In this document: in pieces, positions 1-64,000 of the stretch
How positions within the stretch are numbered: the first letter of the stretch is position 1
Layout: every line of letters starts with the position of its first letter
DNA from: Desulfovibrio sp.
Lineage (GTDB): Bacteria; Desulfobacterota; Desulfovibrionia; Desulfovibrionales; Desulfovibrionaceae
Reading direction: 5' to 3'
Length of the DNA: 64,000 nucleotides
Assembly: GCA_031271265.1 (NCBI GenBank)
Contig: JAISWB010000112.1
Location: 1-64,000 of the forward strand
Made by a program: the position numbers and the translations under genes
The notes under the pieces: generated by a model
Database searches by the model: none
Seen by the model: only the letters and a program-made list of their open reading frames with translations
Told to the model about the DNA's origin: nothing

Positions 1-296
1 CGTACGATGACCGGCGTGAAAGGCGCGCCTGCCGGCTTGAGTACGGCTGTCCAGTAGTCCAGACCGCGGCGCATATCGTCGATTTCCGTTGCGGCAAAGT
101 CGCGGGTGCCGTACATTAAGCTGTCTGAATCATACCGGTATGCTTCCCCCCGGCCGAAAAGATCCAGACGGAAGACGGCGTTGCCGCCGCCGTTGCGGAG
201 ATGAAGGCTCTCATACGCGGCGGCGGGGGCAGCGAAAGAGAAAACCAGAAGAACAGACAACAGCCGCGAAGCAATCCGCACGGTTCCACAATTCAT
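1..296 (-). CDS. Secreted protein of unknown function, N-terminal part only
   Basis: An open frame enters from the left edge and starts at an ATG at 294-296 on the minus strand; about 98 codons are visible without a stop. Residues 1-28 look like a Sec signal peptide: a basic start, a hydrophobic stretch around SVLLVFSF, and AAPAAA just before a probable cleavage site. The mature part begins YESLHLRNGGG and contains an acidic segment ending in DDMRRGLDYWTAVLKP. I do not recognise the family. The DYWT-type segment resembles the opening of some large extracellular or autotransporter-like proteins, but that is only an impression. The gene continues outside the window. Confidence 0.55.
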   Translation of the reverse strand, partial: MNCGTVRIASRLLSVLLVFSFAAPAAAYESLHLRNGGGNAVFRLDLFGRGEAYRYDSDSLMYGTRDFAATEIDDMRRGLDYWTAVLKPAGAPFTPVIV

Positions 297-366
297 GTCG
301 GCACCATCGAACCCGCCTGGATCGACGAAACATTGCATACCCAAACCCGCCCGGATCAACAAAAGG

Positions 367-753
367 TTACGCGCCCGCCGAGCAAGCGGCGTTAAGCACG
401 GCCTGCGCCGTGATCTGCGCGGCGTACGCGCCGAGCACGTTGACGTCGACGGCCGGGCCGGTGTTGGAGGCCGGCGTGAACAGCGTATCGCCGTCAAACA
501 GCAGATGGGCAGGAAATATAGCCCGCGCTATGCCCGCCGCGGCCATGCGGCTTACCCGGAAGGCTCCGAGCTTGTCCAGCCGGGCATTCGTGCCCACGAC
601 AACCAGCACCGTGTGACCGGGGTCGTCAGCGGTCATGCGGCCCGTTGCGTCTTTCAGCGCAGCAAGAATTTCGCCGCGGTCGGAAAGGCACATCGGCTCC
701 GGGCGGGGTTTCGCGTCTGCTTCGAGCAAGCTACGCATCGTCTTTAGCCGCAT
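367..753 (-). pseudogene. C-terminal remnant of a P1/DmpA-family (S58) peptidase
   Basis: This 128-codon frame matches only the C-terminal part of DmpA/P1-family aminopeptidases: the strand VLVVVGTNARLDK, the helix RVSRMAAAGIARAI, the segment FDGDTLF and a final alanine-rich helix. Complete members are roughly 320-380 residues, so about two thirds of the protein is missing. The sequence upstream (minus strand) is directly the 3' end of tsaB, leaving no room for the rest, and the ATG at 753 has no clear ribosome-binding site. I infer a deletion that fused the end of a peptidase gene to the tsaB side. It could be expressed as a small protein, but it would lack a complete catalytic fold. Confidence 0.6.
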
Positions 754-810
754 CCGGCCGCCTGACCGCGTCCGGGACCGGTCAGCCCTGGCGAATATGC
801 GGCCCGGCCT

Positions 811-1851
811 TCAGCCCTGCTGGAAAGAGGCGCGCAGGTGCTCCAGACGCGTTTTTGCGGCCTCCGGGTCCAGGCCGAGGGCATGCGCAACGGCTGCCAG
901 ATTTTCTTCGGCATCCGGGGGGCGAAAGTACCGGGGAACGATATCCTCCCGCGACCATTCCGCGCATGCCGCGGCGCGCAGCAGTGCTTCGGGCGCGGGA
1001 TTGTCGTAGGCCGGCGACAGCAGCAGGGCAGGCGCGTTGCGGTCTGTTTTGCCGGACGCTTCCGTGAGCGCGGCAAAGACCGCCGGATGGTTGCGGACGC
1101 CGCTACCCAGCAGTTCCGGGCGCGGTCCCCCTCGGCGTGCTTCCGCGCCTATTCGGGCCGCGGCCTCTTCCGGCGTCAGCAGGTGTATGTCGCCGTCCGG
1201 TGACGGTAGGCATACAGCGCCTTCCGGGGGGGCGGCACTAGGCGCAACGTCCCCGCCTGCGTCGAAGGCCTGCGCGTACAGTAATGTTTTCCGAGCGTGG
1301 ACGAGTACCCAAAGTCTACGCGCACAGGATATTTCGTTCCTATATTTCGGAGTACCCGTAGGACTCGGCGCGTCCCGGTGTCCGTGCACATGGGAAGACC
1401 CGCCTGCGGGAACGGCGGAAACTCCTGCTGTCGCGCATATCCCGTCCTCGTCCTGTTCCTCGGCCGGTATGCCGCGCAATACCGCGCCGGCGGCGAGCAG
1501 GGGCAGGTATTCAAGGCCGGCCGTGAGCGTGCCCGCCGCCCTTGCCAGACCGGCGGCTGTCGCCGCGGCCAGACGCAGGCCGGTAAAGCCTCCGGGGCCG
1601 CGGACGGCGGCCGTGCCCCGTAGCGATGCCGGAGCGATACCCGCTCGTGCCGACACTTCGAGAATGAGGGGGGCAAGCAGTTCCGCGCCGCGCGATTCGG
1701 CCCTGCGTTCGGAGTATGCCTCAAGATGCGGGACGCCCGCCGACATAGCGGCGATCGCGACCTGCAAAAGTCCTTCCGCAGTATTCAGGACAAGCAAAGG
1801 GTAGGGCGCATCGGCGTGTTTCAAACCACGTCTCCGCACGAGAGGCGACAT
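811..1851 (-). CDS. tsaB: tRNA threonylcarbamoyladenosine biosynthesis protein TsaB
   Basis: TsaB is the inactive ASKHA-fold partner of TsaD in making t6A37 of ANN-decoding tRNAs. The hallmark GPGGFTGLRLA lies at residues ~85-95, preceded by the LLVLNTAEG strand. At 346 residues it is much longer than usual (about 230). A hydrophilic stretch at ~131-178 (EEQDEDG to NEISCA) interrupts the fold just before the VLVHARKTLLYAQAF strand, and the C-terminal part is also extended. The ATG at 1849-1851 overlaps the end of a CRISPR repeat, and codons 1-11 are read from that repeat; an AGGGAG eight bases upstream lies in the adjoining spacer. A TTG at codon 19 is an alternative start nearer the conserved domain. 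It follows rseP on the same strand. Confidence 0.85.
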   Translation of the reverse strand: MSPLVRRRGLKHADAPYPLLVLNTAEGLLQVAIAAMSAGVPHLEAYSERRAESRGAELLAPLILEVSARAGIAPASLRGTAAVRGPGGFTGLRLAAATAAGLARAAGTLTAGLEYLPLLAAGAVLRGIPAEEQDEDGICATAGVSAVPAGGSSHVHGHRDAPSPTGTPKYRNEISCARRLWVLVHARKTLLYAQAFDAGGDVAPSAAPPEGAVCLPSPDGDIHLLTPEEAAARIGAEARRGGPRPELLGSGVRNHPAVFAALTEASGKTDRNAPALLLSPAYDNPAPEALLRAAACAEWSREDIVPRYFRPPDAEENLAAVAHALGLDPEAAKTRLEHLRASFQQG

Positions 1852-1979
1852 TGACTACTCTCCCTATTGCTTCCACGGCCACGTTTCAATCCACGTCTCC
1901 GCGCGGAGGCGACAGACCATGCGCAGGATGAAACGGGTGAAGCGGTCGTTTCAATCCACGCCTCCGCGCGGGAGGCGAC
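1818..1979 (-). CRISPR. Three-repeat CRISPR remnant (type I-C-like repeats), no cas genes
   Basis: Three copies of a 31-32 bp repeat occur at 1818-1849, 1883-1913 and 1948-1979, separated by unique spacers of 33 bp (1850-1882) and 34 bp (1914-1947). On the plus strand each begins GTTTCAA(T/A)CCACG and ends GGCGAC with a GC-rich palindrome between, the pattern of type I-C repeats whose crRNA-sense form ends in GTGGATTGAAAC. On the minus strand the copies decay in order: the one nearest rseP is most canonical, the middle lacks a base, and the one inside tsaB has several changes, as expected at a trailer end. Only 22 bp separate the canonical repeat from the rseP stop codon, so no leader fits. 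No cas genes are in the window. Confidence 0.8.
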
Positions 1980-2001
1980 CGCAGGAAAAGCCTCGCGCCC
2001 G

Positions 2002-3081
2002 TCAGCGCGTGAGGTCGTTGAAGGTGGCCGCTCCCACAAGGGCGATAAGCAGCGCAAGTCCGGCAAGCACAGCCTTTTCGCGAATATGTTCGGGCACTTT
2101 GCGGCGCGTCGCCATTTCGGCTGACAGGAACAACAGGTGACCGCCGTCCAGCACGGGTATGGGAAGAAGATTCAAAATGCCGAGGTTCACGCTGATAAGC
2201 GCGGCCAGCATCAACACGTCGGCGGCGCCGCGATCCGCCTGCTTGTATATGGCTTGGGCGATCAGTATGGGTCCGCCCACGTTGTCGAAGGCTACCCGGC
2301 GCGACACAATGTCCACAAGGGCGTTCCAGGTGTAGGCCGCCATGTTGCCGGCTTCCGTCAGACCTCCCGGCAGGGATTGCAGAAAGGAAAGTTCCTCGTG
2401 CTCCGTCTCGCCGGCCGCGCGGATGCCCAGACCGAGCCGCCGCGCGGCGCCCTTGCCGTCCGTTTCAGCGGCAGGCAAGGGGCGGGGAGCCAGGGAAAAC
2501 ACTACCGAACTGCCGTCCGGACGTTGCGCCGTCACAACGACATCACGTCCGTCGGTCTGCCGGACAAGAGGCGCGATGTCCAGCCAGCGGCGCACGGCCG
2601 TGCCGTCGATGCTCATGATGCGGTCTCCGACCCGCAAAGGAGAGGATGCGGCCGCTCCGCCCTCAATAATCCCGCCGACTACCGGAGGCACGAAATTGCG
2701 GCCGTTGACGTATAAAATTCCCCAGCAGATCAGCCAGGCCAACACCAGGTTGAACAACGGTCCGGCCGCGATGACCATGAAACGCTCCCGCGCCGGGCGC
2801 AGGGCAAAACTCTCCTTCTCGCTGAACCCTTCCGGAATCTCGGCAGAATCCGTTTCGCCGACCAGGGAAACAAAACCGCCGAGGGGAAGCGCAGCCAGTT
2901 GCCATATCGTCTTGCCGCGCGCAAAGGAAAAGAGCACCGGACCGAAGCCCAGAGAAAAGGTTTTGACCCCGATGCCCATAGCTCTTGCCGCGATGAAATG
3001 CCCCAGTTCGTGAAACATGATAAGCCCGCCGAACACCAGGACAACGGCCGCTACGCCGGCTATTCCCATGCCTTCCGCCAT
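2002..3081 (-). CDS. rseP: RIP metalloprotease RseP (site-2 protease)
   Basis: RseP cleaves anti-sigma factors and signal-peptide remnants inside the inner membrane. With the start at 3081 the protein has 359 residues: the first membrane helix carries the zinc motif HELGH at ~24-28, a single PDZ domain follows at ~115-200, and the third zinc-ligand motif NLLPIPVLDGGH is near 304-315, followed by a last hydrophobic helix. The 3081 ATG is preferred over an upstream one at 3153 because AGGGGA sits seven to eight bases before it and the protein then begins directly at the first membrane helix. One PDZ domain, not two as in E. coli, is common in other bacteria. tsaB follows on the same strand across the CRISPR remnant. 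Confidence 0.9.
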   Translation of the reverse strand: MAEGMGIAGVAAVVLVFGGLIMFHELGHFIAARAMGIGVKTFSLGFGPVLFSFARGKTIWQLAALPLGGFVSLVGETDSAEIPEGFSEKESFALRPARERFMVIAAGPLFNLVLAWLICWGILYVNGRNFVPPVVGGIIEGGAAASSPLRVGDRIMSIDGTAVRRWLDIAPLVRQTDGRDVVVTAQRPDGSSVVFSLAPRPLPAAETDGKGAARRLGLGIRAAGETEHEELSFLQSLPGGLTEAGNMAAYTWNALVDIVSRRVAFDNVGGPILIAQAIYKQADRGAADVLMLAALISVNLGILNLLPIPVLDGGHLLFLSAEMATRRKVPEHIREKAVLAGLALLIALVGAATFNDLTR

Positions 3082-3298
3082 AATTTGATCCCCTGCATGC
3101 GTCGGCGGCCCGCGGGCCGCCGGCATAACGCGCCGCGCGCGGCGCATTGACAAAGTGTTGCGCCGTCATTATTGCATAGGAAAATACCGTATGCAACCGC
3201 AGGAACCCCCGCGGATACAACCGGGGTCGTACTCCCCGCAACGCCGAGGCCGCTTCGGGTCACATCCGGACGCGACTTTGCCTATTTCGGAGCACAGC

Positions 3299-3613
3299 AT
3301 GTTTGAACTAACCTCGCCGGCCCGCAAAGAACTGGATGCCTACTTCGCCGACAAAGATAAAAGCCCCATCCGCGTCTTCCTGTCACCCGGCGGCTGCGCC
3401 GGCCCCCGTCTGGCTCTGGCCCTGGACGACGCCGGCGAAGCGGACACCGTCTTCGACACCGACGGCTACTCTTTCTGCATGAACAACGATTTGTACAGCG
3501 CCGCAAAAAACGTAAAAGTGGACTTTTCCGACATGGGTTTCATGGTCGAATCGGAACTGGAAACGGGCGAAGGAGGCTGCTCCTCGGGGTGCGCCTCCTG
3601 CTGCGGCCACTGA
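3299..3613 (+). CDS. IscA/HesB-like small protein
   Basis: A 104-residue protein starting MFELTSPARKELDAYF, preceded by GGAG seven bases before the ATG. The layout is IscA/HesB-like: an N-terminal helix, a strand with FLSPGGCAGPRLALAL that holds the first cysteine, and a C-terminal cysteine cluster GGCSSGCASCCGH. A-type carriers usually have C-x60-65-C-G-C; here the tail has five cysteines in a denser pattern plus an additional internal one in YSFCMNN. It probably binds Fe-S or a metal, but target and cluster type cannot be read from sequence. It overlaps the start of prmA by 25 bases, suggesting cotranscription. Confidence 0.75.
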   Translation: MFELTSPARKELDAYFADKDKSPIRVFLSPGGCAGPRLALALDDAGEADTVFDTDGYSFCMNNDLYSAAKNVKVDFSDMGFMVESELETGEGGCSSGCASCCGH

Positions 3614-5280
3614 ACTCACCCGTCTCATTTCCGCCGGCTGCCGTGGGATCCCTGACCAGGCTGGATATAGCACTCCCCGCCGGGAGCGCGGGGGGTGACG
3701 TGGACCTGCTCGACGCCGTGCTGGCCCGACACTTTGCCCACGGCTGGGAAGAAGGGCCGGATGACGTCGCGCCGAGCCGCACTGCCTATGTCGGGTCACC
3801 CGAAGTCCGCGCGGCTTTTGAAACTGAGTTGCGTACCCTGCTGCCCGCCGCCCGCGTAAACGCCGACATGGTTGAAGAAGAGAACTGGGCCGAGGCCTGG
3901 AAGGAATTTTTCACGCCCGTGATCTGCGGCAGGCATTTTCTGGTGCTCGCTCCCTGGATGCAGGAAGAACAACGCACACAACGCATACCCGTCGTCATCA
4001 AGCCGAAAACGGCTTTCGGGACCGGGCACCACGCCAGCACAGCCCTGTGCCTGGAAGCCCTCTCGGATCTTTACGAACGCGGACGCGTCCGGGCCGGGGC
4101 ACGCTTCCTCGACCTCGGTACAGGTTCCGGCATTTTGGGCATCGCGGCCGCCAAACTCGGGCTGCGCGGCGACGGACTGGACACGGACCCCGAAGCCGTG
4201 GAAAATGCCTTGGAAAACCGCGCCGGGAACGGCCTTGCCCCCGAAGGCCTGCGCCTGCGCATCGGAAGCCTGGAGGCGGCCGAGGGTGCGTATGATCTGG
4301 TCATGGCCAATATTCTTGCCGGACCGCTCACGGACATGGCCCCGCGACTGGCCGGGTTAACTGCGAAAACAGGAGCCAAACCCCTGCTCGTGCTATCCGG
4401 TATTCTGGATACGCAGGCCGATGCCGTAGCCGCCGCTTACGAAAGTTGCGGTTTTCCCGAAGCCCGCCGCCTCGCGCGCGAAGAATGGGTCGCTCTGGTC
4501 TTTGAAGGTGGCGCGGCAGAAAGTGATTCCGGAGCATTTCAAGGTTGTTTATGTACGCCGGGGGCGTACCGAACAATGCCGGAAAGCTTCAGTCGTTCGC
4601 CGCGCGCCGAAGTCCTGATGCGTCTTTACGACGCCGCGTCCGCGCACTTCGGTCCTTGCCGCTGGTGGCCGGGAGACTCGCCCTTTGAAATCGCCGTCGG
4701 CGCCGTCCTAACCCAGAATACGGCTTGGCGCAATGTTGAAAAGGCTGTTGCCCGGCTTCGGGAAGCCGGCGTCCTGGACCCGGAAATAATGAACACCCTG
4801 TCGGAAGCTGAACTGGCGGAATTGATCCGTCCTTCCGGCTTTTACCGCATCAAAGCCGCGCGTCTGCGGGGACTGCTGGACTTTTTCCGCTCCTGCGCAG
4901 GGTGGGAGCAAAGTCGGGATAAAGCCGGCCTGGAGTGTCTGCGCGCCTGCGACCCCGATTCACTGCGGTCCGACCTGCTCGCCGTGCGCGGTATAGGCGA
5001 AGAAACGGCCGATTCGGTACTGCTGTATGCCCTCGACATGCCGACCTTTGTCGTCGACGCGTACACCCGGCGCATTTTCAGCAGGCACGGTTTTATTCCG
5101 GCCGATCTGCCCTATGACGAGATCCGGGAATTTTTCATGGACGCGCTCCCCCCCGACACGGCCCTGTACAACGAATACCACGCGCTCATCGTGCGCACGG
5201 GGAACACTTTCTGCAAAAAGACAAACCCGCTGTGCCGGCAATGCCCGCTGGGGAGTTTCCTGGACTATGACGTCGAATGA
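3589..5280 (+). CDS. prmA: Ribosomal protein L11 methyltransferase fused to a HhH-GPD DNA glycosylase
   Basis: One uninterrupted 563-codon frame holds two enzymes. Residues ~20-307 are PrmA: KTAFGTGHHAST, the SAM-binding LDLGTGSGILGIAA at ~175-188 and MANILAGPL at ~239-247. Residues ~330-563 are a helix-hairpin-helix glycosylase of the COG2231/MagIII type, with AVGAVLTQNTAW, the hairpin GIGEETADSVLLYAL and the FVVDAYTRR aspartate. The catalytic lysine of true endonuclease III is replaced in this hairpin, as in monofunctional glycosylases. The C-terminal iron-sulfur motif has C-x6-C-x2-C but no fourth cysteine before the stop. A GTG at 3589 follows AGGAGG by 12 bases; a GTG at 3643 is an alternative start. 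Met330 (4576) could start the second domain separately. Confidence 0.85.
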   Translation: MRLLLRPLNSPVSFPPAAVGSLTRLDIALPAGSAGGDVDLLDAVLARHFAHGWEEGPDDVAPSRTAYVGSPEVRAAFETELRTLLPAARVNADMVEEENWAEAWKEFFTPVICGRHFLVLAPWMQEEQRTQRIPVVIKPKTAFGTGHHASTALCLEALSDLYERGRVRAGARFLDLGTGSGILGIAAAKLGLRGDGLDTDPEAVENALENRAGNGLAPEGLRLRIGSLEAAEGAYDLVMANILAGPLTDMAPRLAGLTAKTGAKPLLVLSGILDTQADAVAAAYESCGFPEARRLAREEWVALVFEGGAAESDSGAFQGCLCTPGAYRTMPESFSRSPRAEVLMRLYDAASAHFGPCRWWPGDSPFEIAVGAVLTQNTAWRNVEKAVARLREAGVLDPEIMNTLSEAELAELIRPSGFYRIKAARLRGLLDFFRSCAGWEQSRDKAGLECLRACDPDSLRSDLLAVRGIGEETADSVLLYALDMPTFVVDAYTRRIFSRHGFIPADLPYDEIREFFMDALPPDTALYNEYHALIVRTGNTFCKKTNPLCRQCPLGSFLDYDVE

Positions 5281-5310
5281 CTCCTACTACCATGTAATAC
5301 ATAAATTCTC

Positions 5311-5400
5311 GCATAAGCCCCCATTGAGGGGGTCCGGGGGAAATCATTTCCCCCGGCGGGGACCGGGGCAGCTCCCCGGCCGCCGGGGGCTCAGTTTATA
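5311..5400 (+). repeat. Dispersed palindrome-rich intergenic element, copy A
   Basis: The space between the fusion gene and envC is filled by a copy of the element also found at 9570, 18383, 24883, 54022 and 63750. It contains CCCCCATTGAGGGGG, then a perfect 11-bp inverted repeat around one base (arms CCGGGGGAAAT / ATTTCCCCCGG), then GGGGACCGGGGCAG and CCCCGGCCGCCGGGGGCT. RNA from either strand would fold into strong hairpins, so it may also stop transcription. The envC ATG lies immediately after it. Confidence 0.7.
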
Positions 5401-6594
5401 ATGTTGCACAGAACCAGTGTCGGCCCGGCCGGGAGGCGGCATCCGCAAAGTCGCTGCGGGCAACCCCCGCCGGCCTCCCTGTCTGTCCTTGCGCTCGTTT
5501 GCGCGGCCGTTCTGTTTTGTGCGCCGGCCCTGCCCGGCCGTACCGCGCCCGTTCCGAAGAGTCTCGAACAACTTCGCAAAGATCTGGCCGAAGAACAGAA
5601 ATACGCGGAAGTACGCAAACTGAGCCTGCAACGCATGACCGCCGAAGAACGCAAGCTCAACGCTGATCTCGCGGCGGCGGAAAAACGCATCCTGGCGCTG
5701 GAAAGCAACCTGGCCTCCGAGCGCGGCAGGATGCTGGAATTGGGCACGGCGGGCGAAAAAGTTCGTCTGGACTACGAACGCCTGCTGGACGAGCAGAAAA
5801 AGACCGAGGCCGCGCTGACCCGGACGTTGCGCCTGCTCTGGGAGATCGACCGACGCAGGGCGGCCGGAGTCGATGCTCCGGACAGGGAACAGGCGGACGA
5901 CGAGCGCGATTTCGCATGGTCCGGGGAACTTTACGCAGCCCTTGAACAATACCGCAAGAAACTGGATTCCGTAGAAATTAAGCTGGCCGATGCCGTAGGC
6001 AGGCGCGAAAAACTTTCCGGTGAAATGCAGCGCAGGATGGCGTCCGTCAACGCGGAAAAAAGCAATCTGCTCAAGGCGCGACTGGCTTACGACAAGCGCC
6101 TGGCCGACATCCGGCGCAGACGCGGCGATGCCGAAAGCGAACTCAACGCAGCCCTCAAGCTGATAAGCAGCCTGAATTTTGAAATTTCCCGCCGCTCCGG
6201 CGGCGACCTGCCCGCCATGAAGGGCCGACTGCCCAGACCCGTCAACGGCAGCGTCAAGGTCCGCTTTCATCCCGATGCCGAGCCGATCTCGCGCGGGTTG
6301 GGCTTTGCCGCGGCGGAAAAAGCCGAGGTGCGGGCCGTGGCCGGGGGCAAGGTGGTGCACAACGATGTCCTGCGCGGCTTCGGCACGGTGCTCATTGTGC
6401 AGCACGGTACAGACTACTATACCTTGTACGCCTTTCTCGGTACTTGCCCGCTGAAGGTAGGCCAGGAAGTGCAGGAACGGCAGAAGGTCGGCACGGCCGG
6501 GTATTATCCGGCGATAAAAGGCCCCGGCCTGTATTTTGAATTGCGTTTTAAGCAAAAAGCCATTAATCCGGAGCCGTGGCTCGCATCGTCGTGA
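5401..6594 (+). CDS. envC: EnvC-like murein hydrolase activator, M23 domain lacking zinc ligands
   Basis: A 397-residue exported coiled-coil protein. Residues ~25-48 are a hydrophobic signal sequence ending near LPGRTA; ~50-270 are long heptad-rich helices rich in K, E, R and L; ~285-395 form a LytM/M23 fold ending GPGLYFELRFKQKAINPEPWL. Active M23 enzymes have HxH in that last segment; here it reads YFELR, so the domain is catalytically dead, as in E. coli EnvC, which activates septal amidases. ctp and yibQ follow on the same strand; yibQ next to envC is a conserved pairing. The ATG directly follows a dispersed repeat, so the exact start is less certain than the body. Confidence 0.85.
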   Translation: MLHRTSVGPAGRRHPQSRCGQPPPASLSVLALVCAAVLFCAPALPGRTAPVPKSLEQLRKDLAEEQKYAEVRKLSLQRMTAEERKLNADLAAAEKRILALESNLASERGRMLELGTAGEKVRLDYERLLDEQKKTEAALTRTLRLLWEIDRRRAAGVDAPDREQADDERDFAWSGELYAALEQYRKKLDSVEIKLADAVGRREKLSGEMQRRMASVNAEKSNLLKARLAYDKRLADIRRRRGDAESELNAALKLISSLNFEISRRSGGDLPAMKGRLPRPVNGSVKVRFHPDAEPISRGLGFAAAEKAEVRAVAGGKVVHNDVLRGFGTVLIVQHGTDYYTLYAFLGTCPLKVGQEVQERQKVGTAGYYPAIKGPGLYFELRFKQKAINPEPWLASS

Positions 6595-6625
6595 GCGGGC
6601 TGAATCCACCCGGAGGATTGACGCC

Positions 6626-8077
6626 ATGTGTTGCGCAACGGACAGGGCATTCATAAGGTACTTATTCGGCGCGGGCACGCGCCTTCGGCAAAACGCAGGC
6701 GGAGGAGAGCGTCCCCCGCGGCATTTTTCAGGCCGCCCCGGATATTGTCCGGCGACGTCCTTGCGCGCCGTGCTGATCCGTCCCCTGTTCGTTCTGTGCC
6801 TGCTTCTGCTGCCGGCAAGCTCGGCATGCAGCGCCTCCGGAGATCAGGCCGGCGGCAAGTACGGCGACCTCAAGCGCTTTACCAGGGCCTACGATCTGGT
6901 GCGCAACAGCTACGTGCGCGAGGTCGGCAACGAAGAACTGATGAACGGCGCCGTCAAGGGCATGCTGGAATCCCTGGACCCGCATTCCACTTTCCTCGGC
7001 AAGGAAGACTTCAAGGAAATGCAGGAGGCGACCTCGGGTGAATTTTTCGGCATAGGCATTGAAATATCCACGGAAAACAACCAGCTCATCGTCGTCTCCC
7101 CCATTGAGGATACGCCGGCGGACAAGGCCGGGCTGAAGGCGGGCGACCTTATTCTTTCCGTCGACGGGCAGCCTACGCAGGACATGACCGCCCAGGAGGC
7201 CGTGTCCAAAATCCGCGGTCCCAAGGGTGAACCCGTGGAACTGCTGATCATGCACAAAAACGCGACAACGCCGGAAAGCGTCAAGATAGTGCGTGACGCC
7301 ATTCCCCTGATCAGCGTCAAAACGCGTTTTCTGGACGACGACGGCTTTCTCTGGGTGCGTCTGACCCGTTTCAACGACCGCACCACCACCGAACTGCAGG
7401 AAGCCCTGCGCAGCCAGACGCAGAAAGCGCCGATCAAGGGCGTGGTGCTTGATCTGCGCAACAACCCCGGCGGTCTGTTCAAGCAGTCCGTGACTGTGAC
7501 CGATGTTTTTCTCAAGAGCGGCGGCATCGTCAGCATGCGCGGGCGCGGCGGACAGGTACTCGAAACGCACGATGCCAAAAGCTCATCTACAGACCTCGAG
7601 TGCCCGCTGGTGGTGCTGGTGAACCAAGGCACGGCCTCCGCCTCGGAAATCGTCGCCGGCGCCCTGCAGGATCACAATCGGGCCGTCATCGTAGGCGAAC
7701 GCACCTTCGGCAAGGGTTCTGTGCAGAAAATCGAGCCTCTGGGGGACGGCACCGCCGTCAAGATGACCATTGCCCGTTACTATACGCCGAACGGACGCTC
7801 CATACAGGCCGACGGCATAGTCCCCGACCTTGAAATCCCCTTTGAACCGCAACGGGAACAAGGCGCCAAACCTGTGCGTTTCTTCGGCACGCGTGAAAAA
7901 GACCTTTCCAGGCACCTGGAAAACAACAGCAAAAAAGCGGACGAAGAAGCGTGGAAAAACAAGCCCAAGCTTCTGGACGACGACACCAAGGCCTTGTTGG
8001 ACAAGGACAACCAGTTGCGTATGGCTTTGCAGCTTGTTCGCAACCTGCCCAAGATTTCCGTGGTGCACGGAAGCTGA
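6626..8077 (+). CDS. ctpA: S41 family C-terminal processing peptidase (Ctp/Prc)
   Basis: A periplasmic serine protease of the tail-specific class. From the ATG at 6626, with GGAGG ten bases upstream, it has 483 residues. A hydrophobic export segment ending LLLLPASSACS could be a signal or lipoprotein sequence. A PDZ domain follows (GIGIEISTENNQLIVVSP to DGQPTQDMTAQEAV). The protease core holds LDLRNNPGGL, the nucleophile region VNQGTASASEIVAGALQ and the general-base lysine segment ERTFGKGSVQ. The C-terminal ~80 residues are charged and helical. Its position between envC and yibQ fits a role in processing or turning over cell-wall hydrolase factors, an inference from known Ctp-LytM relationships. 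Confidence 0.92.
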   Translation: MCCATDRAFIRYLFGAGTRLRQNAGGGERPPRHFSGRPGYCPATSLRAVLIRPLFVLCLLLLPASSACSASGDQAGGKYGDLKRFTRAYDLVRNSYVREVGNEELMNGAVKGMLESLDPHSTFLGKEDFKEMQEATSGEFFGIGIEISTENNQLIVVSPIEDTPADKAGLKAGDLILSVDGQPTQDMTAQEAVSKIRGPKGEPVELLIMHKNATTPESVKIVRDAIPLISVKTRFLDDDGFLWVRLTRFNDRTTTELQEALRSQTQKAPIKGVVLDLRNNPGGLFKQSVTVTDVFLKSGGIVSMRGRGGQVLETHDAKSSSTDLECPLVVLVNQGTASASEIVAGALQDHNRAVIVGERTFGKGSVQKIEPLGDGTAVKMTIARYYTPNGRSIQADGIVPDLEIPFEPQREQGAKPVRFFGTREKDLSRHLENNSKKADEEAWKNKPKLLDDDTKALLDKDNQLRMALQLVRNLPKISVVHGS

Positions 8078-8098
8078 CCGGCAACGCGCGCATGCCGC

Positions 8099-9532
8099 AT
8101 GGCTGCCGGCACAAAAAACCGCAAGGGCGGCAAGTCGCCGAAGTCCGGCGGGGGGCCGAATTCCCCGCGGAAGTCTTCAAGCCGCTCCGGGCAAAGTGCG
8201 CCTGCAACCTCTCCCAAAAAAGCCGGCAAAGGCCGGCGCCGTAAAAAAAGGGGTACGCGTGCCCCTGTGCTTTGGGCCTTTGTCTCCGGTCTGCTGCTTG
8301 CGGGCGCAGGGGTGTTGCTCTTCCATCACTTCATTACCGTGGATCCGGCAGGTCCCCTTGCCGCCTTGCTCCCCGCTTTCACAAGGACTGAGCCGCCGCC
8401 TTCCGGGGTGAAGCCCGGAGTGCCGCCGTCCGCTGTCAAGCCGACGGCTTCCCGTTACGCCGCAAAAAGCGAAGCGCCGCCCTCCACCGCAAAACCCGAG
8501 GCGGATACCCGCCCGGCAAGGCACAAGCTCACCGACGCGCACGGCGGCGCTGCCGACCATCAAGCTCAACAACGCGGCGTGGAGCCGGAACCCGCCGATC
8601 CGGCAACGGAAAAGTCCGTGGCCGCGGCCCTTGCGGATTTAAAGAACCTTCCCTTTGAAGAAGCGGGCACTCTGGATACCGTGCCTCCGACGCTGCCCGG
8701 TGCCCCGGCCGAGCCTGATGCGGGCAGGCCGGTTCCGTATGCCCCTGTTGCCCCGTATGCATCCGGGACGGATACGCCGATGCCCGTCGGACCGGGTTCG
8801 GGTGTACCGAGTCCCGGCAGGAGGGGGCCGGACGCGGCGCTGCCGCCCGCCGCCTCCGTGCCGCGCCTGCGCGATGCGCGCCTGTGCATCGTCATGGATG
8901 ATCTGGGCGCGCAACGGCAGCCCACGCAACGGTTGCTGGCCCTGGATTATCCGGTGACCCTGGCTTTCTGGCCGCACGGCCCTTTCACGCGCGAGGGGGC
9001 TGAAGCCGCCGCCGCCGCCGGGCGCGAAGTACTCATCCATCAGCCCATGGAGCCTGTGGGGTACCCCGGCGTGCGTCCCGGCCCCAATGTGCTGCTGACG
9101 GGCATGGATCCCGGCAGGATACGCGCCGTGCTGGCTTCATCCCTTGTTGCCGTGCCTCATGCTTCGGGGCTGAACAACCACATGGGCTCACGCTTTACCC
9201 GGTCTGTCGCGGGCGTGGACGCGGTCATTGAATTTTTGCGCGAACACAGGCTGTTTATGCTGGACAGCGTGACCCATCCAGACTCGGTGTTCGCCGCCGA
9301 GGGCAGGCGTCTGGGTCTGGAGCATTACCGCCGCGATGTCTTTCTGGACGTGACGCGGTCGCGCGCCGCGGTGACGGAAGCCTTGCGCAAGGCGGAAAAT
9401 CTGGCCCTGCGCAACGGCAAGGCCGTGGCCATAGGCCATCCCCTGCCGGAAACCCTGGATGCGCTTGAGCAGTTTGAGAAAACGCGGAATAAAGGCATCC
9501 GCATTGTGCGCCTGCGCGATCTGAACCGCTGA
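8099..9532 (+). CDS. Membrane-anchored divergent polysaccharide deacetylase (YibQ-like)
   Basis: A 477-residue protein. Residues 1-50 are strongly basic and low in complexity, followed by one membrane helix at ~57-80 (APVLWAFVSGLLLAGAG). Residues ~90-255 are a proline/alanine-rich linker. The C-terminal ~215 residues are the divergent polysaccharide deacetylase domain, with LCIVMDDLGAQ, VTLAFWPHGPFTREGAEAAAAAG, EVLIHQPMEPVGYPG, LNNHMGSRFT, FMLDSVTHPDS and AIGHPLPETLDAL. The family keeps the aspartate and histidines of the NodB fold but has no proven substrate. Position after envC and ctp suggests a part in peptidoglycan remodelling. Confidence 0.85.
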   Translation: MAAGTKNRKGGKSPKSGGGPNSPRKSSSRSGQSAPATSPKKAGKGRRRKKRGTRAPVLWAFVSGLLLAGAGVLLFHHFITVDPAGPLAALLPAFTRTEPPPSGVKPGVPPSAVKPTASRYAAKSEAPPSTAKPEADTRPARHKLTDAHGGAADHQAQQRGVEPEPADPATEKSVAAALADLKNLPFEEAGTLDTVPPTLPGAPAEPDAGRPVPYAPVAPYASGTDTPMPVGPGSGVPSPGRRGPDAALPPAASVPRLRDARLCIVMDDLGAQRQPTQRLLALDYPVTLAFWPHGPFTREGAEAAAAAGREVLIHQPMEPVGYPGVRPGPNVLLTGMDPGRIRAVLASSLVAVPHASGLNNHMGSRFTRSVAGVDAVIEFLREHRLFMLDSVTHPDSVFAAEGRRLGLEHYRRDVFLDVTRSRAAVTEALRKAENLALRNGKAVAIGHPLPETLDALEQFEKTRNKGIRIVRLRDLNR

Positions 9533-9569
9533 GGGGGCGGGGCAGCGCCTCAGGTAATCGGCGTTTTCC

Positions 9570-9718
9570 AGCGTTTCAACATTGATTTTTTATGCTTCCG
9601 GGGCCGGGGCGCGGCCACGGCCCCCGCCGGAGGGGAATGATTTACCAGTCGGCCTTACGCCTGCTCAGGCCGACTCCCCTTATCGGGGATGTGCATTTTC
9701 AACATTTAAACGCTCTAA
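9570..9718 (-). repeat. Dispersed palindrome-rich intergenic element, copy E, with terminal inverted repeats
   Basis: This 149-bp element lies between the convergent yibQ-like and uspA genes. Its ends are inverted: AGCGTTTCAACATT at 9570-9583 faces AACATTTAAACGCT at 9701-9714 (reverse complement AGCGTTTAAATGTT). Inside, the minus strand carries AGTCGGCC...GGCCGACTGG, AAATCATTCCCC and CGCCCCGGCC...GGAAGCATAAAA, the blocks shared with the other copies. The right end overlaps the uspA stop codon at 9715-9717. It has the outline of a non-autonomous miniature element. Confidence 0.7.
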
Positions 9719-10158
9719 GTCGCCGGGCGCACGGTCACCACGGGGATGGGGGAACTTTTGACTATCCTTTCGGCTACGGAGCCGAACAGGATGCGGTCGA
9801 TGCCGGCGCGGCCGTGCGTACCCATGACGATAAGGTCGGCCCCGCAGCTTTCCGCCTGGTTCAGAATTTCCTCGGCCGCATAGCCGTTTGCGACTTTGCC
9901 TTCCGCCTCGATGTCTTTGAAGTTTGCTTCCACAAATTCCTTCATATTTTGTTCGGCGCCGGTCACAATTTCCGAAACAAAATTTTCTATGGAACTCGGC
10001 GGCACATGAAAGCCGACATACTGCGTCAGGGCAGGCGCGATATACACGGCCACCACTTTGGCGGAAAAAGCTTTGGCGAAAGCGACGGCGTGTTCGGCCA
10101 CCACTTCACTGTGCTGTGAGAGGTCCAGGGCGCAGAGTATGGTCTTGATGTTCCGCAT
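9715..10158 (-). CDS. Universal stress protein (UspA family)
   Basis: A 147-residue single-domain Usp beginning MRNIKTILCALDLSQHSE, with AAGGAGGT five bases before the ATG. The ATP-binding signature is complete: GTHGRAGIDRILFGSVA followed by SSPIPVVTV, so it should belong to the ATP-binding class that dimerises through the last strand. The stop codon overlaps the right end of dispersed element E. A promoter-like pair on the minus strand at 10357-10385 would give a leader of about 190 bases. Regulation by growth arrest is known for the family but not shown by this sequence. Confidence 0.92.
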   Translation of the reverse strand: MRNIKTILCALDLSQHSEVVAEHAVAFAKAFSAKVVAVYIAPALTQYVGFHVPPSSIENFVSEIVTGAEQNMKEFVEANFKDIEAEGKVANGYAAEEILNQAESCGADLIVMGTHGRAGIDRILFGSVAERIVKSSPIPVVTVRPAT

Positions 10159-10583
10159 GACGACCTCCTTAGGCAAGGGTTTGCGGATTGCGGCGCCTCG
10201 CTGCGGAGCAGCCCGGCAGACGGCGCGTTGCGCCGGGATTGTCCTGCGCATTTCGTCCGCCGGGTCGCCGCGCGGCAAAGCGTTTTGCCCGCGGGCGACG
10301 CTCCCGGGACACGCAGTGTTTTAGTCGGGAACCCGAACCCGCTGTCCGGTACTGTAACTATAGCGCATTGCCTGCTTCATCACAAGCGCGGCGGCATTCT
10401 TTGCCGCGACAAGGTGGAATATTTTTCCCCCGCGGGCAGAAAGTTCTTATTGCCGACACCGCGAATATCGGGCAAGTATGCGGAAACACGCGAAGGCGTG
10501 CAGCCCGCGCTCCCGGCAAAGATTTTGCATAGCCTCTGTGCAGCGGATATTTTACTCCAAATACAGCAGGAAAGGAATTTCTG
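10159..10583. other. Divergent intergenic region, 425 bp
   Basis: This stretch separates uspA (minus) from the hypothetical gene at 10584 (plus). I see the minus-strand promoter candidate at 10357-10385, a hairpin CGGCGC-GTT-GCGCCG near 10215-10230, and moderately AT-rich DNA at 10340-10460 and 10535-10583. No convincing coding frame or RNA gene was found in it. Confidence 0.5.
10357..10385 (-). promoter_or_regulatory. Candidate sigma70 promoter for the universal stress gene
   Basis: On the minus strand TTGTGA (10380-10385) and TATAGT (10357-10362) are separated by 17 bp, a good match to the sigma70 consensus in otherwise GC-rich DNA. The start point would be near 10350. Not tested experimentally. 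Confidence 0.45.
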
Positions 10584-11066
10584 ATGAAAATCAGCAATGA
10601 ACAACAGCAGGCCGTTCAGGAAATCCGGACGCAGCGTCCGGCGGAGCAGCATGCGGACGCGGGATTCGACCGTATCCTGACCCGCGAGTTGGGCAACGGT
10701 CCAGCGCAGGGGACGGAAGCCTCCGGGCGGGCCGATTTGCATATCCCTCCGCGGATTTTGCCGGGGCTCGAAGCAGGCAGGGTTGACGGCACAGGCGCGG
10801 CGCTTCCGGCGTTCTCGGAAGAAGCGGCGGACATGGTTGAAGACGTGTTGACCAAACTTGAGGGCTATGCCGCGCAACTCGGCCGCGCCGAAGCCGCCGA
10901 CTTGCGCACGGCCTTTGCCTCTCTTCGGAACGTGCAGGAGGGGATAAGCGGGTTCAGGGAACGCTTTCCCGGAGAGTCAGCAGGGACGGCCGGGGAACTG
11001 ATCGACGAACTGGACGTTCTGGCCGTGACCGAAACATTCAAGTTCAACCGCGGGGACTATCTGTAG
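10584..11066 (+). CDS. Conserved-looking hypothetical cytoplasmic protein
   Basis: A 160-residue protein with AAAGGAA before the ATG. It is hydrophilic, with no signal peptide or membrane helix. The N-terminal half is rich in Q, A and E with a FDRILTRELG segment. The C-terminal half (~78-150) looks like two or three amphipathic helices: AADMVEDVLTKLEGYAAQL, AADLRTAFASLRNVQ and ELIDELDVLAVTETFKFNRGDYL. I recognise this style from small Desulfovibrio proteins of unknown role but cannot name a domain. It stands alone between two minus-strand genes, so it is probably its own transcription unit. Confidence 0.65.
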   Translation: MKISNEQQQAVQEIRTQRPAEQHADAGFDRILTRELGNGPAQGTEASGRADLHIPPRILPGLEAGRVDGTGAALPAFSEEAADMVEDVLTKLEGYAAQLGRAEAADLRTAFASLRNVQEGISGFRERFPGESAGTAGELIDELDVLAVTETFKFNRGDYL

Positions 11067-11123
11067 ATCGCCGGGCGGCGGAAAGGGCGTCCTCTCCGGT
11101 CCGGCGCGGCGGCAAGACGGATT

Positions 11124-11663
11124 TTATCCTTCGCGGTGACTATGGGCCAGAGCAGTTTCCACAGCTTCCAGCCCTGCCAACGCGGCGGCAAGACGGACTT
11201 CGTCCCTGTAACCTGAGAAGGTCCGGCAAAACGAAGTGATTGCCGGGCCCTGGGGATGGTCCGCAAGGTTGCGCGAGGGGTAGACCGCCGTTGCGAACCA
11301 GACGGTGCCCACGGGTTTTTCCGCGCTCCCGCCTCCGGGGCCGGCTATGCCGGTGACGGCCAGAGCCGATGCCGCTCCCGTCGCCGCCAACGCGCCGAGA
11401 GCCATGGCCTCGGCCACAGGCCCGCTGACCGCGCCGTGCGCCGTGAGCAGTACTTTGCTTACGCCCAGCAACCGCGTCTTGACGCTGTCGGCATAGGCCA
11501 CAATGCTTCCGCAAAACCAGCGCGAACTGCCGGGAACGCCTGTACACAACGCGGCGGCAAGACCGCCTGTACAGGATTCCGCCGTACACATCGTCATGTT
11601 CCTGGCCAAAAGTTTCCGGCTCACCCGGCCGATAAGCCATAGACCTTCTTCTGGAATTTCCAT
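11124..11663 (-). CDS. pncC: CinA C-terminal-type nicotinamide-nucleotide amidohydrolase
   Basis: A 179-residue protein from the ATG at 11663. It has the family core [25 protein letters not shown], then [52 protein letters not shown]. The AESCTGG serine/threonine pocket and GIAGPGGG loop are those of PncC, which hydrolyses NMN to nicotinate mononucleotide in NAD recycling. The CinA N-terminal domain is absent, as in E. coli PncC. A longer upstream frame exists but adds only Arg-rich sequence. Its 5' end is divergent to the binding-protein gene at 11740. Confidence 0.88.
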
Positions 11664-11739
11664 ACGGTATGCCTTGTGTCGAGCGTCATTTCCGGAAACG
11701 CACCGGGGTGGCCGCGCCGACCGCGCGGAGGGAAAACAG

Positions 11740-13074
11740 ATGCCGAACACCATGTTCAATGTAGCGTACGGGCGCGGACTTAGGCAAGCACTCTTTGCAC
11801 GCCCGGCATTGACGCGTGAATCAGTGCAAAACCATGCCGGCGCCTGCAGACTCCGGCACAGGCTTTTTGCCTGCTCGGCACTGGCCCTGCTTCCTGCCGC
11901 TGGCCTGCGGAGCGTTGCAGCCCTTGTCTTCCTTGCCGTTCTCGCATTGGGGACCGGAACCGTCCCCGCTGGAGCGGAACCGGTACGCGTGGTTTACGGG
12001 TTCGACCGCGAATTCGCGCCCTTCACCTATGAGGAAGATGGCGGCAAACCAGCCGGGTTCGAGATAGAACTGGTGGACGCCGTGTTCCGCGGCACCAAGG
12101 CCGAGGTGTTCCATCGGCCCATGCCGTGGTCGCGCATCGGCCTGGAACTGGGCAACGGCGGCATCAACCTGACCACCGGCATGGTGCGCACGGAACAGCG
12201 TGCCAAGTTGTATCTTTTTTCGGAGCAAGAACTTTTCCGCTTGCAAATCCGCCTGTTTACCAAGTTATACAACCGCCGCCCGTCCATCGACCAGTTGCGC
12301 GGGCAGGCGGTTGCCGTGGAGCAGGGCAGCTATCCGGACACCCTGCTGGAGCAGTACGGCGGATTCAACATCAAGAAATTCAAAAGCCGGGCCGAAGCCG
12401 TGCGCGCCCTGCACAACGATGAAGTGCAGGCATATTGCGGTCCGGTGCAGAATACCTATTTCCTCATCAACAAGCAACGCTACGGGGCCATAACCACCAT
12501 CGGCACGCCGCTGGGTATCACGGAAATGCGGGCGGCCTTCAACCGGAGCAGGGGGGATATTCGCAGCCTGTTCGACGAAGGACTGCGGCAAGTTGTCGCT
12601 TCGGGAGAATATGACCGCCTGTACCGAAAATGGTTCGTGCGCGAACTGAACGACCGGGAAAAGGACCTGATGCTGCGCGCCGCGACCGCGGCCGCCGTGC
12701 CGGCGTACGCCCCTTACGGCCGTAAGGGTTCCGGCGCGGCCGTACTCACGGCTTCGGGCAAGGTCTACGCGGCCTGCAATGTGGAAAACGCAGACCCGCT
12801 CCTGAACCTTTCCGCCTTGCGCGGCGCCGTTGCCAAGGCCGTGTCCGACGGAGAATTTGAACTGCGCGCCGCGCTGCTCACGGATCCTTCCGGCGCGCCG
12901 CTTAAATTTTCTCCGGAAGATCTGCAGGTGCTCAGCGAATTCGGCCGGGGCGTGCTGATCCTCACGGGAAAAGCCAAAGGCGGCTTTGAAAGCGTCATGC
13001 TCTCCCGCTTGCTGCCGAATCCCGTGCGTCGTGACGTGGAAGGCACGCGGTCCGGCGCTGCGGAAACACACTGA
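11740..13074 (+). CDS. Periplasmic amino-acid-type binding protein fused to a degenerate cytidine deaminase domain
   Basis: From the ATG at 11740 (GGAGG eight bases upstream) the protein has 444 residues. After a hydrophobic export region (~45-78) comes a family 3 solute-binding domain at ~81-303: [45 protein letters not shown] and [13 protein letters not shown]. Residues ~305-428 match cytidine deaminase: [32 protein letters not shown] and a final LLPNP. The metal site has gone: where deaminases have TxCAE the sequence reads NLSALRGA, and the PCGxCRQ loop reads FSPEDLQV. All zinc ligands and the catalytic glutamate are missing, so the domain can at most bind a ligand. No transport permease is adjacent; a thioredoxin-like gene follows. 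Confidence 0.85.
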
Positions 13075-13263
13075 CCGGAGCTTGCCCGTTGCGGCCGAGC
13101 CACGTTTTTGCAATCGGACATTGGAAGAGAGGCGGAGGAGAGGCTTGACTCCCGTCAATGCCGGGAATACTTTCACGTTCGTCATCCCTGTCGGGAGCGG
13201 GCAATTCTCAGGTTTGCAACAGTATTTGCAGGCTCCGGCAGCGGACCGACTACGGAGAGCATA

Positions 13264-13761
13264 ATGCGTATCTGCCTGTATGGCTGTCCGGCGGCACTGC
13301 TGCTCACGGTTGCGGTGCATCTGGCCGCAGCCGGTCCTACCGGACCGGAAGACGTCAAGCGCATCGACGCGTCGGGCTTGATCAATCTGGTCGCCGCCGA
13401 AAAAGGCAAGATTGTGGTTGTCAATATTTTCGCTTCCTGGTGCCCGCCCTGCCGGGAGGAAATTCCGGGACTGGTCAACCTGCGTAAAGATTTCCCCGCC
13501 GACCGGGTCACCTTTATCGGTGTTTCGGTGGACAAAGAACCCAAGGCCTTGTATGCCTATCTGGGCGAGATGCATATCAATTACCCCGTGTTGCTGGCTG
13601 CCGGCGATTTTTTGCAACGGACGGGAGTGACTGCCGTGCCGCAACTCTTGGTCTATGACCACAAGGGCGACTTGCAGATCAACCATCGCGGACTGGTGCA
13701 GGAGGACGTCCTTCGTTCAGCGCTGAAGCGCCTGCTGGAAAACGCACCGCAGCGCCCGTGA
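13264..13761 (+). CDS. TlpA/ResA-like periplasmic thioredoxin
   Basis: A 165-residue protein whose ATG is preceded by GGAGAG. Residues 1-23 form a signal peptide or anchor. The thioredoxin fold has the active site WCPPC at ~59-63 (cysteines 60 and 63), the segment VSVDKEPKALYAYL, and the cis-proline region TGVTAVPQLLVYDHKGDL, typical of the AhpC/TSA-Redoxin family. Likely role: reducing disulfides in cytochrome c maturation or other envelope proteins. It follows the binding-protein fusion by about 190 bp, and its stop overlaps the GTG of the acetyltransferase gene, indicating cotranscription with that gene. Confidence 0.88.
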   Translation: MRICLYGCPAALLLTVAVHLAAAGPTGPEDVKRIDASGLINLVAAEKGKIVVVNIFASWCPPCREEIPGLVNLRKDFPADRVTFIGVSVDKEPKALYAYLGEMHINYPVLLAAGDFLQRTGVTAVPQLLVYDHKGDLQINHRGLVQEDVLRSALKRLLENAPQRP

Positions 13762-14222
13762 AAACGGTTCTGAGCAGTGCCCGCGTCGCGGATATCAAGG
13801 ATATCCACGCCCTGCTTCTGAAGGCGGCGGACAAGGGCAGGCTTCTACCCCGGTCCCTTGCGGACCTTTACCGGCACACCCGCGATTTTTATGTGCTCAA
13901 GGAGCAGAACGACAGCGTGGTCGGCTGTTGCGCCCTGTCCGTGGTATGGGAAGATCTGGCGGAAATACGCTCGCTGTATGTGCGCGAAGGGGCTCGCCGG
14001 CAGGGGTCCGGCAGCCTGCTGGCCGAAGCCTGCATGAAAGAGGCGCGAGCCATGGGCGTCGGCCGGCTTTTTACCCTGACCTACGAAACAGGTTTTTTCG
14101 CCCGCTTGGGGTTCAGTGCAACGGACAAGGACGTCCTGCCGCAGAAAATTTGGGCGGACTGCGTGCATTGCCCCAAGTTTCCGAACAACTGCGACGAAAC
14201 GGCCATGTTGTGCCTTTTGTGA
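13758..14222 (+). CDS. GNAT-family N-acetyltransferase (short ArgA-like)
   Basis: A 154-residue single-domain GNAT beginning at a GTG that overlaps the preceding stop codon (GTGA). The acetyl-CoA motif reads LYVREGARRQGSGSLLAEAC at ~74-93, with the Q/RxxGxG/A pattern, followed by LFTLTYETGFFARLGF. The closing part, KIWADCVHCPKFPNNCDETAM, has the cysteine pattern of short N-acetylglutamate synthase-like proteins. I infer an arginine-pathway role; another small-molecule acetyltransferase is possible. Confidence 0.75.
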   Translation: MKTVLSSARVADIKDIHALLLKAADKGRLLPRSLADLYRHTRDFYVLKEQNDSVVGCCALSVVWEDLAEIRSLYVREGARRQGSGSLLAEACMKEARAMGVGRLFTLTYETGFFARLGFSATDKDVLPQKIWADCVHCPKFPNNCDETAMLCLL

Positions 14223-14254
14223 CCGGGATGACCGGCGGAAGGAGGACAGTGAGC

Positions 14255-14788
14255 GTGACCTGCGGGCGTATAAAAAACGTAATGTTCGAAGCCGGGGTAA
14301 TTCAGGAACGCGTTGCGCGGATGGCGGAAGACATCACCGCCGACTATGCCGGCAAAGATCTGACGGCGATCTGTGTACTCAAGGGTGCCTTCATGTTTTT
14401 CGCCGATCTGGTGCGACGTATCCCTTTGGTTGTGGAGACGGATTTTGTGCGCGTAAAAAGCTACGGGGCCGGGGACGCGTCATCGGGCAGGATCGAACTG
14501 ACCAAAGATGTGGAATGCTCTCTGGCGGACCGTGATGTGCTGATCGTCGAAGACATCGTGGACTGCGGCCTGAGCATGGATTTTTTATTGCGCGAATTTC
14601 GCGCACGCGGGCCGAAATCGTTGCGTCTGGCCGCATTGATTGATAAGATGGAGCGTCGATGTGTGCCGGTCCGTGTCGACTACGCGGGCTTTGTCGTGAA
14701 CGCCGGCTTTCTCGTGGGCTACGGACTGGACTATGCCGAACAGTACAGGACATCGCCGGCGATTTTCCGGCTGAACCTCCAACCCTGA
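14255..14788 (+). CDS. hpt: Hypoxanthine/purine phosphoribosyltransferase
   Basis: This salvages purine bases with PRPP. The protein (~177 residues) has the type I PRTase features: LTAICVLKGAFMFFADLVRRI (hood and first loop), VRVKSYG, the PRPP signature DRDVLIVEDIVDCGLSMDFL, and the base-binding region VDYAGFVVNAGFLVGYGLDY. Two GTG codons compete as start; 14255 is chosen because GGAGG lies nine bases upstream, while 14249 is too close. The frame stays open further upstream into the acetyltransferase gene, but that part shows no conservation pattern. Confidence 0.88.
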   Translation: MTCGRIKNVMFEAGVIQERVARMAEDITADYAGKDLTAICVLKGAFMFFADLVRRIPLVVETDFVRVKSYGAGDASSGRIELTKDVECSLADRDVLIVEDIVDCGLSMDFLLREFRARGPKSLRLAALIDKMERRCVPVRVDYAGFVVNAGFLVGYGLDYAEQYRTSPAIFRLNLQP

Positions 14789-14800
14789 CTCGTTGCGCTC

Positions 14801-15568
14801 ATGCTTGTCACCTGCTCCAGATGCGACACCACCTTTTCCCTGTCGGACGAACTGTTCAAGCCGGGGAGAAAGGTGCGCTGTTCCAACTGCCGCTATGTTT
14901 TTCCTCTGTATGTCCAGCCTGTCGTGCAAGCCGGGCCGGAGGACCTGCCGCCGCTCTCCGCCGAGGCCCGACCGGACCCCGTTCCCGGAGGACACCCGCG
15001 CAAAGCGATGAGCGCGGTACTTTCGTTGATTGCGGCCGTACTGCTGGTGCTCCTCGGCTACGGCGGCTACCTGCTGTACGGTGTACTGTTTTCGGATCCC
15101 GGCAACGCTCTTGATAAGGACGCTTCCGCGCCGGACGCGGCGCGGGCCGACTACGAACGCCGCATCAAGAGCATTGCGCTGGAGGACATCCGCCAGTTTC
15201 ATGTGGACAATGCCTCCGCGGGCAGGATGCTGGTCATTCAGGGCATGGCCGCGAACCGTTCCGACGGGAATAAGGACTACATCGCCGTGGAAGCCTCGCT
15301 GCTGGACGCCGACAACAAAGTTCTGAGCAAGGCGGAACAACTGTGCGGAGTACCGCTGACCCTGTTCCAACTTCAGACGCTCGGGCAGGCGGAACTCAAA
15401 GAAGCCCTGAACAGCCGCGTTACCATCTTGACCAACAATACCGATGTCCCGCCGGGCGCCAAGACGCCCTTTGTCGTCATTTTTCCCTCTCCGCCCAAGG
15501 ATGTGCGGACCTTTGAGGTCCGCGTCATTGAAGCCCGCGATTCTCCCGCCCGCAGGCAGGGCGGCTGA
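14801..15568 (+). CDS. Zinc-ribbon, single-pass membrane protein with DUF3426-type domain
   Basis: A 255-residue protein. Residues 5-28 form an MJ0042-type zinc ribbon (CSRCDTTFSLSDELFKPGRK then CSNC). A short proline-rich linker leads to one membrane helix at ~69-90 (VLSLIAAVLLVLLGYGGYLL). The rest, ~110-250, is a beta-rich extracytoplasmic domain with VDNASAGRMLVIQGMAANRS and PPGAKTPFVVIFPSPP, as in DUF3426 proteins. Such proteins link a cytoplasmic zinc ribbon to a periplasmic sensor-like domain, but no function has been established. It lies 12 bp after hpt and just before radA. Confidence 0.8.
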   Translation: MLVTCSRCDTTFSLSDELFKPGRKVRCSNCRYVFPLYVQPVVQAGPEDLPPLSAEARPDPVPGGHPRKAMSAVLSLIAAVLLVLLGYGGYLLYGVLFSDPGNALDKDASAPDAARADYERRIKSIALEDIRQFHVDNASAGRMLVIQGMAANRSDGNKDYIAVEASLLDADNKVLSKAEQLCGVPLTLFQLQTLGQAELKEALNSRVTILTNNTDVPPGAKTPFVVIFPSPPKDVRTFEVRVIEARDSPARRQGG

Positions 15569-15588
15569 GGGTCGGGGCACGGGCGTTT

Positions 15589-16986
15589 GTGGCCGGGCTC
15601 CGCGAACAGTACCGTTGCGCGGCCTGCGGCGCGCATCTTGGGCAATGGCAGGGACGTTGCCCGGAGTGCGGCGCATGGAACACGCTTGAGCCCGTGCAGG
15701 TCCGGGCCGGAGCCGTCCGGGCCGGACCTGCACGGGCGGAGAGGACGCGCGCGCGGCCGGAAGCGGTTGTGCCCCTGTCCGAAGCGCCGGACCCCGCAGG
15801 AACCGTATTCAGCACCGGCACGGCAGCCTTGGACCGCATTCTCGGGGAAGGCTTTGTGCCGGGATCCTGCATGTTGCTGGGCGGCGAGCCGGGCATCGGC
15901 AAATCTACGTTGCTGTTGCAGGCAGCCGGGGCCGTGGCGGCTTCCGGACGGCGTGCGGTCTATCTGTCCGGGGAAGAATCCCTGTCCAGGCTCAGGGAGC
16001 GGGCCGAGCGCCTCGGCCTGTTGCACGAGCATTTGTACGCCCTGTCCACGACCAGGCTGGAGGACCTGTATCCGTTGCTGGACAGCAAACCGCCGGCGTT
16101 GCTGATTATTGATTCCGTGCAGACACTGAGCACTGCATCGGCGGACGGGCTGCCCGGCAACGTGAGTCAGGTGCGGGCTGTGGCGGCGGATCTGGCCGAG
16201 CGGTGCCGGCGTTGCAATACCGCCGTGGTTCTTGTCGGCCATGTGACCAAGGACGGCAGTTTGGCCGGACCGCGACTGCTGGAGCATATGGTTGACACGG
16301 TGATTTCTCTGGAAGGCGACAGAGGACGGGAGTTCCGCATCCTGCGGGTGCTGAAGAACCGTTTTGGGCCGAACATGGAGATGCTGGTGTTCAGGATGCT
16401 CAATAAAGGTCTGGAGCCTGTGGAAGACCCGTCCACGGTTTTTCTCGGCGCGCGTGACGCTTCGCTTTCCGGGGCGGCCGTCGTCATGGCCATGGATGGA
16501 CGCCGTCCGTTGGCCGTGGAGGTGCAGGCGCTGGTCACGCGCAGTTGGCTGCCCGCGCCGCGCCGCGCCGGGCTGGGCTTTGACGTGAACCGCCTGCATC
16601 TGTTGCTGGCCGTGTTGGAAAAACATCTGCGCCTGTCCTTTGCCCAGTCCGACATCTACGCCAAGGTCGGCGGCGGAATGAAGCTCATGGAGCCGGGCAT
16701 GGATGCCGCGTTGGTGGCGGCGGTCCTTTCCTCGTACTATGATGTCCCGTTGCCGGAAAAGGCGGTTTTCTGGGGCGAGGTGGATCTCAACGGCCGGCTG
16801 CGTCCGGTGGAAGGGCATGATTTACGGGAGCGTCAGGCCCGTCGCCTCGGCTATGCGCCTCTGGTGCGGCCTCCCGTCGCGGCAGGGAAGGAGGGTGGAG
16901 GCTTCGGCAGTATCACTCAGATTCGTCAGGCTTTTTTTGCCCGCAAGGCCGGCCCGCCCGTCAAAAATCCTGAAAGAGCTTCTTGA
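15589..16986 (+). CDS. radA: DNA repair protein RadA/Sms
   Basis: RadA is a RecA-like branch-migration helicase for recombination intermediates. The 465-residue protein has the N-terminal zinc finger (CAACGAHLGQWQGRCPEC), a long Ala/Arg-rich spacer, Walker A GGEPGIGKSTLLLQ at ~100-113, Walker B LLIIDSVQT, the RadA-specific KNRFG motif and a C-terminal Lon-protease-like domain ending in KAVFWGEVDLNGRLRPVEG. It starts at a GTG at 15589, 20 bases after the preceding gene. Its end converges with ald. Confidence 0.93.
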   Translation: MAGLREQYRCAACGAHLGQWQGRCPECGAWNTLEPVQVRAGAVRAGPARAERTRARPEAVVPLSEAPDPAGTVFSTGTAALDRILGEGFVPGSCMLLGGEPGIGKSTLLLQAAGAVAASGRRAVYLSGEESLSRLRERAERLGLLHEHLYALSTTRLEDLYPLLDSKPPALLIIDSVQTLSTASADGLPGNVSQVRAVAADLAERCRRCNTAVVLVGHVTKDGSLAGPRLLEHMVDTVISLEGDRGREFRILRVLKNRFGPNMEMLVFRMLNKGLEPVEDPSTVFLGARDASLSGAAVVMAMDGRRPLAVEVQALVTRSWLPAPRRAGLGFDVNRLHLLLAVLEKHLRLSFAQSDIYAKVGGGMKLMEPGMDAALVAAVLSSYYDVPLPEKAVFWGEVDLNGRLRPVEGHDLRERQARRLGYAPLVRPPVAAGKEGGGFGSITQIRQAFFARKAGPPVKNPERAS

Positions 16987-17035
16987 ATACGCCTCGGCAT
17001 GCAGGAATGTCTGCGTAGATCGGTAAGCGGCGTTT

Positions 17036-18160
17036 TCACCGCTTGATGACCTCGTCCGCGGGAGTGTACGCATCCGCGATGCCGAAAGCTTCAGCTACAG
17101 GCTTGCATGTAACGGTACCCTTGTACATGTTCAGGCCGTTTTTCAATCCCAGGTTTTCTCTGCACGCTTTTTCCGCGCCGTGGGCGGCCAGCAGCAAACC
17201 GTAACGCAACGTCGCGTTGTTCAGGGCAAAGGTTGATGTGCGGGCATAGGCGCCGGGCATGTTGGCAACGCAGTAGTGAACGACGTCGTCAAGCACATAG
17301 ACGGGGTCGCTGTGCTTGGTTGCGCGCGTGGTTTCGCAGCAACCGCCTTGGTCGACGGCAACATCCACGAGCACCGATCCGGGCTTCATGCGTTTGAGAT
17401 GCTCACGCCTGACAACCTTGGGCGCCGCCGCGCCGGGCAGCAGCACCGCGCCCACGACGATGTCCGCCGTTTTCAGGCAATCTTCGATATAGGCATGATC
17501 GCTGAACAGCGTCCGAACATTCGCCGGCATAATCTCGCCGAGATATTCCAGGCGCTTCAGGTCAACATCCAGAACGGTCACACGGGCACCGAGTCCGGCG
17601 GCAACACGGGCGGCGTTGCTGCCCACTACTCCGCCGCCGAGAACCAGCACCTCGGCGGGAGGCACGCCGGTAACGCCCGTAGCCAGCAAACCCCGTCCCC
17701 CGTGAGGCTTCATAAGATAATACGCCCCCATGAGGGGCGCCATGCGTCCGGCAACTTCGCTCATGGGCTTGAGCAGCGGGAGCGAATGTCCTTCGGTCAC
17801 GGTTTCATAAGCCAGGGCTATGATTTTTCGCTCCATGCAGGCTTCCGTCAGCGCCCTGTCGGCCGCGAAGTGGAAATACGTGTACACGAGCTGGTTTTCA
17901 CGCATCCTGCTGTATTCTTCGGGCATGGGCTCCTTGACTTTCACAATCATGTCGGCCTTTGCCCATACGGCCGCGGCCGCGGGTAGAATTTCGGCTCCGG
18001 CCTCCGCGTATTCTTCGTCGCCTACGGCAGATCCCAGCCCCGCGCCTTTTTCGATGCATACGGAGTGACCGGCCGCAACATAGGCCTGGACTGCGTTCGG
18101 GGTCAGGCCCACCCGGTTTTCATTGTCCTTGATTTCTTTCGGACAGCCGATGTGCATCAT
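17036..18160 (-). CDS. ald: Alanine dehydrogenase
   Basis: This NAD-dependent enzyme interconverts alanine with pyruvate and ammonia. It has 374 residues from the ATG at 18160 (a second ATG follows at once). Key parts are IGCPKEIKDNENRVGLTP, the catalytic lysine region MIVKVKEP, YFHFAADRALTEACM, the Rossmann motif VLVLGGGVVGSNAARVA and the substrate-side DVAVDQGGCCETTRATKHSDP. The C-terminal helix ends in DAYTPADEVIKR. A longer upstream start is possible but adds poorly conserved sequence. A minus-strand promoter candidate is at 18263-18291. Confidence 0.93.
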   Translation of the reverse strand: MMHIGCPKEIKDNENRVGLTPNAVQAYVAAGHSVCIEKGAGLGSAVGDEEYAEAGAEILPAAAAVWAKADMIVKVKEPMPEEYSRMRENQLVYTYFHFAADRALTEACMERKIIALAYETVTEGHSLPLLKPMSEVAGRMAPLMGAYYLMKPHGGRGLLATGVTGVPPAEVLVLGGGVVGSNAARVAAGLGARVTVLDVDLKRLEYLGEIMPANVRTLFSDHAYIEDCLKTADIVVGAVLLPGAAAPKVVRREHLKRMKPGSVLVDVAVDQGGCCETTRATKHSDPVYVLDDVVHYCVANMPGAYARTSTFALNNATLRYGLLLAAHGAEKACRENLGLKNGLNMYKGTVTCKPVAEAFGIADAYTPADEVIKR

Positions 18161-18262
18161 TGTTTCAGTGCGGAAACCCCGGCATGCGGGCCGAGGAGGA
18201 AGCACTGCCTCCAAAGCTTGTTTCCGTAAGTTATAAAAAGGAATAAAATCTCATTTGCGGAA

Positions 18263-18291
18263 TAAGTATGCCGGCTTTGCGGCAACGTCAA
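18263..18291 (-). promoter_or_regulatory. Candidate sigma70 promoter for ald
   Basis: On the minus strand TTGACG (18286-18291) is followed after 17 bp by TACTTA (18263-18268); the downstream leader is AT-rich. The -35 is strong and the -10 modest. It would give a leader of about 95 bases. Confidence 0.4.
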
Positions 18292-18382
18292 AACATTTTT
18301 TGTTGCCCTTGTCGTGAGCACGGGCGATACGGGCGATGGAAACGATACTTCCCCGGCGCCTGGGCAAGCAGGCACCGGGGAA

Positions 18383-18530
18383 GATGAGGGGGGTCCGGGA
18401 GAAACCGTTTCCCCGGCGGGAGTCGGCCTTAGCGGATGCAAGGCCGACTGGGCAGCGCCCCGGCGTGGACCGGGGCAGTGCCCCGGCCTCCGGAGGCATA
18501 CAAAATCAATCCGGAAAGGTTTTAACTGCC
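18383..18530 (+). repeat. Dispersed palindrome-rich intergenic element, copy B
   Basis: This is one of the fullest copies: GGGGGGTCCGGGAGAAACC, TTTCCCCGGCGGGAGTCGGCC, a loop GGATGCAA, GGCCGACTGGGCAGCGCCCC, GGACCGGGGCAGTGCCCCGG and CCTCCGGAGGCATACAAAAT. The GTCGGCC/GGCCGAC pair makes a stem matching copies C and E. It may act as a bidirectional terminator between ald and cydB. Confidence 0.7.
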
Positions 18531-18541
18531 TGCCTGCCGTT

Positions 18542-19591
18542 TCAGTACGCGTGATCCGACTGCAGCGACTTTTCCGTGACTCGCTCGGCAAAGAGCTTGT
18601 AGACCCATGACTGGTAGATAAGAACCACCGGTACGCAGATCAGGGCCACGCAGAGCATGATGGTCAGGGTAAGCTGTGAGGACGAAGCCTCCGTAACGGT
18701 TATGCTGTATTCCGGCTTGATGCTGGAGAAGACGATGTTGGGAAACATACCGATGACGCCGAACAAGGTCACGCAGAGCATAAAGCCGGCGCTGGAGGCA
18801 AAGGCGCTGATGTGTTTTCCGGCTTGCAGCATAATGCGTATGGAAAACAGCATAATGACCGCCAGCAAGGGGATGATGCCCAGAACCGGCGTCTTCAGGT
18901 AGATGGAATAGAGCGGCGTATAGAAGGCCGTAGCCACAAGAAACGCCACCGCTATGCCGGCCAGGGGCAACCAGAGTTTGTGCGCGCAGGCTTCGGCCCT
19001 GGAGCGCAGGATTCCCTCCGATTTCAAGTTCAGCCAGAGCGCGCCGTGCACGGCAAACATGACGACAAAGAAGATGCCGCCCAACAGCCCGTAAATATTC
19101 AACAAGCTGAGCAGGTTGCCGGTGTATACGCCGTTTTCGTTGATGGGGATGCCCTGAAAGAGTCCGGCAAAGGCCACGCCCAACAACAGGGCAGGGACGA
19201 AGTTGCCGAGAAACTGGAAAACATCCCAGACTTTTTTCCACTGCGGGTCGTTAATCTTGTTGCGGAATTCAAAAGATACGGCCCGGAAAATCAAGGCAAA
19301 GAGCAGGATGAGCAGGGGCGCGTACAGGGCGCTGAACAGCACGGCATAAGCAGTCGGGAAGGCGGCGAAGGTGACGCCGCCGGCGGTGATCAGCCAGACT
19401 TCGTTGCCGTCCCAATACGGTCCCGCCGCATTATACATGATGCGGCGCTCATCATCCGTGCCGGCCAGAAAGGGCAGCAAGGTTCCCATCCCGAGGTCGA
19501 AGCCGTCGAGAATGAAATAAATGGCCCAGAGCAGGCCCCAGAGCAGGAACCAGATGATCTGCAGGAGTTCGTGCGAAAGTATATCCGTCAT
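18542..19591 (-). CDS. cydB: Cytochrome bd ubiquinol oxidase subunit II
   Basis: CydB is the second core subunit of the bd-type quinol:oxygen oxidoreductase. The 349-residue protein has about nine hydrophobic helices, beginning with IIWFLLWGLLWAIYFILDGFDLGMG and containing the conserved GPYWDGNEVWLITAGGVTFAAFP. It follows cydA by 43 bp on the same strand, so the two form an operon. In anaerobes this low-affinity-proton, high-oxygen-affinity enzyme serves mainly oxygen removal. Confidence 0.95.
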   Translation of the reverse strand: MTDILSHELLQIIWFLLWGLLWAIYFILDGFDLGMGTLLPFLAGTDDERRIMYNAAGPYWDGNEVWLITAGGVTFAAFPTAYAVLFSALYAPLLILLFALIFRAVSFEFRNKINDPQWKKVWDVFQFLGNFVPALLLGVAFAGLFQGIPINENGVYTGNLLSLLNIYGLLGGIFFVVMFAVHGALWLNLKSEGILRSRAEACAHKLWLPLAGIAVAFLVATAFYTPLYSIYLKTPVLGIIPLLAVIMLFSIRIMLQAGKHISAFASSAGFMLCVTLFGVIGMFPNIVFSSIKPEYSITVTEASSSQLTLTIMLCVALICVPVVLIYQSWVYKLFAERVTEKSLQSDHAY

Positions 19592-19634
19592 ATAACTATC
19601 CTTATCGGGATCCGGAAGTTCGGATGCTTAAAGG

Positions 19635-21062
19635 TCAGGCAACGCCGGCAACATGCCCGGCCGGTTCCGGTCCTCTCATGGCATATTTGCGCAACAGCCA
19701 TATATCCAGAACGCCGAGGCAACCGTAAACAACGATAAACGCGGCGAGAGACAAGGCCACCGAAGAGGCCGGTACCGCCGATATACCCTGTACGGTGAGC
19801 ATGGTTTTGTTCACTATCCAGGGTTGGCGGCCTACTTCGGCCACGGTCCAGCCGGCCATAAGGCAGATATAGGGCAGCGGTATGGCCCAGGCAAGGGCGC
19901 GGGCGATTTTCGGATGCTCCCCGATGTCTTTGCGCCGGAGCCAGGCGACTACGGCCAGAACGAAGAAGACCGCAGCCAGTCCTATCATGAGCCGAAAGGA
20001 GAGGAAAGTGGGAAGCACGGGCGGGATCGCATCCTCGGGCTTCAGGGGGCGTATGATTTTTTCGCCGTCGGCCATGACGACCACCGGGGCATCGGCCTTG
20101 TAACCTGTTTTAGCGGCAAACTCGGCAAAATCCGATGCGCCGATCTGGTTGAGACCGGCCACTTCGGCCTGCGTATCGCCGTATGCCAGGAAACTCAGCA
20201 TGCCGGGCACGGGCAGGGCTTCAAAATAATTGCGCCTGTTTTTCTCGTCCGGAAACACCAGCAGGTACAGGGGCGCGGACTTGGTGCTTTCCCAGTGGGA
20301 CTCCATGGCAGCGAGTTTGGCGGGCTGATACTTGGTCACGGTTACGCCGTGGCTGTGTCCCTGCAAAGGCAGGGCAACGGCGAGTATCAGAGTCCAGGTA
20401 GCGGCCAGTTTGAAAGAGCGGTCGAAAAAGTCCTTTTCGTTGTTCCGCACCAGATGCAGGGCGGAAATACCGAGGACGAAGAAGCCGGCCAACAGCCATG
20501 CGCCGAGGATTGTATGCGCATACTGGCTCCAGGCAAAGGGGTTGGAGATAACGGTCCAGAAATCAATCAGCACGGCCTTGCCGTTGACGAATTCGGAGCC
20601 TACGGGATTCTGCATCCATCCGTTGGCGATGATGATCCACAGCGCGGAAAGGTTGCTTGCAAAGGCAACGGCCCAGATGGCGAAACAGTGAACTTTCTTC
20701 GACACCTTGTCCCAGCCGAAGTGCCAGACTGCTATGAAGGTCGACTCCAGAAAAAAGGCGAGGGTGGCCTCAATGGCCAGAATGGAGCCGAAAATGTCTC
20801 CGACTCCCTTGGAATAGTTCGCCCAGTTGGTGCCGAACTGAAATTCCAGGCTGATGCCTGTCACTACGCCCAAGGCGAAGTTGATCAGAAACAGTTTTCC
20901 CCAGAATTTCGCCATCCGCTTGTACTGCTCGTTGCCTGAACGCACGTACAGGGTCTCCATGACAGCCAGGAGAACCGACAGGCCCAAGGTGAGCGGCACA
21001 AAAATAAAATGGAAAAAGACCGTTACCGCGAACTGCAGACGCGACAACATAACTACATCCAT
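19635..21062 (-). CDS. cydA: Cytochrome bd ubiquinol oxidase subunit I
   Basis: CydA binds hemes b558, b595 and d and the quinol. From the ATG at 21062, with AAGGAG seven bases upstream, it has 475 residues. It begins MDVVMLSRLQFAVTVFFHF with the early histidine ligand, and has the GISLEFQFGTNWANYS region, HTILGAWLLAGFFVLG, LPLQGHSHG and the late motif TVAEVGRQPWIV. The periplasmic Q-loop is of moderate length (GMLSFLAYGDTQ to VLPTF). A start at 21116 is open but lacks a good ribosome site. cydB follows. Confidence 0.95.
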   Translation of the reverse strand: MDVVMLSRLQFAVTVFFHFIFVPLTLGLSVLLAVMETLYVRSGNEQYKRMAKFWGKLFLINFALGVVTGISLEFQFGTNWANYSKGVGDIFGSILAIEATLAFFLESTFIAVWHFGWDKVSKKVHCFAIWAVAFASNLSALWIIIANGWMQNPVGSEFVNGKAVLIDFWTVISNPFAWSQYAHTILGAWLLAGFFVLGISALHLVRNNEKDFFDRSFKLAATWTLILAVALPLQGHSHGVTVTKYQPAKLAAMESHWESTKSAPLYLLVFPDEKNRRNYFEALPVPGMLSFLAYGDTQAEVAGLNQIGASDFAEFAAKTGYKADAPVVVMADGEKIIRPLKPEDAIPPVLPTFLSFRLMIGLAAVFFVLAVVAWLRRKDIGEHPKIARALAWAIPLPYICLMAGWTVAEVGRQPWIVNKTMLTVQGISAVPASSVALSLAAFIVVYGCLGVLDIWLLRKYAMRGPEPAGHVAGVA

Positions 21063-21565
21063 ACCTGGACTCCTTGGCTTGAGGTCGGCGCGGGCAGAAA
21101 ATCTGCCTTGGCGCATTTTTTAGATACACTGCGCTCCCGCGGGAAAGCGAAGCAGCCCGCAGGGTTTCCTTATCGATAATCCGTCTCGGTCTTGTTTGCC
21201 TATGTAGCATACTTTACTGCAAGTGGCAAGAAGGTATTCGGCAGGGTATGCCGGAAGCGCAAGGATAAAGAATATATCATATTGAAATATTATGATAAAA
21301 TTTTTAAAAGAAGTTATGGAGCAAGTCTCGTATCCGGCTCCGGAGAAGCCGGGCGTTGCCCGGCCGAATGATGGGAACTGCAGGTACTGCAGCGCCAAGT
21401 CTACGGATTCAGGGATAAAAATTTTCCAAACTCAGGATATCGGTTGTTGTATGAGGCCAAGTACGCTTATGCAACAATCAGGAGAATATCATGTTGCCGG
21501 GCGCCGTTGAGCGTTTCCTCGGTTGCCGTTGCTGCATAATCAACAGAATCTGGTTGCACATCAAT
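21063..21565. other. Intergenic region upstream of cydA, ~500 bp
   Basis: It separates cydA from the end of the RND gene, both on the minus strand. It includes a notably AT-rich island at 21265-21312 and the cydA leader. I found no promoter pair with correct spacing that I would defend. A 72-codon plus-strand frame at 21292-21510 is open but shows no family resemblance; I do not call it. No hairpin with a U-tract was found. Confidence 0.45.
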
Positions 21566-24500
21566 TCACGGAGGCATCCGCCTTGAAGAGAAAACCGCTT
21601 GATCGGCGTCCGTCCGCACAGACTTTTTCCGCGTCAGCCTGTCCATGAAAATATACACTACAGGCGTGGTATAGAGGGTCAACAACTGGCTGACCAGTAA
21701 ACCGCCCACGATGGTGATGCCCAGCGGCGTGCGCAGTTCCGCGCCGTCGCCCCTGCCCAGCAGCAAAGGGAGCGCTCCGCCCACCGCGGCCATGGTCGTC
21801 ATCATGATCGGCCGGAAACGCAGCATGCAGGCCTTGTATACGGCCGCTTCCGCTGAAAGTCCTTCGCCGCGTTGCGCTTCCAGAGCAAAATCAATCATCA
21901 GGATGGCGTTTTTTTTGACGATCCCGGCCAGCAGCAAAACGCCGATGAAGGCAATGACCGTGAATTCCGCGCCGAACAGCATCAGTCCCGAAAGGGCGCC
22001 CACTCCGGCGGACGGTAGGGTGGAAAGAATGGTCAGAGGATGGATCAGGCTTTCATATAGAACACCCAGCACGATATACAAGGTAAGCAACGCCGCGAGG
22101 ATCAGGAGAGGCTGATCGCGCAGTGCTGAGGCAAAGGCCCCGGCCGTGCCGGAAAAGGAACCGCGTACCGCTTCCGGCACCCCGATTTCTTCCATGACTG
22201 CGCGAATCCTCTCCTGTACCTGGGAAAGAGCGGTGTCCGGCAACAGGTTGAACGAAATGGTGGCGGCCGTAAACTGCCCCTGATGCGACACGGAAAGAGA
22301 GGTCAGGGATGGGGAAAATTCGGCAAGGGCGTTCAGCGGGACCAGACGTCCCGTGACGCTTTCCGTCACCGAAGCCGTATACAGCGACGACCCGGCATTT
22401 CCGGAAAGCCCCGCGCGCGCGGTTCCCTGCGTCCGCTGCGCTTCCGCGCCGGCCGGAACATACAGGTAAAACAGCCCTTCCGGCCCTTGGAGATAGGGGT
22501 CGGCATACTCCATGACCACACGGTACTGGTTGACGTCCGTGTATATGGTCGAAGCAAGGGCCTGACCGAAAGCCAGCCCCAGCGCCGTGTCCACCTGCCG
22601 CTGCGTGATGCCGAGCCTTGCGAGCACCTTCCTGTCGACGGTGACCATGGTTTGCAGCCCGCGCGTTTCCTGATCCGAGTTAACGTCCACAAGACCGGGA
22701 ATGCGCCGGAAGGCCTCGGTTACGAGCGGGGTCCAGCGACGCAGCAGGCCCAGGTCGTCGCTCTGCAGGGTGAACTGGTGTTCCGCGCGGGCACGCCTGC
22801 CGCCTATGCGCAGATCCTGCATGGGAGAAAGAAAGAGTTCTCCGCCCGCGACCCCGGCGAGTTGTCCGCGCAGTTCGTTGATGACTTGCGCGGCTGATTT
22901 TTTACGATCCTGCGCCGGCCCGAGCGTGATGAAAACCATGCCGGAATTGCGCTGTCGCCCGCCCGTGAATCCTCCCACCTGCGCCACATCCGGATGAGAA
23001 CGCACGATGTCCATCAGGCGGATCAGCTTGGGCTGCATGGCCTGGAACGAAATGCTCTCGTCCGCCCGGATCATGCCGAAAATCTGCCCCACATCCTGCT
23101 GGGGGAAAAAGCCCTTGGGTATAATGATGTAGAGATACACATTGAACCCCACGGTCAGCAAGAGCAGGAGCAAGGTGATGCGCTTGTAACGCAGCGCGAC
23201 GGCCAGAGTGCGCGCGTAAGCGCCAAGCATCCTCTCCGTGAAGCCGCCTCGAAAACGTCTGAAGCCGACAAGCAGCGCCTCTGCCGGGCTGCGCGATCTG
23301 TTGTCTCCGCGCTCCGCGGCGTACCGGGACTCCTGCTCGCAGACTTCGGATACTGCATTGCCGTCCCCACGCTCCGCGGGACGCCCGGTATGCCTGCCGG
23401 GCTTCAAAAGGGCGGCGCAGAGCATGGGCGTCGAAATCAGGGAAATAACCAGGGAGACCAGTACGGCGGCGGACAAGGTGACCGCGAATTCCCGGAACAG
23501 CCTGCCCAACAGTCCTCCCATGCCGAGGATGGGAATGAATACCGCCACCAGCGATATGCTGATGGAAAAGACGGTGAACGCGACTTCGCGGCTGCCGAGC
23601 AACGCGGCCTGCACGGCGTGTTTTCCGTTTTCCATGTGTCTGACGATGTTCTCCGTGACCACGACGGCATCGTCCACCACAAAACCCGTGGCCACCGTCA
23701 GCGCCATTAGCGAGAGATGGTTCAGGCTGAAGCCGCACAGATACATTACGGCAAAGGTACCGGCCAGGGAGGCGGGCACGGCGACGGCAGGGATAAAGGT
23801 GGCCCGGACATTGCGCAGGAACAGGAACACTACGAGAACGACCAGACACATGGAGAGCAGCAGGGCGCGTTCCACTTCCCGCACGGAAGCGGCAATGGAC
23901 GGGGAACGATCCATGGTGATCGTGAAATCCACGCTTTCCGGCGCCCATGAGCGCAAGGTCGGCAGAATGTCGCGCACGCGGCGCACGGTTTCAATGATGT
24001 TTGCTCCGGGTCGTTTGTAAATTACCAGGAGAATTGCCGGCTTGCCGCCCGCATAGCCGATGTTCCTCTTGTCTTCAACGTCTTCGCCGACTTCGGCTAC
24101 ATCGGACAGGCGCACTATCGCGCCGTCCGTACGACGGATAACCACCGAGGCGAAATCTTCGGCCCGGCGCAGACGGTCCTCGGCCCCTATGCTCAGGCGG
24201 CGTTCCCCGTTGTCGAGTATTCCCTTGGGGCTGTTGACGTTTGCGCGCATTATGGCGGAGCGCACCTCTTCCAGGGAAAGTCCCCGGCTGTGCAGAGCGC
24301 CGGGGTCGATTTCCGCGCGCACGGCCGGCAGGGAAGAGCCGCCGACCGTCACTTCGCCGACGCCGTAAACCTGCGAAAGCTTCTGCACGAAAACCGTGGA
24401 AGCCACGTCGTACAGTTCGCCGAGGGTGAGGACGTTCGACGTCAGGCCGATGACCATGACCGGAGCGTCCGCCGGGTTGCTTTTATGATAGCTCGGGTTG

Positions 24501-24871
24501 CGCGGCATGGAGGGTAGAGTGGACACTGCCGCGTTGATCGCTCCCTGCACGTCGCGGGCCGCCCCGTCGATGTCGCGGGAAAGGTCGAACTGCAAAACTA
24601 TGCTTGTGCTGCCTTGCGAACTGGTAGACGTCATTTCCGTGATGCCCGCGATGCGTCCCAGCGCGCGTTCAAGGGGCGTGGCCACCGTGGCCGCCATACT
24701 TTCAGGGCTTGCCCCCGGCAGACTAGCCTGTACCCGGATGGTGGCGAAATCCACCTGGGGCAGGGGCGCGACCGGCAGCAGGGTGTATGCCGCAAGGCCC
24801 ACCATGACTATGGCCGCCGTGAGCAATGTGGTGCCGACGGGACGGAAAATGAAGATTGCGGAAAGGCTCAC
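21566..24871 (-). CDS. RND efflux pump inner-membrane permease (MdtC/AcrB-like)
   Basis: A 1101-residue proton-driven transporter with the duplicated RND layout: helix 1 (IFIFRPVGTTLLTAAIVMVGL), a large periplasmic loop, and helix 4 with the proton-relay pair in [20 protein letters not shown]. The second half repeats the plan and ends near TRKKSVRTDADQ. A hydrophilic insert between helices 6 and 7 (~490-545) contains two imperfect copies of an ERGD-type segment. It starts at a GTG that overlaps the glycosyltransferase stop (GTGA). With the RND gene at 25845 it makes an MdtB/MdtC-like pair; the only adaptor in the window is at 34721. Confidence 0.92.
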   Translation of the reverse strand: MSLSAIFIFRPVGTTLLTAAIVMVGLAAYTLLPVAPLPQVDFATIRVQASLPGASPESMAATVATPLERALGRIAGITEMTSTSSQGSTSIVLQFDLSRDIDGAARDVQGAINAAVSTLPSMPRNPSYHKSNPADAPVMVIGLTSNVLTLGELYDVASTVFVQKLSQVYGVGEVTVGGSSLPAVRAEIDPGALHSRGLSLEEVRSAIMRANVNSPKGILDNGERRLSIGAEDRLRRAEDFASVVIRRTDGAIVRLSDVAEVGEDVEDKRNIGYAGGKPAILLVIYKRPGANIIETVRRVRDILPTLRSWAPESVDFTITMDRSPSIAASVREVERALLLSMCLVVLVVFLFLRNVRATFIPAVAVPASLAGTFAVMYLCGFSLNHLSLMALTVATGFVVDDAVVVTENIVRHMENGKHAVQAALLGSREVAFTVFSISISLVAVFIPILGMGGLLGRLFREFAVTLSAAVLVSLVISLISTPMLCAALLKPGRHTGRPAERGDGNAVSEVCEQESRYAAERGDNRSRSPAEALLVGFRRFRGGFTERMLGAYARTLAVALRYKRITLLLLLLTVGFNVYLYIIIPKGFFPQQDVGQIFGMIRADESISFQAMQPKLIRLMDIVRSHPDVAQVGGFTGGRQRNSGMVFITLGPAQDRKKSAAQVINELRGQLAGVAGGELFLSPMQDLRIGGRRARAEHQFTLQSDDLGLLRRWTPLVTEAFRRIPGLVDVNSDQETRGLQTMVTVDRKVLARLGITQRQVDTALGLAFGQALASTIYTDVNQYRVVMEYADPYLQGPEGLFYLYVPAGAEAQRTQGTARAGLSGNAGSSLYTASVTESVTGRLVPLNALAEFSPSLTSLSVSHQGQFTAATISFNLLPDTALSQVQERIRAVMEEIGVPEAVRGSFSGTAGAFASALRDQPLLILAALLTLYIVLGVLYESLIHPLTILSTLPSAGVGALSGLMLFGAEFTVIAFIGVLLLAGIVKKNAILMIDFALEAQRGEGLSAEAAVYKACMLRFRPIMMTTMAAVGGALPLLLGRGDGAELRTPLGITIVGGLLVSQLLTLYTTPVVYIFMDRLTRKKSVRTDADQAVFSSRRMPP

Positions 24872-25779
24872 GGCTCGAACTCATTAGAGCGCTTAACACT
24901 GCTTTTGTCTGCCTCCGGCGGTCGGGGCGCTGCCCAGTCGACCTTGCGCCGGCGCAAGGTCGATGATTTCCCCCGGACTCCCTCATTTAAGGGCATGTCC
25001 GCGCTTGGGCCGAAGCCGGCCGGGAAACTTTGCGGGAGGTGCGGTTCTCCGTTTGTCTGCCCGGATAGATAGCGCAGGCAACTCTCCGCGATCAGGCGGG
25101 CTTTCGGAATGACGTGCATGCGCAAAACGCGCTTTTTTTCTTCCAGCAGCAGTTCCGCATGGGCGGGAGCATCGCTCAGGCCGCCGTGCTCCATAAACGC
25201 CACATACTGCGGTACAACGGCCAGATTGTCCGCCGTCAGCAGGCGGGTCGTGAATTCCAGGTCGCCGGCTATCCTGAAGGAAGGGTCGAAACGCTGCTCC
25301 CGGAACAACTCCGCGCGGATGAAGGTCGCGGGGAAAGGCAGCCCGACGCCGCGCAGCAAAAGGCTGTACATGTCCGTCAGGCTGTTGCGTATCCTGGTTT
25401 TCGGGCGTCCGTTCCTGCCCAGGATAAGACCGCCGGCGGCAAAGGCCGTTTCCGGCGGCAGGGCGGCAAGATGCTGCGCGCAGCATGCAAGAACGGTATC
25501 CGCCGGCAAAAAGTCGTCCGCGCCGAGGAACAGCACCCAATCGCCGCGTATGCCGCCGTCCAGCGCCCGGTTCCAAGCGTCGTACAGGCCGTTGTCCGCC
25601 GAACTGCTCCAGGTGATGCGGCGTTCGTATTTTTTCAGGATTTCCACGGTGCCGTCCTCGGACGCCCCGTCTTTTACCACAATTTCGCAGTCACAGCCAC
25701 GTTGCGCCAGAACGGAATTCAGGGTTCTGGGCAGAAAACGCGCGGCGTTCAATGTCGCCGTGATGATGCTGTAACGCAT
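24868..25779 (-). CDS. Family 2 glycosyltransferase (WcaA-like) with a repeat-derived C-terminal tail
   Basis: A 303-residue GT-A enzyme. It has SIITATLNAARFLPRTLNSV, EIVVKDGASEDGTVEIL, DNGLYDAWNRAL (nucleotide-sugar region), the DxD-type LFLGADDFLP and RIAGDLEFTTRLL at ~180-192. Conserved-looking sequence ends near residue 255 (LRYLSGQ). Residues ~262-299 are encoded by a copy of the dispersed element (24883-24994), giving an atypical basic tail. It lies between two RND permease genes and overlaps the downstream one. Its acceptor is unknown; surface polysaccharide synthesis is the usual role. Confidence 0.88.
   Translation of the reverse strand: MRYSIITATLNAARFLPRTLNSVLAQRGCDCEIVVKDGASEDGTVEILKKYERRITWSSSADNGLYDAWNRALDGGIRGDWVLFLGADDFLPADTVLACCAQHLAALPPETAFAAGGLILGRNGRPKTRIRNSLTDMYSLLLRGVGLPFPATFIRAELFREQRFDPSFRIAGDLEFTTRLLTADNLAVVPQYVAFMEHGGLSDAPAHAELLLEEKKRVLRMHVIPKARLIAESCLRYLSGQTNGEPHLPQSFPAGFGPSADMPLNEGVRGKSSTLRRRKVDWAAPRPPEADKSSVKRSNEFEP
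24883..24994 (-). repeat. Dispersed palindrome-rich element, copy C, inside a coding region
   Basis: Read on the minus strand this copy gives GGGAGTCCGGGGGAAATCAT, then CGACCTTGCGCCGGCGCAAG (a long stem), GTCGACTGGGCAGCGCCCCG, ACCGCCGGAGGCAGACAAAA and TTAAGCGCTCTAAT. These are the blocks of the other copies in the same order, but here they are translated as the last ~40 residues of the glycosyltransferase. Confidence 0.7.
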
Positions 25780-25844
25780 GGCGGTAGTCCTGCACGGCGG
25801 CCGGCGCCGTTCAGCGTACGGTTTACGGAGTATTCGTCACGGTT

Positions 25845-28800
25845 TTATGGAGTGTTGCCTGCCGTTTTCCGCATTATTGTTCCGAAGCGGCGTCCCGCTC
25901 TGTCGAAAGCCAGATAAATGACCGGGGTTGTGAACAGGGTCAGGACCTGACTGACCAGCAGACCGCCGATCATGGTCACGCCCAGGGGCCTGCGCAGTTC
26001 CGAGCCCATGCCGTCGCCGAGCATCATGGGCAGGGCGCTGAACAGGGCGGCAAAGGTGGTCATGAGAATGGGGCGCAGGCGCAGCAGACAGGCTTGATGA
26101 ACGGCATCACGCGGGCTTTTGCCTTCATGCCGTTCGGCATCCAGAGCGAAGTCGATCATCATGATGGCGTTTTTCTTGACGATGCCGATGAGCAGGATGA
26201 TGCCGATGATGCCCGTGATGCCGAGATCCATAGCGCAGGCGAGCAAGGCAAGCAATGCTCCGACACCCGCCGAGGGCAGCGTGGAAAGTATGGTTACCGG
26301 GTGGATGTAATGTTCGTACAGCACGCCGAGCACAATGTACATGGTCAGCAGGGCGGCCAGAATCAACAGCAGCGTGCCGGAAAGGGACGCCCGGAAGGCC
26401 CCGGCGGCGCCTTCAAAGGTCAGGGGCAGGCTTGCCGGCAGCCCGATTGCCTTTGCCGTTTCCTCAACGGCGTCGACCGCGTCGCCCAGACTGTAGCCTG
26501 CTTCCAAATTGAAGGAAACCGTGGCCGAGGGAAACTGACCCTGCCTGTTGATGACCGTGGGACTCTCGCGTTCTTCCACGCGGGCCAATGAGGTCAGCGG
26601 CACCATGCTCCCGTCCGCGCCTTTGAGGTAAATGTGCCGGAAACTTGAGATATCGCGGCGGAACTCCGGCTTGACCTCCAAAATGACCCGATATTGGCTG
26701 CTCTGGGTGAAAATGGTGGAGATCATACGCCGCCCGAAGGCGTTGTACAGGGCGTTGTCGACGGCCGATGCCGAGATCCCCAAGGAACCGGCCCTGTCGC
26801 GGTCGATAATCAGGAAGGCTTCCGTGCCGTCCGCCTGGAGATCCGAGGCAACGTCGGCAAGCTCCGGGCGTTGGTTCAGGGCGGCGAGCAGACGGGGAAC
26901 CCATACCTTGAGATTGTCCGTGTTCAGGGATTCCAGGCTGAACCGGTACAGGGTGCGGGATACCTTGTCTTCAATGGTGATGTCCTGGGCGGGTTGCATG
27001 TACAGGGTGATACCCGGCAGGCTTTCCAGGCGCGCGTTCAGTCGCCGGATGATCTCCGGCGCGCGGCTTGCGCGCTTGTCCAACTCTTTCAGGTTGATGG
27101 ACATGCGCCCGCTGTTCAGGGACGGGTTATTCCCGTCGACGCCGATAAAGGAGGACAGGCTCTCGACATCGGGGTCTTCCAGCACAAGGGCGGCAAGTTC
27201 GCGTTGCTTGCGGGCCATGGCCTGGAAACCTATGTCCTGAGCAGCCTCGGTGATGCCGGAGATCAACCCGGTGTCCTGTACCGGGAAGAAGCCCTTGGGT
27301 ATGGTGATATACAAGACTACGGTCAGCGCCAGGGTTCCGGCGGCGACCGCCAGGGTCGCTCCCTGGTGATCCAGCACTTTCAGCAGCAGACGGTCGTAGA
27401 GATTCAGAACGCCTTGCCACACGGCGCTCCGGCGTTCCCGCCCCTTGGACGGCGGCGGCAGGATATACGCGCACATCATGGGCGTAAGACTCAAGGAAAG
27501 CGCCGCGGAAAGCAGGATGGATACAGCCAGGGTCACGGCGAATTCCCGGAACAGCCGCCCGACGATATCGCCCATGAAGAGCAGAGGAATGAGCACGGCG
27601 ACCAGTGACACGGTCAGGGAAATGATGGTGAAGCCTATTTGCCCGGATCCGTCCAGGGCGGCCTGCAGGGGACTTTTGCCCGCTTCCGCGTGTCTGTTGA
27701 TGTTTTCCGTCACGACTATGGCGTCGTCCACCACAAAGCCGGTGGCTATGGTCAGGGCCGTCAGCGTGAGATTGTTGACGGAAAAACCGAGAAAATACAT
27801 CATGCTGAAGCTGCCCACCAGGGAGAGCGGGACCGCGATGCCGGGGATGATCGTCGCCGGCAGGCTGCCCAGAAAGAGAAACATGATGACGATGACCATG
27901 AGTACCGCCGATACCAGTTCGAAACGCACGTCGGCGACGGTGGTTCTGGTGGAGACGGTTCTGTCCGTCAGGATTTCGAGGTTCACGCCGCCGGGAAGCG
28001 CGGCGCGCAGGGTGGGCAGGATGTGTTTTATATCGTCGGCGACCTTGATGATGTTCGCGCCCGGCTGCCTGTGGATGTTGATGATGACGGCCGGCGTCGT
28101 GTTGTGCCAGGCGGCCAGATATTCGTTTTCCGCCCCGTCCGTGAGATCGGCCGCCATGGACAGGTAGACGGGGGCGTTGTTTCTGTAGCCGATGATCAAT
28201 TGTCGGTATTCGTCGGCGCTGCGCAATTGGTCGTTTGCGTCTATGGTCATGGAACGCTCGGGTCCGTCAAAGCCGCCCTTGGCTATGCTCACGTTGGCGT
28301 CGGCAACGGCGTTCCCGACGTCGTCCAGGGAAAAGCCCAGGGAAGCCAGCATCCGCGGGTCGATCTGCACGCGGACAGCCGGTTTTTGTCCACCCGACAG
28401 GCTGACCAGCCCGACGCCGGATATCCGGGAGATGTTTTGCGCCAGCCGGGTGTCTATCATGTCCTGCAGGGCGGGCAAAGTCATGCCCGCGGCGGAGGCG
28501 GCCAGAATCATGATCGGCGGGTCGGCCGGGTTGACTTTGTTGTACACGGGAGGGTTGGGCAGATCCCGCGGCAGGTAGCCTGCGGCGGCGTTGATCGCCG
28601 CCTGTACCTGTTGTTCCGCCGTGTCCAGGCTCATTTCCAGTATAAAGCGGAGGGTGATGACCGAGGCCTCGGCGGAACTCTGCGAAGACATGCGGTCAAG
28701 GCCCGGCATTTGTCCGAACTGGTTTTCAAGAGGCGCGGTGATGCCCGAGGCCGTCACTTCCGGGCTTGCGCCGGGATAGAACGTGACGACCTGTATGGTG

Positions 28801-28931
28801 GGGTAATCTATCTCCGGCAACGCCGAAACGGGTAGATTGCGCAGGGCGAGCAGTCCGGAAAACAGGAGGGCGGCCGTGAGCAGGGAGGTTGCCACCGGGC
28901 GCGTAATAAAAAGGCGTGAAGGATTAACCAT
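25845..28931 (-). CDS. RND efflux pump inner-membrane permease (MdtB/AcrB-like)
   Basis: About 1028 residues from the ATG at 28931. It has helix 1 ([21 protein letters not shown]), the porter region with [14 protein letters not shown], helix 4 with [19 protein letters not shown] and its proton-relay aspartate pair, and a duplicated second half with [15 protein letters not shown]-like segments and [20 protein letters not shown]. MdtB-like subunits act with an MdtC-like partner (here at 21566) and an adaptor. A TTG at 28958 overlaps the uvrC stop and is an alternative start. The gene sits directly after uvrC and 65 bp before the glycosyltransferase. Confidence 0.92.
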
Positions 28932-28954
28932 AGGCCTTACATCCGGGCTCAGGT

Positions 28955-30928
28955 TCAAGATATCTGCGGCATCGTTCCGGAAGACGGTTTTGATCGGGGC
29001 GGATACGCATCGGGTTTCTCCCGATGCGGGCCGGACCCCCGGTTACTTTCGTCGCTGAGGGCGGCAATGACGGCGGCCGCCTTGCTTTTGCCTATGCCCG
29101 GCACCTCGGCCAGTTGTTGTTCACCCGCCTCCAGCATGGCGGGTAACGAGCCGAAATGGTTGTACAGGGCGCGCGTCAGGTGCGGTCCAATGCCGCGGAC
29201 GCCGGCAAGTTTGCCGGTGAAAGCTGCTGCCGACCGCGCCTTGCGGTGCTGTCTTACGGCAAATTTGTGGGCCGCATCGCGCACGCGTTGCAGGTAGAGA
29301 AGTTCCGGACAGCCGGGAGGAAAGTTGAGCGGCTTGCCGCGCCCGGGCACAAAGATGCGGTCCGCTGTGTTGCCCGCGCGCCGGTCGATCCCGCCGCGTT
29401 CGTTTCGGGCTTTGGCGATGGAGGCCAGGATGCAGGCCGCGTCCGGCCCGTTCCCGGTTGTGATGTTTGCCGCGTTGAACACCTGAAAAACAGCGGCAAG
29501 CTGCCCTTTGCCGCCGTCGACGAGAATCAGGTCGGGAAAGGGCTGCTCCGCGGCATCGGAAATTCTGCGGCCGGCCCAGGCTGCGAGAGCGGCGTAATCG
29601 TCGCCTTTTCCGGCCGCGTCCGGCTCCGCATCAAGATTGTAGACTCTGTAGGCTTTGAACACCGGCCTTTCGTCTTCAAAAACCGCCATGCCCGCGCGCG
29701 TGTTGCTTCCCGAAATATGTGAAATATCGACAACTTCAATGCGTCGCACAGGTTTTGCCGCCTGGAAGCGCCGGCGCAAAAGGTCGGCAGTCCGCTTGCG
29801 GGCCGCGGCCGCCGCGGCAGTGCGGGCATTGGATTCGGCCATCAGGGTCAGGCTGTTTTCATCCGGCCCGGAAGGAGGGGCAATACGCACAGGACCGCCG
29901 CGCAGATCCGACAGGGCGCGTTCCAGAGCGTGGAAGGGTTCCTCGTCGCTTCCCGGGATACGCGGCGCGACGATGCGCGGCGGTATGCTTTCCCCGAAAG
30001 CATCACATTGCGCGTAATATTGGGTCAGGAAATCGTCCAGCAGGTCGGGCGCGTCTTCCGGGGCGAGTCCCGGCCAGAAAAAGTTGCGCCCGTCCTGCAA
30101 CAGTCCGCCGCGCACGAACAGCAGACCCAGCGCCGCGCCCTCAGCCAGAGTCGCCTGCCCGACGATATCCAGATCGGTATTTTCATCCAGCACGACGGAT
30201 TGCCGCTCTACGGTTTTTTCCAGGGAACGGATTTGATCGCGCAGCGCCGCCGCCTTTTCGAAAAGCAATTCCCGCGAGGCAATGTCCATCTCGCGCTTTA
30301 TCCCGGTCACGAGTTTGCGCGTTTTGCCGGAAAGCAGCAACTGCACCTGATCCAGAATACCGCGGTAGGTTTTGGGCGGAACGGATATGACGCAGGGAGC
30401 CAGACATTGTCCCATGTCGTGGTACAGGCAGGGACGGGTTCGGTTGCCGAACGCCGTATCGCGGCAGCGGCGCAACGGGAAATTCCTGTGTATGAGGCGC
30501 AACGTGTCGCGCGCCGCCTGCCCGGAAGAAAAGGGACCGAAGAGCTTTGCCCCCGCGCTTTTGTTGCCGTGTTTGGATCTGCGTACGATTTCCACCCTGG
30601 GGTAAGGGTGGTCGCGGCCGATGCGGATGAGCATGTATTCTTTGTCGTCCCTGAGGATGATGTTGAAACGCGGGCGGTGTTTTTTTATCAGCCCGGCTTC
30701 CAACAGCAGGGCTTCCTTTTCCGTGCCGGTGCGCAGAATGTCTATGTTCCGCGCTTCATCCAGCATAACGCGCGTTTTCGCGGGCAGGGAAGCGCCGGCG
30801 CGAAAGTAGGAAGACAGGCGTTGGCGCAGGTTGCCTGCCTTGCCTATATACAGGATACGGCCGTCGGCGTCCTTGTACAGATAGACGCCCGGACCTGTGG
30901 GGAAAAGCGAAAGATCCGGCTTTTGCAT
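28955..30928 (-). CDS. uvrC: Excinuclease ABC subunit C
   Basis: UvrC makes both incisions in nucleotide excision repair. The 657-residue protein has the GIY-YIG domain at ~10-90 ([20 protein letters not shown]), a UvrB-binding segment near ~205-240 ([20 protein letters not shown]), an RNase H-like nuclease core with [21 protein letters not shown] and [11 protein letters not shown], and C-terminal helix-hairpin-helix motifs ([37 protein letters not shown]). The final ~30 residues are an atypical basic, proline-rich tail. Its stop abuts the RND gene, so efflux and repair genes may share a transcript. Confidence 0.95.
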
Positions 30929-31011
30929 GGTTCAGAAGGCAAGCGTCGGACGGTGTCCGGGCAGGGACAGTCCCTTTCCCGGCAGCGCCTCGCGGCGTAT
31001 GACGGAGAACA

Positions 31012-31659
31012 TCACCGGGCGAAATGCGTTTTGGCCAGTTCCCGCATGGCGGTTTCCGGGCGTTCTTTTTTGGATGCTATGGCCGTTATGGTATAGGTGG
31101 GCGCATTCACGGTTATCCAGACGGAACCGAAACCGGCCTGCGCTAGGGTGCCGGTGAGCGCGCGGGCGGTGAATCCGCATTTGTTGGCGTGCCTGATGTA
31201 GCCCGCCGCGAGAGCGGGGCGGAAACCGTAAAGAATATCCAGCGGGGCCACCGGTCCGGCGGCTGATTCATAGGCGGGTTCCAGAAGTTTGTCGCCGGCG
31301 ATCAACGCGCAGGCCGAACGTAGATCCACGCAATGCACCACAAGGTAACCGTTGTCCTTTAGGACCCGGTGCAGGTTGCGCAAGGCGGGAAGCACTTCGT
31401 GCGCGTACAGCCTCTCCAGGCTGTAGGCGGTGAAAACGGCGTCGAAGGATTCGCCCGCAACGGCATCCATGTGCAACATGTCCGCCTGGATATCGGGACG
31501 GACTTCTGGATTGTCGTCCATGCGGACTTCATCCCACGCATCCGTCGCAAATTCCCGCGTGGTGCGGGATTTGTCGCTGTTGCCGCTTGCGGCATGGAGA
31601 AATCCGGCAGGCATGCGTTCCCTTTTGCCCGTGAGGGCGGACGATGTGCATACAATCAT
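31012..31659 (-). CDS. SAM-methyltransferase-like protein lacking the N-terminal SAM motif
   Basis: The 215-residue protein has the later part of a class I methyltransferase: ADMLHMDAVAGESFDAVFTAYSLERL (motifs II-III region) and LRNLHRVLKDNGYLVVHCV (motif post-III). The glycine-rich SAM-binding motif I expected 60-70 residues earlier is not recognisable in the N-terminal ~45 residues, which instead read CTSSALTGKRERMPAGFLHA. It may be a diverged enzyme, a pseudo-methyltransferase or a protein with an altered SAM site. It lies 83 bp before uvrC on the same strand. Confidence 0.65.
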   Translation of the reverse strand: MIVCTSSALTGKRERMPAGFLHAASGNSDKSRTTREFATDAWDEVRMDDNPEVRPDIQADMLHMDAVAGESFDAVFTAYSLERLYAHEVLPALRNLHRVLKDNGYLVVHCVDLRSACALIAGDKLLEPAYESAAGPVAPLDILYGFRPALAAGYIRHANKCGFTARALTGTLAQAGFGSVWITVNAPTYTITAIASKKERPETAMRELAKTHFAR

Positions 31660-31784
31660 TTGCCTAAGGGTCGTACCCTGCGGTTATACCCTGCTTATCC
31701 TGTTTGGGCAAGCGGGCGGCGGATGAAAAAAACGGGCAGGGCAGGCGTAGAGTATTCTTATGAAAAATCCAGACCGACAGGGTT

Positions 31785-31834
31785 AGGTGCGGAACCCCGA
31801 CTGCGCGGTGCTTCCGCCGGATGCGCCCGCACCT
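31785..31834. other. Candidate structured element with a perfect 8-bp outer stem
   Basis: AGGTGCGG (31785-31792) is matched exactly by CCGCACCT (31827-31834), enclosing 34 bases that themselves contain CCGGCGGAAG-like and GCGC complementary pieces. It could be a small structured RNA, a leader of the minus-strand gene or a protein-binding site. I looked for SRP RNA and common riboswitch cores and did not find them here. Confidence 0.3.
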
Positions 31835-31859
31835 GTGGAAGAGAGCCGCAAAAGCAGGC

Positions 31860-31949
31860 ATGAACGGCCACATTGCCAAGTGCCCGGACGTGGATGAACT
31901 GAAAAGGGTCGTGTATGAAAAGCTGCACGGTCATGGTTCAATGCTGTAA
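31860..31949 (+). CDS. Possible 29-residue peptide
   Basis: An ATG-started frame encodes a short, protein-like peptide with the segment CPDVDELKRVVYEKL, a plausible amphipathic helix, and ends at TAA. The ribosome site is weak (AGCAGG four bases before the ATG). It may be a real microprotein, the eroded end of a former gene, or chance. A second frame from 31915 encodes a cysteine-rich start but runs antisense into the carboxypeptidase gene and is not called. Confidence 0.2.
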   Translation: MNGHIAKCPDVDELKRVVYEKLHGHGSML

Positions 31950-31983
31950 AAGCGGCGGTACGGAGGAGTGTTGCGAGGCGGCA

Positions 31984-33123
31984 TTATCCGGCGGAGGCGC
32001 GTGTTGTACCGGCGATACCGGGAGTTTTTCCCGTCTTTTTCCGACTTCCGGCGGGTTTTTTTTTCGCCTCGGCAGCATCTACCCGCGCATAGGCGTCGCG
32101 CAGCAGCCTGCCTGCCTCATGCAGGCGCACCTCCTTGCTGGGCGCGCCCAGCACAATGCTGACCAGGCGGGTATTGCGGTAGCGCGCCGTGGTGATCAGG
32201 TTGTAGCCTGATGACGCCGTATACCCGGTTTTCAGGCCGTCCACGCCCTCAACATGTCCCAGCAGGGGGTGGGTGTTGGGCCTCAGGCTCTGAAGATCCA
32301 GGTACGGCCGTGAATGAAAAAGCCCCAAGGCTCCCGGGTGGGCCGCAAGGTAACCCCGGGTCATGGCCAGCAGGTCGCGCGCCGTACTTTGTTGCCCTTG
32401 GGCGGGCAGGCCGTGCACATTCTTGAACACGCTGCGCGTCATGCCCAGCGCTTTGGCTTTGCGGTTCATCAAGCGCACAAAGGCCTGTTCCGATCCGGCA
32501 ACGTACTGCGCCGCAGCGACGGCGGCATCGTTGCCGGAGGCTACTGCCATGCCCCTGAGCAGGTCGCGCAGGCGCACGCGTTGCCCGGCGTGCAGATTGA
32601 TGGTAGAGCCGCCCGTGCCGGCGGCTTTGCTGCCGACCTGCACCATGCCGTCCATGGACAGTTTGCCGGCCTTGACCTGATCGAGAATCACGAACATGGT
32701 CAGTACCTTGGTCAGGGAAGCCGGGGCAATCGGGCGGTCCGCGTTGTAGGCACTCACTACTGTTTTGCGCGTCAGATCCACGGTGATGTAGGCTTTGACC
32801 CCGGCAGGCGCGCTCTTGCCCGCTTTGCCTGTTGTTTTACTCCGTGCTGCCGCGCTTTTCTTCCTCTCGGCTTTTTTTCGGACGACCGCATCGGGCCTGC
32901 TTGCCGCGTTCTTTTTTTTCTCTTCGGCCATCCGCACGGCCGGCGCGTCAGGCTTTTTTTTTGCAGGGCCGGCGGTTGTTTTGTGCCGCGCCTCCTTGAT
33001 GCCGCCATTCTGCGCCGCTGCCGTGTCGGCAGGTGCCGCAAGGCAACAGGGCAGAAGCACGAGCAGTACGGCGCTGCAACGCATGAATCCGCGCAGGCGC
33101 GGGGTAAAGAAACGCGAAAGCAT
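31984..33123 (-). CDS. D-alanyl-D-alanine carboxypeptidase (DacA-type, low-molecular-mass PBP)
   Basis: A 379-residue periplasmic serine peptidase. Residues ~1-33 are a signal sequence. Residues ~38-105 are a lysine/alanine-rich disordered linker. The S11 domain has the SxxK motif in PASLTKVLTMF, SGND in the SxN position (AVASGNDAAVAAAQYV) and KTG in DGLKTGYTASSGYN. A short basic tail (AEAKKKPAGSRKKTGK) could contact the membrane, though no clear amphipathic helix is seen. Unlike classical DacA it seems to lack the C-terminal beta-domain. Confidence 0.88.
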   Translation of the reverse strand: MLSRFFTPRLRGFMRCSAVLLVLLPCCLAAPADTAAAQNGGIKEARHKTTAGPAKKKPDAPAVRMAEEKKKNAASRPDAVVRKKAERKKSAAARSKTTGKAGKSAPAGVKAYITVDLTRKTVVSAYNADRPIAPASLTKVLTMFVILDQVKAGKLSMDGMVQVGSKAAGTGGSTINLHAGQRVRLRDLLRGMAVASGNDAAVAAAQYVAGSEQAFVRLMNRKAKALGMTRSVFKNVHGLPAQGQQSTARDLLAMTRGYLAAHPGALGLFHSRPYLDLQSLRPNTHPLLGHVEGVDGLKTGYTASSGYNLITTARYRNTRLVSIVLGAPSKEVRLHEAGRLLRDAYARVDAAEAKKKPAGSRKKTGKTPGIAGTTRASAG

Positions 33124-33195
33124 GCCGGACTCTAGATTTTATTTAGACTTTACGCAAGAAAAATCGCAACATTGCGCGTACCCCGCACACATCCC

Positions 33196-33732
33196 ATGAC
33201 ATGCTTTGTCTGCGGCCGGGAATTGGCCTATACGCCCAGACTATCGGCCGGACCGGATACCTTGCTGTTTTGTTCCGAACAGTGCCTGCGCGCGCATGTC
33301 AAGGATATGCGCGAAATTCCCGAATGGCGCGCGGCTGCGGATGATCTGCGCGCAGCGGGCGATCCCGGTTTTCCTTTTCAGGTGTACTCCGGCAGGCTGA
33401 GAAAATATTTCCGTTCCCATTTCGAAAAAGAGTTTGCCGAATTTGTCGTGCAACATTGGCGTGAACCGGTTTTTTACGAACATCAGGCCATCAGCATAGA
33501 TGCCGAGCGGCAGCTTATTCCGGATTTTTGGTTTCCCAGGCGCAGTGTCTGGATTGAACTGAAAGGTTCTTGGTATGGGAACGCACGGTCAAAAATGAAA
33601 TTTTTGGAAGCTCAAGATATTGTGGGTCCGCAGAGGCTCATTCTTTTGCCTTACGAATGCCGCAGGTGGTTTTCCCGGAAAGATGGGGCAAAGGGAGGAA
33701 AGAACAGCGGGCGGCATTCGCAACAGCATTGA
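33196..33732 (+). CDS. Uncharacterised protein with zinc finger and PD-(D/E)XK-like nuclease core
   Basis: From the ATG at 33196 the protein has 178 residues. Residues 3-37 hold CxxC ... CxxxC (MTCFVCGREL, then LLFCSEQCLRAH), like TRASH/MYM-type zinc fingers. The middle (~65-105) is helical with FQVYSGRLRKYFRSHFEKEF. Residues ~115-145 read ERQLIPDFWFPRRSVWIELKGSWYG: an acidic residue after PD, then ELK, the spacing of a PD-(D/E)XK nuclease. The protein ends in a basic tail. I know no named family with this pairing; the nuclease assignment is by motif only. The gene stands alone between two minus-strand genes. Confidence 0.6.
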   Translation: MTCFVCGRELAYTPRLSAGPDTLLFCSEQCLRAHVKDMREIPEWRAAADDLRAAGDPGFPFQVYSGRLRKYFRSHFEKEFAEFVVQHWREPVFYEHQAISIDAERQLIPDFWFPRRSVWIELKGSWYGNARSKMKFLEAQDIVGPQRLILLPYECRRWFSRKDGAKGGKNSGRHSQQH

Positions 33733-33810
33733 CTCTAAAATATTATTTTGCGCGTTGCAGTCTTTAGTTCAGCCATATAAATCCGGCTCTACCTGGGGGA
33801 TATAACTTAT

Positions 33811-34488
33811 TTATTTACACCCCAGTTCAGCCAGAAGCGTGTTTTTGACGGTGTTGATGTCTTCCTGCCCGTCCAGGGCAATATAACGGCATTTTCTTTG
33901 GGCCGCCAAATCCTGAAAAAAACGGACGGCGGCCAGAGTGCCGTTTTTCTCGTCATAATAGATATCGTGGCGTTTGTTGACGGCTTTTGCGTCCTGATCG
34001 TCGGCGCGCTCGGAAAGGATGCCGCCGCAGACGCGGCATTTGCCGTTCTCCGGTTTTATGGCGGCAATGTGTATATTGTTTGGATGGTTGTTGTCCATCG
34101 AACAGATCCGCCGGCCGAGAATCCTGCTTGCGGCTGTTGCACGCGGGAGCAGTATCTCGACGACATAGTCCAGTGTAACGCCCGAAGCCTGCATGGCTTC
34201 CCAAAGTTTTTCGGCCTGGAGCAGGTTGCGGGGAAAGCCGTCCAGCAACCAGCCCTTTTCGCCGTTGTTTTTCAATGTCTCCAGAACCATGGGTATGGTG
34301 ATGTCGTCGGGCACCAAGTCGCCCCGCTCCATGTAGACCTCGGCCTGCTTGCCCAGTTCCGTGCCCTTGCCGCAATGTTCGCGGAATATGGCCCCGGATT
34401 CGATATGCGCAAGGTTGAACTTCTGTTTCAGCAACGCGCCCTGCGTTCCTTTGCCGCTTCCGTTGGGACCGAAAAAGAGGATATTCAA
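33811..34488 (-). CDS. adk: Adenylate kinase
   Basis: Adk interconverts ATP + AMP and 2 ADP. The protein has LNILFFGPNGSGKGTQ (P-loop), HIESGAIFREH, the AMP-binding LLDGFPRN, and a lid with CSMDNNHPNNIH and CRVCGG, giving cysteines suited to zinc, as in Desulfovibrio enzymes. I place the start at a TTG at 34488, with GAGGGG five bases upstream, because the P-loop strand is at the very N-terminus in this family. A much longer frame begins at 34626, but its first ~46 residues are unlike any Adk. About 225 residues from the TTG. Confidence 0.92.
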   Translation of the reverse strand: MNILFFGPNGSGKGTQGALLKQKFNLAHIESGAIFREHCGKGTELGKQAEVYMERGDLVPDDITIPMVLETLKNNGEKGWLLDGFPRNLLQAEKLWEAMQASGVTLDYVVEILLPRATAASRILGRRICSMDNNHPNNIHIAAIKPENGKCRVCGGILSERADDQDAKAVNKRHDIYYDEKNGTLAAVRFFQDLAAQRKCRYIALDGQEDINTVKNTLLAELGCK

Positions 34489-34720
34489 GCCCGCCCCTCG
34501 CTGTTGAAGATTGGCGGGAGTATACGCCTCGCGCCGCAAGAGTGTCAACGCGCCGCCGGACGCAGCAGCAATTCTCATTATGGTTTTTTTCGCGCACCGG
34601 CGCAGCTTGTCAGACATTCCGCCCAATGAAAAATCAAGAATTCAGTTCAACATACCGGCTTGATGGTGTATCGCTCAACGCAATAATCAGAATTGCCGGC
34701 GTCCGGCGCCGGCTCTTGCC

Positions 34721-36004
34721 ATGCCGCCTCCGCAGGCGTATGAGAGTCCACATACCGCAACCTCGACAACAAGTAAGGCCATGCCTGACAACTCGACGAC
34801 ACAGGGCCGCCGGCGAATGCCGCGTCCGGGTACATGCATGCTCGCCTGCGCCGCCCCGCGGCGCGTTGCATGCCGTGTCCGCCGGGTTTGCCTGTGTGTT
34901 CTGCTCCTCAGCCTGTCGCTCTCCGTGACCGGATGCGGCGATTCTTCCGGAAACATGGAGCAGGAACGAGTCCTGCCGGTCCGGCTGGTCAGGGTGGAGC
35001 AACGCGATGTCCCCCGTATCATTGAAGCCGTCGGCAATGTCGAGGCATTTTCCTCCGTACAGGTCAAATCCCAGGTCGGCGGGCTGATTGTCGAAGTTCC
35101 CGTCCAGGCCGGGCAGGAAATAGAAGCCGGGCAGCTTCTCTTCCGCCTGGACCCTCGTCCTTTTGATGCCGCCGTGGCCGAAGCCAAGGCGGGACTGGCG
35201 CGTGACCAGGCCCTTCTGGAAAAGGCCCGGCAGGATCTGGCACGCTATACAACCTTGGTGAAACAGGACGTCATCAGCCGCGAAGCCTTCGACCTCGTGG
35301 CCACTGCGGAAAAAACCATCCGCGCGGACATCGAAAGAGATCATGCCGCCATACAGACGGCCGAACTCAACCGCGAGTATTCCGAAATACGCGCCCCGGT
35401 AGCCGGAAAACTCGGCGATATACTGGTGCGTACCGGCAACGTCATCAAGGCCAACGACGAGCGCACCCTGGTGGTCATCAACTCCCTGCGTCCGGCGGAA
35501 GTGCAGTTCACGGTGCCGGAGCGCCGGTTGCCGGACATCCTGGAACTGGTCAACAAGGGCCCGCTCACCGTGGAAGTGCTTCCCGAAGGTGACCGGGGCA
35601 GCCGCATCCCCGGACGGGTAACGGCCGTGAACAACGAAGTGGACCGCACCACGGGAAGCATCCGTCTGCACGCTCTTTTCCCCAACGAAGACAACCGCCT
35701 GTGGCCCGGACAGTTCGTCCGCGTAACCCTGGTGTCGGCAACGCTCAAGGATGTGCCGGTTCTTCCGGAAAAAGCCGTACAGGAAGGCATTTCCGGCCCC
35801 TACGTCTACCTTGCCTCGCCCGACCCCGATGCAGGGGAAGGACGCTACCGCGTGACCCCGGTGAGCGTCGTGTCCGAGCCTGGACCGGGTGACCTGCGGG
35901 TCGTGACGTCCGGCCTCACGCCCGGCGATATCGTGGTGAGCGAGGGACAACTCGGGCTGTCTCCCGGCGCGGCGGCCGTCGACATCGGCACCCGCGACAG
36001 GTGA
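34721..36004 (+). CDS. RND efflux periplasmic adaptor (membrane fusion protein, lipoprotein)
   Basis: A 427-residue frame. A signal segment at ~52-70 ends in the lipobox VTGC, so the mature protein is probably lipid-anchored. It then has the adaptor plan: a lipoyl half (VQVKSQVGGLIVEVPVQAGQEIEAGQ), a helical hairpin (~155-225), the second lipoyl half (IRAPVAGKLGDILVRTGN), a beta-barrel and a membrane-proximal domain ending near GQLGLSPGAA. ATGs at 34781 and 34817 are equally likely starts. It is the only adaptor here and the natural partner of the two RND permeases at 21.6-28.9 kb. A hairpin terminator follows. Confidence 0.88.
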   Translation: MPPPQAYESPHTATSTTSKAMPDNSTTQGRRRMPRPGTCMLACAAPRRVACRVRRVCLCVLLLSLSLSVTGCGDSSGNMEQERVLPVRLVRVEQRDVPRIIEAVGNVEAFSSVQVKSQVGGLIVEVPVQAGQEIEAGQLLFRLDPRPFDAAVAEAKAGLARDQALLEKARQDLARYTTLVKQDVISREAFDLVATAEKTIRADIERDHAAIQTAELNREYSEIRAPVAGKLGDILVRTGNVIKANDERTLVVINSLRPAEVQFTVPERRLPDILELVNKGPLTVEVLPEGDRGSRIPGRVTAVNNEVDRTTGSIRLHALFPNEDNRLWPGQFVRVTLVSATLKDVPVLPEKAVQEGISGPYVYLASPDPDAGEGRYRVTPVSVVSEPGPGDLRVVTSGLTPGDIVVSEGQLGLSPGAAAVDIGTRDR

Positions 36005-36101
36005 CTTGATGCGCCGTGTACCTTGTGTTATCGGGAACAAAAAAGAGGGTGGGCTGCCGGTTCCTTCTCTTTTCCGCCCGGTTGCAACCATTGTGGTTTC
36101 G

Positions 36102-36125
36102 ACCGTTCCCGAGGGCGGTTTTTTT
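36102..36125 (+). terminator. Rho-independent terminator after the adaptor gene
   Basis: ACCG-TTCCC-GA-GGG-CGGT forms a GC-rich stem with a tiny loop, followed directly by seven T residues (36119-36125). It lies about 100 bp after the adaptor stop codon and 20 bp before the next small gene. Confidence 0.75.
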
Positions 36126-36145
36126 ACGTCAGTCCCGGGGAAATT

Positions 36146-36337
36146 ATGGAAAAGGACGCCAAGGAAGCCCTGCAGGCGAGCAAGGAAATAGTGGTCAAAT
36201 TTATTGAGGCCGGGCGCGTGTCGCCCGGCAATTTCGCCGAAGTATTTCCCGGCGTGTACCGTGTCGTGCTGGAAACCTTGAGTGCTCCCGGCGGCAGGCA
36301 GGCGGCTGCCGATCCCGGCACGGAACGCAAGCCTTGA
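36146..36337 (+). CDS. Small conserved-style helical protein
   Basis: A 63-residue protein with GGGGAA before its ATG. It begins MEKDAKEALQASKEIVVKF and continues with IEAGRVSPGNFAEVFPGVYR, two helices joined by a turn, then a short disordered end. Similar small proteins with a GR(V/L)SPGNF turn occur in Desulfovibrio, some with a MucR-like N-terminal layout, but I cannot assign a function. Its stop overlaps the start of the methyltransferase gene (ATGA), so they are cotranscribed. Confidence 0.65.
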   Translation: MEKDAKEALQASKEIVVKFIEAGRVSPGNFAEVFPGVYRVVLETLSAPGGRQAAADPGTERKP

Positions 36338-37086
36338 TGCGGCGTGAATACGGCGCAGGCGGCGAATGTTTTGTTCCGGACAGCGATGCCGCCGCGGTGC
36401 ATCGCCTGTTCTCCCTGATTGCGCGCGCCTACGACCCGCTGAACCGCATCCTCAGTTTCGGCCTGGACGCGGGCTGGCGCAGAAAACTGGCCGAATCCCT
36501 GCATCCCATGCCTTCCGGAGAGGACGGGCGCATTCTGGATATAGCCGCCGGAACGCTGGGCGTGAGCATGGTGTTGGCCGAACATTTTCCTAAACATGAG
36601 ATAGCCGCCCTGGACTTTTGCCTGCCCATGCTCCGGCGCGGCAAAAGGAAGGCGTCGAAACTGCGCCGCGGCAAGATCCGGCTGCTGTCCGGGGACGCGC
36701 GCGCCCTGCCTTTGCGCAATGCCTGCGCGGATGCGGTGACCGTGGCCTTCGGCCTGCGCAATATCCGGCCTCGCGAACGCGCCTACGCCGAAGTTCTGCG
36801 CGTGCTGCGCCCCGGCGGGCGCTTTCGCGTCCTGGAGTTCGCAGGCGAGGAAAAACCCGTTCTTTTCGGTCTTTATAATCGCTATCTGCATCACATCCTC
36901 CCGGCCGCGGGCGGACTTTGTTGCGGACACCGGGCCGCATACCGCTATCTTGCCGACACGATACGCCGGTACCCGGCTGTGGAAAAAGTGGATGAAGAAA
37001 TGCGGTCCGCCGGTTTCGCCGGGGTGCGCCATGAACTCCTTACCGCGGGCATCGTCGGTATCCATTGCGGTGAAAAAACAGCCTGA
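36337..37086 (+). CDS. ubiE: UbiE/MenG-type demethylmenaquinone methyltransferase
   Basis: A 249-residue class I methyltransferase. It has the family opening FSLIARAYDPLNRILSFGLD and AGWRRKL, a SAM motif LDIAAGTLGVSMVLAE, LDFCLPMLRRGKRK and the hallmark VTVAFGLRNIRPRERAYAE, then VLRPGGRFRVLEFA. This is the C-methylase for menaquinone in anaerobes. The SAM motif has T-L-G-V where most members have T-G-D-V, a slight divergence. It starts at an ATG that overlaps the stop of the preceding small gene. Confidence 0.88.
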   Translation: MRREYGAGGECFVPDSDAAAVHRLFSLIARAYDPLNRILSFGLDAGWRRKLAESLHPMPSGEDGRILDIAAGTLGVSMVLAEHFPKHEIAALDFCLPMLRRGKRKASKLRRGKIRLLSGDARALPLRNACADAVTVAFGLRNIRPRERAYAEVLRVLRPGGRFRVLEFAGEEKPVLFGLYNRYLHHILPAAGGLCCGHRAAYRYLADTIRRYPAVEKVDEEMRSAGFAGVRHELLTAGIVGIHCGEKTA

Positions 37087-37117
37087 AAGCCCTGCCGCTG
37101 CCGGGAGTCCCGCCCCT

Positions 37118-38452
37118 ATGCCCCGTATACCGCACAGTTTCCCCGTCTTTCAGGATTTCGCAGACAGGCGTGAAAGCATTGCCGTGGTCGGGCTAGGCTA
37201 TGTCGGTCTGCCGCTGTCCGTGGCCTTGTCCGCGCGCTTTGCAGTCATCGGTTTTGATCTTTCCGAAAAACGCATTGACGAACTGCGCCGGGGGCTGGAC
37301 CGCACGGGCGAAGTTTCCCCGGCCGCTCTGGCCGCTTCGGGGCCTGCATTTTCCGCATCCCCTGCCGACATAGGCGCCGCGCGCTTCATCATAGCGGCCG
37401 TGCCCACGCCCATCGACGCCCACCGCAACCCGGACCTGGAACCTCTGCGTTCCGCCTCCGCCCTGATCGGGCGGCACATGCGGGCGGGGAGCATCGTCGT
37501 TTACGAATCCACCGTTTATCCCGGCGCGAGCGAGGAAGTCTGCGTTCCCATCCTGGAACGCGAATCGGGCCTGCGTTGCGGCCCGGATTTCGCGATCGCG
37601 TATTCGCCCGAGCGCATCAATCCCGGCGACGGGGCGCACCGGGTGGAGAACATCGTCAAAGTGGTGTCGGCAAACTCGCCCCAGGCCCTGGAACTGACCG
37701 CGTCCGTCTACGGCGCCGTCGTCCGCGCCGGCATACACCGGGCGCCTTCCATCAAGGTCGCGGAAGCCGCCAAGGTCATTGAGAATACTCAGCGGGACCT
37801 GAACATAGCCCTCATGAACGAACTTGCCCTGATCTTCGACCGCCTGGGCATAGACACCCTCGATGTGCTGGAGGCCGCCGGAACCAAGTGGAACTTCCTG
37901 CCTTTCCGGCCGGGCCTGGTGGGCGGGCACTGCATCGGCGTGGATCCCTATTACCTGACCTTCAAGGCCCAGGAGGTCGGGCTGCACCCCGAAGTCATCC
38001 TCGCGGGCAGGCGCATCAACGACGGTATGGGCAAATACATCGCGGAAAAAACGGTAAAAATGCTTATCGCCCAAGGGCACCGGGTCGGCCGGTCCCGGGT
38101 GGGCATCTTCGGTTTGACCTTCAAGGAAAATGTGCCGGACCTGCGCAACAGCCGCGTGCCGGACATCAAAAGCGAACTTGAGGAATACGGGATTACCGTG
38201 CTTGTGCACGACCCCCTTGCCGCGCCGGACGAAGCGATGCGGGAGTACGGCGTATCTCTTTCTCCCCTGGAGTCGGTGCGCGGGCTGGATGCCGCGGTGT
38301 TCGCCGTGGCGCACGGCGCGTATGCCGATCTCGGACTTGACGCGCTGTCCGAACGGTTCAGAAAGGGGGATCGAGCCGTACTGCTGGACCTGAAAGGCAT
38401 CTGGAAACGTTTCGATGCGGAAAAGGCCGGCTTTGCATACTGGCGTCTGTAG
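37118..38452 (+). CDS. UDP-N-acetyl-sugar dehydrogenase (TviB/WbpO-like)
   Basis: A nucleotide-sugar dehydrogenase of 444 residues from the ATG at 37118 (GGGAG ten bases upstream). It has an N-terminal Rossmann motif IAVVGLGYVGLPLSVAL, VPTPIDAHRNPDLEPL, ESTVYPGASEEV, the catalytic-cysteine loop PGLVGGHCIGVDPYY and the C-terminal domain segment FGLTFKENVPDLRNSRV. The closest style is Vi-antigen or O-antigen UDP-GalNAc/GlcNAc 6-dehydrogenases. The last codons belong to a 53-bp tandem duplication that continues past the stop. Confidence 0.9.
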   Translation: MPRIPHSFPVFQDFADRRESIAVVGLGYVGLPLSVALSARFAVIGFDLSEKRIDELRRGLDRTGEVSPAALAASGPAFSASPADIGAARFIIAAVPTPIDAHRNPDLEPLRSASALIGRHMRAGSIVVYESTVYPGASEEVCVPILERESGLRCGPDFAIAYSPERINPGDGAHRVENIVKVVSANSPQALELTASVYGAVVRAGIHRAPSIKVAEAAKVIENTQRDLNIALMNELALIFDRLGIDTLDVLEAAGTKWNFLPFRPGLVGGHCIGVDPYYLTFKAQEVGLHPEVILAGRRINDGMGKYIAEKTVKMLIAQGHRVGRSRVGIFGLTFKENVPDLRNSRVPDIKSELEEYGITVLVHDPLAAPDEAMREYGVSLSPLESVRGLDAAVFAVAHGAYADLGLDALSERFRKGDRAVLLDLKGIWKRFDAEKAGFAYWRL

Positions 38453-38522
38453 AGTGCGTTTCAACTTCGGCGGAAAAGGCCGGCTTCGCATACCGGCTTC
38501 TGTGGAGAGCGTTTCAACTTTG
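38417..38522 (+). repeat. Tandem duplication of a 53-bp unit across a stop codon
   Basis: GCGGAAAAGGCCGGCTTTGC at 38417 is repeated with few changes at 38470 (GCGGAAAAGGCCGGCTTCGC), and both units end in a GAG(T/A)GCGTTTCAACTT motif. Copy 1 contains the last codons and stop of the dehydrogenase gene; copy 2 is in the intergenic gap. The motif AGCGTTTCAAC also occurs at the end of dispersed element E (9570). Confidence 0.8.
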
Positions 38523-38551
38523 CAGGGACATATCCGCACCGGGAGAAAGGT

Positions 38552-40633
38552 ATGGAAGTCATTTTGCGCGGGGTACGCGGCAGCATAGCCAATCCGGCCG
38601 CGGAAACGGCCTATTACGGAGGCAATACGGCCTGCGTGGAACTGCGCTCGGACGGCGGCGCGCTGCTCTTTTTCGACGCCGGCACGGGCCTGCGCGAGGC
38701 CGGTGAAAACTTGCCCCGACAGGGAGAATGCCACATTTTTATCAGCCACGGCCATGCCGACCACATCATGGGCTTGTGGTTTTTCAAACCCATCCACTCC
38801 CCGGACTGGACAACTCACCTCCACTTGCCGGACAAGCTGGAACGCCTGCCGGACCATTTTTACGAAACCGGGCTCTTCCCCGTCCCTTTCTCCGCGCTCA
38901 AGGGGGCAATCATCCGGCATTCCGTCAGGACAGGAGAACTCGTCACCATCGGCGCGGGCAAAACAAAGCTCGAACTTGAGCCCTTCGCCGTCTGCCACCC
39001 CGGCGGAGGCCTCGGCTACAAAGTTCGTGCCGACAACGCGCTCTTCGTCTATACCGGAGACCATGAAATTACCGGGACAGCCGCGTCTCTCGCCGAAGCC
39101 GGCAACATTCTGCGCGGGGCGAACATCGCCGTTGTGGACGCTATGTACCGTAAAGAAGATTATGTGCCCGGCTGGGGGCACTCCGCTTGGGAAGACTGGG
39201 TTGAAGCCGCCGCCGGGGCGGGCGCGCGCAATCTGGTGCTGACCCACCACGAGCCGCGCCGCACCGACCGGGAACTGGATGCGCTGGACAACCGGCTGCG
39301 GGACCTTGCCCGCCCGGATCGGCTGAACATGTATGTCGCCCGCGAGGGCATGCGCTTTGTCCCTTCCGGCCCCATCCCCTTTACCCGCTACGGCAGCGAC
39401 TGGCTGCTCCTGTTTCTGGAGGAAATCGCCCGCTACCGGGACATAAACGCCGTCCTCGACCGTATCCTCGCCAAAGCCAGGGAAATAACCCATGCCGACG
39501 CCGGGACGATTTTCCTTGTGGAAGGCGACGAACTTGTCTTCGCCTATACGCACAACGACAGCCTCTTCCCTGTGGACAATGCCCACAGGTACGCCTACGC
39601 CGCCGTGCGCATGCCCCTTTCCAGACTTTCCATCGCAGGGTATGCGGCGGTCTCCGGACAATCTCTGAACCTTGCCGACGTCCGTCGGCTTCCGCCCGGC
39701 GTACAGTACAGCTTCAACAGCAGCTTTGACGAAAACACCGGCTACCGTACGGTATCCATGCTTTCTCTGCCGTTTTTCGACAAAAGCGGCAACGTGTCCG
39801 GCATCCTGCAGCTCATCAACAGCATTGATCCCCGCGGCGGCGCGCCCTGTCCCTTCACCTCGAGCATGGAATTCAACGCCCGACTGCTGGCCGGGCAGGC
39901 CTCAAGCGCCCTTGAACACAGCATGCAGGAGCGCAAGGGCATTTACGGCATCCTGCGCATGGCGGCGGTGCATGATCCATCCGAAACCGGCCCGCACGCG
40001 GAACGCGTCGGCTCCGTCGCAGCCGAATTGTACCAGCGCTGGGCGGAAAAAGGGGAAGCTGTCCCGGACAGGGAAAGGATACGCTACGAAAAAAACCGTA
40101 TCCGTCTTGCGGCCATGCTGCATGACATCGGCAAGGTGGGCATCAGCGATCTGATTCTAAAAAAACCGGGTAAGTTGACGGACGAGGAATTCGCCGTCAT
40201 GCGCGGACATACGGAGATCGGCGCCGACATTCTCGACGACGACGCCTCGGACATTGCTGCCCTTGCCCGTGATATCGCCCTGTGCCACCACCAGAAATGG
40301 AACGGGCGCGGCTATCCCGACATAGACGGGAAAGCGCCGGCGGGAGAAAGCATCCCCTTGGGCGCGCGCATTGTCGCCGTTGCCGACGTGTTCGACGCTC
40401 TGGTGTCGCCCCGCTGCTATAAAAACCCCTGGAGCTTCGAGGCGGCATTGGACCTGTTGTGCAGGGAAGCAGGCGAACATTTCGATCCCGTCCTTGTGGA
40501 GTGCATTATGGATATCCGCGATATGCTGCCGCTGATTTATGAGCGTTTCCCCGATACTCCGCAAGGCGGGGAAAACACGGCGGGTGCCGGGGGCGCGGTT
40601 TCCCGCGGCTCTTCAGAGGGCGAGCGGGCGTGA
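38552..40633 (+). CDS. Three-domain MBL-GAF-HD-GYP signalling protein
   Basis: A 693-residue cytoplasmic protein, with GGGAGAAAGG before the ATG. Residues ~1-270 are a metallo-beta-lactamase fold with HxHxDH in FISHGHADHIMG, CHPGGGLG, FVYTGDHE and LTHHEPR. Residues ~285-450 are a GAF domain (VLDRILAKAREITHADAGTI). Residues ~465-665 are an HD-GYP phosphodiesterase: LHDIGKVGISDLILKKPGKL, RGHTEIGADIL and HHQKWNGRGYPD, where the usual HHExxDGxGYP has E to Q and D to N changes. Likely a c-di-GMP hydrolase tied to a hydrolase and a ligand sensor. Its stop overlaps the cyclase start. Confidence 0.85.
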   Translation: MEVILRGVRGSIANPAAETAYYGGNTACVELRSDGGALLFFDAGTGLREAGENLPRQGECHIFISHGHADHIMGLWFFKPIHSPDWTTHLHLPDKLERLPDHFYETGLFPVPFSALKGAIIRHSVRTGELVTIGAGKTKLELEPFAVCHPGGGLGYKVRADNALFVYTGDHEITGTAASLAEAGNILRGANIAVVDAMYRKEDYVPGWGHSAWEDWVEAAAGAGARNLVLTHHEPRRTDRELDALDNRLRDLARPDRLNMYVAREGMRFVPSGPIPFTRYGSDWLLLFLEEIARYRDINAVLDRILAKAREITHADAGTIFLVEGDELVFAYTHNDSLFPVDNAHRYAYAAVRMPLSRLSIAGYAAVSGQSLNLADVRRLPPGVQYSFNSSFDENTGYRTVSMLSLPFFDKSGNVSGILQLINSIDPRGGAPCPFTSSMEFNARLLAGQASSALEHSMQERKGIYGILRMAAVHDPSETGPHAERVGSVAAELYQRWAEKGEAVPDRERIRYEKNRIRLAAMLHDIGKVGISDLILKKPGKLTDEEFAVMRGHTEIGADILDDDASDIAALARDIALCHHQKWNGRGYPDIDGKAPAGESIPLGARIVAVADVFDALVSPRCYKNPWSFEAALDLLCREAGEHFDPVLVECIMDIRDMLPLIYERFPDTPQGGENTAGAGGAVSRGSSEGERA

Positions 40634-42831
40634 AGCTGCTTGCGGCATGTCGCCGCATCGCGCAGGCGGCGTGGTTTTCCCCGCTTGCGGCCGGCGCGGC
40701 CGTCGTTCTGGGCACGGCCGTCCTGTATATTGCCCAGCCGCCCCTGTTGCTGCGCCTGGACCGGAAAATTTACGACAGCCTCCTGCCGTTGCGCGCCGCT
40801 CCGCTCCCTTCGCCTGTGCCGGTGATCATCGACATAGACGAGGCATCCTTGCGGGACTTCGGCCAGTGGCCGTGGCCGCGCTACCTGGCGGCGGACCTGC
40901 TGAGCGCCCTGACCGAATACGGAGTTGCGGCTGTCGGGCTGGACATCATGTTTTCCGAGCCGGACCGCTCTTCGCCGGAGCGACTGCGCGAATCCCTGCG
41001 CCGCGACAGGGGCGCGTCCCTGAACCTGGATGGACTGCCGCCGCACCTGCACGACTTCGATCATCTGCTGGCGGACGAGGTGGAACGCAGCCCGGCCGTG
41101 CTCGGCTTTTACGCCCGCTTTGACGGCACGGACGAGGCTCCGCTTCTTCCGCCCGCGGATATCGCCTTTATTGAACGATCCTCTCCCGATGCGGTTCCGG
41201 CTGCGCGATCGCTGCCCGCGGCGAAAGACGCCGTGCTGCCCCTGCCTTTACTGCGCGACAAGGCACCTTTGGGATTCATCAACGTAGCCCCGGACGAGGA
41301 CGGCATCGTGCGCAAGGCCCCCCTGCTTATCAGGGTAGGGGATGCCGTCCGGCCTTCCCTGGCCCTGCGTTCCCTGATGCGGGCCGTCGGCAGCGACAGG
41401 CTCATCGTGCGCAGCGGACCCTACGGCATTGAATCCGTTCGGGTGGGGCAGTCGACCGTGCCTGTCGATGCCCGGGGCGCCGTGCATATCCCGTTTATCG
41501 GCCCCAGCGGAACCTACACTTACATCAGCGCCGGAGACGTGCTGCGCGGCAGCGTGCCCAAAGAAGCGTTGAAGGGGCGGACAGCCTTTGTGGGGACTTC
41601 CGCGCCGGGGCTTTTGGATATACGGGCAACCCCCTTTGACGCCGTTTACCCGGGCGTGGAAATCCATGCCGCCGTTGTTGACGCGATAGTGACCGGGAAC
41701 GCCGTCCGCGTGCCCCCCTGGACCCCGGCCGTGCAAATGCTGGGTATTTTCGTCGCAGGGCTCATTGCCGCACCTGCCTTCGGGTTCGCCCGACCCCGGA
41801 TATACCTGCCGGTCGCGGCGCTGCCGGCCGCCGCTGCCGTGGAGCTTTCCCGCCGTCTCTTTGCCGGCGGGGTGTTTGTTTCCCCTTTGTATATCGTGAT
41901 TACAGTCGTCATGACGGGCGTATGCCTGATCTTTCTGCGCTTCCTGCATGAAGAAAAACAGAAACTGGTGTTGCGCAACGCGTTTTCCCGCTATGTGTCG
42001 CCGGAAGTCGTCAAGCGCATCACCAGGCTGCGCGGCAATCTTTTTGCCGGGGAAGAGCGGGAGCTGTCCATCCTGTTCACCGACATCCGGGGTTTCACTA
42101 CCCTTTCGGAAAAGCTTTCTCCGCCCCAGGTGGTCAAGCTGCTCAACCGCTATTTCACGCCCATGACCGCGCTGGTGCGCGAGCACGGCGGCACCATGGA
42201 CAAATTCATCGGCGACGCGCTCATGGCGTTCTGGAATGCGCCCCTGGACGTGCCGAACCATCCCGTGCAGGCGGTATCGGCCGCCCTCGCCATGCAGGAA
42301 ACGCTGTCGACCTTGAACGGGGCTCTTCAGGATGAATTCGGGGTGAGCATCCGCATCGGCGCGGGCATCCATACCGGCCCGGCTTATGTGGGCAACATGG
42401 GGTCGGCGGAACTGGTCAATTATACGCTGATCGGGGACAGCGTGAACTTGGCTTCCCGCCTGGAAAGCCTTTGCCCGCACTACGGGGTGGGGGTGGTCGT
42501 CAGCGGAGAAACCAGGGCCGGTTGCGGGGACGCCTTTGCCTTTCAGTACCTGGACATGTTGCGGGTCAAGGGCAAGACGCAACCGGTCCAGATCTGGCTT
42601 CCCATGCGTCCGGGAGAAGCGGCCGCCCGCGGCGAAGAACAGGGACTCTGGCAGAGCGCCTGCGAACGGTATCGCGCGGGCGACTTCAACGCCGCCGGGC
42701 AAATTCTGGCCGAGCTGCGCGCCTTGTGCCCGGAGCGGCAACTGTATGCCGTCTACGCCGAACGGGTGCGCGAATTGCGGGAAAATTCGCCTGCCGACTG
42801 GGACGGCATCGTGACCATGCACAAGAAATAA
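40630..42831 (+). CDS. CHASE2-containing class III adenylate/guanylate cyclase
   Basis: A 733-residue membrane protein starting at a GTG that overlaps the HD-GYP stop. It has helix 1 at ~20-38, a large extracytoplasmic CHASE2 domain at ~45-355 (IIDIDEASLRDFGQWPWPR, LGFINVAPDEDGIVRKAP, FVGTSAPGLLDIRATPF), three helices at ~365-430, then a cyclase catalytic domain at ~465-655: LFTDIRGFTTLSEKL (metal Asp), DKFIGDALMAFWN (second metal Asp) and YTLIGDSVNLASRLE. A short TPR-like tail ends it. All catalytic aspartates are present, so it is probably active; ATP versus GTP use is not certain from sequence. Confidence 0.9.
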   Translation: MKLLAACRRIAQAAWFSPLAAGAAVVLGTAVLYIAQPPLLLRLDRKIYDSLLPLRAAPLPSPVPVIIDIDEASLRDFGQWPWPRYLAADLLSALTEYGVAAVGLDIMFSEPDRSSPERLRESLRRDRGASLNLDGLPPHLHDFDHLLADEVERSPAVLGFYARFDGTDEAPLLPPADIAFIERSSPDAVPAARSLPAAKDAVLPLPLLRDKAPLGFINVAPDEDGIVRKAPLLIRVGDAVRPSLALRSLMRAVGSDRLIVRSGPYGIESVRVGQSTVPVDARGAVHIPFIGPSGTYTYISAGDVLRGSVPKEALKGRTAFVGTSAPGLLDIRATPFDAVYPGVEIHAAVVDAIVTGNAVRVPPWTPAVQMLGIFVAGLIAAPAFGFARPRIYLPVAALPAAAAVELSRRLFAGGVFVSPLYIVITVVMTGVCLIFLRFLHEEKQKLVLRNAFSRYVSPEVVKRITRLRGNLFAGEERELSILFTDIRGFTTLSEKLSPPQVVKLLNRYFTPMTALVREHGGTMDKFIGDALMAFWNAPLDVPNHPVQAVSAALAMQETLSTLNGALQDEFGVSIRIGAGIHTGPAYVGNMGSAELVNYTLIGDSVNLASRLESLCPHYGVGVVVSGETRAGCGDAFAFQYLDMLRVKGKTQPVQIWLPMRPGEAAARGEEQGLWQSACERYRAGDFNAAGQILAELRALCPERQLYAVYAERVRELRENSPADWDGIVTMHKK

Positions 42832-42882
42832 CAATGTTTCACTCCACATCAGGCTCCATCCGCCGGGGCGTAGTCACCCGGC

Positions 42883-42985
42883 GGATAGGAACCCGGTGGA
42901 TTCCCCTCCCTGAAGGGTTGACCGAACACATGAATTCCATGGGCGTACGGATAGGAACCGGGCGGGTTCCCCTCCCTGAAGGGAG
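42883..42985. repeat. Two direct repeats, 66 bp apart, between the cyclase gene and ackA
   Basis: GGATAGGAACCCGGTGGATT at 42883 and GGATAGGAACCGGGCGGGTT at 42949 are each followed by CCCCTCCCTGAAGGG. The second copy runs into the left inverted-repeat arm of ackA. A small frame across them encodes a peptide with repeated IGT-x4-PLPEG blocks; it has no other sign of being a gene. Confidence 0.65.
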
Positions 42986-43020
42986 CGGTTTCAAACCATA
43001 AAGGGATTTCTGATGAAAAT
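42972..43020 (+). repeat. Left arm of the inverted repeat flanking ackA
   Basis: It reads CTCCCTGAAGGGAG (a perfect small hairpin), GGTTTCAAACC (a second palindrome), then ATAAAGGGATTTCTGATGAA. It matches the ackA leader at 44245-44294 in inverted orientation over about 49 bp with only a handful of differences. Here the AAGGGA ribosome site and ATG are orphaned: the frame they open runs antisense into ackA. Confidence 0.8.
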
Positions 43021-43040
43021 GCCGAGTTATTCGTTTGCCG

Positions 43041-44252
43041 TCAGCGTTCCTGCAGCACACGCTGCACGGCTTGGGCTATGGCCAGTTCTTCGTTGGTCGG
43101 TATGACCAGCACGGGAACTTTCGCGCCCCCGGCGCTGATCGCGCGCGGTTCGGATGAGCGCACGGCGTTGGCGGCCGGGTCCACGGCTATGCCCAGACCT
43201 TCAAGTCCCGCGCAGACGGCGGCGCGGGTGATGTCGTCGTTTTCGCCGATGCCCGCCGTGAACGCCAGGGCATCCAGGCTGCCCAGCACGGCATAGTAGG
43301 CGCCGATATACTTTTTAATGCTGTAGCAAAACATGTCGAGGGCCAGCACGGCTTTCGCGTTGCCCGCGGCACAGGCGGCGTGAATGTCGCGCATGTCGTT
43401 GAGGCCGCAAATGCCTTTCAGACCGCTTTCGCGGTTGAGTACGGAGTCGATTTTCTCCGGACTGAAGCCCGTCTGCGCGCAGAGATACGCCGGAACGGCC
43501 GGGTCTATGTCTCCGCAACGCGTACCCATGATCACCCCGGCCAGAGGCGTCAGCCCCATGCTCGTGTCCACACATTTACCGGCGCGCACGGCGCTGATGG
43601 AGCACCCGTTGCCCAGATGGCAGACGACGACGTTCACGTCTTCGGGCGCTTTGCCGAGAAAATCGGCAGCTTTGCGGGAAACATAGCTGTGCGATGTGCC
43701 GTGGAAGCCGTAGCGGCGGACACGGTTCTCTTCGTAAAACGCATAGGGCAAGGCGTACATGTAGGCGTGCGGGGGCATCGTCGCATGAAATTCGGTGTCG
43801 AAAACGGCGACGGAAGGGCAGTGGGGCAGGATTTTCATAACCACTTCAATGCCCTGAATACCGGCCGGGTTGTGCAGGGGAGCAAGGGGAGAAAGTTTGC
43901 GCACGTTATCCAGCACTTCCTTGGTAACCAAGGTGGACCTGATGAACTCCTCACCGCCCTGCACCACGCGGTGCCCGCAGGCGCTTATTTCCGAAAGATC
44001 GCGCAGCACGCCGGCCTCAGGATCGGTAAGCAGCGCCACGACCCGCATCATGCCCGCCGTGTGGTCGGGGAACACGCCGTCCTCGCTGATTTTGCACTCG
44101 GTATCCGTGTCGGGGTTCTTTTTATGAACGAGCCGGCCGGCGGTATCCCCGATGCGTTCCACCAGGCCGGAACAGAGGACTGTGTGCGTCAGCATGTCCA
44201 GCAGTTGATATTTGAAGGAGGAACTGCCGCAGTTGATGACCATGATTTTCAT
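43041..44252 (-). CDS. ackA: Acetate kinase
   Basis: AckA makes ATP from acetyl phosphate at the end of acetogenic fermentation or organic-acid oxidation. The 403-residue protein from the ATG at 44252 has the ASKHA signature VINCGSSSFKYQLL at the start, FDTEFHATMPPHAY, RRYGFHGTSHSYV, VVCHLGNGCSISA and FTAGIGENDDITRAAVC. AAGGAA precedes the ATG. pta is not adjacent in this window. The gene is bracketed by near-identical inverted repeats whose right arm supplies its leader and start codon. Confidence 0.95.
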   Translation of the reverse strand: MKIMVINCGSSSFKYQLLDMLTHTVLCSGLVERIGDTAGRLVHKKNPDTDTECKISEDGVFPDHTAGMMRVVALLTDPEAGVLRDLSEISACGHRVVQGGEEFIRSTLVTKEVLDNVRKLSPLAPLHNPAGIQGIEVVMKILPHCPSVAVFDTEFHATMPPHAYMYALPYAFYEENRVRRYGFHGTSHSYVSRKAADFLGKAPEDVNVVVCHLGNGCSISAVRAGKCVDTSMGLTPLAGVIMGTRCGDIDPAVPAYLCAQTGFSPEKIDSVLNRESGLKGICGLNDMRDIHAACAAGNAKAVLALDMFCYSIKKYIGAYYAVLGSLDALAFTAGIGENDDITRAAVCAGLEGLGIAVDPAANAVRSSEPRAISAGGAKVPVLVIPTNEELAIAQAVQRVLQER

Positions 44253-44294
44253 CAGAAATTCCTTTATGGTTTGAAACCTCAACCCTTCAGGGAG
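44245..44294 (-). repeat. Right arm of the inverted repeat; leader and start of ackA
   Basis: On the minus strand: CTCCCTGAAGGGTTGAGG, TTTCAAACCATAAAGGAATT, TCTGATGAAAAT. It contains the ackA ribosome site (AAAGGAA) and its first codons. It is the inverted counterpart of 42972-43020. Confidence 0.8.
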
Positions 44295-44453
44295 ATTCTC
44301 ACTTGACGCCCGGCAAAGCCGGGCATACCTTCGGTACAGCCTTGCGCCGCGCCGGGCGCCGGGGGGGGAGCCGGCGGAATGCCCCGTCCCTAAGGGAACG
44401 AGCCCGCGGAATGGTATTCCCGGCTTTGGCGGGAGTCAACCGGGAATTGTCCG

Positions 44454-44491
44454 GAAGGGAGAAATTTCAGACCATAAAGGAACTGTTGATG
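44454..44491 (+). repeat. Third, diverged copy of the ackA-type leader, in front of the DsbA-like gene
   Basis: GAAGGGAGAAATTTCAGACC followed by ATAAAGGAACTGTTGATG matches the two ackA arms in the hairpin remnant, the TTTCA-ACC block and the ribosome site, with the ATG in the same place. It serves as the leader of the gene at 44489. Confidence 0.6.
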
Positions 44492-45319
44492 AATCCCGTT
44501 TTTTTTAGAAAGCATCCCTCTGTTTCGTTTTTGTTCCCCTGTCTGCTGTTGAGCGCTTCCATTGCGCTGCTGTCCTGCGGACCCGTCCTCGGCGCTCAGT
44601 CCGGCGCGGACGAGGCCGCCGTGCGCGAGGCCGTGCGCCGGGAACTCCGGGAACACCCCGAGCTGGTGCTGGATATCCTCAAAGAAAACAGTGAGACCGT
44701 TCTGGAAATAGCCCAGCAGGGCAACATGCTGCGCAGGCGCAAATCACTGCTTGCCCAATGGGAGCAGGATGTGAAACAGCGCAAAATCATCAAACTCGAC
44801 GACAGATCTTTTCGCGGCAAGGCCGATGCCCCGGTCACCATGGTCGTCTATTCCGACTTCACCTGTCCCTACTGCCGTCAGGCTGAATACGACGTGAGCC
44901 GGCTTCTGCAGAAATACGACGGCAAACTCCGCGTGACATTCAAAGCTCTGCCCAAAGACGATCCGGTTTCCGTCACGGCCGCGAAATTCGCTACGGCCGC
45001 CTTCCTTCTCGACCCCGTCAAGGGCTGGGAGTTTCATGACGCCCTGTTCAACGGCTCGGAACAGTACGAGCGTGACGGTGAAGAGTTCCTCAAAAAAACG
45101 GCGGAAAGCCTCGGATACGACTTCAAAAAACTCAAAAACGAGGCGAACGCGCCGGCGGTGCAGCAACGTCTTGATTTTGACAGCAAGGAGGCCGACAATC
45201 TGGGCCTCTCCGGCACACCCCACTTCCTGATCAACGATCTCATGGTGCGCGGCGCCGTGGGCCGGGAACTCTTTGAGGAAGCCGTGGAAACGGCCTTGCG
45301 CCATGCCGGAAAACAGTAA
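44489..45319 (+). CDS. DsbA-family thiol:disulfide protein (exported)
   Basis: A 276-residue protein. Residues ~12-36 are a hydrophobic export segment with LLSCGP, a possible but imperfect lipobox. A helical region (~40-100) rich in charged residues precedes the thioredoxin fold with VVYSDFTCPYCRQAEYD (CPYC at ~126-129) and the cis-proline segment LGLSGTPHFLIND. This layout resembles Com1/BdbD-like periplasmic oxidases and isomerases. The ATG is in a copy of the ackA-type leader. Confidence 0.85.
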   Translation: MNPVFFRKHPSVSFLFPCLLLSASIALLSCGPVLGAQSGADEAAVREAVRRELREHPELVLDILKENSETVLEIAQQGNMLRRRKSLLAQWEQDVKQRKIIKLDDRSFRGKADAPVTMVVYSDFTCPYCRQAEYDVSRLLQKYDGKLRVTFKALPKDDPVSVTAAKFATAAFLLDPVKGWEFHDALFNGSEQYERDGEEFLKKTAESLGYDFKKLKNEANAPAVQQRLDFDSKEADNLGLSGTPHFLINDLMVRGAVGRELFEEAVETALRHAGKQ

Positions 45320-45329
45320 CCGGGACTTG

Positions 45330-46904
45330 ATGTTTTCCCCGGTCCTGCCTGCGTCTCCGACCCCGCGCTTGCTGCCGGCATTTCACATGCGAACCTTCGG
45401 TTGCCAAATGAACGCCGCCGAGTCGGCGCGGCTGGCCCGCGTGCTGGCGTCCGCCGGTTTTCGGGAAAGCTCCTTCGAAGACGCCGGGATCTACATCCTC
45501 AACACCTGCGCCGTGCGCGACAAACCGGAACAGAAGGTATATTCGGAATTGGGGCGCATCGCCGAATACTGCAAGACGCACGGGAAAAAGGACGCTCTGG
45601 TCTGCGTCGGCGGCTGCGTCGCCCGCCGGGCGGGCGACAGGATTATGCGGCGCTTTCCCCAGGTGCGTCTGCTTTTCGGCGACGGCTTAGCCGGCGCGGC
45701 GGACGCCCTGACCCGTCTGACGGAGGATCCCCGCCTGCGCATAAGCCTGCCGGAGTTCAGCGAAACCTACGAAGAATGCCCTGATCCTCTGTGCGACCCG
45801 GCGCAGCGGGACGCCCGCGCCGTCCCGCCTTCCGTATTCGTCGGTATTATGCAGGGTTGCGACAATTTCTGCGCCTACTGCATAGTGCCCTTTACGCGCG
45901 GCAGACAAAAATCGCGCAAGGCTGAGAACATACTCCGGGAATGTCGGACCCTGGTCGAGGGGGGAGCGCGTGAAATCACCCTGCTCGGACAGAACGTCAA
46001 CGCTTACGGCCTGGACGGCGGCGGGGACGGCACGAGTTTCGCCGGACTGCTGCGCGCACTGTCGAGGATTCCCGGCCTGTCGCGCCTGCGTTTCGTCACC
46101 TCCCACCCCAAGGACCTCGCCCCGGAAGTCATCGAACAGTTCAGCGATAACCCCGTGCTTTGCCCGCGCCTGCACCTGCCCGTGCAGTCCGGCTCGGACG
46201 CGGTACTCAAGGCCATGAAACGGCGCTACGATACAGCCGCCTATCTGGACCTCGTCGACCGGCTCAGAAAAGCGCGGCCTGATATAGCCCTGACCACGGA
46301 CATCATCGTCGGCTTTCCGGGGGAAACGGACGGGGACTTTGAAGACAGCATGCGCCTGCTGGAAAGAGTCGGCTTTGCCGCCGCCTTTTCCTTTGTCTAC
46401 TCAGACCGGCCCGGAACCCGCGCGGTCACGTTGCCGGACAAAGTAGACCGCCGCGCTGCCCTGGACCGCCTCGCCCGCTTGCAGGAATACCAGGATAAGG
46501 CATCGGAAAAACTGCTGCAGGCCCAAGTGGGACGCGCCTGCGTCGTCCTCCTGGAAGGCAGGAGCCGCATGCCGGAATTGCTGACGGACGCGGGCGGCGA
46601 TGCGGAGGGTTCCGCAAGCGTTGTTTCATCCGGAAGCACGGCATCGTTCGGGGACGGAGAAGGTAACCTTGACGGGAAGCACGGCTTGCCGGCTGATAGA
46701 CCGGCGTCCGGGAGCGGAGGAGGGCACGGCGGCGCATCGTGGGTCGGGCGCACGCCGCACGGCTTCATCGTCAATGTTGTGCCGAAAAACGGTTCGGACG
46801 CGCCCTTTGCGCAAGGCGGGCTGCTCGGGGCCATGTTGCCCGTGCATATCGAATCCGCGGCGCGCCGTTCCCTCAAAGGCAGGCAGGCGGGACGACCATG
46901 CTGA
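45330..46904 (+). CDS. miaB: tRNA-2-methylthio-N6-dimethylallyladenosine synthase MiaB
   Basis: MiaB adds the methylthio group to ms2i6A37 of tRNA. The protein (~524 residues from 45330) has the N-terminal cluster cysteines in RTFGCQMNAAES, NTCAVRDKPE and CVGGCVARR, and the radical-SAM motif GIMQGCDNFCAYCIVPFTRG. The C-terminal TRAM domain is split by a low-complexity Gly/Ser/Asp-rich insert of ~55 residues between LLEGRSRM and WVGRTPHGFIVN. Starts at 45303 and 45387 are also possible; 45330 avoids overlap with the upstream gene. Confidence 0.92.
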   Translation: MFSPVLPASPTPRLLPAFHMRTFGCQMNAAESARLARVLASAGFRESSFEDAGIYILNTCAVRDKPEQKVYSELGRIAEYCKTHGKKDALVCVGGCVARRAGDRIMRRFPQVRLLFGDGLAGAADALTRLTEDPRLRISLPEFSETYEECPDPLCDPAQRDARAVPPSVFVGIMQGCDNFCAYCIVPFTRGRQKSRKAENILRECRTLVEGGAREITLLGQNVNAYGLDGGGDGTSFAGLLRALSRIPGLSRLRFVTSHPKDLAPEVIEQFSDNPVLCPRLHLPVQSGSDAVLKAMKRRYDTAAYLDLVDRLRKARPDIALTTDIIVGFPGETDGDFEDSMRLLERVGFAAAFSFVYSDRPGTRAVTLPDKVDRRAALDRLARLQEYQDKASEKLLQAQVGRACVVLLEGRSRMPELLTDAGGDAEGSASVVSSGSTASFGDGEGNLDGKHGLPADRPASGSGGGHGGASWVGRTPHGFIVNVVPKNGSDAPFAQGGLLGAMLPVHIESAARRSLKGRQAGRPC

Positions 46905-48046
46905 ACCTTGCCGGCCGGGAAGCCGGAACAACGGGAACTTTCCTGCCGCCGGGACAAGGCGGGTCGACGGCGTCGAAGCCTGACGACCGCGAAGCGCTGC
47001 TTGAAGTACGGGATCTGCGCCTGGGCTTCACGCGGGAGGGCGTGCGCGAAGAAGTCGGTTTGGCCGTGGACGGCGTGGGGTTTTCTCTGGAGGGCGGCAA
47101 GACCCTCTGCTTGGTAGGGGAGTCCGGCTGCGGCAAGAGCGTTGCCGCCCTGCATCTTTTGCGTCTTTTGCCCTCGCCTCCGGCAAAGATTCTCGGCGGC
47201 ACGGTGCGTTTCAAGGGACAGGACTTGGGGGCGCTGTCCGAAACGGAACTGAACCGCATACGCGGCGATCGCATCTGCATGATTTTTCAGGATCCCATGA
47301 GTTCCCTCAACCCTGTCATGCGTATAGGAGCGCAGATGGGCGAGGGGCTGCGCCTGCACAGGGGTTTGTCGGCGCGCGCTGCCGCGCGGGAGGTGGAAGC
47401 CGTGCTGGAGCGCGTGGGCATGCCGGACCCGGCAGGCGTCGCCCGCGAGTTTCCGCACCGCCTGAGCGGCGGCATGCGCCAGCGCGTGATGATCGGCATG
47501 GCCGTGCTTCCCGGCCCGGACCTGATTATCGCCGACGAAGCGACGACGGCTCTGGACGCCGTGACCGGCAAACGCATTCTGGACCTGTTGCGTTCACTTA
47601 CGGAAAGTTCCGGCGCGTCCCTGCTGTTCATAACGCATGACCTTGGCATAGTGGCGCGCATTGCCGACGATACGGCCGTCATGTATGCCGGGCGCATCGT
47701 GGAGTACGGGCCGACCGGCGCGTTGCTGGCAAAGCCCGTGCACCCCTACACCGTCGGACTGTTGCGTTCGAGCCCCGCGAACCTCACGAGGAATTCGTCC
47801 CCTCCGCGCGGTTCCCCGGCCCGCTCCGGGCGGAGCGCGGATATTCCGTTCAGGGAACGCCGCCGCCGGCTCGCGGCCATACCGGGCGCGGTGCCCGGCA
47901 TCTGGGACAGGCCCGCGGGTTGCTCCTTCCATCCCCGTTGCGCCTATGCGGTGCAGCGGTGCAGTGAAGAAGACCCGCTGCTCCGCGATGCGGGCGGCAC
48001 ATTCAGCCGGTGCGCGGCGGGCGCGCATTCGGGAGACAGACCATGA
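46898..48046 (+). CDS. Oligopeptide/dipeptide-type ABC transporter ATPase, lone subunit
   Basis: A 382-residue OppD/DppD-type ATPase starting at an ATG that overlaps the miaB end. It has Walker A GESGCGKSVAALHLL, the signature LSGGMRQRVMIGMAVL, Walker B LIIADEATTALD (the usual proline after DE is alanine), and the C-terminal OppD extension with HPYTVGLLRSSP and CSFHPRCAYAVQRC, whose cysteines in the family bind an Fe-S cluster. No permease, binding protein or OppF partner is adjacent; it lies between miaB and era. The other subunits must be elsewhere if the system is complete. Confidence 0.88.
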   Translation: MLNLAGREAGTTGTFLPPGQGGSTASKPDDREALLEVRDLRLGFTREGVREEVGLAVDGVGFSLEGGKTLCLVGESGCGKSVAALHLLRLLPSPPAKILGGTVRFKGQDLGALSETELNRIRGDRICMIFQDPMSSLNPVMRIGAQMGEGLRLHRGLSARAAAREVEAVLERVGMPDPAGVAREFPHRLSGGMRQRVMIGMAVLPGPDLIIADEATTALDAVTGKRILDLLRSLTESSGASLLFITHDLGIVARIADDTAVMYAGRIVEYGPTGALLAKPVHPYTVGLLRSSPANLTRNSSPPRGSPARSGRSADIPFRERRRRLAAIPGAVPGIWDRPAGCSFHPRCAYAVQRCSEEDPLLRDAGGTFSRCAAGAHSGDRP

Positions 48047-48978
48047 TGATCAAGCCGCCTTTCCGGTGCGGCAGGGTCGCCCTCATGGGGCCGCCCAACG
48101 CCGGCAAGTCCACCTTGCTGAACAAGTATGCGGGCAGGAAGCTGTCCATTGTGTCGCCTCTGCCCCAGACCACGCGCAACCGCATCACGGGCATTCTTTC
48201 CGACAATGACGCCCAGGTGATTTTCATCGACACTCCCGGCATTCACCAGCAGCGCGGCGTAACGCACAGCCGCATGCTGCGCGCGGCCTGGGACGCCCTG
48301 GACGGCGCGGACGCGCTGGGCGTGATCTTGGACGCCGACCTGTACGCCCGCAAGGCGGAATTTCTCGAAAACGATCTGGCGCCGCTGCGCGCGCCGATCG
48401 CCGCCGAAACGCGGCCCGTTTTTGTGATTGCCAACAAGGTCGACCTGCTCGGCGACAAGTCCCGTCTCCTGCCGCTTCTGGAGCGCCTGCACGAACTGTG
48501 GCCGGACGCCGGCCTGTTTCCGGTTTCCGCCGCGGACGGCGAAGGGCTGCCCGGACTTCTGGCGGCGATCAAACGCGCCTTGCCCGAAGGTCCGCCCTGT
48601 TTTCCGGAAGATGTTTTCTCCACCGCCCCTCTGCGCTTCATGGCCGCGGAAATCGTGCGCGAAAAGCTCTTTCTCACGCTCAGGCAGGAACTGCCCTATT
48701 TCACGACCGTGGACATTGAAGCCTGGGAAGAAGACGACGAGCGCAACGCGGTGGAAATCCACGCGGTGATCCATGTTGCCAAGAATACGCACAAGGCCAT
48801 GGTCATCGGTCGCGCCGGACGCAACATCAAGCAGGCAGGACAGGCCGCGCGCCTGGAAATTGAGCAGCTTTTGGGCCGAAAAACACACCTGCGGTTGTGG
48901 GTAAAGGTGCGGGCCGGCCGGGCGGACGAAGCGGAGTTTCTGCGCAGTTTCGGGCTTGTGCCCGAAGCGGAGTTGTGA
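48043..48978 (+). CDS. era: GTPase Era
   Basis: Era binds the 3' end of 16S rRNA in small-subunit maturation. The 311-residue protein has G1 GPPNAGKSTLLNKY, G2-region LPQTTRNRITGI, G3 IDTPGIHQ, G4 IANKVD and the C-terminal KH domain (VIGRAGRNIKQAGQAARLEI). It starts at the first of two ATGs, overlapping the preceding stop (ATGA), with GGGAGA upstream. Its last codons are part of a 70-bp duplication with the yggS start. Confidence 0.94.
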   Translation: MMIKPPFRCGRVALMGPPNAGKSTLLNKYAGRKLSIVSPLPQTTRNRITGILSDNDAQVIFIDTPGIHQQRGVTHSRMLRAAWDALDGADALGVILDADLYARKAEFLENDLAPLRAPIAAETRPVFVIANKVDLLGDKSRLLPLLERLHELWPDAGLFPVSAADGEGLPGLLAAIKRALPEGPPCFPEDVFSTAPLRFMAAEIVREKLFLTLRQELPYFTTVDIEAWEEDDERNAVEIHAVIHVAKNTHKAMVIGRAGRNIKQAGQAARLEIEQLLGRKTHLRLWVKVRAGRADEAEFLRSFGLVPEAEL

Positions 48979-49079
48979 CGTGTCGGAGCCGGCGGATCGC
49001 TTCGACATGAAAAGCATTGGACTAAACCCTGTCAGGCAGGGGTTGTGACGTGTCGGAACTGACTGATCGCTTCGATGCC
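48971..49079 (+). repeat. Tandem duplication of the yggS start region
   Basis: GTTGTGACGTGTCGGA followed by TCGCTTCGA occurs at 48972 and again 70 bp later at 49042. The second copy holds the true yggS GTG at 49050. The first overlaps the era stop codon and opens a 22-codon frame whose first residues mimic the YggS N-terminus (SEPADRFD versus SELTDRFD) and which stops immediately before the real gene. Confidence 0.75.
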
Positions 49080-49859
49080 CTGTGGGAGCGACTGGAAAGG
49101 GCTGTCCTGCGCTCCGGGCGCGCGCCCGGAAGCGTGACCCTGACGGCGGTTTCCAAGACCTACGGAGCGGACGTCGCTGCGGAACTGGTCCGGCATCAGC
49201 GGGCGCGGTCCTCCGGTGCTCTTTGCGGAGAGCGGGTTATCTTCGGTGAGAGCTACATGCAGGAAGCGACGGCCAAGATGGCGCAGGTCGCGGACCTGCT
49301 CACACACGGCGACACCGGGCAAAACCGTGCTGCCTCCCTGCTTCCGGGCTGGCATTTTATCGGCGGTCTGCAACGCCGAAAGGCCGGAGACGCAGTGGGG
49401 CGCTTCGAGCTGATACATTCCCTGGATTCCGTCAAACTCGCAGCCGCGCTGCAAAAGGCTTGGGAAAAACAGGCGGAGGCAACTCGGTCCGGCGCGGACG
49501 GCACGGAATTTGCTTTACAAGATGTGCTGGTACAGGTGAACGTGGGCCGGGAAACGCAAAAATCCGGCGTGGATCCGGATGGGTTGGAAGACTTGTTGAA
49601 CGCCGTTGCTCCGATGCGCGGCCTGCGCGTTCGAGGCCTGATGTGTGTGCCGCCGGCGGTGCAGGAAAGCGGGGCATCGCGGCCTTGGTTCATCCTGCTC
49701 CGACACTTGCGGGACGAGATGGAAAAACGTTGCGGTCTGGTCTTGCCCGTGCTTTCCATGGGCATGTCCGACGACTTTGAGGAGGCCGTGGAGGAAGGCG
49801 CGACACTGGTGCGCATCGGCAGTCTGATTTTCGGCCCGAGGCGGCGTCCCGGCGGTTGA
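49050..49859 (+). CDS. yggS: YggS/PROSC family pyridoxal-phosphate homeostasis protein
   Basis: This family binds PLP on a TIM barrel without known enzyme activity and buffers the cofactor. The 269-residue protein has the PLP lysine in LTAVSKTYGAD, FIGGLQRRKAGDAVG, VQVNVGRETQKSGVDP, LRVRGLMCVPP and MGMSDDFEEAVEEGATLVRIG. Two short inserts (RHQRARSSGALCG and LLTHGDTGQNRAASLLP) make it longer than typical ~230-residue members. It starts at a GTG with AGGGGT upstream. Confidence 0.9.
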   Translation: MSELTDRFDALWERLERAVLRSGRAPGSVTLTAVSKTYGADVAAELVRHQRARSSGALCGERVIFGESYMQEATAKMAQVADLLTHGDTGQNRAASLLPGWHFIGGLQRRKAGDAVGRFELIHSLDSVKLAAALQKAWEKQAEATRSGADGTEFALQDVLVQVNVGRETQKSGVDPDGLEDLLNAVAPMRGLRVRGLMCVPPAVQESGASRPWFILLRHLRDEMEKRCGLVLPVLSMGMSDDFEEAVEEGATLVRIGSLIFGPRRRPGG

Positions 49860-49873
49860 TTCGGAGTTCGGGC

Positions 49874-50635
49874 ATGGATCCTGCGACAATACTGGGCATG
49901 CTGGTTTCTTTCGGCATGATCGCCGTGGTGGTTGCCGCCGACGGCGACTTTATGCTGTTCGTCAATGTCCCTTCCATGCTGATCGTGTTCGGGGGCACTT
50001 TCGGCGCCCTGCTGACCAATTACCCGATGAGCGCCGTACTCTCCATCGGCGGCCTGGTGCGGAAAATGCTGACCGGCACGGTGCCCGCCGCGCAAGACGT
50101 CATAGACACGGTCATGGAGTATGCCGGCCGGGCAAGACGCAACGGGTTGCCCAGTCTGGAGGAGAACATCCCGCATATTGAGGACGCCTACCTGCGCAGA
50201 GGGCTTCAGCTTGCCGTCGACGGCCTGGAGCCGGAAGTCATCCAGAGCATCATGGAAACGGAGATGTACAACATTGAGGCCCGCCACGAAACCGGCATTG
50301 CTATGGCATCTTCCCTGGCTGCCTACGCTCCGGCCGTGGGCATGATGGGCACGGTGATAGGCTTGGTGCAGATGCTGAAAAACATGGACGATCCGAGATC
50401 CATCGGGCCGTCCATGGCGGTGGCCCTGATCACCACCTTTTACGGCTCCATTCTGGCCAACTTCATCTTTTTGCCGATGGTCGGCAAACTGCGGCACCGT
50501 TCCAAAGAAGAAATCACCATCATGGAAATGCAGATGGAAGGTGTGCTGGGTATCGCCCGCGGGGAAAATCCGCGCGTGATCATGGAAAAGCTCAACGGTT
50601 TTCAGCCTCCGGGCAAACGCAGATCGGCGCGATGA
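49874..50635 (+). CDS. motA: Flagellar motor stator protein MotA
   Basis: A 253-residue PomA/MotA-like stator with helices at ~5-25 (MLVSFGMIAVVVAA), 33-50, 146-168 and 180-203, and the cytoplasmic loop between helices 2 and 3 that contacts FliG. PAVGMMGTVIGLVQML is the helix 3 region conserved in the family. It is followed at once (ATGA overlap) by two MotB-like genes. Confidence 0.92.
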   Translation: MDPATILGMLVSFGMIAVVVAADGDFMLFVNVPSMLIVFGGTFGALLTNYPMSAVLSIGGLVRKMLTGTVPAAQDVIDTVMEYAGRARRNGLPSLEENIPHIEDAYLRRGLQLAVDGLEPEVIQSIMETEMYNIEARHETGIAMASSLAAYAPAVGMMGTVIGLVQMLKNMDDPRSIGPSMAVALITTFYGSILANFIFLPMVGKLRHRSKEEITIMEMQMEGVLGIARGENPRVIMEKLNGFQPPGKRRSAR

Positions 50636-51684
50636 GACGGCCGGGGCGTAAGTCCGGGGCGCGTGTAGCGCTTCCGTCGGGGAATGCAGCGGGTTTTGCC
50701 CGGAGCGGCAGGGAAGGGGTCACCGGGAGCCCGTCCTCCCGCTCGTCTGCATGGCTTGTCATCTACGCCGATGTCGTCACTTTGCTGTTTACTTTTTTTG
50801 TCCTGCTGATTTCCTTGTCTGTGATCGACGCGCGCTCCAGATCGGCCGCCCTCGGCTCGGTATCCGCGACTTTCGGAAAAGCCGGTGCGGGAGAGAGGAG
50901 GCCGTCTTCCCGGCCGGCAGCGGGAGTGGCGAGCCGGCCAGATGCGGTACCCTCGCCGGGAGCGGCTGCGGAGAATACGTCCGATGCGGCCCCTCTCTAT
51001 GCGCTGATCGCCGGTGATACGGACAACGAGTTGGATTTTCAGGAAAACAGTTCCGTTAAGATTTTTTCCGTCAGCGCCGATGCCCTGTTCCTGCCCGATG
51101 ACAAGGTCCGTGAAGCGGGTGCCGTTTCGGCTCCGCCTGCGGCGGCCTCCTCCGGTCCGCCCCGGACAAAGCCGGGATACGTTCTCAGCCCGCGCGGCCG
51201 CGAACTGCTGGACGCGGTGTTTCCCCATCTCCTGCGCGCCGGATACCCCGTGCTCGTTGCCGGCCACAGCACGTCGCGGCGCGATGAGGAAGGTGAAGCC
51301 TATATCGCCGACCCGGACAACAGGAGCGCGGATCTCACCTGGCTGCTGTCTTTTCGCCGTGCTCTGGCGGTATACAGGCGGCTGGCGGAATTGGGCATGC
51401 CGCGGGAAAGGCTCGGCATGGCGGCTTACGGTAGTGCGCGCCCCCGGTTTTCGGAAAACAGCCCCGAAGGACGGCGGAAAAACCGCCGCGTGGACCTTGT
51501 CCTGGACGGGCGCGACAAGGAACACCTGAGCAAACTGGAAACGTTGCGGGAAAAAGACGGAATCAAGCGGGAAATGTATTACCGCGGCTTCAGATTCGAT
51601 CTCGGCATGCCGGGCGCCGCCCCCGGCGGCGTTTCCGGCGATCCCGGCGTTTCTTCCGGCTATATGCGCGGAGAAGAGCAATGA
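50632..51684 (+). CDS. motB: MotB/OmpA-type stator protein (first of two)
   Basis: A 350-residue protein with one helix near ~43-63 (WLVIYADVVTLLFTFFVLLIS) carrying the ion-binding aspartate in the YADVVTLL context, a plug/linker rich in Pro and Ala, and an OmpA-like peptidoglycan-binding domain with VLVAGHSTSRRDEEGEAY, WLLSFRRALAVYRRLAELG and SPEGRRKNRRVDLV. The C-terminal tail beyond ~310 is long and glycine-rich. It overlaps both motA and the second motB-like gene. Confidence 0.85.
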   Translation: MRRPGRKSGARVALPSGNAAGFARSGREGVTGSPSSRSSAWLVIYADVVTLLFTFFVLLISLSVIDARSRSAALGSVSATFGKAGAGERRPSSRPAAGVASRPDAVPSPGAAAENTSDAAPLYALIAGDTDNELDFQENSSVKIFSVSADALFLPDDKVREAGAVSAPPAAASSGPPRTKPGYVLSPRGRELLDAVFPHLLRAGYPVLVAGHSTSRRDEEGEAYIADPDNRSADLTWLLSFRRALAVYRRLAELGMPRERLGMAAYGSARPRFSENSPEGRRKNRRVDLVLDGRDKEHLSKLETLREKDGIKREMYYRGFRFDLGMPGAAPGGVSGDPGVSSGYMRGEEQ

Positions 51685-52412
51685 CTAGACGATGCGCCGG
51701 GCACAGGAAGCTTACGACTGAAGCGGGCCCCTGGTTGCCGACTTTTTCGGACATGATGACCCTGCTTCTGGCCTTTTTCGTCCTCCTGCTCAGCATGTCC
51801 GGGCTCGACGGCGCGGCGCTGGCCCGCATCAGCGCGTGGATGCGCGACCCGGCGACGGGAGGCGGAGTATACGGCGAAAGCACCGATGCGCTCGTCGCAG
51901 GCATCGTCAAAGCGCCGTCCGATACGGCCGGGTACAGGGCCTTGCTGACCGCCGCCGGCGTCGGCCTTCCGTCCGGCCTCACCCGCGACGCCGGCACAGG
52001 CGCCGACGGCATGGTTCTTGAACATCGCGAGGGCGTGGTCATAGTTTTGACGGACACGCTGCTTTTCCGACCCGGTTCGGCACTTTTGGAACCATCGGGC
52101 AAGACGTTGCTTGACGCGCTCACTCCTGCTATTAAGGCCCTCGACGCTGAAGTGAACATAAGCGGACATACGGATGCCGGCCCCGCACAAGTGTTGCCGG
52201 ATCCGGAATATCTTTACGGGTTGTCGTGGTTCAGGGCGGCGGCCGCTTTGGAACACTTCCTGCAAGAAGGGGCGCGTGCGGAGCGTTTTTCCGTGAGCGC
52301 TTACGGGCCGGACAAGGCCATGTATCCGAACGACACGCCCGAGGGCAGGCGGAAAAACCGTCGGCTTGAGATACTTGTAAAGACGGCGCCGCGAGCGGCT
52401 TCCTACAGTTGA
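51681..52412 (+). CDS. MotB/OmpA-type stator protein (second of two)
   Basis: A 243-residue protein with the helix WLPTFSDMMTLLLAFFVLLLSM, where D24 is the ion-binding aspartate, a short linker and an OmpA domain (VNISGHTDAGPA, LYGLSWFRAAAALEHFL, PEGRRKNRRLEIL). It is shorter than the upstream copy and has a typical MotB length for this clade. Tandem MotB-like genes after motA are known in Desulfovibrio; one may be a specialised stator. Confidence 0.85.
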   Translation: MTRRCAGHRKLTTEAGPWLPTFSDMMTLLLAFFVLLLSMSGLDGAALARISAWMRDPATGGGVYGESTDALVAGIVKAPSDTAGYRALLTAAGVGLPSGLTRDAGTGADGMVLEHREGVVIVLTDTLLFRPGSALLEPSGKTLLDALTPAIKALDAEVNISGHTDAGPAQVLPDPEYLYGLSWFRAAAALEHFLQEGARAERFSVSAYGPDKAMYPNDTPEGRRKNRRLEILVKTAPRAASYS

Positions 52413-52436
52413 GGCCGCCCGGCGGAGGAAAGGACT

Positions 52437-52952
52437 ATGGCGGGTGAAGCGGATCCTCCGAAAAAAAAGGGCAAGGCCAGACTGCTCATCATTTTGTTCA
52501 TCCTGTTGCTGTTTGTGGGCGGCGGCGGGGCGGCCGCATGGTTTTTGCTGGGCGATCAGATCAAACCCATGGTCGAGGGTGTTCTGAACAAGGTGCAGGG
52601 GACGGAGCAGGCGGCGAGCGGGCAGGCCGATGCCTCACCCGCGCCGCAGCCCGGACGTACCGTACCTTTGCCCGCGTTTGCCACCAATCTGGCCGACCCC
52701 TTGGGCCAACGTCTCATACGCCTTAAGATAGAGCTCGAAGTATCGGACCCCAAGGTCAGGGAAGAGGTGGAACGCAACGCGGCGCGCGTCCGCGATGCGG
52801 TGCTGTTGCTGTTGTCGTCCAAAACCTATGCGGATATATCCGCGCCGGAAAACAAGGTTCTCCTGAAAAGCGAGATTACGGAGCGCTTGAATGCCGTGCT
52901 GGGTCGAGGCAAGGTCGTTCAGGTTTTCATAACGGACCTTATCGTGCAATAG
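52437..52952 (+). CDS. fliL: Flagellar basal-body protein FliL
   Basis: A 171-residue protein: a basic lysine-rich start (PPKKKGKARL), one membrane helix at ~17-40 (LLIILFILLLFVGGGGAAAWF) and a periplasmic domain ending LGRGKVVQVFITDLIVQ, the SPFH-like stator ring fold of FliL. A ~60-residue proline/alanine linker follows the helix. AGGAAAGG precedes the ATG. Confidence 0.9.
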   Translation: MAGEADPPKKKGKARLLIILFILLLFVGGGGAAAWFLLGDQIKPMVEGVLNKVQGTEQAASGQADASPAPQPGRTVPLPAFATNLADPLGQRLIRLKIELEVSDPKVREEVERNAARVRDAVLLLLSSKTYADISAPENKVLLKSEITERLNAVLGRGKVVQVFITDLIVQ

Positions 52953-53028
52953 GCGTCGGTGCTGCGGCAAACGTAGCAACAGGCCTGAGTGCGATGCATT
53001 GTATCTTTTGCCGAAAGAGGAAGCCGCC

Positions 53029-53574
53029 ATGGCCGATCAAGATCAAGACGCGCTGGCCGCCGAATGGGCGGCATCGCTGGGCGCAGACGACGACGAAAAC
53101 GGAAACGCGGACGCCGGCGCGAAAACCTCCGCCGAAGCCGGAGGAGAAGCCGACGACGAGGCGCTGGCCGCCGAATGGGCCGCGGCACTGGCTGCCGATG
53201 AGCAGGCCGGGCTGAAAAAAGAGAAGGAGCAGGCCGCCTTGGCCGCCCAGGCCAAGGTCATGGAGTTCAGGGATCTGTCCGACGAGGCCAAGACTCCGCG
53301 TCAGGACACAGGCAAACGTGACCTGGATTTTATTCTGGACATCCCGTTGGACGTGTCGGCGGAACTCGGGCGCGCCCGTCTGCTGATCAATGAACTGCTC
53401 CAACTCGGCCAGGGTTCTGTGGTGGAACTGAACAAGCTTGCCGGTGAACCCCTTGAGGTTTACGTCAACGGGAAAATAGTGGCCCGCGGCGAGGCCGTGG
53501 TCATCAACGAAAAATTCGGCATCCGGCTGACGGACATCATCAGTCCCATGGAGCGGGTCAAGCAACTGGGGTAG
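53029..53574 (+). CDS. fliN: Flagellar switch protein FliN
   Basis: A 181-residue protein from the ATG at 53029. The C-terminal ~90 residues are the SpoA/FliN domain: FILDIPLDVSAELGRARLLI, ELLQLGQGSVVELNKLAGEP, VYVNGKIVARGEAVVINEKF and GIRLTDIISPMERVKQL. The acidic N-terminal part has a duplicated motif, DALAAEWAASLGADD at ~6-20 and EALAAEWAAALAADE at ~43-57; the EWAA helix resembles the short FliN segment in other deltaproteobacteria, here present twice. fliO follows by 3 bases. Confidence 0.9.
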   Translation: MADQDQDALAAEWAASLGADDDENGNADAGAKTSAEAGGEADDEALAAEWAAALAADEQAGLKKEKEQAALAAQAKVMEFRDLSDEAKTPRQDTGKRDLDFILDIPLDVSAELGRARLLINELLQLGQGSVVELNKLAGEPLEVYVNGKIVARGEAVVINEKFGIRLTDIISPMERVKQLG

Positions 53575-53577
53575 GAT

Positions 53578-54030
53578 ATGCAAACGGCTGCGCAGAACGC
53601 AACGGCGTCCGCCGCGCGCTCGGCGGCGGATGCGGCGTGGTCGTGGAGCGGCTATTTCGAAGCTTTGGCCCTGATCTGTTTCCTGCTGGCCCTGCTCTGG
53701 CTGCTTACGCGTTTCCTCGTCAAACGGGGAGGCGCGCCGGGGTTGCTTACTTCCGGGCGCGGCCTGCATGTGGAGAGCCGGCTGCCCTTGGGGCCGAAAA
53801 AGTGGATTCTCCTGTTGCGTTGCCTGGACAGGCGGCTGCTCATCGGCGTGACGGACCATGCCGTAACCGTGCTGGCTGAACTGGATGCGGAGAACGGCGC
53901 CGCGCCGGAGCCGTCCCGGCGTTCCGGCAGGCCCTGCAACGATGAAGCGGGGGAAGGTACGCCCGAGGAAGCCGGCCTGTTCGCGCGCCTTCTGAAGAAA
54001 GCGGGAGCGGGCGGGCAGAGCGATGATTAG
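53578..54030 (+). CDS. fliO: Flagellar biosynthetic protein FliO
   Basis: A 150-residue export-gate assembly factor with one membrane helix at ~28-48 (ALALICFLLALLWLLTRFLV) and the cytoplasmic FliO domain: LHVESRLPLGPKKWILLLRC, DRRLLIGVTDHAVTVLAEL. The end is glycine-rich. Its stop overlaps the first ATG of the fliP frame. Confidence 0.88.
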   Translation: MQTAAQNATASAARSAADAAWSWSGYFEALALICFLLALLWLLTRFLVKRGGAPGLLTSGRGLHVESRLPLGPKKWILLLRCLDRRLLIGVTDHAVTVLAELDAENGAAPEPSRRSGRPCNDEAGEGTPEEAGLFARLLKKAGAGGQSDD

Positions 54031-54064
54031 AGCATCTCGAGATTGTTTTTGTATGCCTCCGGCG
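54022..54064 (-). repeat. Partial copy (F) of the dispersed element at the start of fliP
   Basis: On the minus strand GGCCGCCGGAGGCATACAAA, AACAATCTCG, AGATGCTCTAATCAT matches the terminal block of the dispersed element (compare 63819-63857). It is translated as the first ~14 codons if fliP starts at 54023. Confidence 0.6.
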
Positions 54065-54073
54065 GCCACAGAG

Positions 54074-54847
54074 ATGACGCGCTGTCTGCCGCGCTTGGCT
54101 GCGTTTTCAGCGGCCGTGTTTACCGTGTTTTTTCTGACGGATACGGCGCAGGCGGCACAGGCTCCGAACATACCCGGCCTGCAGTTGAGCTTCTCCGGCG
54201 GCGCGATGGAGCCGCGCGATGTTGCGCTGGGCCTGGAAATCCTTTTCCTGCTCACGGTCCTGTCGTTGGCGCCGGCCATTGTGCTGACCATAACCAGCTT
54301 TACCCGCATCATTGTCGTCTTCCACTTTGTGCGCCAGGCGCTGGGCGTGCAACAACTTCCGCCCAATCAGGTGCTGGTGAGTCTGGCCATTTTCATGAGC
54401 GCGGCCATCATGTTCCCGGTCGGCAAAGCCGTCAACGACACCGCTCTGCAGCCCTATCTTGAAGAGCGCATGGACTTTGCCGAGGCTCTGAGCAATGCGG
54501 AAAAACCGATACGCGAATTTATGTACAAACATACCCGCGAGAAGGATTTATCCATATTTTACAGCATAACACGGATGGAACGCCCGGCGACGCGGGATGA
54601 TGTTCCGCTCATGTCCCTGGCGGCAGCTTTTATGATCAGTGAATTGAAAACAGGGTTTATCATAGGTTTTTTGATTTATATACCTTTTTTGATTCTTGAT
54701 ATGGTGATATCCAGTATTTTGCTGGCTATGGGCATGATGATGCTGCCTCCAATGATGGTTTCCATGCCGTTCAAGCTCCTGTTGTTCGTCATGGTGGACG
54801 GCTGGACGCTGTTGGTAGGTTCTCTGGTGAACAGTTTTATCCTGTGA
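54074..54847 (+). CDS. fliP: Flagellar export-gate protein FliP
   Basis: FliP is a core ring subunit of the export gate. From the ATG at 54074 it has 257 residues: a signal peptide (LPRLAAFSAAVFTVFFL), then LSLAPAIVLTITSFTRIIVV, FHFVRQALGVQQLPPNQVLV, the periplasmic loop with YKHTREKDLSIF, PLMSLAAAFMISELKTGFII and the closing GMMMLPPMMVSMPFKLLLFV. An upstream ATG at 54023 overlaps the fliO stop but adds residues from a dispersed repeat; it cannot be excluded. Confidence 0.92.
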   Translation: MTRCLPRLAAFSAAVFTVFFLTDTAQAAQAPNIPGLQLSFSGGAMEPRDVALGLEILFLLTVLSLAPAIVLTITSFTRIIVVFHFVRQALGVQQLPPNQVLVSLAIFMSAAIMFPVGKAVNDTALQPYLEERMDFAEALSNAEKPIREFMYKHTREKDLSIFYSITRMERPATRDDVPLMSLAAAFMISELKTGFIIGFLIYIPFLILDMVISSILLAMGMMMLPPMMVSMPFKLLLFVMVDGWTLLVGSLVNSFIL

Positions 54848-55018
54848 TGCGGAATATTTTTAAAACATCATAACTAACAGCTTCGCGGTATGATGCAAAT
54901 TTTTTCTAAAACTGTATGGTTATCAGTTGAGTTGTGTGATACGAAATATTTTCTAAAACTGTACGGTAAACAGTCATATCATCTTATGGTGCGAAGTATT
55001 TCCGAAAAGGGTATGAGG
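54845..55018 (+). repeat. Degenerate AT-rich tandem repeats between fliP and fliQ
   Basis: Four units start TGATGCGGAATATTTTT (54845, overlapping the fliP stop), TGATGCAAATTTTTTCT (54891), TGATACGAAATATTTTC (54937) and TGGTGCGAAGTATTTCC (54987), spaced 46, 46 and 50 bp. They share TCTAAAACTGTA(T/C)GG and AACAGT blocks. The base composition is far below that of the rest of the region. The fliQ ribosome site (GAGGAAAG) is at the end of the fourth unit. Confidence 0.75.
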
Positions 55019-55023
55019 AAAGC

Positions 55024-55302
55024 ATGTCTCCGGAATTCGTCACAGGTTTTGCCCGTCAGGCCATAGAGCTGACGCTTATGATTTCTCTGCCTCTGCTTGG
55101 GGTGGGTTTGTGCGTGGGCCTTGTGGTGAGTATTATTCAGGCCGCCACGCAGATACAAGAGGCGACGCTTTCTTTCATCCCCAAGATTCTGTCCATGTTT
55201 CTGGCCCTGCTGGTCAGCTTTCCCTGGATTATGGACAAGCTGGTTACCTACACGCGGGAAATTTTTGTGAATCTGCCGATGTACATCCGCATGGGCGGGT
55301 AG
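55024..55302 (+). CDS. fliQ: Flagellar export-gate protein FliQ
   Basis: A 92-residue two-helix protein: FARQAIELTLMISLPLLGVG and LSMFLALLVSFPWIMDKLV, with the conserved QAATQIQEATLSFIPKI hairpin. GAGGAAAG precedes the ATG. fliR does not follow; the next gene is unrelated. Confidence 0.92.
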   Translation: MSPEFVTGFARQAIELTLMISLPLLGVGLCVGLVVSIIQAATQIQEATLSFIPKILSMFLALLVSFPWIMDKLVTYTREIFVNLPMYIRMGG

Positions 55303-55462
55303 TGAACACAACCCGGGACCGTGGGCTCCGCGTAACCGGCCGGACCGCTCCGGGCAGAAACCGCGCACGTCCACGCAGCGCCCCGCGTATTGCCGTTGTA
55401 AACAACACGCCCGGCATCTCAGGGCAACGACCGGATGCATCCCCGGCACCAGGGCCTTCCAC

Positions 55463-56122
55463 ATGAATTTTTTGTCGATTTTGGGCATAGCCGCCGCTCT
55501 TGCCGCGGATGCCTTCGCCGTATCGCTTGCGACCGGCATCAGCAGGCAAAGGGTGGGGCTGCCGCTCATGTTGCGCATGGCCTGCGTGTTCGGCGGCTTC
55601 CAATTTCTCATGCCTGTGCTGGGCTGGATCATGGGGGCGCAGGCGCTTACCTTTATCGGCGGCGTTGATCATTGGGTCGCTTTCGGCCTTTTGGCGTTTG
55701 TCGGAGTCAAGATGGTTCGGGAGGGCTTGTCCGGCATAGGCAAAGCCGGAGGCTTCGGGGCTTCCCCGGACCCGGCATCGGTGGATCGCTCCGGTACTCC
55801 GGATGTTGCATCGACCGGCCGTGCCGGCGCTCCGGACCCGACATCGGCCGGCGGGTTGTTGCTGCTGGGAGTGGCGACCAGCCTGGACGCATTGGCGGTC
55901 GGTCTTTCGCTGGCTGTGTTGCGGGCGGATATATGGTTTCCGGCGGCGGTCATCGGCATTGTCTGTTTTCTCTTTACTTGCGTCGGCGTATCTGTGGGGA
56001 ACCGTCTGCGATGTATGCCGGGCTTCCGCTCCCTCGGGAGCGGGGCCGATGTTGCGGGCGGCTTGGTATTGCTTGCCGTCGGGATGAAAATCCTGTACGA
56101 ACACGGAGTTTTCGGCAATTAA
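55463..56122 (+). CDS. mntP: MntP-like manganese efflux protein
   Basis: A 219-residue six-helix membrane protein with the family's twin motifs: DAFAVSLATGI near residues 16-26 and SLDALAVGLSLAV near 138-150. The loop between helices 3 and 4 (~92-128) carries an inserted Pro/Gly/Asp-rich stretch with imperfect repeats of the type SPDPASVDRSG / GAPDPTSAGG. I looked for a manganese-sensing yybP-ykoY riboswitch in the 160 bp upstream and did not see its core. galE follows by 9 bp. Confidence 0.85.
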   Translation: MNFLSILGIAAALAADAFAVSLATGISRQRVGLPLMLRMACVFGGFQFLMPVLGWIMGAQALTFIGGVDHWVAFGLLAFVGVKMVREGLSGIGKAGGFGASPDPASVDRSGTPDVASTGRAGAPDPTSAGGLLLLGVATSLDALAVGLSLAVLRADIWFPAAVIGIVCFLFTCVGVSVGNRLRCMPGFRSLGSGADVAGGLVLLAVGMKILYEHGVFGN

Positions 56123-56131
56123 GGAAGTACG

Positions 56132-57133
56132 ATGAAAAAGCGAGTGCTTGTCGTGGGCGGGGCAGGGTATATCGGCTCGCATGCGGCCATGGCCTTGGAT
56201 GCGGCAGGCTACGATGTTCTCGTCTTCGACAATCTTTCCACGGGACATGCCGAATTTTTGCGTTTCGGCCGTTTTGTCGAAGGCGATCTGGCCGACAGGG
56301 CGGCCTTGGACAGGGTTTTGGAGGACGGCGATATCCATGCGATCATGCACTTTGCTGCCTTTATCAATGTCGGCGAATCCACGAGCGATCCCGGCAAATA
56401 TTACCGGAACAATCTGGCCTCGACCCTGAATCTTCTGGAAGCCGTCCGCGACCACGGCGTGGACAACTTCATTTTTTCCTCTACCTGCGCTACTTACGGT
56501 ACTCCGCTAAGTTTACCCTTGCGCGAGGATCACCCGCAGAACCCCATCAACCCTTACGGCCGTGCCAAGTTGGCCGTGGAATGGATGATGCGCGATTTTG
56601 CCTCGGCTTACGGCCTGCGATACTGCATCATGCGCTATTTCAACGCGGCCGGAGCGGCGCCGGCGAGCCTCGGCGCACGCATAGGCGAGTGGCATGAGCC
56701 GGAAACGCATCTGATCCCGTTGTTGTTGCGGGCAGCGTTGCGTCCCGGCGGCGAAGCGGAGATTTTCGGCACGGATTACGCGACGAAAGACGGCACCTGC
56801 ATCAGGGATTATATTCATGTCTGTGATCTGGCCGATGCCCATGTTCTGGCCATGGAACGCCTGGCGGCCGGAGAGCCGGGCACGGCGCTCAACCTCGGCA
56901 ACGGGCGTGGTTTTTCGGTGTTGGAACTTGTCGAGTGCGTGCAGGAAGTTACGGGTCTGCAGGTGCGGGTGCGGCACAGCCCGCGCCGTCCCGGCGATGC
57001 CGAAGCCCTGGTCGGCGATGCGTCCGGAGCGGTATCCGAACTGGGCTGGAAACCGAAATTCGCCGACCTGAAGGCCATAGTGCGCAGTGCTTACGACTGG
57101 GAAAAACAGATGCAAGCAAGGATGCCGGCATGA
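56132..57133 (+). CDS. galE: UDP-glucose 4-epimerase
   Basis: GalE supplies UDP-galactose for surface glycans. The 333-residue SDR enzyme has the Rossmann motif VVGGAGYIGSHAA, FDNLSTGH, MHFAAFINVGES, FSSTCATYG, YGRAK (the catalytic Tyr-Lys pair), YFNAAGAAP and CIRDYIHVCDLADAHV. GGAAG precedes the ATG. Confidence 0.95.
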   Translation: MKKRVLVVGGAGYIGSHAAMALDAAGYDVLVFDNLSTGHAEFLRFGRFVEGDLADRAALDRVLEDGDIHAIMHFAAFINVGESTSDPGKYYRNNLASTLNLLEAVRDHGVDNFIFSSTCATYGTPLSLPLREDHPQNPINPYGRAKLAVEWMMRDFASAYGLRYCIMRYFNAAGAAPASLGARIGEWHEPETHLIPLLLRAALRPGGEAEIFGTDYATKDGTCIRDYIHVCDLADAHVLAMERLAAGEPGTALNLGNGRGFSVLELVECVQEVTGLQVRVRHSPRRPGDAEALVGDASGAVSELGWKPKFADLKAIVRSAYDWEKQMQARMPA

Positions 57134-57191
57134 AAGGATCTTTCATTTGACCCGGAATTGGAATGAGAACAGAAATGTTGAGGATGGAACC

Positions 57192-58412
57192 ATGCGGAGG
57201 ACGTCAAAAGAGCGGCTGACGGAGAAACTTGCCTGTTTCGGCCGCTTCGGCGCCGATGAAAGAGGCGGGATCACGCGGCTGTCCCTGTCGCCTGCAGCCC
57301 TTGAAGCGTGCGGAGAATTTCGACGCCGTTGCGAGTGCCTCGGTCTGGCCGTGCGCTGCGACGACATGGGCAACATCTATGCCGTAAAACGGGGCACCGA
57401 AGACCTGCCCGGCCCGGCAATGGGTTCGCATGCGGATTCCGTGGTCAACGGCGGCAATTACGACGGTATGCTCGGCGTGCTTGCGGCGCTGGAAGTTCTG
57501 GAAACCATGGTTCTGGACGGCATTTCTACCCGCCGGCCGGTGAGCGCCGTGATCTGGACCAACGAGGAAGGCGTGCGTTTTCCCCCCGCCATGATGTCGT
57601 CCGGCGTGCTGACCGGCAAGTTCGACAAGGCCGCCGTGCTGGACGTGCGGGACGCGGACGGCGTGAGCTTCGGCGAGGCGTTGTCCGCCGCCGGGCGGCA
57701 GGGAGACAAGGCGGCGCGACTTGGTCCTGAAAGCTGCACGGCCTACCTCGAACTCCATATTGAACAGGGTCCGGTTTTGTACGAGTCCGGGGAAAGCATC
57801 GGCGTGGTGCAGGGCGTTGTAGGGATGTGTAATTACACCGTAAGCGTCTTCGGGCGGGCGGGACATGCCGGGAGTACACCCATGCCGAGACGCCGGGACG
57901 CACTGTACGCCGCGGCCGGGATTATCCGCCGCCTCCACGACGACCTGGGCAGCATCGCGGGCGGACCGCTGTTCACCTTCGGGCATATCGAATGCCGGCC
58001 GAACATGCACACGATTATCCCTGAAGAAGTAAGCTTCTCCTTGGATGCCCGTCACCGGGATCCGGATGTCGTGCGCAGGGTCGTGGAGGTCATCACCTCT
58101 CTGCCCAAGGAATCGGACGGCTGCCGTGTGGAGTATCGCGAGGAATGGGCGCGCAGAAGCACGCTCTTCGACCCGGCGCTGACGGCCCTAGTGAAACGTA
58201 ACGCCGATGCGTTGGGATACGCCGGCCGCTTCATGTTCAGCGGTCCGGGACACGATGCCCAGTATGTGCAGGATATGTTGCCGGCGGCGATGATTTTTGT
58301 TCCCAGCATCGGCGGCCTCAGCCACTGTCCGGACGAAAAGACTTCCCTTGATGACTGCCGCAACGGCACCGATGTGTTGCTGAATACGGTGTTGGAACTC
58401 GCCGATACATAA
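57192..58412 (+). CDS. M20-family amidohydrolase (N-carbamoyl-amino-acid hydrolase / allantoate amidohydrolase type)
   Basis: A 406-residue dinuclear zinc hydrolase. It has AMGSHADSVVNGGNYDGMLGV (metal His and bridging Asp), WTNEEGVRFPPAMMSSGVLTG (metal and catalytic Glu pair), YLELHIEQGPVLY, the dimerisation-domain segment GRAGHAGSTPMPRRRDAL and the closing SGPGHDAQYVQDMLP (metal His). The exact substrate (N-carbamoyl amino acid, beta-ureidopropionate or allantoate) cannot be decided. A longer start at 57087 is open but lacks conservation. Confidence 0.88.
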   Translation: MRRTSKERLTEKLACFGRFGADERGGITRLSLSPAALEACGEFRRRCECLGLAVRCDDMGNIYAVKRGTEDLPGPAMGSHADSVVNGGNYDGMLGVLAALEVLETMVLDGISTRRPVSAVIWTNEEGVRFPPAMMSSGVLTGKFDKAAVLDVRDADGVSFGEALSAAGRQGDKAARLGPESCTAYLELHIEQGPVLYESGESIGVVQGVVGMCNYTVSVFGRAGHAGSTPMPRRRDALYAAAGIIRRLHDDLGSIAGGPLFTFGHIECRPNMHTIIPEEVSFSLDARHRDPDVVRRVVEVITSLPKESDGCRVEYREEWARRSTLFDPALTALVKRNADALGYAGRFMFSGPGHDAQYVQDMLPAAMIFVPSIGGLSHCPDEKTSLDDCRNGTDVLLNTVLELADT

Positions 58413-58479
58413 TGACGCCTTGATTTGATTCGGAGTTGGAACAGTTCAACACCCATATGCCGCTTGACCGGACGCGACC

Positions 58480-59553
58480 TCAACGCGCCGGTGCGAAGCC
58501 CTCGAAATGCTCAGCCGGCCGGAGGCATCGTCCTTGCAGGCCTGCAAGGCTGAATCCGGGCAGCAGTTCCCGCGGAGCGACGGGGCGGGGCCGGTCAAGC
58601 AGACCGCAGAGATGTGCTATGCCGCCGACCAGCGCGCGGGGGCAGGCGCCGGCGGCACGCAGGGCAGCAATTTCCAGGCTTTTATTCCGTTTGGCCGGTC
58701 GTTCGCCGCGGGCGTCCAGGAGCAGGGGCAGGTGGATGTACAGCGGCGGCGTTCTGCCGAGCAGGAAAAACAGCAGAGCCTGACGCGGCGTGGAAGACAA
58801 CAGGTCTTCGCCGCGCACTACTTCGCTGATTTCCATGTCCGCATCATCCGCGGCAACGGCCAACTGGTAGGCAAAGACGCCGTCCGAACGCCGCAGGGCG
58901 AAATCGCCCCCGCACGTTTCCGCATCAATACGCAGTTGCCCGGCGAACAGATCGGTAACGCTGAGGCCGGCAGTGCCGGCGGCAGGGGTGGCGTCCTTGT
59001 CAATCTTTTTCCGGGAACCGGTCGCCGTATTGAGAGAACAGCCCGCGGCAAGCTCACGCAGGGCCGCCCGCACATCGAGGCGCAGGCAGGCCCTGCGTCC
59101 TGCGCGCTCTTTTTCCGCGCGCCGCTCCGGTGAAAGCGTCCTGCAGGTGCCGGGATACGGAGCGCTTTGCTCGTCGGCATGCGGGGCGCCCGCCAGATCG
59201 CGCAGTTCTTTGCGCGAGCACCAGCAGGGGTAGAGCAACCCGCGCGCTTGCAATGTTTCCAGAATACCGGAGTAGCGGGCCGTCCGCAGGCTCTGCTCAT
59301 AGGGCGCGTAAAGTCCGCCCGGTCCAGGCCCTTCGTCGTAATCCAGTCCGAGCCAGACAATATCCCGCACAATACCTTCGGCAAATTCCGGCCTGCAACG
59401 CACAGGGTCTATGTCCTCCATGCGCAGCACGACGGTCCCCCCGCGGGAGCGGACGGAAAGCCAGGCCATGAGAAAGATATAAGCGTGGCCCAGATGCAGG
59501 CCGCCGGTAGGGCTGGGCGCAAGACGCCCGCGTATGCCGCTCCGCGCGTCCAC
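58480..59553 (-). CDS. gluQ: Glutamyl-queuosine tRNA(Asp) synthetase
   Basis: This truncated GluRS paralogue glutamylates queuosine in tRNA-Asp. The 357-residue protein has the HIGH-type motif APSPTGGLHLGHAYIF, LRMEDIDPVRC, the zinc site with CWCSRKEL and YPGTCR, and a KMSKS-type segment at PAKRNKSLEI; the anticodon-binding domain of GluRS is absent. A hydrophilic insert (GSRKKIDKDATPAAGTAG) lies before LSVTDLFAGQL. It is 14 bp upstream of ahcY. Confidence 0.9.
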   Translation of the reverse strand: MDARSGIRGRLAPSPTGGLHLGHAYIFLMAWLSVRSRGGTVVLRMEDIDPVRCRPEFAEGIVRDIVWLGLDYDEGPGPGGLYAPYEQSLRTARYSGILETLQARGLLYPCWCSRKELRDLAGAPHADEQSAPYPGTCRTLSPERRAEKERAGRRACLRLDVRAALRELAAGCSLNTATGSRKKIDKDATPAAGTAGLSVTDLFAGQLRIDAETCGGDFALRRSDGVFAYQLAVAADDADMEISEVVRGEDLLSSTPRQALLFFLLGRTPPLYIHLPLLLDARGERPAKRNKSLEIAALRAAGACPRALVGGIAHLCGLLDRPRPVAPRELLPGFSLAGLQGRCLRPAEHFEGFAPAR

Positions 59554-59567
59554 AGTTCGAGGCCGGG

Positions 59568-61004
59568 TCAGTACCGATAATGATCCTGCTTGTACGGGCC
59601 TTCGACCGGCACGTCGATATACGCGGCCTGATCGGGGCGCAACAGGGTGAGCTTGGCGCCGAGACGGCCGAGATGCAGGCGGGCCACTTCTTCGTCCAGC
59701 TTTTTGGGCAGAGTGTAAACCTCTTTTTTCAGTTCCTTGTTGATGGCCAACTCAAGTTGGGCCATAACCTGGTTGGTGAAACTGGTGGACATCACAAAGC
59801 TCGGATGTCCTGTGGCGCAGCCCAGATTCAGCAGCCTGCCTTCGGCCAGCAGCACGATGGAGCGCCCGGAAGGCAGAATCCATTTGTCCACCTGGGGTTT
59901 GATATTGACGCGCCGGCAGGCCGGGTTGCTTTCAAGACGGCTTACCTCGATTTCATTGTCGAAGTGTCCGATGTTGCCGACCACGGCTTCATCCTTCATG
60001 GCCTGCATGTGCTCGAAGGTGATGACGTTGCGGTTGCCCGTTGCGGTTATGTAAATGTCGGCTGCCGGCAGGGCGTCTTCGACCGTTGTCACTTCAAAGC
60101 CCTCCATGGCCGCCTGCAGGGCGCATATGGGGTCTATCTCGGTAACCAGCACGCGGGCGCCGAAGCCGCGCAAACTTTGCGCGCAGCCTTTGCCCACTTC
60201 GCCGTAGCCGCAGACCACAACGACCTTGCCGGCCACCATGACGTCGGTTGCCCGTTTGAGGCCGTCGGCCAGGGATTCGCGGCAGCCGTACAGGTTGTCG
60301 AACTTGGATTTGGTGACGGAATCGTTCACATTGATAGCCGGAAAGAGGAGTTTTCCCTCTTTCTGCATCTGATACAGGCGATGCACGCCGGTGGTGGTTT
60401 CTTCGGATACTCCTCGGATGCGGGCGACCGCGGACGTCCAGCGGCGGGGGCGCTCGGCGAAGGAAACGGCAAGCCGGCTCATGATAATGGACAGTTCCTT
60501 GTTGTCCGTCGGCGTGTTGAGCAGTTCCGGCGTTTGTTCGACCTCGACGCCTTTATGAACGAAGAGAGTGGCGTCGCCGCCGTCGTCCACGATAAGGTCC
60601 GGGCCTTGGCCGTCCGGCCAGGTCAGCGCGGTTTCCGTACACCACCAGTAATCTTCGAGACTCTCGCCTTTCCAGGCGAAGACGCCGGCCAGCCCGTCGG
60701 CGGCAACGGCGGCCGCGGCGTGGTCCTGGGTGGAAAAAATGTTGCAGGACGCCCAGCGCAGATCGGCGCCCAGGGCATGCAGTGTTTTGATGAGCATGGC
60801 TGTCTGTACGGTCATGTGCAGGGAGCCGGAAATGCGCAGCCCGAGCAACGGCTTTGATGCCGTATATTTGCGTGTCAGTTCCGCAAGTCCCGGCATTTCC
60901 CGCTCTGAAAGCTGCATTTCCTTGCGTCCGAGGTCGGCGCCGTTGATGTCCGCGACTTTGTAAGGCAGGGAAAGGTCCAGCGGACGCACTGTGCTGTTTG
61001 TCAT
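59568..61004 (-). CDS. ahcY: Adenosylhomocysteinase
   Basis: AhcY hydrolyses S-adenosylhomocysteine, the product inhibitor of methyltransferases. The 478-residue protein has [33 protein letters not shown], the NAD-binding motif [30 protein letters not shown] and the long-insert class end with [18 protein letters not shown] and the lysine/tyrosine of [17 protein letters not shown] precedes the ATG. The ArsR-methyltransferase gene upstream (75 bp away, same strand) is a known partner. Confidence 0.96.
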
Positions 61005-61079
61005 GTCGTTCTCCTGTTGACTGATTGCAAAAAACTGCGATGAGAAGTCGGTTTGAAAATTTTTGTAGGCCGGCGCCGT

Positions 61080-62027
61080 TCAGGTCGCAGCCGGATTTTC
61101 CGAAAGGATGCAGTGCAGGACAAGGCCGCGCTCAAGCGCGGCCTGCTTTGTGTCGCGCACCAGAAAACCGGCATGGACGAGGAAGGAGCAAAGGGTATCC
61201 AACTCGAAGCCCAGCCGAAGATCGCCGTATTCGTTGCGCATCCGCTCATCATTGTGCCTGTCGAAGTCCGTAAGCAGCAACAGTCCGGCAGGGGCAAGCA
61301 CGCGGCGGATTTCACGCAGAACTTCCGCGGGCCTGCTGATATGGTGCAGCACCATGTTCAGGGAAGCAAAGGCGGCTTCACCGTCGCGCAAAGGCAGGTG
61401 GGAAAGATCGCCGATGCGCAGGGAAACGCGTCCGCCTTCACCGACAAAGCGCCGGCGCGCCAGTTCCAGCATTCTGGGAGAACCGTCTACGCCGATGACG
61501 GTTTCGGCCTTTTTAAGCATGGCCTGCAGCACGCTGCCTGTGCCGCAGCCCAGATCCGCAGCGACCCCGCATTCCGGCATGGCTCCGCATACCGTTGCGG
61601 CGAGGTCGAAGCTGCCCAGTATCCCGCGCGCCTGTCTGTCCCAATCCTCGGCGACGGCGTTGAAAAACTGCCGGGTGCTGCGTGCGCGTTCCTCTATCAG
61701 TTCGGCCGCCGCGTCCAAATCGGGCTGCATGGCCGGGTCGGTGTAAAGGAAAGGATGCAGAGCGTCAATAAACACCCTGGACTTTCCGGACGACGGGGTG
61801 CTGTAGAAAACATGCAGACCTTCGCGCCTACAGCCCAACAGGCCCGATGCCGAAAGTATCTTGAGATGGCGCGAGATGCGCGGCTGCCCCATCTTCAGCA
61901 CCAGCACCAGTTCGTTGACGTTCAATTCATAGCGGCTCAACACGCCGAGAAGGCGCAGTCGGGTTTCGTCGGCCAGGGCCTTGAACCAGGGCAGTACCGT
62001 AAAGGCAGTGTTTTCCAGATCGGGCAT
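61080..62027 (-). CDS. ArsR-type regulator fused to a SAM methyltransferase domain
   Basis: A 315-residue protein. Residues ~8-92 form an ArsR-family winged helix (FKALADETRLRLLGVLSRYE, MGQPRISRHLKILSASGLL). Residues ~130-270 are a class I methyltransferase with ADLGCGTGSVLQAMLKKA, IGVDGSPRMLELARRRF and LNMVLHHISRPAEVLREI. Such fusions next to ahcY are thought to sense SAM or SAH. A strong promoter with a palindrome over the -10 is at 62085-62112, so autoregulation is likely. Confidence 0.9.
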   Translation of the reverse strand: MPDLENTAFTVLPWFKALADETRLRLLGVLSRYELNVNELVLVLKMGQPRISRHLKILSASGLLGCRREGLHVFYSTPSSGKSRVFIDALHPFLYTDPAMQPDLDAAAELIEERARSTRQFFNAVAEDWDRQARGILGSFDLAATVCGAMPECGVAADLGCGTGSVLQAMLKKAETVIGVDGSPRMLELARRRFVGEGGRVSLRIGDLSHLPLRDGEAAFASLNMVLHHISRPAEVLREIRRVLAPAGLLLLTDFDRHNDERMRNEYGDLRLGFELDTLCSFLVHAGFLVRDTKQAALERGLVLHCILSENPAAT

Positions 62028-62084
62028 GGGGCATTTTACGGTATAGGGCAGGTTTGCGGCATTTGCATCAACAATTCTTTATAT

Positions 62085-62112
62085 AGTATATGCTGTTTCG
62101 GTAATATGTCAA
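62085..62112 (-). promoter_or_regulatory. Strong sigma70 promoter for the ArsR-methyltransferase / ahcY unit
   Basis: On the minus strand TTGACA (62107-62112) and TATACT (62085-62090) are separated by 16 bp, near-consensus. The -10 lies in ATATACTATAT, a perfect 5-bp inverted repeat around one base, a candidate operator. Start about 62077; leader ~50 bases. Confidence 0.7.
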
Positions 62113-62313
62113 AGGCTTTTTCGTACGCTCGGCCGGCGGAGCGGCTTGTCAAGAAGTTTCGGATGCTTTACTCTCCCTTCATCGCCGTCACGCCTGCGGT
62201 TGCGGGTTCCTGTGCAGCCGCTGCCGCTGCGCCGGAGGCGGACGGTACCGGCTGTGAATTGAATAAACATCAAGTTCTCCCCGACATAGTCGGGAAAAGG
62301 GAGGAATGCAGAA

Positions 62314-63749
62314 ATGCGCAGCGGCACACGCTCCCGATTGTCGGTCATCCTGACCCTGCTTGCGTTCGCCGCCGCGGCTTTCGTCGCATTCATGATACTC
62401 AAGGACCGACAGCCTCCGACTATCGTCGTTTCCCACACCGGCGACAGAATCAATCTTGCTCTGCCGGTGACGGTCCGGGCAACGGATGAAGTGTCGTCCA
62501 TCGCGTATATAGAGGTTGCCGTGCGTTTTCAGGAAAATCTGATTCCCGTGGCAAGACTGGAAGGCAGCGGCGGACAGGAAGAATTGACCTTTACTCTGGC
62601 CGGGTCGGGCCTGAAAAACAACGATATTTTCGACCTTGAAATAAGCGTTGCGGACAATGCTTTCGGCGGATTGGGCTTCGGTAACAAAAACAGCGTCATA
62701 TTGCCCATGCGCCTTGACCTCTCTGAGCCGAGGCTGACCGTAAAATCCCCCGTCCCCTACGTCCGGCGCGGAGGCACAGGATGCATCGTCTATTCGGCAT
62801 CCGAAGAAGTTGCCGGGACGGGAGTCAGGCTCGGAGAGCTTTTTTTCCCGGCCTTCAGGCAGGAAAACGGCGATTATCTGTGTTTTTTTGCCTTCCCCTA
62901 TTATATGGATACAAAAGATTTCACGCCGTTGCTGACGGCGTGGGACACTGCAGGGAATCGTGCGGCGCAGAACCTGACCGTGACCGCCGTGCCGCGGCGT
63001 TTCAATACCGACACCATCACGTTGAGCCGTTCTTTTCTTGACGTCAAAGCCGGTGAATTTGAGGCCATAGTGCCGGAACCGATGGGTTTTGTTGAGCGTT
63101 TTCTTGAGATAAACGGACGCATACGCAGGGAAAACGCGAAGACGCTTCTGGAGGTCGGCAAAAATACCGCCCCGACAATGCTCTGGCGCGGGGCCTTTCT
63201 GCGTATGCCGCGGGCAGCCCCGCGCGCGGGATTCGCCGACCGGCGCGTCTATTTATGGGAAGGAAAAAAGATTGATGAACAGACGCATCTCGGCTTCGAC
63301 CTTGCCTCGGTGAAGCAGGCCGATGTGCCGGCCGCGAATTTCGGCACGGTGGTTTACGCGGGCTATCTCGGCATCTACGGGAATCTTATCGTCATAGATC
63401 ACGGCATGGGGTTGCAGAGTCTGTACTCCCATCTCAGCACGGTAGGCGTCGAGGTCGGCAGCCGCATAGACAAAGGTGATATCATCGGCAAGACCGGGGC
63501 CACGGGTATGGCCGGCGGCGACCATCTGCATTTCGGGATGCTGGTTTCCGGACTGGAGGTCACGCCTCTGGAATGGCTTGACGACCACTGGATCAAGGAC
63601 AACATCGTCGACCGCGTCAAAGACGCGGGAGGCACAATGCCCGAATTTCAGGTAAGCGGGCCGGCTGCATCGCAGGGTGACAACGAAAGACAGACCCGGC
63701 CGGAAAAACCCGGCAAAAAACAACGCAAGCGTTCCCCCGCGCGGCGCTG

Positions 63750-63750
<1 letters not shown>
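62314..63750 (+). CDS. M23-family peptidoglycan endopeptidase, membrane-anchored
   Basis: A 478-residue protein: a helix at ~10-30 (VILTLLAFAAAAFVAFMIL), then a ~300-residue beta-rich extracytoplasmic region, and a C-terminal M23 domain with THLGFDLASVKQ (metal His and Asp), VVYAGYLGIYGNLIVIDHGMG, LYSHLS and the HxH motif GGDHLHFGMLV. All zinc ligands are present, so this one is active, unlike the EnvC-like protein at 5401. The tail is very basic. GAGGAA lies upstream. Confidence 0.88.

Positions 63751-64000
<250 letters not shown>

Follow-up and report, generated by a model that had tools for sequence, protein, structure and literature searches.

The product of Cas1-Cas2 is a spacer-sized insert accompanied by a repeat-length target duplication. 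When Cas1-Cas2 is overexpressed, integration also takes place outside arrays (cited in PMC11788318; see also PMC9456107), and non-canonical spacer integration and new CRISPR loci have been reported by Nivala et al. 2018, as cited in PMC9456107 and PMC11788318. Few or single repeats without cas genes occur in viral mini-CRISPR arrays (PMC6858448) and in phage solitary repeat units (Racr, PMC10651486), which are carried by mobile elements and affect CRISPR immunity. Moreover, a short palindromic repeat in frame in a housekeeping protein is known from the Rickettsia palindromic elements (RPEs; PMC10969869), elements of ~150 bp inside genes.

Here we describe a small CRISPR array in the window, i.e., the whole stretch of 64,000 nucleotides that was analysed, where CRISPR-derived DNA has apparently been recruited as a translation start, judging from the sequence alone. 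The array shares the identical 32-nt repeat, the periodicity and unique spacers (33-35 bp) with type I-C arrays such as that of Desulfovibrionaceae MGBC000161 (CAJTFO010000006.1), yet it has three repeats only, no leader and no cas neighbours, lies within a housekeeping operon and overlaps a gene start. Like the RPEs it would place a palindromic repeat in frame in a housekeeping protein, with the difference that a CRISPR repeat array would here also supply the start. In contrast to viral mini-arrays and Racr, loci of this type are chromosomal, located in operons and beside start codons, and, unlike the products of non-canonical integration, the window array consists of canonical repeats without a clear duplication of its target. 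A core tRNA-modification gene would thereby have obtained its expression signal, and probably its N-terminus as well, from DNA of immune memory. There is at least one parallel, rfbG in the related genome G003, and similar stray CRISPR pieces precede other genes in the genus.

A three-repeat CRISPR array between rseP and tsaB

Two housekeeping genes on the minus strand, both assigned by curated models, flank the array: rseP upstream (2002-3153, stop at 2002-2004; RseP, TIGR00054, 6e-71), whose product has an intact C-terminus as in relatives, and tsaB downstream (open reading frame 811-1851, 346 aa from the ATG at 1851; TsaB, TIGR03725, 1e-24). At 1818-1979, read in minus-strand sense, the gap holds three type I-C-type CRISPR repeats with spacers of 34 and 33 bp, starting with the rseP-proximal repeat R3 (1948-1979, 32 nt), which is the exact consensus GTCGCCTCCCGCGCGGAGGCGTGGATTGAAAC, and continuing with spacer 1 (1914-1947, 34 bp), R2 (1883-1913, 31 nt, one base less than the consensus), spacer 2 (1850-1882, 33 bp) and the tsaB-proximal R1 (1818-1849, 32 nt, four edits from the consensus, GTCGCCTCTCGTGCGGAGACGTGGTTTGAAAC). 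R1 and R2 are degenerate, the 3' handle of the repeat is intact in two of the three copies, the periodicity is 65 bp and both spacers are unique; no such repeat set arose in 100 shuffles of the sequence. A leader is lacking at the array, and the 22 bp to rseP (1980-2001) leave too little room for one. The sequence-only reading had described this geometry, with two housekeeping genes on one strand and neither leader nor cas genes at the array, and the coordinates, the two family models and the genome-wide distribution of cas genes given below all agree with it.

The exact consensus repeat is present in long, cas-linked type I-C arrays (CAJTFO010000006.1 and JACRDI010000036.1), one of which is preceded, by reading, by an apparent cas2 end and a leader. 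Within the assembly of the window genome (G000; 116 contigs, 95% complete) no long array with this repeat was found, only mini-arrays. Cas1 occurs in G000 only on contig C98, and Cas5d was found neither in this 95%-complete assembly nor in the relative G002; type I-C cas genes are present in G001 and G003. On C98 (L092 620-11998) cas1 lies in a type III-A csm-like cluster, after which comes a Cas9-like ORF that continues past the end of the stretch, the types being assigned by reading the sequences and not by a model. The active I-C array of G003 was considered as the direct source of the window array and rejected, its repeat stem being different (GTCGCTCCTCACGCAGGAGC...).

Searches for the origin of the spacers returned nothing convincing in phages, in IMG/VR (one 20-mer only) or in the available DNA of the genus. 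The two spacers were searched singly and plasmids lay outside the search; phage matches were weak only (E 0.3-0.4), with none convincing for spacer 2 and no origin for spacer 1 in the sequences searched.

Insertion at the junction and candidate starts of tsaB

In the related genome G013, 18 bp separate the rseP stop from a TTG that serves as tsaB start, with M S A P A P F L V L N as the N-terminus, and in G002 the rseP stop and the tsaB ATG overlap as TGATG, the N-terminus being M S A P Y P L L I I N; no repeat is present at either junction, the N-termini having been read from the DNA. The 22-bp left flank of the window array can be aligned with the rseP-tsaB gap of G013 as far as roughly the ancestral start codon, and on the right the match picks up again among the first tsaB codons. 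The predicted TsaB starts to resemble its relatives at residue 13, encoded by the first full codon past the repeat, and no start codon has survived at the ancestral position on the right flank. This comparison identifies the array as an insertion that this lineage received between rseP and tsaB, and it answers the objection that the repeat bases might be ordinary tsaB coding sequence in relatives, which they are not. A target duplication at the array was not significant, with 32 of 126 unrelated flank pairs scoring as high in flank alignments. The junction of G002 itself (L016 1412-1513) carries a perfect duplication of 34-35 bp around a unique insert of 32-33 bp, a layout referred to below as D-X-D.

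The first possible start of tsaB is the ATG at 1849-1851, at the junction of spacer and repeat, which takes its AT from spacer 2 and its G from R1. Spacer 2 also holds the Shine-Dalgarno sequence AGGGAG and an in-frame TAG; TAG TCA stands directly before the ATG, placing the stop two codons upstream; from the ATG the tsaB frame is open through R1, translation of R1 not being shown. The duplex of this site with the anti-Shine-Dalgarno sequence is predicted at -9.5 kcal/mol, to be compared with a 5% quantile of -8.0 kcal/mol for random 20-mers of the window and -4.3 kcal/mol for the ancestral tsaB start of G013. A TTG at 1822-1824, codon 10 within R1, is in frame with the repeat's GGAG 7 nt upstream (-7.9 kcal/mol). 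Two further options have little duplex energy, the GTG at 1839 (+0.5 kcal/mol) and the TTG at 1795-1797, codon 19 (+0.3 kcal/mol), which lacks a Shine-Dalgarno sequence and at which the TsaB profile begins. The consensus repeat itself has the form GGAGG-N6-TTG-AAAC, i.e., a ribosome site and a start codon with a frame open to the repeat end.

With the ancestral start missing and an in-frame stop just upstream, tsaB has almost no choice but to start in the inserted DNA, the TTG at 1797 excepted, and the translation start of tsaB very probably now lies in inserted CRISPR DNA, for which no expression data exist. Within the insert we infer that the ATG at 1851 is the most likely start, and the TTG at 1824 is possibly used and a serious second candidate, also in inserted DNA. 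The earlier proposal that a CRISPR fragment provides the initiation sequence of tsaB thus gains support from the comparison, and its placement of the ATG across the spacer/repeat junction and of AGGGAG in the spacer was correct. Given a start at 1851, R1 corresponds to codons 2-11, and codon 1 receives only its G from the repeat.

A dispersed family of mini-arrays

The window array is one member of a dispersed mini-array family. Copies of the repeat in G000 form mini-arrays of one to three repeats on contigs C87 (the window array), C46, C52, C82 and C108, and a partial copy stands at the end of C68, which begins in the repeat. Besides tsaB, the genes downstream of the G000 mini-arrays are mnmG, rfbG, pgk and a glycosyltransferase (C82), and in relatives mini-arrays precede rfbG and glmM in G003, pgk and lolD in G002 and the same glycosyltransferase in G001, these names resting on reading of the translations and not on family searches. 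The downstream gene was readable at seven distinct loci, and at every one of them the repeat is in the sense of that gene. The term "CRISPR remnant" used by the sequence-only reading therefore stands with respect to the identity of the repeat, not with respect to a lone remnant; likewise, the repeat does recur elsewhere in the genome as expected, in mini-arrays and not in a full type I-C array, long ones being found in other bacteria.

The closest parallel to tsaB is rfbG in G003. The rfbG site is empty in G001 and G002, where the gene has a GTG start. G000 carries repeat, spacer and repeat there with an ATG 2 nt later, and G003 carries two repeats around a different spacer, with the ancestral GTG changed to GTT; the nearest start left in G003 is the in-frame TTG of the repeat (anti-Shine-Dalgarno duplex -9.5). 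Any target duplication at the rfbG mini-array is ~12 bp or less. At glmM in G003 an ATG follows the repeat directly. The glycosyltransferase locus on C82 has a single repeat inside a direct duplication of 37-39 bp, and the sequence is single-copy in G002.

Two further single matches were observed. A degenerate repeat match (33.5 bits) lies within a 500-aa ORF of G002, RNA methyltransferase-like by reading (C105, L120 4990-5021), and in G012 a single repeat stands upstream of a cas5d gene (C42, L121 4126-4157), possibly an autoregulatory mini-array.

Alternative explanations of the locus

As a whole, we consider the best explanation to be that a three-repeat mini-array entered the DNA between rseP and tsaB and that the original start codon of tsaB was thereby replaced or cut off from the gene, so that translation would now begin within the array, most likely at the ATG at 1851 with the AGGGAG of the spacer or possibly at the TTG at 1824 with the GGAG of the repeat (probability about 0.72). 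The insertion, the lost ancestral start, the in-frame stop and the sense-oriented mini-array family belong to what the comparison of genomes establishes. The main competitor on the start site is that tsaB begins at the TTG at 1797 and that the array is an untranslated operon insert without a coding role. This start cannot be excluded, and the TIGR03725 alignment does begin at residue 19 with profile position 1, and a TTG start is also inferred for tsaB of G013; against it, the TTG at 1797 has no Shine-Dalgarno sequence, the starts of relatives (MSAPYP-, MSAPAP-) lie ~6 residues upstream of its position, and residues 13-18, between R1 and this TTG, are conserved with relatives. We therefore regard it as the less likely start, and the reading built on it as unlikely.

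It is also conceivable that the mini-array functions chiefly as a live CRISPR locus or an RNA-processing site, yielding crRNAs or a Cas endoribonuclease cut in the rseP-tsaB transcript, and overlaps the start only incidentally. The 3' handles retained in two of three repeats, the type I-C cas genes of G001 and G003, and the different spacers of G000 and G003 at their common rfbG site, which agree with spacer uptake once the array was in place, would fit such a role, but with Cas5d absent from G000 and G002, two degenerate repeats, no leader and spacers without convincing targets we consider it improbable. The element is dispersed, intergenic and has a palindromic core, as would an ordinary REP-like palindrome that merely resembles CRISPR; this candidate was rejected on the identity of the repeat with those of cas-linked I-C arrays and, given also the 65-67-bp periodicity and the unique spacers of 31-35 bp, is hardly tenable.

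Spacer-sized inserts between duplications

Many loci in G000 have the D-X-D layout, with a duplication of 26-45 bp around a unique insert of ~33 bp. In a strict scan of ~630 kb of G000 stretches, CRISPR repeats left out, 12 D-X-D had an X of 27-38 bp, two a shorter X and none an X of 40-69 bp (binomial p ~2e-9 against uniform gap lengths). The length signal is weaker in G003, where 426 kb contained two non-CRISPR D-X-D with an X of 27-38 bp and four with an X of 20-22 or 40-42 bp. No D-X-D was found in 249 kb of G005, a genome in which no Cas1 was found and the only control genome, where the G000 rate would predict 4.7 (P 0.009); the dependence of D-X-D on Cas1-Cas2 is a correlation only.

One scar lies in the window itself, on the plus strand at 48972-49075 at an era-like/yggS junction, where a 34-bp duplication spanning the stop and the GTG start surrounds a 36-bp unique insert; the site is empty in G002 and G013 and occupied in G001. 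That scars are common to several species argues against assembly artefacts. Further scars in G000 were noted at L227 1185-1272, L196 9374-9474, L214 4422-4510, L221 11007-11105 and L124 3278-3390; three of these five have perfect duplications, and one is located 9 nt upstream of glmS, a site that is empty in G002. At both yggS and glmS the orthologous sites thus confirm that an insertion took place.

As would be expected of non-canonical integration (Nivala et al. 2018), a spacer-sized insert stands between two target copies, and in this respect D-X-D scars look like ectopic Cas1-Cas2 spacer integrations, a cause that we infer. They differ from that work in that they occur naturally and in large number, frequently lie at gene junctions and are common to species, and the agency of Cas1-Cas2 is not shown. 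The scars suggest that ectopic spacer integration, an effect seen in experiments, has a part in shaping natural genomes as well.

Origin of the mini-arrays

The mini-array family may have arisen by ectopic Cas1-Cas2 integration, an inference that we put forward tentatively and at slightly less than even odds, because G000 has many scars whose insert measures ~33 bp and a single-repeat locus lies inside a 39-bp duplication. Solitary repeats seeded in this way would then grow by ordinary spacer acquisition, which we infer with moderate confidence and which would explain the differing spacers at the common rfbG site. For the multi-repeat loci (window array, rfbG) an insertion of the integrase type has not been demonstrated, and the link is weaker for the window array, where no significant duplication exists. 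A real rival remains in which the mini-arrays are recombined fragments of an older array, without Cas1-Cas2, and D-X-D results separately from repair, i.e., fill-in of staggered breaks with captured filler. It accommodates the multi-repeat inserts without repeat-length target duplications, and contig C68, beginning in a repeat, leaves room for a longer unassembled array; on the other hand, the single-repeat C82 locus has its 39-bp duplication opposite an empty site, and repair filler does not predict a clustering of inserts at 27-38 bp. We regard this origin as possible without favouring it.

The repeat as a ready-made GGAGG-N6-TTG module would explain why sense copies have survived at gene starts. 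Extended to the whole genus and joined with ectopic integration, this would mean that Cas1-Cas2 repeatedly integrates spacers and repeat units outside arrays and that the I-C repeat acts as a portable start module, sense copies of which persist at stop/start junctions, gain spacers and become the place where translation of housekeeping genes is initiated (tsaB in the window genome, rfbG in G003), a generalization that for now is conjecture and that we do not hold to be probable.

A second dispersed element

Additionally, a dispersed element of ~150 bp is present in ~20 copies in G003 and also in G000 and others, with one copy in the window at 42836-42990 and further ones in L126-L145; three loci with this element gave no match in Rfam. 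It ends in GTCGGCGGATGGAGTCGGCCGTGGATTGAAAC, which resembles the I-C repeat (GTGGATTGAAAC) and has the 5' GTCG and the 3' 12 nt in common with I-C repeats. At pgk (G000) and glmM (G003) the mini-array follows the end of such an element at spacer distance (31 and 34 nt, respectively), as if the element end were positioned as the first repeat of the mini-array.

Follow-up and report, generated by a model that had tools for sequence, protein, structure and literature searches.

The described proteins closest to the one analysed here are the homotetrameric cytidine deaminases (CDAs; Cdd of TIGR01354/NF004064, such as B. subtilis 1JTK and mouse 1ZAB) and the family 3 amino-acid solute-binding proteins (SBPs) of the GlnH, ArtJ and HisJ type (PF00497). 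Zinc-less proteins of the deaminase superfamily, such as TM1506/DUF1893, have a deaminase-like fold without a zinc site; to our knowledge, proteins of this type are neither secreted nor fused to an SBP. No Pfam match to DUF1893 was found in the window protein or the other fused members. A comparable layout is seen in the lytic transglycosylase MltF (NF008112), which places an SBP-like N-terminal domain ahead of a C-terminal enzyme fold in the periplasm and in which muropeptides trigger an allosteric switch formed by the N-terminal domain (PMC10746161). However, the enzyme fold of MltF is a different one and is active, whereas the CDA fold described below appears inactive. For tetrameric CDAs, previous work has proposed that regions I (VGA) and II (NxEN) support the tetramer, while regions III (CAE) and IV (PCxxC) serve zinc binding and catalysis; substrate is contacted by position 24, N42, E44, A46, Y48 and the C-terminal Phe, and A54 also contacts the nucleoside (PMC9897663).

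The window, the whole 64,000-nucleotide stretch of DNA that was analysed, carries on its plus strand a frame of 444 aa plus stop (11740..13074), which joins an exported SBP_bac_3 domain to a zinc-less CDA domain and recurs as the same frame in relatives. A GGAGG sequence resembling a ribosome-binding site lies a few bases 5' of the ATG at 11740. The first segment, an N-terminal extension with a signal-peptide-like stretch (11740..11976, plus strand), was assigned heuristically and contains a hydrophobic core and a candidate signal peptidase I site between AGA and EP; 43 of 45 members likewise start with a signal-peptide-like stretch by a simple heuristic. In the window and its close relatives about 55 residues precede the hydrophobic core (11740-11900 in the window), and this extension is much shorter in other genera. 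The long version found in the window's genus would be an extended signal peptide or else reflect a wrongly placed start. At another locus (L053:4970-7397, minus strand) the frame holding the fusion member is 809 codons long, and its upstream portion may be an open frame in GC-rich DNA.

The family 3 solute-binding domain follows at 11977..12639 (plus strand, from Pfam and alignment). PF00497 matches residues 85-299 of the window protein (E 7.4e-21; 74.7 bits against a gathering score of 26.4) as well as all 45 members, and comparison of the structure model identified this part as a two-lobe binding protein like GlnBP or ArtJ. The C-terminal domain (12640..13032, plus strand), defined by profile, model and alignment, has a CDA fold of the tetramer type (PF08211) without zinc ligands or catalytic Glu. 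PF08211 (dCMP_cyt_deam_2) matches residues 306-372 above its gathering score (E 1.7e-7). In phmmer searches the C-terminal 154 residues matched solved cytidine deaminases over ~117 aligned residues (E 1.2e-13), and a family profile of this part, run against solved structures, matched only cytidine and blasticidin-S deaminases (E 9e-28). The NCBIfam scores of the fused domain fall under the equivalog cut-offs, at 56 versus 74 for NF004064 and 46 versus 114 for TIGR01354.

Structure prediction agreed with these assignments. AlphaFold2, run on single chains only and with 45 family members in the input, gave a mean pLDDT of 92.7 and a pTM of 0.89 for the mature protein, and a pLDDT of 91.6 and a pTM of 0.84 for the CDA domain alone. 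The best 50 Foldseek matches of the domain model were all CDA or blasticidin-S deaminase, with TM-scores to target of 0.80-0.92; mouse CDA was the best PDB match, and mycobacterial and Bacillus cytidine deaminases were also matched. The likeness to Cdd covers the whole C-terminal domain (TM to target 0.83-0.86 and ~30% identity versus 1JTK and 1ZAB) and extends to the YAPY, GAA, xxEN and LLP motifs. The earlier note, which was made from the sequence alone and had read the frame as an exported family 3 SBP joined to a CDA fold, was thus borne out by the Pfam matches, the AlphaFold2 and Foldseek results and the signal-like N-termini. Its impression that no described system has this pairing also held for the open-access literature that we searched, where no description of the combination was found; an earlier mention elsewhere is possible. 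Both domain families are known, and what appears to be new is their combination, with a second domain that is by its sequence a pseudoenzyme.

Unlike Cdd, the fused domain is exported, stands behind an SBP and has lost its metal site and catalytic residue, as the earlier note had claimed. Using the numbering of B. subtilis Cdd and an alignment of 46 fused sequences, including the divergent member G362 described below, we found the changes C53 to S, E55 to L, C86 to S and C89 to D in the window. Motif III reads S-A-L-R in place of C-A-E-R (12811..12822, plus strand), and motif IV reads S-P-E-D-L-Q in place of C-G-A-C-R-Q (12910..12927, plus strand). Cys and His are absent from all three zinc positions (53, 86 and 89) in the 46 members, and position 55 is L, I, V, M, T, P or F throughout, never E, Q or D. 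Deaminase activity of the fused domain is expected to be absent.

The replacements follow a pattern. Position 53 is S, T, G or Q (S/T in 41/46), position 86 is S, T, A, G, D, E or N, and position 89 is D in 32 members, E in 12 and V in 2, so that an acid stands there in 44/46; S/T86 is combined with D/E89 in 29 members. In the domain model the former zinc-Cys helices span 59-69 and 92-99. Ser58 (Cys53) and Ser91 (Cys86) lie one residue before them, directly preceding the modelled helices at N-cap positions, and Asp94 (Cys89) lies three residues past Ser91, at N3. S/T-x-x-D/E ahead of a helix is the classical N-capping box, and the S-x-x-D of motif IV fits this helix-capping pattern. The model suggests that the zinc site did not simply erode but was rebuilt, with helix-capping residues as a structural replacement for the metal: Ser or Thr and Asp or Glu at the N-ends of the two former zinc helices would stabilise a metal-free fold. 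Metal-free capping of both helices would also suit export to the periplasm. A substitute metal site formed by S/T53, S/T86 and D/E89 was considered as well, and N-capping is the simpler account of these residues.

The domain order proved to be strongly conserved in other Desulfovibrionaceae. The fusion is present in 47 of 288 genomes of this family, in 16 genera; contig ends interrupt the members in G122 and G175, and the other 45 were aligned. It was found in 13 of the 15 searched genomes of the window's genus and in 10/10 listed genomes of genus g23; the window genome has relatives among Desulfovibrio sp. metagenome-assembled genomes (88% protein identity). Order and class searches, covering the same 348 genomes, gave no further genome with the full fusion, and no plasmid copies were found. 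A sample of 395 genomes from across the phylum yielded one further full-length member, in G362, which belongs to a different class; the other 62 genomes of that class gave no fusion. The G362 gene (L109 5985-7227, minus strand) adjoins genes resembling dnaA and dnaN.

In the phylogeny, the fused CDA domains formed one clade versus standalone Cdds (support 100/97), and G362 branched outside the 45 other fused members (support 93/78). Standalone Cdd is encoded in 39 of the 288 family genomes and in none of the 47 with the fusion. By genus, 16 of 44 have the fusion and 6 have Cdd, with no overlap (chance probability ~0.05 by our own arithmetic); this is only borderline, and we do not claim a meaningful exclusion. 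All 17 standalone Cdds from sister genomes keep CAE, and 13 of them also keep PCGxC in the aligned part; for the other 4 the aligned part ends short, and the full frame of one of these (G001) has PCGACRQ. A recent duplication of a resident Cdd is unsupported, since carriers of the fusion have no standalone Cdd and the fused domains are a single clade. Furthermore, because no fusion carrier in the sampled family has a standalone Cdd, a PF08211 match in such a genome should not be read as cytidine salvage.

For pairs where it could be computed, dN/dS was 0.01-0.35 in the CDA part versus 0.03-0.14 in the SBP part. With all 46 members lacking the zinc ligands and the catalytic acid, and with purifying selection on the domain, the CDA domain would be in use, but not as a deaminase. 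Being inactive, ancient and under purifying selection, it qualifies as a working pseudoenzyme. We conclude that what was once an enzyme has long served as a non-catalytic portion of a secreted protein.

The solute-binding domain has in turn diverged from the amino-acid SBPs that it resembles in its two-lobe fold, export signal and aligned Arg. The carboxylate-binding Arg of these proteins aligns with Arg77 (mature numbering), present in 44/45 members; Trp53 is found in 45/45, Asp12 in 44/45, and Pro17 is invariant. In contrast, the position of the alpha-amino-binding Asp is never Asp and is mostly P (31 of 45), A (8) or L (3), with D or E one residue past it in 24/45. We presume from SBPs of the GlnBP type that the Arg grips the carboxylate and the Asp the alpha-amino group, a residue pair specific for amino acids that is incomplete in the fused family. 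Since the Arg is kept and the alpha-amino Asp is lost, the ligand is probably not a canonical alpha-amino acid. Also unlike amino-acid SBPs, the protein carries an extra C-terminal domain and has no identified permease next to it. The absence of an adjacent ABC permease, already remarked on in the earlier note, extends beyond the window, as no ABC permease or ATPase was seen there, nor among identified neighbours elsewhere. Such absence is common among orphan SBPs and so does not disqualify the protein from family 3.

Taking these observations together, we tentatively favour, at somewhat less than an even chance, an orphan periplasmic binding protein in which the pseudo-deaminase at the C-terminus serves for assembly or docking. 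A single ancient fusion added a tetramer-type CDA domain to the C-terminal side of a secreted SBP, and this domain has since been retained under purifying selection without zinc ligands or catalytic Glu. The SBP cleft would bind an acidic ligand that is probably no canonical alpha-amino acid, and the CDA fold would act as a non-catalytic module, either self-associating through the CDA tetramer or dimer faces or docking to a partner. The whole protein would be a multivalent periplasmic binding or sensing protein rather than an enzyme. Self-association is predicted here from motifs, the models being of single chains.

The residues retained in the CDA domain fit this assembly reading in part. Region I survives (G27 in 43/46, A28 in 45/46 and A29 in 44/46), and region II survives partly (E44 in 44/46, N45 in 35/46 and N42 in 28/46). 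The GAA and NVEN motifs to which the earlier note had drawn attention are thus indeed kept; its label of base-pocket signatures fits them poorly, and they are better described as tetramer-supporting and ribose-contacting, the window having K at the position of F24. The retention of GAA and xxEN, the disappearance of the zinc regions and the loss of F24, Y48 and F125 outside G362 all favour an assembly role, as do the SBP's lost alpha-amino Asp with its kept Arg and the absence of an identified permease alongside. Against it, two ligand contacts of CDAs, E44 and A54, rank with the best conserved positions, and G362 keeps the full examined nucleoside-contact set, which a pure scaffold would not need.

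These last residues are the basis for an alternative that we regard as possible but on the unlikely side, namely that the protein is a receptor with two heads, in which the pseudo-deaminase keeps a nucleoside- or ribose-like pocket and senses or scavenges in the periplasm alongside the SBP ligand. E44, the ribose 3'-OH contact in CDAs, and A54 are each present in 44 of 46 members, position 42 is N, T or S in 42, and G362, outside the other 45, has F24, N42, E44, A46, Y48 and the C-terminal Phe with no zinc ligand. However, the known nucleoside pocket is not kept in Desulfovibrionaceae, including the window: F24 is replaced by K, V, S, Q and others, Y48 by P, L or S or deleted, and F125 by V, I, Y and others. 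Moreover, E44 belongs to NxEN, a motif for which tetramer support has also been proposed (PMC9897663), and no nucleoside transporter was identified in the conserved neighbourhoods. The nucleoside- or pyrimidine-like ligand sensor suggested in the earlier note, which this alternative takes up, finds no support as worded, given the loss of F24, Y48 and F125 in this family, even with E44, A54 and, in 28/46, N42 kept.

The residues of G362 point to a possible nucleoside-binding ancestor, and this suggests an order of events in which zinc was lost first and the nucleoside pocket later. In an unlikely variant, a deaminase was captured by secretion and stripped of its zinc in one step, becoming a periplasmic receptor domain for nucleosides or ribose in a two-headed binding protein, with the G362 type, which has the nucleoside pocket but no zinc site, as a living intermediate.

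We consider it rather improbable that the protein is a sensory accessory, in which the loaded SBP docks to a membrane receptor (a chemoreceptor or sensor kinase) and the CDA fold serves as the docking or dimer interface. Family 3 SBP domains do act as sensor domains as well, and the SBP profile also matched the histidine kinase sensor domain 3h7m and BvgS 4q0c. In addition, the next gene on the same strand encodes a chemoreceptor (PF00015) in g23, a histidine kinase in L070 and a PilZ protein in several others. These downstream genes, which also include one for an HD-domain protein, vary by genus, however; they hint weakly at signalling and give no clear ligand. The neighbours that recur across genera, a divergent cinA and a co-directional glucokinase, are cytoplasmic enzymes. 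In ~38 contexts, cinA was divergent and upstream in most, and glucokinase lay directly downstream on the same strand in 11. In the window, the CinA C-terminal-type gene (PF02464) is at 11124..11666 on the minus strand, and its conservation in most relatives does not imply a functional link; the other neighbours encode a thioredoxin-like protein, a GNAT acetyltransferase, a phosphoribosyltransferase, a zinc-ribbon/DUF3426 protein and a RadA-like ATPase. We considered and dropped a ligand deduced from cinA (NMN amidase family) and glucokinase, since both products are cytoplasmic and one gene is divergent. CMP kinase, 3-5 genes away in 12 contexts, was judged to reflect synteny.

It is very unlikely that the CDA tail is merely left over from a fused enzyme and of no use, decaying slowly and tolerated since it folds. 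The CDA part is generally somewhat faster than the SBP part (dN/dS 0.13-0.35 versus 0.06-0.14 in several pairs), but these values are well under 1, none of the 46 members is truncated other than by the end of a contig, and across the 16 genera there is almost no variation at E44, A54, A58, G35 or the acidic position 89. A frameshift or an assembly error joining two genes, for which nothing was found in favour, was excluded as having a negligible probability, since the same continuous frame and domain order occur in dozens of other genomes.

The fusion is thus a widely conserved secreted pseudoenzyme in Desulfovibrionaceae, built of two textbook domains, that automatic annotation can mistake for a cytidine deaminase or for a subunit of an amino-acid transporter. 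It would offer a compact test case of an enzyme that loses its metal and is reused, with Cys giving way to helix-capping residues; sister genera have an active standalone counterpart, and an intermediate may survive outside the class.

Several conserved genes accompany the fusion. The loci with glucokinase downstream (L048-L050, L052-L054 and L064-L068) fall in two separate parts of the tree, and the arrangement suggests an old gene pair. A small conserved protein of ~160 aa with a C-terminal VTExFKFNRGDYL and no Pfam match is encoded at 10584-11066 in the window, with relatives in 20 contexts; in many genera its gene is the second one upstream of the fusion. At L073:7846-8638 and at 8 further loci, in genus g23 and some other genera, the gene immediately upstream of the fusion and on its strand encodes another conserved protein, of ~264 aa and also with no Pfam match.
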